Shown here one piece after another: positions 1-10,105 of a DNA stretch of 10,105 nucleotides (within the stretch, counting starts at the first letter, position 1; the number at the start of each line of letters is the position of its first letter). This stretch comes from Pseudomonadota bacterium (GTDB lineage: Bacteria > Pseudomonadota > Alphaproteobacteria > Rhizobiales > Hyphomicrobiaceae). The translations under genes and the position numbers were made by a program. The stretch is from assembly GCA_003242645.1 (NCBI GenBank), contig QGVC01000107.1, forward strand, positions 1-10,105, given 5' to 3'. Below the pieces are notes generated by a model that saw nothing but the letters and a program-made list of their open reading frames with translations, made no database searches and was not told where the DNA came from.

Positions 1-17
1 GTCGCTTTGAGCTTCAT
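1..17 (-). CDS. possible 5' end of a gene downstream of dctM (partial, runs off the window)
   Basis: An ATG on the minus strand at 15-17 opens a frame (M-K-L-K-A...) that leaves the window after five codons. It starts 23 bp beyond the dctM stop codon on the same strand, the usual spacing for a further gene of a TRAP operon, where catabolic enzymes often follow the permease. No clear Shine-Dalgarno is visible before it and five codons give no identity, so this is only a possibility. Confidence 0.2.
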
Positions 18-40
18 TGCATGCCGTTTCTGGATCAGGA

Positions 41-1315
41 TCAGTAAACGACGTCCCGCAGAAATAGGGAGACTTGCGGCACATACGTGATGACCATGAG
101 ACAGGCCAGCACGAGCACCACGAAGGGAATAAGCTTGCCGATAATAGCGTCGACCGAGATGTTGGCCACCGTACATGCCGCGAACAGATTGACACCGAAC
201 GGCGGCGTCACCATGCCGAGAGCCAGGTTGACGACCATCACGAGGCCCAGATGCACTGGATCGATGCCAAAGCTTGTAGCCACCGGCACGAGAATAGGCG
301 CCAATACGATGATCGCGGCTGACGTCTCTATGAACATACCGATAACGAACAACGCCGCATTCAACCCGAGCAGGAAGAGAAACGGTGTACTCAGGTTTGC
401 GCGCAGGAACTCACCAATCATCTCTGGCACACCAGCCCGCGTGATGAGGTAACTGAACAGCCCTGCGTTTCCGATAATGAACAGAATGACGGAGGAGGAA
501 ATTACGGTCTTTCGCAAAACCGAAATCAGGTCCTTGAACCCGATTTCGCGATACACCGCGACGCCCACAAACAGCGCATAGAATACGGCGGCCACGGACG
601 CTTCGGTTGGCGTGAAGATGCCTCCATAGATACCGCCGAGGATGATTACAGGCATGAACAGCGCAAAAATTGCCTTTCGCGTGGCCGTCAACACCGGCAG
701 CCGGTCCTCGCCATCCTGCTTTCCGTAGCCCTTCACGCGCGCATAGACGAGAACAAATGCCATAAGCGCAGCGCCGATCAGAATGCCTGGCCCGATGCCT
801 GCAATGAATAGCTCTCCGATCGAGACTTCGGCCGACACGCCGAAAATGATGAGCGGAATCGATGGTGGAATAATCACGCCAAGCTCTGCCGATGTGGCCT
901 GCAAGGCAGCAGCGTACGTGCGCGGATAGCCGTGCTTCACAAGCGCGGGTACAAGAATGGTGCCAACGGCAAACGTCGTGGCGACGCTCGAGCCGGAAAC
1001 CGCCGCGAACATCAAGCAGGTGAGGACGCACGTGGCTGCCAGCCCGCCTTGCAGACCGCCGACAACTGCTTTCGCAAAATCAACGAGGCGGCGTGAAATG
1101 CCCCCCGCCTCCATCAAATTTCCTGCAAGAATGAAAAAAGGTATGGCCGCCAGAGGAAATTTATTCAGCGCCGAATAAATCTCCTTTACGGTAAGGAGCA
1201 TATTGACATTCGAGAGCCAGGTGCCGAGCAGCGCGGCCAGTCCAATCGATACGGCGATCGAGATCGAGAGGGCGAACCCGAGGCACATGGTGACCAGCAT
1301 TGCTATGGACATCAT
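41..1315 (-). CDS. dctM: TRAP transporter large permease subunit (DctM family)
   Basis: This is the large membrane subunit of a tripartite ATP-independent periplasmic (TRAP) transporter. It forms the ion-coupled translocation path in the inner membrane and takes substrate from the DctP-type binding protein. The 424 aa product is almost entirely hydrophobic, consistent with about a dozen membrane segments. Family hallmarks are visible: IPFFILAGNLM at residues 58-68, the SGSS...T region at 107-114, GVIIPPSIPLIIFG at 146-159 (the PPS motif), and a C-terminal GMVTPPFGVNLF stretch matching the second half of the inverted-repeat fold. Length is normal for DctM. The frame opens with two ATGs; a GAGG lies 4 nt before the first and 7 nt before the second. 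It follows dctQ by 31 bp and must be cotranscribed with it. Substrate is unknown: TRAP systems carry dicarboxylates, sugar acids, keto acids and other organic acids. Confidence 0.95.
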   Translation of the reverse strand: MMSIAMLVTMCLGFALSISIAVSIGLAALLGTWLSNVNMLLTVKEIYSALNKFPLAAIPFFILAGNLMEAGGISRRLVDFAKAVVGGLQGGLAATCVLTCLMFAAVSGSSVATTFAVGTILVPALVKHGYPRTYAAALQATSAELGVIIPPSIPLIIFGVSAEVSIGELFIAGIGPGILIGAALMAFVLVYARVKGYGKQDGEDRLPVLTATRKAIFALFMPVIILGGIYGGIFTPTEASVAAVFYALFVGVAVYREIGFKDLISVLRKTVISSSVILFIIGNAGLFSYLITRAGVPEMIGEFLRANLSTPFLFLLGLNAALFVIGMFIETSAAIIVLAPILVPVATSFGIDPVHLGLVMVVNLALGMVTPPFGVNLFAACTVANISVDAIIGKLIPFVVLVLACLMVITYVPQVSLFLRDVVY

Positions 1316-1346
1316 GGTACCTCTATTCTCCCTCGCTCAAGGCGGA

Positions 1347-1841
1347 CTACTGCGCTACGTCGAGCTCTTGCCGTCGGGGATCGAGGAGTTGCCCGACGAT
1401 GGCGAGCAGCGAAAAGAGCGCGCCAATGGGCATAGCCGAATAGGCCCACACCATGGTGAGAGACTCGATGCCCGGAATCGTCTGAAAGCGAGTACGGTAG
1501 GTGTAATCGTAGCCCCACCACAGGATGGCGAGCATCAATACAAGGCTAGCCAGGAAGATGAGCCATTCCAGGACACGCCGGAGGCGCGGGCCGGACTTGC
1601 GATAAAGCAGGTCCACCGAAATCATGGCTCCCTGACGGAATGCAGTTGGGATGCCGAGAAACACCATCCAGATCAGAGACAAGCGGATCGTTACCTCGGT
1701 CCACTCGGCCGGCTGCTCTAGTATGAAGCGGGAGACGATTTGCCAGAGGCCGGAAAACGCGGCGATGACCAGCATGAGCCCCGCGCCAAACATCGCCAAG
1801 GCGGTCGTCCGCTGTTCGATCGCGAGGATTAGGTCTCTCAT
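1347..1841 (-). CDS. dctQ: TRAP transporter small permease subunit (DctQ family)
   Basis: This is the small membrane subunit of the TRAP transporter, which partners DctM in the inner membrane. The 164 aa length is typical. Four hydrophobic segments are visible at about residues 14-37, 49-68, 90-110 and 130-151, with the conserved EWTEV motif (46-50) at the start of the second and a basic loop (RKSGPRLRR, 81-89) between the second and third. The ATG at 1839-1841 has no convincing Shine-Dalgarno before it. Its upstream 15 nt instead adjoin a strong inverted repeat (1857-1900), which may affect how much DctQ is made relative to DctP. It lies between dctP (176 bp upstream) and dctM (31 bp downstream), completing the P-Q-M gene order. 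Identification rests on topology, motif and context; DctQ proteins are poorly conserved. Confidence 0.92.
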   Translation of the reverse strand: MRDLILAIEQRTTALAMFGAGLMLVIAAFSGLWQIVSRFILEQPAEWTEVTIRLSLIWMVFLGIPTAFRQGAMISVDLLYRKSGPRLRRVLEWLIFLASLVLMLAILWWGYDYTYRTRFQTIPGIESLTMVWAYSAMPIGALFSLLAIVGQLLDPRRQELDVAQ

Positions 1842-1856
1842 CGAAGTGCGCTGACC

Positions 1857-1900
1857 GATCTGGGCTGGAGGCTAAACAACCGCGGTTCGGCAGCCCGATC
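1857..1900 (-). repeat. strong imperfect inverted repeat in the dctP-dctQ gap
   Basis: The left arm GATC-T-GGGCTG (1857-1867) and the right arm CAGCCCGATC (1891-1900) form a 10-bp stem with one bulged base (T1861) and a 23-nt loop. The loop contains the palindrome AACCGCGGTT (1878-1887). In the operon mRNA the stem ends 15 nt before the dctQ start codon. No T-run follows, so it is not a standard terminator. An RNA stem here could protect the dctP transcript end or limit dctQ translation; this role is inferred. Confidence 0.5.
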
Positions 1901-1964
1901 TTTCATCTCTGAGCGCGATTTTTCGGGAAGTCAGATCACTGCTGCCCCAGCGCCTTGGCTCGCT

Positions 1965-2008
1965 GACAGGGAAGGATCGGCTGGTTAGACCGCCATCTTC
2001 TCCCTGTC
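1965..2008 (-). repeat. inverted repeat just after the dctP stop codon
   Basis: GACAGGGA (1965-1972) and TCCCTGTC (2001-2008) form a perfect 8-bp inverted repeat with a 28-nt spacer, beginning 9 bp past the dctP stop. There is no T-run on the operon strand. Together with the repeat at 1857-1900 it fills much of the 176-bp gap. Intercistronic stems of this kind are a known way to keep binding-protein mRNA more abundant than permease mRNA; that function is inferred here. Confidence 0.35.
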
Positions 2009-2017
2009 GCCTTCTCA

Positions 2018-2995
2018 CTATTTCCCTTCGCGTAGCCGCCGAATGTTCTCCTCGCCGAATTTCTTGCTGAACTCAGCAAAGACAGGTTCGAGCGCCTTCT
2101 GGAATTGGGTGCGGTCGACATCCTCGACGACCTCCATCCCCTTGGAGCGCAAATAGGCCACGCCGTTCTTTTCATCTTGGTCGATGCGGGCGCGGTTGGC
2201 CTTCACCGCTTCCTTGGCAGCGTCGAGGAAATGCCCCTTATCCTCGTCGGAGAGGCCATCCCACAGGCCCTTGTTCATAAGGATGACGGAGGGCGAATAG
2301 ACATGGCCGGTCAGGGTCAAGTGTTTCTGCACCTGGTCGAACTTGAACGACTGGATCACCGAAATCGGGTTTTCCTGACCGTCCACGGTGCCCTGTTGGA
2401 GCGCCGTGAAGACCTCGCTGATGCCCATCGGCGTCGGAATGATGCCGAACGCCTTGTAGGCCGCCATGTGAATGGGATTTTCCATCGTGCGCAGCTTGAG
2501 GCCTTTCAGGTCCTCGGGAGTGCGTACCGGCCTCCGGGAATTGGTCATGTGACGGAATCCATTTTCCGCCCATGCCAGCGCTTTGATGCCGACCGGCTCG
2601 AATTTTTTCAGCAGCTCCTGGCCGACCGGTCCGTCCAGCGTTGACCGAGCGTGCTCGTAGTCGCGGAATAGGAACGGAATATCGAGGATAGCCAGCTCCG
2701 GAACGAAATTCGGCACCGGCCCTGTCGAGGTGAGCACGAGATCCAGAGTGCCGAGCTGGACGGCTTCGATCGCCTCACGCTCGTTCCCTAGCGCGCTGGC
2801 ATAGAAGTTCTGAATTTTATATCGGCCCTGGGTGCGTTTCTCGACTTCCTCGGCAAAGGTGTCGACCGCCACGCCGTAATGAGAATCTTTGGGCACCGAG
2901 ATGTTCATCTTGAACGTCGTCTGGGCCCACGCAGCGCCGCCCACCAACATGCCGATGGCGGCAAGGATCAGTCCCGTCAGTCTGGAAGCAATCAT
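2018..2995 (-). CDS. dctP: TRAP transporter periplasmic substrate-binding protein (DctP family)
   Basis: This is the exported binding protein that captures the substrate in the periplasm and delivers it to DctQM. The product is 325 aa from the chosen ATG at 2993-2995, which has GGAGGGG at 2998-3004. An ATG farther upstream (3109) would bury the signal peptide and has no ribosome site. Residues 1-24 form a classic Sec signal peptide ending AWA, with cleavage before QTTF. Family signatures follow: WAENGFRHMTNSRRPV (142-157), KLRTMENP (167-174, with R169 at the position of the conserved arginine that binds the substrate carboxylate in most DctP proteins), and PTPMGISEVFTALQQGTVDGQENP (187-210). 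It is the first gene of the operon. The arginine suggests an organic-acid ligand, but which one cannot be read from sequence. Confidence 0.95.
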   Translation of the reverse strand: MIASRLTGLILAAIGMLVGGAAWAQTTFKMNISVPKDSHYGVAVDTFAEEVEKRTQGRYKIQNFYASALGNEREAIEAVQLGTLDLVLTSTGPVPNFVPELAILDIPFLFRDYEHARSTLDGPVGQELLKKFEPVGIKALAWAENGFRHMTNSRRPVRTPEDLKGLKLRTMENPIHMAAYKAFGIIPTPMGISEVFTALQQGTVDGQENPISVIQSFKFDQVQKHLTLTGHVYSPSVILMNKGLWDGLSDEDKGHFLDAAKEAVKANRARIDQDEKNGVAYLRSKGMEVVEDVDRTQFQKALEPVFAEFSKKFGEENIRRLREGK

Positions 2996-3127
2996 TTCCC
3001 CTCCGCAATCGGATAGGTCCAATCGAGTGGCTGCAGCGCGAATGCCCGCAGGGCCGCCGCGGTCATGCCTTAGCGCGCTGACGAATGCGGAGCTGGTCGG
3101 CGGGACCATTCACGGCTTGCCGCGCCA

Positions 3128-3156
3128 ATTATCTAGGCAGGTTGCCGAAGATGCAA
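3128..3156 (-). promoter_or_regulatory. candidate sigma-70 promoter of the dctPQM operon
   Basis: On the minus strand TTGCAT (3151-3156) and GATAAT (3128-3133) are separated by exactly 17 bp. The -10 matches the consensus at five of six positions, the -35 at three. Transcription would start near 3121 and give a leader of about 125 nt before the dctP ATG. No better pair was seen in 2996-3287. This is a motif match by eye only. Confidence 0.4.
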
Positions 3157-3200
3157 GCTGGAGTGGCCCGGCTTCCCGTCGACGAGAGCCGGTCGTTGTC

Positions 3201-3221
3201 ACTTGAAATTGGGGTTCAAGT
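3201..3221. promoter_or_regulatory. perfect inverted repeat upstream of dctP, likely regulator-binding site
   Basis: ACTTGAA (3201-3207), a 7-bp spacer, and TTCAAGT (3215-3221) form a perfect dyad centred at 3211, about 90 bp upstream of the inferred dctP transcription start. Spacing and size fit a site for a dimeric helix-turn-helix regulator, and the distance suits an activator. No regulator gene is visible in the window, so the family is unknown. Confidence 0.4.
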
Positions 3222-3266
3222 TATCGAATTCGCAGACCGATCTCCCCAAAAAGAATGAGCTCGATC

Positions 3267-3280
3267 GGGCGGACTCGCCC
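3267..3280 (-). terminator. weak terminator-like hairpin after the DUF2267 gene
   Basis: GGGCG (3267-3271), loop GACT, and CGCCC (3276-3280) form a perfect 5-bp stem 7 bp beyond the DUF2267 stop codon on the minus strand. A T-rich stretch (TTCTTTTT, 3247-3254) follows, but about 12 nt after the stem, which is farther than in a normal intrinsic terminator. The 3110-3287 gap otherwise holds the dctP promoter elements. Confidence 0.25.
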
Positions 3281-3287
3281 AGCGCGA

Positions 3288-3767
3288 TTAGCGCTGCGCC
3301 GGCTGCTGCGCCTGCTGGCCGGTGTTCCCTTCAGCGGCCTGCGCCGCGGGGAAGAGCGCACGAATTTCAGGAGGCAGCATCTGCTTGACCTCGTTCAGCT
3401 CGCCGGCCGGAATACGCTTTTCGAGCACTCGGAACACGGCGCGCGCCGCCTCCTCCGCACCAATAGGTCGTATGTTCTGCAGATGCTCATTCACCTTTGC
3501 CAGGAACTCGTCCCGCGAACGTATCCTCTGCGGCATGATGGAGGGGCGATAGCCCTCGTAGAAGATGCCGCGGATGAGCATTGGAAGCTGGGCAGACAGA
3601 TCCGCTGCCTCGTCCACCGTCAACCGGTCGCGCAGAGCAAAGAGCACAGCCCTGAGGGCGTGGTAGCAGCGCTGCCGGTCAGGTCCCAGATCCTCGGCGA
3701 TGTCGTTCAGCCACGTATTTGTCGTTTGGATGGTCTTATCGAAAACTTCAAGGCCGGTTGAGCTCAT
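3288..3767 (-). CDS. DUF2267 family protein, probably general-stress regulated
   Basis: This is a 159 aa cytoplasmic protein of the DUF2267 family, whose molecular role is not established. The ATG at 3765-3767 has GGAG at 3775-3778 with 7-nt spacing; a longer reading frame to 3884 lacks a ribosome site and would cross the promoter. No signal peptide or membrane segment is seen. The protein carries an internal duplication: residues 37-70 and 107-140 align without gaps with 12 of 34 identical positions (shared A-RAV...L..R...E...LP..IR..F), each ending in an IR(G/A)(I/L)F helix. The C-terminal tail after residue 140 is rich in Q, A and P and probably disordered. Upstream lie two leader hairpins and a perfect EcfG-type promoter (3843-3867), so the gene probably has its own stress-inducible transcript. 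The DksA-like gene lies 158 bp upstream on the same strand. Confidence 0.85.
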   Translation of the reverse strand: MSSTGLEVFDKTIQTTNTWLNDIAEDLGPDRQRCYHALRAVLFALRDRLTVDEAADLSAQLPMLIRGIFYEGYRPSIMPQRIRSRDEFLAKVNEHLQNIRPIGAEEAARAVFRVLEKRIPAGELNEVKQMLPPEIRALFPAAQAAEGNTGQQAQQPAQR

Positions 3768-3785
3768 GTCTCGGCTCCGTATGCT

Positions 3786-3828
3786 GGCTCCGCGAGCCGT
3801 TGCTCCAAAGCGACTCCCGAGCGAGTCG
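3786..3828 (-). other. two tandem hairpins in the DUF2267 gene leader
   Basis: GGCTC-CGC-GAGCC (3786-3798) and CGACTC-N6-GAGTCG (3811-3828) are perfect stems of 5 and 6 bp. Both lie between the inferred EcfG-dependent start (about 3836) and the start codon at 3767. The nearer stem ends 7 nt upstream of the GGAG ribosome site. They could set mRNA stability or translation; no known riboswitch or leader family is recognised. Confidence 0.4.
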
Positions 3829-3842
3829 TAATCTGTTGAGCG

Positions 3843-3867
3843 AACGCATGAGCATAGGGCCGGTTCC
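3843..3867 (-). promoter_or_regulatory. EcfG/SigT-type general stress promoter of the DUF2267 gene
   Basis: On the minus strand GGAAC (3863-3867), a 16-bp spacer, and CGTT (3843-3846) match the published alphaproteobacterial EcfG consensus GGAAC-N16/17-CGTT exactly. It points at the DUF2267 gene and would give a leader of about 70 nt. The -35 element is itself embedded in a perfect dyad, GGCCG-GTTC-CGGCC (3858-3871). An exact match with either spacer is expected about 0.15 times by chance on both strands of a window this size, and this one lies in an intergenic gap in the right orientation. Confidence 0.7.
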
Positions 3868-3925
3868 GGCCGCCCGACCACCACGGGTGCATGGCCCCAC
3901 CTGTCAAAGCGGTCTTGCAGATGTT

Positions 3926-4276
3926 TCAGCGTTGCGCCTTGCGGGCGCAGTCGATGCAGTTTGGCAGCGAGGGATCAAGCTCAAGGCGCCGCTCATCGAT
4001 TTCCTCGCCGCAGACGACGCAGTACCCGTATTCGCCGTCGGCCATCCGCTGCAAAGCAGCATCGATGCGCGCCAGCTCCTCCTCCCTTTTACGCCCCGTC
4101 GCGATTGCCGTCGCCTGCTCCTGGATGGCGTGCATGCGTGACAGGCGCCCGACCGTCGTCTGGTCCAGCAACACCGTGCTGCGGTCGGCCTCCGTCTCGT
4201 GCTGGACCTTCAGCAGCTCGGCCCGGCGCGCCTCCAATCTCTTCTTGAGTTGATCGAGATCCAGTTTGCGCGTCAT
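3926..4276 (-). CDS. TraR/DksA-type zinc-finger protein
   Basis: This is a short (116 aa) member of the DksA/TraR family, whose members enter the RNA polymerase secondary channel and alter transcription initiation, often with ppGpp. The N-terminal part (about 5-80) is mostly charged helix, as in the DksA coiled coil, interrupted by LLDQTTVGRLSRM (36-48), a motif typical of the short DksA-like subfamily. The C-terminal zinc finger is complete: Cys86 and Cys89, then 17 residues, Cys107 and Cys110. The ATG at 4274-4276 is preferred because GGAG (4286-4289) lies 9 nt upstream; an in-frame ATG five codons earlier (4291) has no ribosome site. It is divergent from prfC. The motif SRMxA carries His49 where I recall Asp in relatives. 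It is shorter than canonical DksA (about 150 aa), so it is probably a paralogue. Confidence 0.88.
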   Translation of the reverse strand: MTRKLDLDQLKKRLEARRAELLKVQHETEADRSTVLLDQTTVGRLSRMHAIQEQATAIATGRKREEELARIDAALQRMADGEYGYCVVCGEEIDERRLELDPSLPNCIDCARKAQR

Positions 4277-4344
4277 GGCCGAGTGCTCCATATGAAAGGT
4301 GAAACGGTCTAAACCGAGTCGCCCGGCGGGGGCGCCAGCCAACG

Positions 4345-4369
4345 TGCCGGCTGCCTTGCTATGCCGGCA
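4345..4369. repeat. inverted repeat in the divergent dksA-like/prfC gap
   Basis: TGCCGGC (4345-4351) and GCCGGCA (4363-4369) form a 7-bp perfect stem with an 11-nt loop, 45 bp before the prfC start. GC-rich repeats arise easily in such DNA. No convincing -35/-10 pair or EcfG motif was found in the 137-bp gap, so neither divergent gene's promoter can be assigned. Confidence 0.25.
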
Positions 4370-4413
4370 ATGCTACACCACATTCGCCTTTTTCCAACGC
4401 AAGGGTAAGCCAC

Positions 4414-6075
4414 TTGAACGACCAGCCGTTCCAATACGCCGACCGCGCAGCGGATTCGGGAGAGACGACCGTGCCAGCTTCGGCCGCCCCGAGGCGTCCT
4501 TCTGTGCTCGAGCGGGAGATTGCGCGGCGGCGCACGTTCGCCATCATCTCGCACCCGGACGCCGGCAAGACGACGCTGACAGAGAAACTGCTGCTGTTCG
4601 GCGGCGCGATCCAGCTCGCCGGTCAGGTCAAGGCCAAGCGTGACCGCCGGAATACCCGCTCCGATTGGATGGCCATCGAGCGGCAGCGCGGAATTTCGGT
4701 CGTCACCTCCGTGATGACGTTCGAGTACGGCGGCGCGGTTTTCAACCTCCTGGACACGCCGGGGCACGAGGACTTCTCCGACCACACCTACCGCACCCTT
4801 ACCGCCGTCGACTCCGCCGTTATGGTGATCGACGCCGCCAAGGGCATCGAGGCGCGGACGCTCAAGCTGTTCGAGATTTGCCGCCTGCGTGACATCCCGA
4901 TCATGACATTCATCAACAAGATGGACCGGGAGAGCCGCGAGCCGCTGGAGCTGCTCGATGAGATCGAGCAGACGCTGGCACTTGATACCGCCCCGATGAA
5001 CTGGCCGATCGGCCGCGGCCGCAGTTTTGGCGGTCTCTACGATCTCAACCAGCCGCGAATTCGCCGGGTCGATGACAGTCTGGAGAGCCTCCCCGTAACG
5101 GGCCCTGATGATCCCGCCATCGCCAAGCTGTTGGAGCAGGATGATCTTGCCCGGTGGCGAGAGGAAATCGACCTGGTCATAAATGCTTGCGGGCGTTTCG
5201 ATCTTGGAGCGTTCCGCAGCGGCACCCTCACCCCGGTCTTCTTCGGAAGTGCGCTCAAGAACTTCGGTGTGCGCGACCTGCTCGAGGCGCTCGTTGCCTA
5301 TGCGCCCCCGCCCGCCAGCCTGAAGGCTGATAAGCGAACAGTCGAGCCGACTGAGCCGCAAATGACCGGTGTCGTCTTCAAGATCCAAGCCAACATGGAT
5401 CCCAACCACCGGGATCGCATCGCCTTCATGCGCGTCTGCTCCGGCCGGCTGACCCGCGGCATGCGGGTGAAGCTGACCCGCACGGGTAAGACGATGGCCC
5501 TGCAGGCTCCCCAGTTCTTCTTCGCTCAGGACCGCTCAGTGGTTGACGAGGCCTACGCAGGCGACGTCGTCGGCATTCCCAATCACGGCACGCTGCGCAT
5601 TGGCGACACGCTGACCGAAGGTGAAGACCTCACATTCCTCGGCATTCCGAATTTTGCGCCTGAGATCCTGAGAAGGGTCCGACTGGATGACGCCATCCGG
5701 GCCAAGAAGCTGCGCACTGCCCTACAAGAGATGGCCGAGGAGGGAGTCGTGCAGCTTTTCAATCCCCTCGACGGCTCGCCGCCAATCGTCGGCGTCATCG
5801 GCGCACTGCAGCTCGACGTTCTGGCCAACCGGTTGGAAAATGAGTACGGCCTGCCGGTGGCGTTCGAATCGAGCCCGTTCGAGCTGGTGCGCTGGATCGA
5901 ATCCGACGACAAAGTCGCGCTGCAGAATTTTATCAATAAGAACAAAGCCTCGATCGCAACGGATCTCGACGGCGCGCAAGTCTTTCTTGCTCCCTCGGAA
6001 TTCATGCTGCGGTGGACGGCGGAACGCGCGCCGGAGATCAAATTTACCGACATCAAAATGCTGATCGGCGGCTAA
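4414..6075 (+). CDS. prfC: peptide chain release factor 3 (RF3)
   Basis: RF3 is a translational GTPase that removes RF1 or RF2 from the ribosome after peptide release. All GTPase motifs are present, numbered from the TTG start: P-loop SHPDAGKT (46-53), switch-I region with the SDW and RGIS motifs (83-95), DTPGHED (114-120), NKMD (168-171), and FFGSALKN at the start of the later domains. The stretch VFKIQANMDPNHRDRIAFMRV is an RF3 hallmark that separates it from EF-G. The start is uncertain. The TTG at 4414 has AAGGG 8 nt upstream and gives 553 aa, while an in-frame GTG at 4471 has GGGAG 8 nt upstream and gives 534 aa, closer to E. coli RF3 (529 aa). The first 30 residues lie before the conserved domain, so either start gives a working protein. 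It stands alone on the plus strand. Confidence 0.96.
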   Translation: MNDQPFQYADRAADSGETTVPASAAPRRPSVLEREIARRRTFAIISHPDAGKTTLTEKLLLFGGAIQLAGQVKAKRDRRNTRSDWMAIERQRGISVVTSVMTFEYGGAVFNLLDTPGHEDFSDHTYRTLTAVDSAVMVIDAAKGIEARTLKLFEICRLRDIPIMTFINKMDRESREPLELLDEIEQTLALDTAPMNWPIGRGRSFGGLYDLNQPRIRRVDDSLESLPVTGPDDPAIAKLLEQDDLARWREEIDLVINACGRFDLGAFRSGTLTPVFFGSALKNFGVRDLLEALVAYAPPPASLKADKRTVEPTEPQMTGVVFKIQANMDPNHRDRIAFMRVCSGRLTRGMRVKLTRTGKTMALQAPQFFFAQDRSVVDEAYAGDVVGIPNHGTLRIGDTLTEGEDLTFLGIPNFAPEILRRVRLDDAIRAKKLRTALQEMAEEGVVQLFNPLDGSPPIVGVIGALQLDVLANRLENEYGLPVAFESSPFELVRWIESDDKVALQNFINKNKASIATDLDGAQVFLAPSEFMLRWTAERAPEIKFTDIKMLIGG

Positions 6076-6155
6076 GAAACCGCGCGGCGCAAGGAAGAGT
6101 TGGACCCTCGGCAATAGCGGGGGGACGGATTAACCTTTTCTCTTCGCGCGATCTT

Positions 6156-6181
6156 GGAACCGAGTGCCGCAGAGGCGAGTT
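6156..6181 (+). promoter_or_regulatory. EcfG-like promoter of the PQQ-dependent sugar dehydrogenase gene
   Basis: GGAAC (6156-6160), a 17-bp spacer, and AGTT (6178-6181) match GGAAC-N16/17-NGTT with one deviation in the least conserved -10 base. The inferred start near 6188-6190 gives a leader of about 35 nt before the ATG at 6224. Orientation and distance are right for the dehydrogenase gene, which suggests expression under general stress or stationary phase. Confidence 0.45.
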
Positions 6182-6199
6182 TCCGACTGCGGACTTTTT
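6167..6199 (+). terminator. terminator-like hairpin between prfC and the dehydrogenase gene
   Basis: CCGCAG (6167-6172) and CTGCGG (6187-6192) form a 6-bp stem with a 14-nt loop, followed two bases later by TTTTT (6195-6199). It could end prfC transcription, whose stop is 91 bp upstream. The loop is large and the stem short, so the call is weak. A second CTGCGG copy (6204-6209) offers an alternative pairing. The rest of 6076-6163 shows nothing recognisable. Confidence 0.3.
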
Positions 6200-6223
6200 G
6201 CGTCTGCGGTGTCGGGGATTCCA

Positions 6224-7474
6224 ATGCGCCTTTGGATCGGTTCCGCGCATGTCGTTTCGTTTTCGCTAGTCCTGCTAAGCTACCATGCGTCGGCATCGGC
6301 GCAGGATCACCACGTCATCGACACCGATCATGTTCGGGTGCGGGTCGAGACGATCGCCACCGGACTTCATCATCCGTGGGGCATCGCACTGCTTCCGGAC
6401 GGCCGGTATCTCGTGACGGAGCGGAATTCCGGCGATCTCCGCATCGGCAATCGAAAAGGTGAGCTTTCCGCACCCGTGGAAGGCGTGCCAGATACCTTCC
6501 GCTTCCTTGGGGACACGAGATCCAGTCAGGGCGGGCTATTCCACGTAGCCCTGCACCCGCAATTCGCGGAAAACCGCCTCGTTTACGTTAGCTACTCTCA
6601 GCCCTCTACCGAGGGTGCGGGCACGGCGATCTCTCGCGGAAGGCTCGTTGAGAGCGGCGACACGCCGAGGCTCGAGGATGTCGAGCTGATTTTTTCAATG
6701 AATCGGCACGATTCCGGCGGCCTGAATTTCGGCGGCCGGTTCGTTTTCGATCCGCGGGACAACACTATCTACCTCTCGATCGGTGATCGCCGGAATATGT
6801 CGCGCGCACAAGACCCGAAGGACCATGCCGGGTCGATCGTCCGCATCACTGACGATGGCCAGATGCCCCCGGACAACCCGTTCGTAAACGATCCCGACAA
6901 AGATGAGATGATCTATTCCTGGGGGCATCGAAACATCCAGGGCATGGCCATCCATCCTCAAACCGGCGAGCTGTGGGTCAACGAGCATGGACCGCTCGGC
7001 GGCGATGAGATCAATCTGATCAAGCCGGGCCGCAACTATGGCTGGCCGATCCAGACGGGCGGCGTCGATTACTCCGGAGCACGCATCGGAAGCGGCGCGG
7101 TCGTAGAAGGCTTCGAGCCGCCGGTTCACATCTGGGAGCAGGAGATCGGGCCATCCGGATTGGCCATATACACCGGGGATCTGTTCCCCCAATGGGCGGG
7201 CGATTTGCTGCACGGCGGGCTCTTAGCCCAAGGCGTTGTCCGGACCCGCATCAGAAGCGGCAAAGTCGTCGAGAACGAGCTCATTCTCACCGAGCTTGGC
7301 CGCCGCATCCGCGATGTCCAGGTGGATCAGGAAGGCGCGATCTGGCTCGTCACCGACCATGAGGATGGCGAGGTTCTCCGCCTTGTCCCGGAGGACTCGG
7401 TTGCAACGGGCACCATTCCCCAGCAGCCGGGCACCGCGACAGGCACAATCCCCGGAAAGCAGCGGAAGGAGTAG
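6224..7474 (+). CDS. PQQ-dependent aldose sugar dehydrogenase, periplasmic
   Basis: This belongs to the soluble glucose/aldose dehydrogenase family (YliI/Asd-like six-bladed propeller). These enzymes oxidise aldose sugars to lactones with PQQ as cofactor in the periplasm. The ATG at 6224 is chosen because GGGGA (6214-6218) sits 5 nt upstream and a signal peptide starts there (residues 1-26, ending ASA, cleavage before QDHH); a GTG at 6164 would place 20 residues before it and overlap the promoter. Key motifs: TGLHHPWGIALLPDG (46-60), LFHVALHP (105-112), RHDSGGLNFGGR (161-172) with His162 at the position of the catalytic His, IGDRRN (186-191), GHRNIQG (234-240) with the PQQ-contacting Arg236, and PGRNYGWP (268-275). 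The product is 416 aa, with a C-terminal tail that repeats ATGTIP twice (394-399, 405-410). No PQQ biosynthesis gene is in the window. An EcfG-like promoter precedes it. Confidence 0.9.
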   Translation: MRLWIGSAHVVSFSLVLLSYHASASAQDHHVIDTDHVRVRVETIATGLHHPWGIALLPDGRYLVTERNSGDLRIGNRKGELSAPVEGVPDTFRFLGDTRSSQGGLFHVALHPQFAENRLVYVSYSQPSTEGAGTAISRGRLVESGDTPRLEDVELIFSMNRHDSGGLNFGGRFVFDPRDNTIYLSIGDRRNMSRAQDPKDHAGSIVRITDDGQMPPDNPFVNDPDKDEMIYSWGHRNIQGMAIHPQTGELWVNEHGPLGGDEINLIKPGRNYGWPIQTGGVDYSGARIGSGAVVEGFEPPVHIWEQEIGPSGLAIYTGDLFPQWAGDLLHGGLLAQGVVRTRIRSGKVVENELILTELGRRIRDVQVDQEGAIWLVTDHEDGEVLRLVPEDSVATGTIPQQPGTATGTIPGKQRKE

Positions 7475-7546
7475 GCCGTAAGCTGGAGGGGACCGACCGT
7501 GCCTGATACCGCCATTGGCCTCGAAACGACCGCCTATTGCTCGCCG

Positions 7547-7572
7547 GACGAGTCGAAATGACGAGTCGAAAT
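7547..7572. repeat. perfect 13-bp tandem duplication in the convergent gap
   Basis: The 13-mer GACGAGTCGAAAT occurs twice head to tail (7547-7559 and 7560-7572). It lies in the 149-bp gap between the ends of the dehydrogenase and MFS genes. It looks like a simple replication-slippage duplication. I see no clear bidirectional terminator, no RNA gene and no small reading frame with a ribosome site in 7475-7623. Confidence 0.85.
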
Positions 7573-7623
7573 AAGGAGCGACAGCCACAGTGGAGCGGCT
7601 GCGGAAAAGCTCAAGCCCCAGCC

Positions 7624-8850
7624 TCAGCTCTTCGCCCGCATCCAGAGCAGCCCCAGGATCAGCAGCGGAATAAAGCCCTCGAGCGCGATGATCATCATGG
7701 CATCGGCGGTCTCAAAACGAGAGAACACCCAGCCGGTGTTGTAGAAGCCGAGGGTTGATGTTCCAATGAAGATGGAGAGGAAGCCAGCGGCTCGCCCGCG
7801 CATGTCCGGCGGCGCCATCGTGTAGATCAATGCATATTGAACGGCCGAGAAGCCAGAAGCGCTGGCGCCAATCAGCAGCAGCCCGACGATGGTGGTTCCG
7901 AGAGTCAATGAGACCGATACGCCGAGCATGAGCGCGAGGAACCCCATCACGCCGAAGTAATAGAAGGGGAAGTACGGACGCTGGCCCGCAAGAAGCCCTA
8001 TCAAGATGGCGCCGATCGTCCCGCCAACTCCCTCGCAGGCCGACAACGCACCAATCTGAGCCGGCGTGAGCCCGAATTCCTTTTCACCGATGACCGGCAC
8101 CATACTGAGGAACGGGAAACACCAGACGTTAAAAACGATGGTGACGCCGACCACGACCTGAAACCGGCGGCTCAGGATCAGCTCGCGGGGTGGGATCAGC
8201 AGGGAAAGAACGGAAGGGCGAGGGTTCCCCACGTGAGCTCTATCCGTGGGAGAAGGCTCGACGTCCGTCAGCCCGACGGACAAATAAAAGCAGGCGAGAT
8301 AGACGGCCGCGCTCAGGGCAAAGATGCCCTCGATGCCAAGCAGCTGATAGGCGACGCCGCCTAGGATTGGCCCAATGGCCCTCGCGGCGAAGTAGCTCGA
8401 GTTATCGAAGCCAAGCGCCGCCGTCATCCGATGGACACCTGCCGCCTCGACCAGCAGCCGGCGGCGCACCGGAAGATCCGTTGTCCAGAGGAGGCCCGAT
8501 ACCAGTGCCGCGCAGATCGCCGTTCCGTAGCCCGCCAAACCGAATGCAGACAGCACCGCCATCGCGGCGAACGCGACCCCACTGACGAGAAAGCCGGCCG
8601 CCAGCATGCGCTGCTTATCGAAATAATCGGCGAGCGCCCCGATAAGGAATCCCAATACAATCCAGGGCGCCATCCTGACGAGGGCGATCAGGGCCACATA
8701 CGTGGGAGACTGCGTCACCTGGTAGGCGAATACGCCGAGCGCCAGAAACTCCAGCCACCGCACCACGCCAACGAGCGCGCCTATCGTCCACAGGCGCCGG
8801 TAATCGGGCACCGCGAAGAGCGCGCGGACTGTGGGCGAGGACTGGAGCAC
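7624..8850 (-). CDS. MFS transporter (major facilitator, EntS-like exporter group)
   Basis: This 408 aa inner-membrane protein has the twelve-segment pattern of the major facilitator superfamily. The N-terminus VPDYRRLW (14-21) resembles the (N/P)xxFRxLW opening of EntS/MFS_3-type exporters. The loop after the second segment, GALADYFDKQRM (71-82), is MFS motif A, with the D and R positions kept. A hydrophilic central loop of about 30 residues (VEPSPTDRAHVGNPRP region) separates the two six-helix halves. The only usable start in the open frame is the GTG at 8848-8850, because an in-frame stop lies six codons upstream. It has no good Shine-Dalgarno, so translation may be weak, or the true start may lie inside the reading frame. 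The aldo/keto reductase gene ends 170 bp upstream on the same strand. Substrate unknown; drug, siderophore or metabolite export are all possible. Confidence 0.88.
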   Translation of the reverse strand: MLQSSPTVRALFAVPDYRRLWTIGALVGVVRWLEFLALGVFAYQVTQSPTYVALIALVRMAPWIVLGFLIGALADYFDKQRMLAAGFLVSGVAFAAMAVLSAFGLAGYGTAICAALVSGLLWTTDLPVRRRLLVEAAGVHRMTAALGFDNSSYFAARAIGPILGGVAYQLLGIEGIFALSAAVYLACFYLSVGLTDVEPSPTDRAHVGNPRPSVLSLLIPPRELILSRRFQVVVGVTIVFNVWCFPFLSMVPVIGEKEFGLTPAQIGALSACEGVGGTIGAILIGLLAGQRPYFPFYYFGVMGFLALMLGVSVSLTLGTTIVGLLLIGASASGFSAVQYALIYTMAPPDMRGRAAGFLSIFIGTSTLGFYNTGWVFSRFETADAMMIIALEGFIPLLILGLLWMRAKS

Positions 8851-9020
8851 GGAAGCTGCGGCTGGTCAGAGGGGCGTACCGGGATCTCCTGACAATTGCC
8901 CGGAATGCCCTTCAATGTCGACTGGCACCCGTGCATGACACACGTGCGCAGACCGTGGGAGCTTGGCAGCGGGCACCCATCTGGGCGACATCAGCCCATC
9001 CGGTCGACAACTACCCACCC

Positions 9021-9860
9021 CTAATCCCACTCAGGCGCGACGGACATCGTCACAATGCGCCCGTCCGGCCGCGCAAGACTGGACAGGCGGCGCATATCGT
9101 CCTCGCTAAGCTCGAAATCGAAAATGGCGAAGTTCTCGGCGATCCGCTTCGGGTTGGCGGATTTCGGAATGGGGATCACGCCCGGCTGTTGTATGTGCCA
9201 GCGCAAGACGACCTGAGCCGGCGTGCGCCCGACCCGCCGGGCGATGTCTTGCACCACAGGATCCTGCAACACGCCGCCAACGGAGCCGCGACCGAGGGGG
9301 CAATAGGACGCGAAGGCCACACCGTGCCGTCTGCAGGCGGCGAGCACCTTCGACTGGTCAAGGTACGGGTGATACTCGCACTGGTTCATGACGATCGGCT
9401 CGCTCGAGAGGGCGACCGCCTCCTCAAGCATGCGGGAGGGGAAGTTCGAAACCCCGATGTGCCGGGTAAGCCCGCGCCGCTTCGCGTCGTTGAGGGCGCG
9501 GATCGACTCCGAAAGCGGCACAGCCTTGTTCGGCCAATGGATGAGCAGCAGATCGACCTGATCGATGCCGAGCTGCCGGAGGCTCCTCTCCGCCGAGCGT
9601 TGAAGCGGGCCGTCTGAGATGTCCTCCCACCACACCTTGGTGGTGATCCATACGTCCTCCCGGGGCACTCCGCTGACCCGCAGGCCTTCACCGACCTCAG
9701 CCTCGTTCTGGTACATCGCAGCCGTGTCGATATGGCGGTAGCCGCATGCGAGCGCCGCCGCCACCCCGCGGACGCATTCTTCCCCCTTGAGGGGCCAGGT
9801 GCCGTAGCCAATCACAGGAATCGATGCGCCGCCGGCCGCGACGCGCGAGCTCGGAGTCAT
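9021..9860 (-). CDS. aldo/keto reductase (2,5-diketo-D-gluconate reductase-like)
   Basis: This is a 279 aa NAD(P)H-dependent aldo/keto reductase of the AKR5/DkgA-DkgB type, a cytoplasmic TIM-barrel enzyme that reduces ketones and aldehydes such as diketogluconate, methylglyoxal or other reactive carbonyls. The full catalytic tetrad is visible: Asp45 in HIDTAAMY, Tyr50, Lys75 in TTKVW, His108 in LLLIHWP. Further signatures are GVSNF (136-140), NQCEYHPYL (159-167) and the coenzyme-binding IPKSANPKRIAEN (231-243). The ATG at 9858-9860 has GGGAG (9868-9872) 7 nt upstream. A candidate sigma-70 promoter lies at 9900-9928. The sRNA terminator at 9974-10003 isolates it from transcription entering from the right. 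The MFS gene lies 170 bp downstream on the same strand, so cotranscription is possible but not evident. The 8851-9020 gap shows only a weak 5-bp stem (8982-8998). Confidence 0.93.
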   Translation of the reverse strand: MTPSSRVAAGGASIPVIGYGTWPLKGEECVRGVAAALACGYRHIDTAAMYQNEAEVGEGLRVSGVPREDVWITTKVWWEDISDGPLQRSAERSLRQLGIDQVDLLLIHWPNKAVPLSESIRALNDAKRRGLTRHIGVSNFPSRMLEEAVALSSEPIVMNQCEYHPYLDQSKVLAACRRHGVAFASYCPLGRGSVGGVLQDPVVQDIARRVGRTPAQVVLRWHIQQPGVIPIPKSANPKRIAENFAIFDFELSEDDMRRLSSLARPDGRIVTMSVAPEWD

Positions 9861-9899
9861 TGAGAGGCTCCCTCTTCACGCCAGTTCGAGGAGGTGCCG

Positions 9900-9928
9900 A
9901 TCGTTTCGAAGCCGACCGGCAAAGTCAA
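9900..9928 (-). promoter_or_regulatory. candidate sigma-70 promoter of the aldo/keto reductase gene
   Basis: On the minus strand TTGACT (9923-9928) and AACGAT (9900-9905) are 17 bp apart, placing the start near 9893 with a 33-nt leader. The -35 matches five of six consensus bases, the -10 only three. It lies between the sRNA terminator and the reductase start codon, where a promoter is needed. Confidence 0.35.
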
Positions 9929-9973
9929 ACCTTGAATTCTGCACCCGCGGCAGAGGCGGACAGAGCGACGGAC

Positions 9974-10003
9974 AAAAAAAGGGCACCCGTTGATGGGTGC
10001 CCT
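9974..10003 (-). terminator. strong intrinsic terminator of the sRNA locus
   Basis: AGGGCACCC and GGGTGCCCT form a perfect 9-bp stem (9980-9988 with 9995-10003) and a 6-nt loop. On the minus strand it runs straight into seven T (9980-9974). This is a textbook rho-independent terminator and works for transcription coming from the right. Confidence 0.93.
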
Positions 10004-10044
10004 CAGATAAGACCTGCGCGTGGGGGGGGGACGGCGCAGGTCAC
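9974..10044 (-). ncRNA. candidate small RNA with a C9 loop, GsrN-like, general-stress regulated
   Basis: A short non-coding transcript is inferred from promoter, fold and terminator. The 5' hairpin pairs 10035-10042 with 10011-10018 (8 bp) and 10031-10033 with 10019-10021 (3 bp), with one bulged base (10034) and a loop of nine C (10022-10030 on the minus strand). A 7-nt linker (10004-10010) leads into the intrinsic terminator. An EcfG-like promoter at 10051-10075 would start the RNA near 10042-10045, giving about 70 nt that begins almost directly with the first stem. Minus-strand stops in all three frames (10085-10087, 10078-10080, 10068-10070) show that no protein gene reads through. The design, a GSR-driven RNA with an exposed C-rich 5' loop, resembles Caulobacter GsrN, which binds G-rich mRNA leaders such as that of katG. 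Homology is inferred from architecture, not from an alignment. Confidence 0.6.
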
Positions 10045-10050
10045 ACTCTA

Positions 10051-10075
10051 AACCCGCAAGATCCAATTCAGTTCC
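10051..10075 (-). promoter_or_regulatory. EcfG-like general stress promoter of the sRNA
   Basis: On the minus strand GGAAC (10071-10075), a 16-bp spacer, and GGTT (10051-10054) match the EcfG consensus GGAAC-N16/17-CGTT except for the first -10 base. The expected start, 6-9 nt downstream, falls at the base of the C9-loop hairpin, so promoter and RNA structure fit together. Confidence 0.55.
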
Positions 10076-10105
10076 ACTCACATCTCAAAAGAAATCGCCA
10101 CGCCC

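Follow-up and report, generated by a model that had tools for sequence, protein, structure and literature searches.

A candidate EcfG-controlled small RNA with a poly-C loop beside an aldo/keto reductase gene, and a possible set of such RNAs in Hyphomicrobiaceae-like bacteria

Results

The window analysed here, a stretch of 10,105 nucleotides, holds at its right end a compact unit in which an EcfG-type promoter is followed by a hairpin with a poly-C loop and an intrinsic terminator (Table 1). On the minus strand, 7 nt and then a T separate the GGTT box from the hairpin, and a short linker leads on to the terminator. The initial annotation had described a promoter, a C9-loop hairpin, a linker and a T7 terminator in this order on this strand, and its coordinates and description hold on inspection of sequence and fold. 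The 73-nt RNA folds with −37.4 kcal/mol, versus −18.8 ± 2.8 for shuffled sequences (z −6.7), with none of 200 shuffles being as good. First-order Markov simulation of the window (300 runs) gives an expectation of 0.12 GGAAC-N16-SGTT sites and 0.09 runs of nine C per window, and the combination of the site with six C within 38 nt occurred in none of the 300 runs. The window itself contains two GGAAC-N16-SGTT sites, starting at 10075 and 3867, both on the minus strand. Given the conservation in two relatives described below, the predicted sRNA unit is beyond chance. An Rfam search of the window returned no family at gathering score.

Table 1. Features of the window discussed in the text, with the basis of each assignment
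Feature	Position	Strand	Basis
−35 box GGAAC of the EcfG-type promoter	10071..10075	minus	Sequence; GGAAC and TGA invariant in window, L001 and L088
−10 box GGTT, N16 from the −35 box	10051..10054	minus	Sequence; CGTT in both relatives
5′ hairpin, 11 bp (9+2) with one bulged C	10011..10042	minus	Fold and three-sequence comparison
Loop of nine C, proposed pairing site	10022..10030	minus	C9 in window, C10 in L001 (G001), C9 in L088 (G479); homopolymer lengths may include sequencing error
Intrinsic terminator, stem GGGCACCC/GGGTGCCC, T7; loop varies among relatives	9974..10003	minus	Sequence, fold
TTGACT-N17-AACGAT, likely a separate promoter for the aldo/keto reductase gene	9900..9928	minus	Consensus resemblance only
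Aldo/keto reductase (AKR) gene, downstream of the sRNA gene	9021..9860	minus	Pfam PF00248
Second EcfG-type site, GGAAC-N16-CGTT, upstream of a DUF2267 gene	3843..3867	minus	Kept in G001 before the same gene (L326:8036, minus)

With the adjacent aldo/keto reductase as protein query we obtained 80 loci, one of which (L001, from the Hyphomicrobiaceae MAG RSA4, genome G001) carries the sRNA gene as judged by BLAST and motif, and searching 103 genomes from the family to which G001 belongs added a second relative, locus L088 in genome G479. Common to all three loci are GGAAC-TGA, a spacer, (C/G)GTT, exactly 7 bases and then TGACCTGCGCCGT-poly(C)-ACGCGC(A/G)GGTC. Only 2 of 13 positions between TGA and the −10 box and none of the seven after it are invariant; the 5′ hairpin hardly varies, and the terminators share an identical stem but differ in their loops. 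All 11 pairs of the 5′ hairpin are kept in the three sequences, and all 19 modelled pairs form in each of them. As the sole change is a single one-sided U-A to U-G, this represents conservation rather than covariation. The alignment across relatives proposed in the initial annotation hence confirms the stems and the C-rich loop in three of three sequences, but covariation is almost nil, since just three sequences of this RNA (type I below) were found. The same annotation had regarded a loss of stems and promoter in close relatives as speaking against the RNA; promoter boxes, hairpin and terminator stem are all kept in G001 and G479.

BLAST with the sRNA against 397 genomes of the order gave four with a match at E ≤ 0.01, one of them clear (G001), with the three further matches (E 0.006-0.009) spanning the terminator part of the query only. 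Among the 103 family genomes, 61 had some match at E ≤ 1 and the gene is present in G001 and G479; no orthologue was found in 21 other matched family loci that were examined, of which L097 and L098 have another C-loop RNA. Model R1, representing the window type, reported 13 of the 103 genomes at E ≤ 0.1, and by eye only G001 and G479 carry type I. Rfam at gathering score, run on 20 loci, detected a tRNA in L145 only.

The reductase is 76-78% identical in L001 and L088, and follows the sRNA on the same strand and in the same order in all three loci. In G001 the window's gene order is kept from DctM to the reductase and the sRNA, and in L088 the order of reductase and sRNA. Of the promoter-like sequence preceding the reductase gene, TTGAC and the spacing are retained in the three loci, with AACGAT as the −10 element in the window and L001 and GACCAT in L088. 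Considering that promoter, hairpin and terminator are conserved as a unit, and that the reductase gene has a separate promoter-like sequence, the unit looks like a gene of its own. The nearest long ORF upstream of the sRNA runs divergently from it in L001 and in the same direction in L088, and an origin as the 3′ UTR of an upstream gene is therefore unlikely, as the initial annotation had also argued, here judged from ORF orientation in ORF lists only. Its proposal of an sRNA of about 70 nt under general-stress control is well founded as a prediction, with a conserved promoter, C-loop hairpin and terminator separate from the downstream gene. In G479, 55 nt separate the sRNA promoter from the end of an upstream ORF (L088:524-1414) that resembles, by eye, a tandem universal-stress protein.

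Turning to the promoter, sites of the EcfG regulon take the form GGAAC-N16/17-CGTT, and the EcfG1 motif published for Rhizobium etli is GGAAC-N16-CGTT (available text of PMC3892343); the window deviates from it in the first base of the −10 box, with CGTT present in both relatives. Genes for PhyR, NepR and an EcfG-like sigma factor lie side by side in G001, NepR is present in 78 of the 103 family genomes including G479, and we infer an EcfG in the window's own genome. GGAAC-N16-CGTT occurs eight times in 400 kb of G001, versus a mean of about four at other spacings, with N15 reaching seven; the bare motif is consequently not specific, N16 being only mildly above other spacings. The conservation of three promoters is a better argument for the predicted EcfG control than the bare motif. 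The site upstream of the DUF2267 gene is likely a second general-stress promoter in the window. In addition, an EcfG-like site with an imperfect −10 box is found at 6156 (plus strand) near the start of a sorbosone-dehydrogenase-like gene, and in G001 an EcfG-like site with N17-CGTT (L326:10290, plus strand) stands near the start of a sorbosone-dehydrogenase-like gene, making a third stress promoter at this gene possible.

We then considered further C-loop RNA genes in the two relatives, using as pattern an EcfG-like site followed by five C within 35 nt. Seven distinct places were recovered in G001 and seven in G479 (backward matches four and two, respectively), five of the former and three of the latter being sRNA-like by eye, type I included. 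Four types can be distinguished, without evident common sequence. Type I is the RNA of the window, L001 and L088. Type II (L131, L132) forms a longer hairpin whose loop holds ten C, type III (L134 and L136 in G001, L124 in G479) reads CC(A/G)CTGGTCATGCCCCC...GATCGGTGG and also has six C in the terminator loop, and type IV (L135, in G001 only) reads CCTGTGC...CCCCCC...GCACAGG. Of the other loci scored with the type I model, type IV gave the best match (30.4 bits), and a distant kinship of types I and IV is therefore possible. For type II, five sequences gave a two-sided change in one pair of 31, with little power to detect covariation. The data suggest that the general stress response here uses a set of C-loop RNAs, as opposed to the single one known from Caulobacter.

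Several other arrangements were encountered. Immediately after the type II sRNA gene at L319:9047-9233 of G001 come a further EcfG-like site and an ATG, both on its strand. In L161, L162, L180 and L252, an EcfG-like site precedes two or three consecutive poly-C-loop hairpins, terminator loop included, with three successive C-loop hairpins per RNA by eye in L161, L162 and L180. Another C-loop RNA type (GCCGTCCC...), lacking the EcfG site, is found in L097, L098, L177, L179, L183, L188, L114 and L185; it has one or two C-runs in the loop and a terminator with a C-rich loop. CTTG motifs upstream of several of its members suggest the use of another sigma factor, perhaps RpoH. Finally, L262 from a Sphingomonas kyeonggiensis genome and L257, L259 and L260 from genomes labelled Pseudolabrys, Rhizobiales and Xanthobacteraceae display an EcfG-like site, a C-rich hairpin and a terminator-like hairpin, folded by eye.

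To what extent motif counts speak for a set of such genes in the family depends on the control. An EcfG-like site with C6 was found at 49 distinct places (counted by hand, with overlapping rows merged) in 35 of the 103 family genomes, and the backward control gave 14 matches in 11 genomes. With the wrong spacing, N20, distinct places numbered 13, not counting the type I gene of G001, which matched from a second GTT, and there were 18 backward matches. A G6 control however returned 37 distinct places in 31 of the 103 genomes (backward control 20 matches), some of which resemble repeated coding sequence; because this is nearly as high as the 49 places for C6, raw motif counts are weak evidence for the set. 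Across the order, the C6 motif was present in 94 of 397 genomes versus 68 of 397 with backward matches (controls counted by hand), just slightly above control, and the abundance thus seems to be a feature of the Hyphomicrobiaceae-like family. For named genomes the figures were 23 of 41 versus 6 of 41 with backward matches. A C6 match occurred in 32 of the 78 genomes with NepR versus 3 of the 25 without (p 0.006), where genomes may be incomplete.

A structure test, which asks for the C-run inside a hairpin loop and a terminator after it, with thresholds set after the sequences were seen, was applied to the 35 of the 49 family places whose locus had been fetched. The outside comparison consisted of 30 loci from a longer list, none of whose genomes is in the family list, of which 29 were tested, L283 being left out. 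The test was passed by 18 of 35 family places, versus none of the 29 same-motif places outside the family but within the same order. Among C-runs at large, it was passed by 2 of 61 motif-less runs in 414 kb of G001, by 2 of 133 runs in other AKR loci and by 9 of 83 off-target runs in other family loci, several of which had been fetched for their likeness to C-loop RNAs. Fisher values are 1e-12 against 2/133, 1e-6 against 0/29 and 5e-6 against 9/83, and overstate the case because homologous places are not independent. Some cases that are clear by eye fail the automatic test, on the loop (L131), on the terminator (L146, L148, L150, L153) or on both (L158). The structure test separates the family's candidate C-loop places better than raw counts.

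Discussion

GsrN of Caulobacter is EcfG-dependent, and through its C-rich loop it base-pairs with the 5′ end of katG mRNA, which is rich in G, and increases KatG; a position near the GSR locus is described as usual in Caulobacteraceae, though not in C. crescentus (both from the available text of PMC5869019). The search pattern of an EcfG-like site followed by a C-run, applied to the 41 named genomes, retrieves one recurring C-loop RNA in six of seven genomes labelled Caulobacter, whose loop ACGCCCCCCCGACU contains the complements of the GsrN target sites GGGGGCGU and UCGGGGG given in the published text; we took it as GsrN because promoter, loop and complementarity to these sites fit, rather than by accession. 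The initial annotation had left two options, a GsrN orthologue or an independent RNA of the same design. The window RNA shares with GsrN the EcfG-type promoter, a C-rich loop near the 5′ end and an intrinsic terminator downstream of the EcfG site, yet that it is the GsrN orthologue of its bacterium is very unlikely. Model R2, made from the six Caulobacter RNAs in the manner of the covariance search the annotation had suggested, gave no window match up to E = 10 while scoring its own member at 143 bits, and model R1 gave no hit at the position of the Caulobacter RNAs. Moreover, the gene adjoins the aldo/keto reductase, and in G001 nepR lies on contig C22 and the type I gene on C12. Both relatives also carry another EcfG-driven C-loop RNA, type II, which lies 9.4 kb from nepR in G001 (contig C22) and 52 kb from it in G479 (contig C88, with type I on C22), and which has homologues 2-3 kb from nepR in G435, G332, G439, G440 and G445. 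The positional counterpart of GsrN, if any, is thus type II and not the window RNA, and the independent RNA is the better of the two readings. C-loop RNAs not clearly assignable to type II were located 0.3-3 kb from nepR in G400, G441, G443 and G054, and in total nine of the 49 places are near nepR. Membership of the alphaproteobacterial ar14 (NfeR1) family is similarly improbable to a high degree. While ar14 (RF02344) is the best Rfam match of a 156-base stretch, with hairpin and terminator aligned (24.3 bits, E = 0.0047), the gathering score is 58.8, and ar14 matches at E ≤ 1 appear in 45 of the 103 family genomes with none over the cut-off. The NfeR1 type, as far as its published descriptions go, comprises three hairpins each with CCUCCUCCC and a sigma-70 promoter, whereas the window has one C-loop hairpin, no CCUCC and an EcfG-type promoter.

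Two further readings concern what the hairpins do. They could act in cis, as a stress-inducible leader or attenuator for the reductase, and not as an RNA working in trans, congruent with the unit being on the same strand as the reductase gene and some 110-125 nt before it at each of the three loci; the unit however closes with a terminator of seven or eight T, and the TTGAC-N17 promoter-like sequence comes after this terminator, so that we regard a leader as unlikely. Alternatively, the partner of the C loop might not be an mRNA but a protein that binds C, such as Rho, which the loop would titrate. Rho prefers C-rich RNA and the run is pure C, but a loop of nine Cs is short for loading Rho. 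GsrN, PmaR and NfeR1, the C-loop RNAs studied by experiment in the published descriptions at hand, act on mRNAs, and titration is to our mind extremely improbable.

Aggregated, these findings make it probable that the window carries a stand-alone sRNA gene, transcribed by EcfG into an RNA of about 70 nt whose C loop would pair with mRNA G-runs, and which would be one of a family set. Upon stress, PhyR would free EcfG from NepR, and EcfG RNA polymerase would transcribe leftward from near 10044 to yield an RNA of about 70 nt with a 5′ hairpin exposing nine C, then a terminator with a U tail. G-runs in the leaders of mRNAs, in many cases at the ribosome-binding site, may pair with the C loop, and such pairing may alter translation or stability, as shown for GsrN on katG. 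PmaR and NfeR1 are likewise described as acting through C-rich loops (PMC6234868; PMC10746234, PMC7143759, available text). A pure C loop fits G-runs better than GGAGG. Among 260 ORFs of G001, the 25 nt before the start contain 14 runs of five or more G and a single C-run; this allows such targets, but the excess does not discriminate, since Shine-Dalgarno sequences alone would give the same.

On a broader level, we tentatively propose, with confidence that is close to balanced but falls slightly on the side of doubt, that EcfG in the Hyphomicrobiaceae-like group drives a battery of sRNAs (five in one genome) with little shared sequence, which have converged on one G-tract code and serve as additive, interchangeable silencers or stabilisers, a distributed arm replacing one GsrN. 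The plan they share consists of an EcfG promoter, one to three poly-C-loop hairpins and a terminator, often with C in the terminator loop. In the cited papers, to the extent of their available text, GsrN is the one post-transcriptional arm of the general stress response in Alphaproteobacteria that has been studied well. Should a genome have several C-loop RNAs of different sequence under EcfG, one could test for redundancy, dosage effects and target codes held in common, and deleting a single gene would be expected to have little effect. Hairpins as simple as these, with a loop of pure C, also offer a minimal form of the design. The open-access literature, within its available text, yielded no report of a genome with multiple EcfG-driven C-loop RNAs that differ in sequence.

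Several known systems are comparable, all taken from the available text of the respective papers. EcfG-controlled ncRNAs exist in R. etli, where ReC64 similarly follows GGAAC-N16-CGTT and has a mapped 5′ end; it differs in being located in the ecfG1-phyR region, and the comparison is by description only (PMC3892343). PmaR of Agrobacterium, also compared by description only, resembles the window RNA in acting on mRNAs through a C-rich loop that caps a long stem, and it is induced in stationary phase (PMC6234868). With ar14/NfeR1 the window RNA shares hairpins with C-rich loops and variable stems, and ar14 has several copies per genome in S. meliloti, as may be the case for the set proposed here; unlike it, ar14/NfeR1 has CCUCCUCCC anti-Shine-Dalgarno loops in three hairpins and a sigma-70 promoter under LsrB and NtrC (PMC10746234, PMC7143759). 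With GsrN it has in common the EcfG-type promoter, the C-rich 5′ loop, the intrinsic terminator and the general stress response. GsrN is however about 100 nt long, with a branched 5′ structure in a computed fold, and is processed to a 5′ isoform, whereas the window RNA is predicted to be about 70 nt, a simple hairpin with a pure C9 loop and no similarity by model, and its copy in G001 lies away from nepR. The authors of the GsrN study proposed EcfG-driven sRNAs with C-rich loops near the GSR locus across Alphaproteobacteria (PMC5869019). On sequence grounds, and with ReC64 and PmaR compared by description, the predicted window RNA is a new family, absent from Rfam 15 at gathering score, of this known EcfG C-loop kind.
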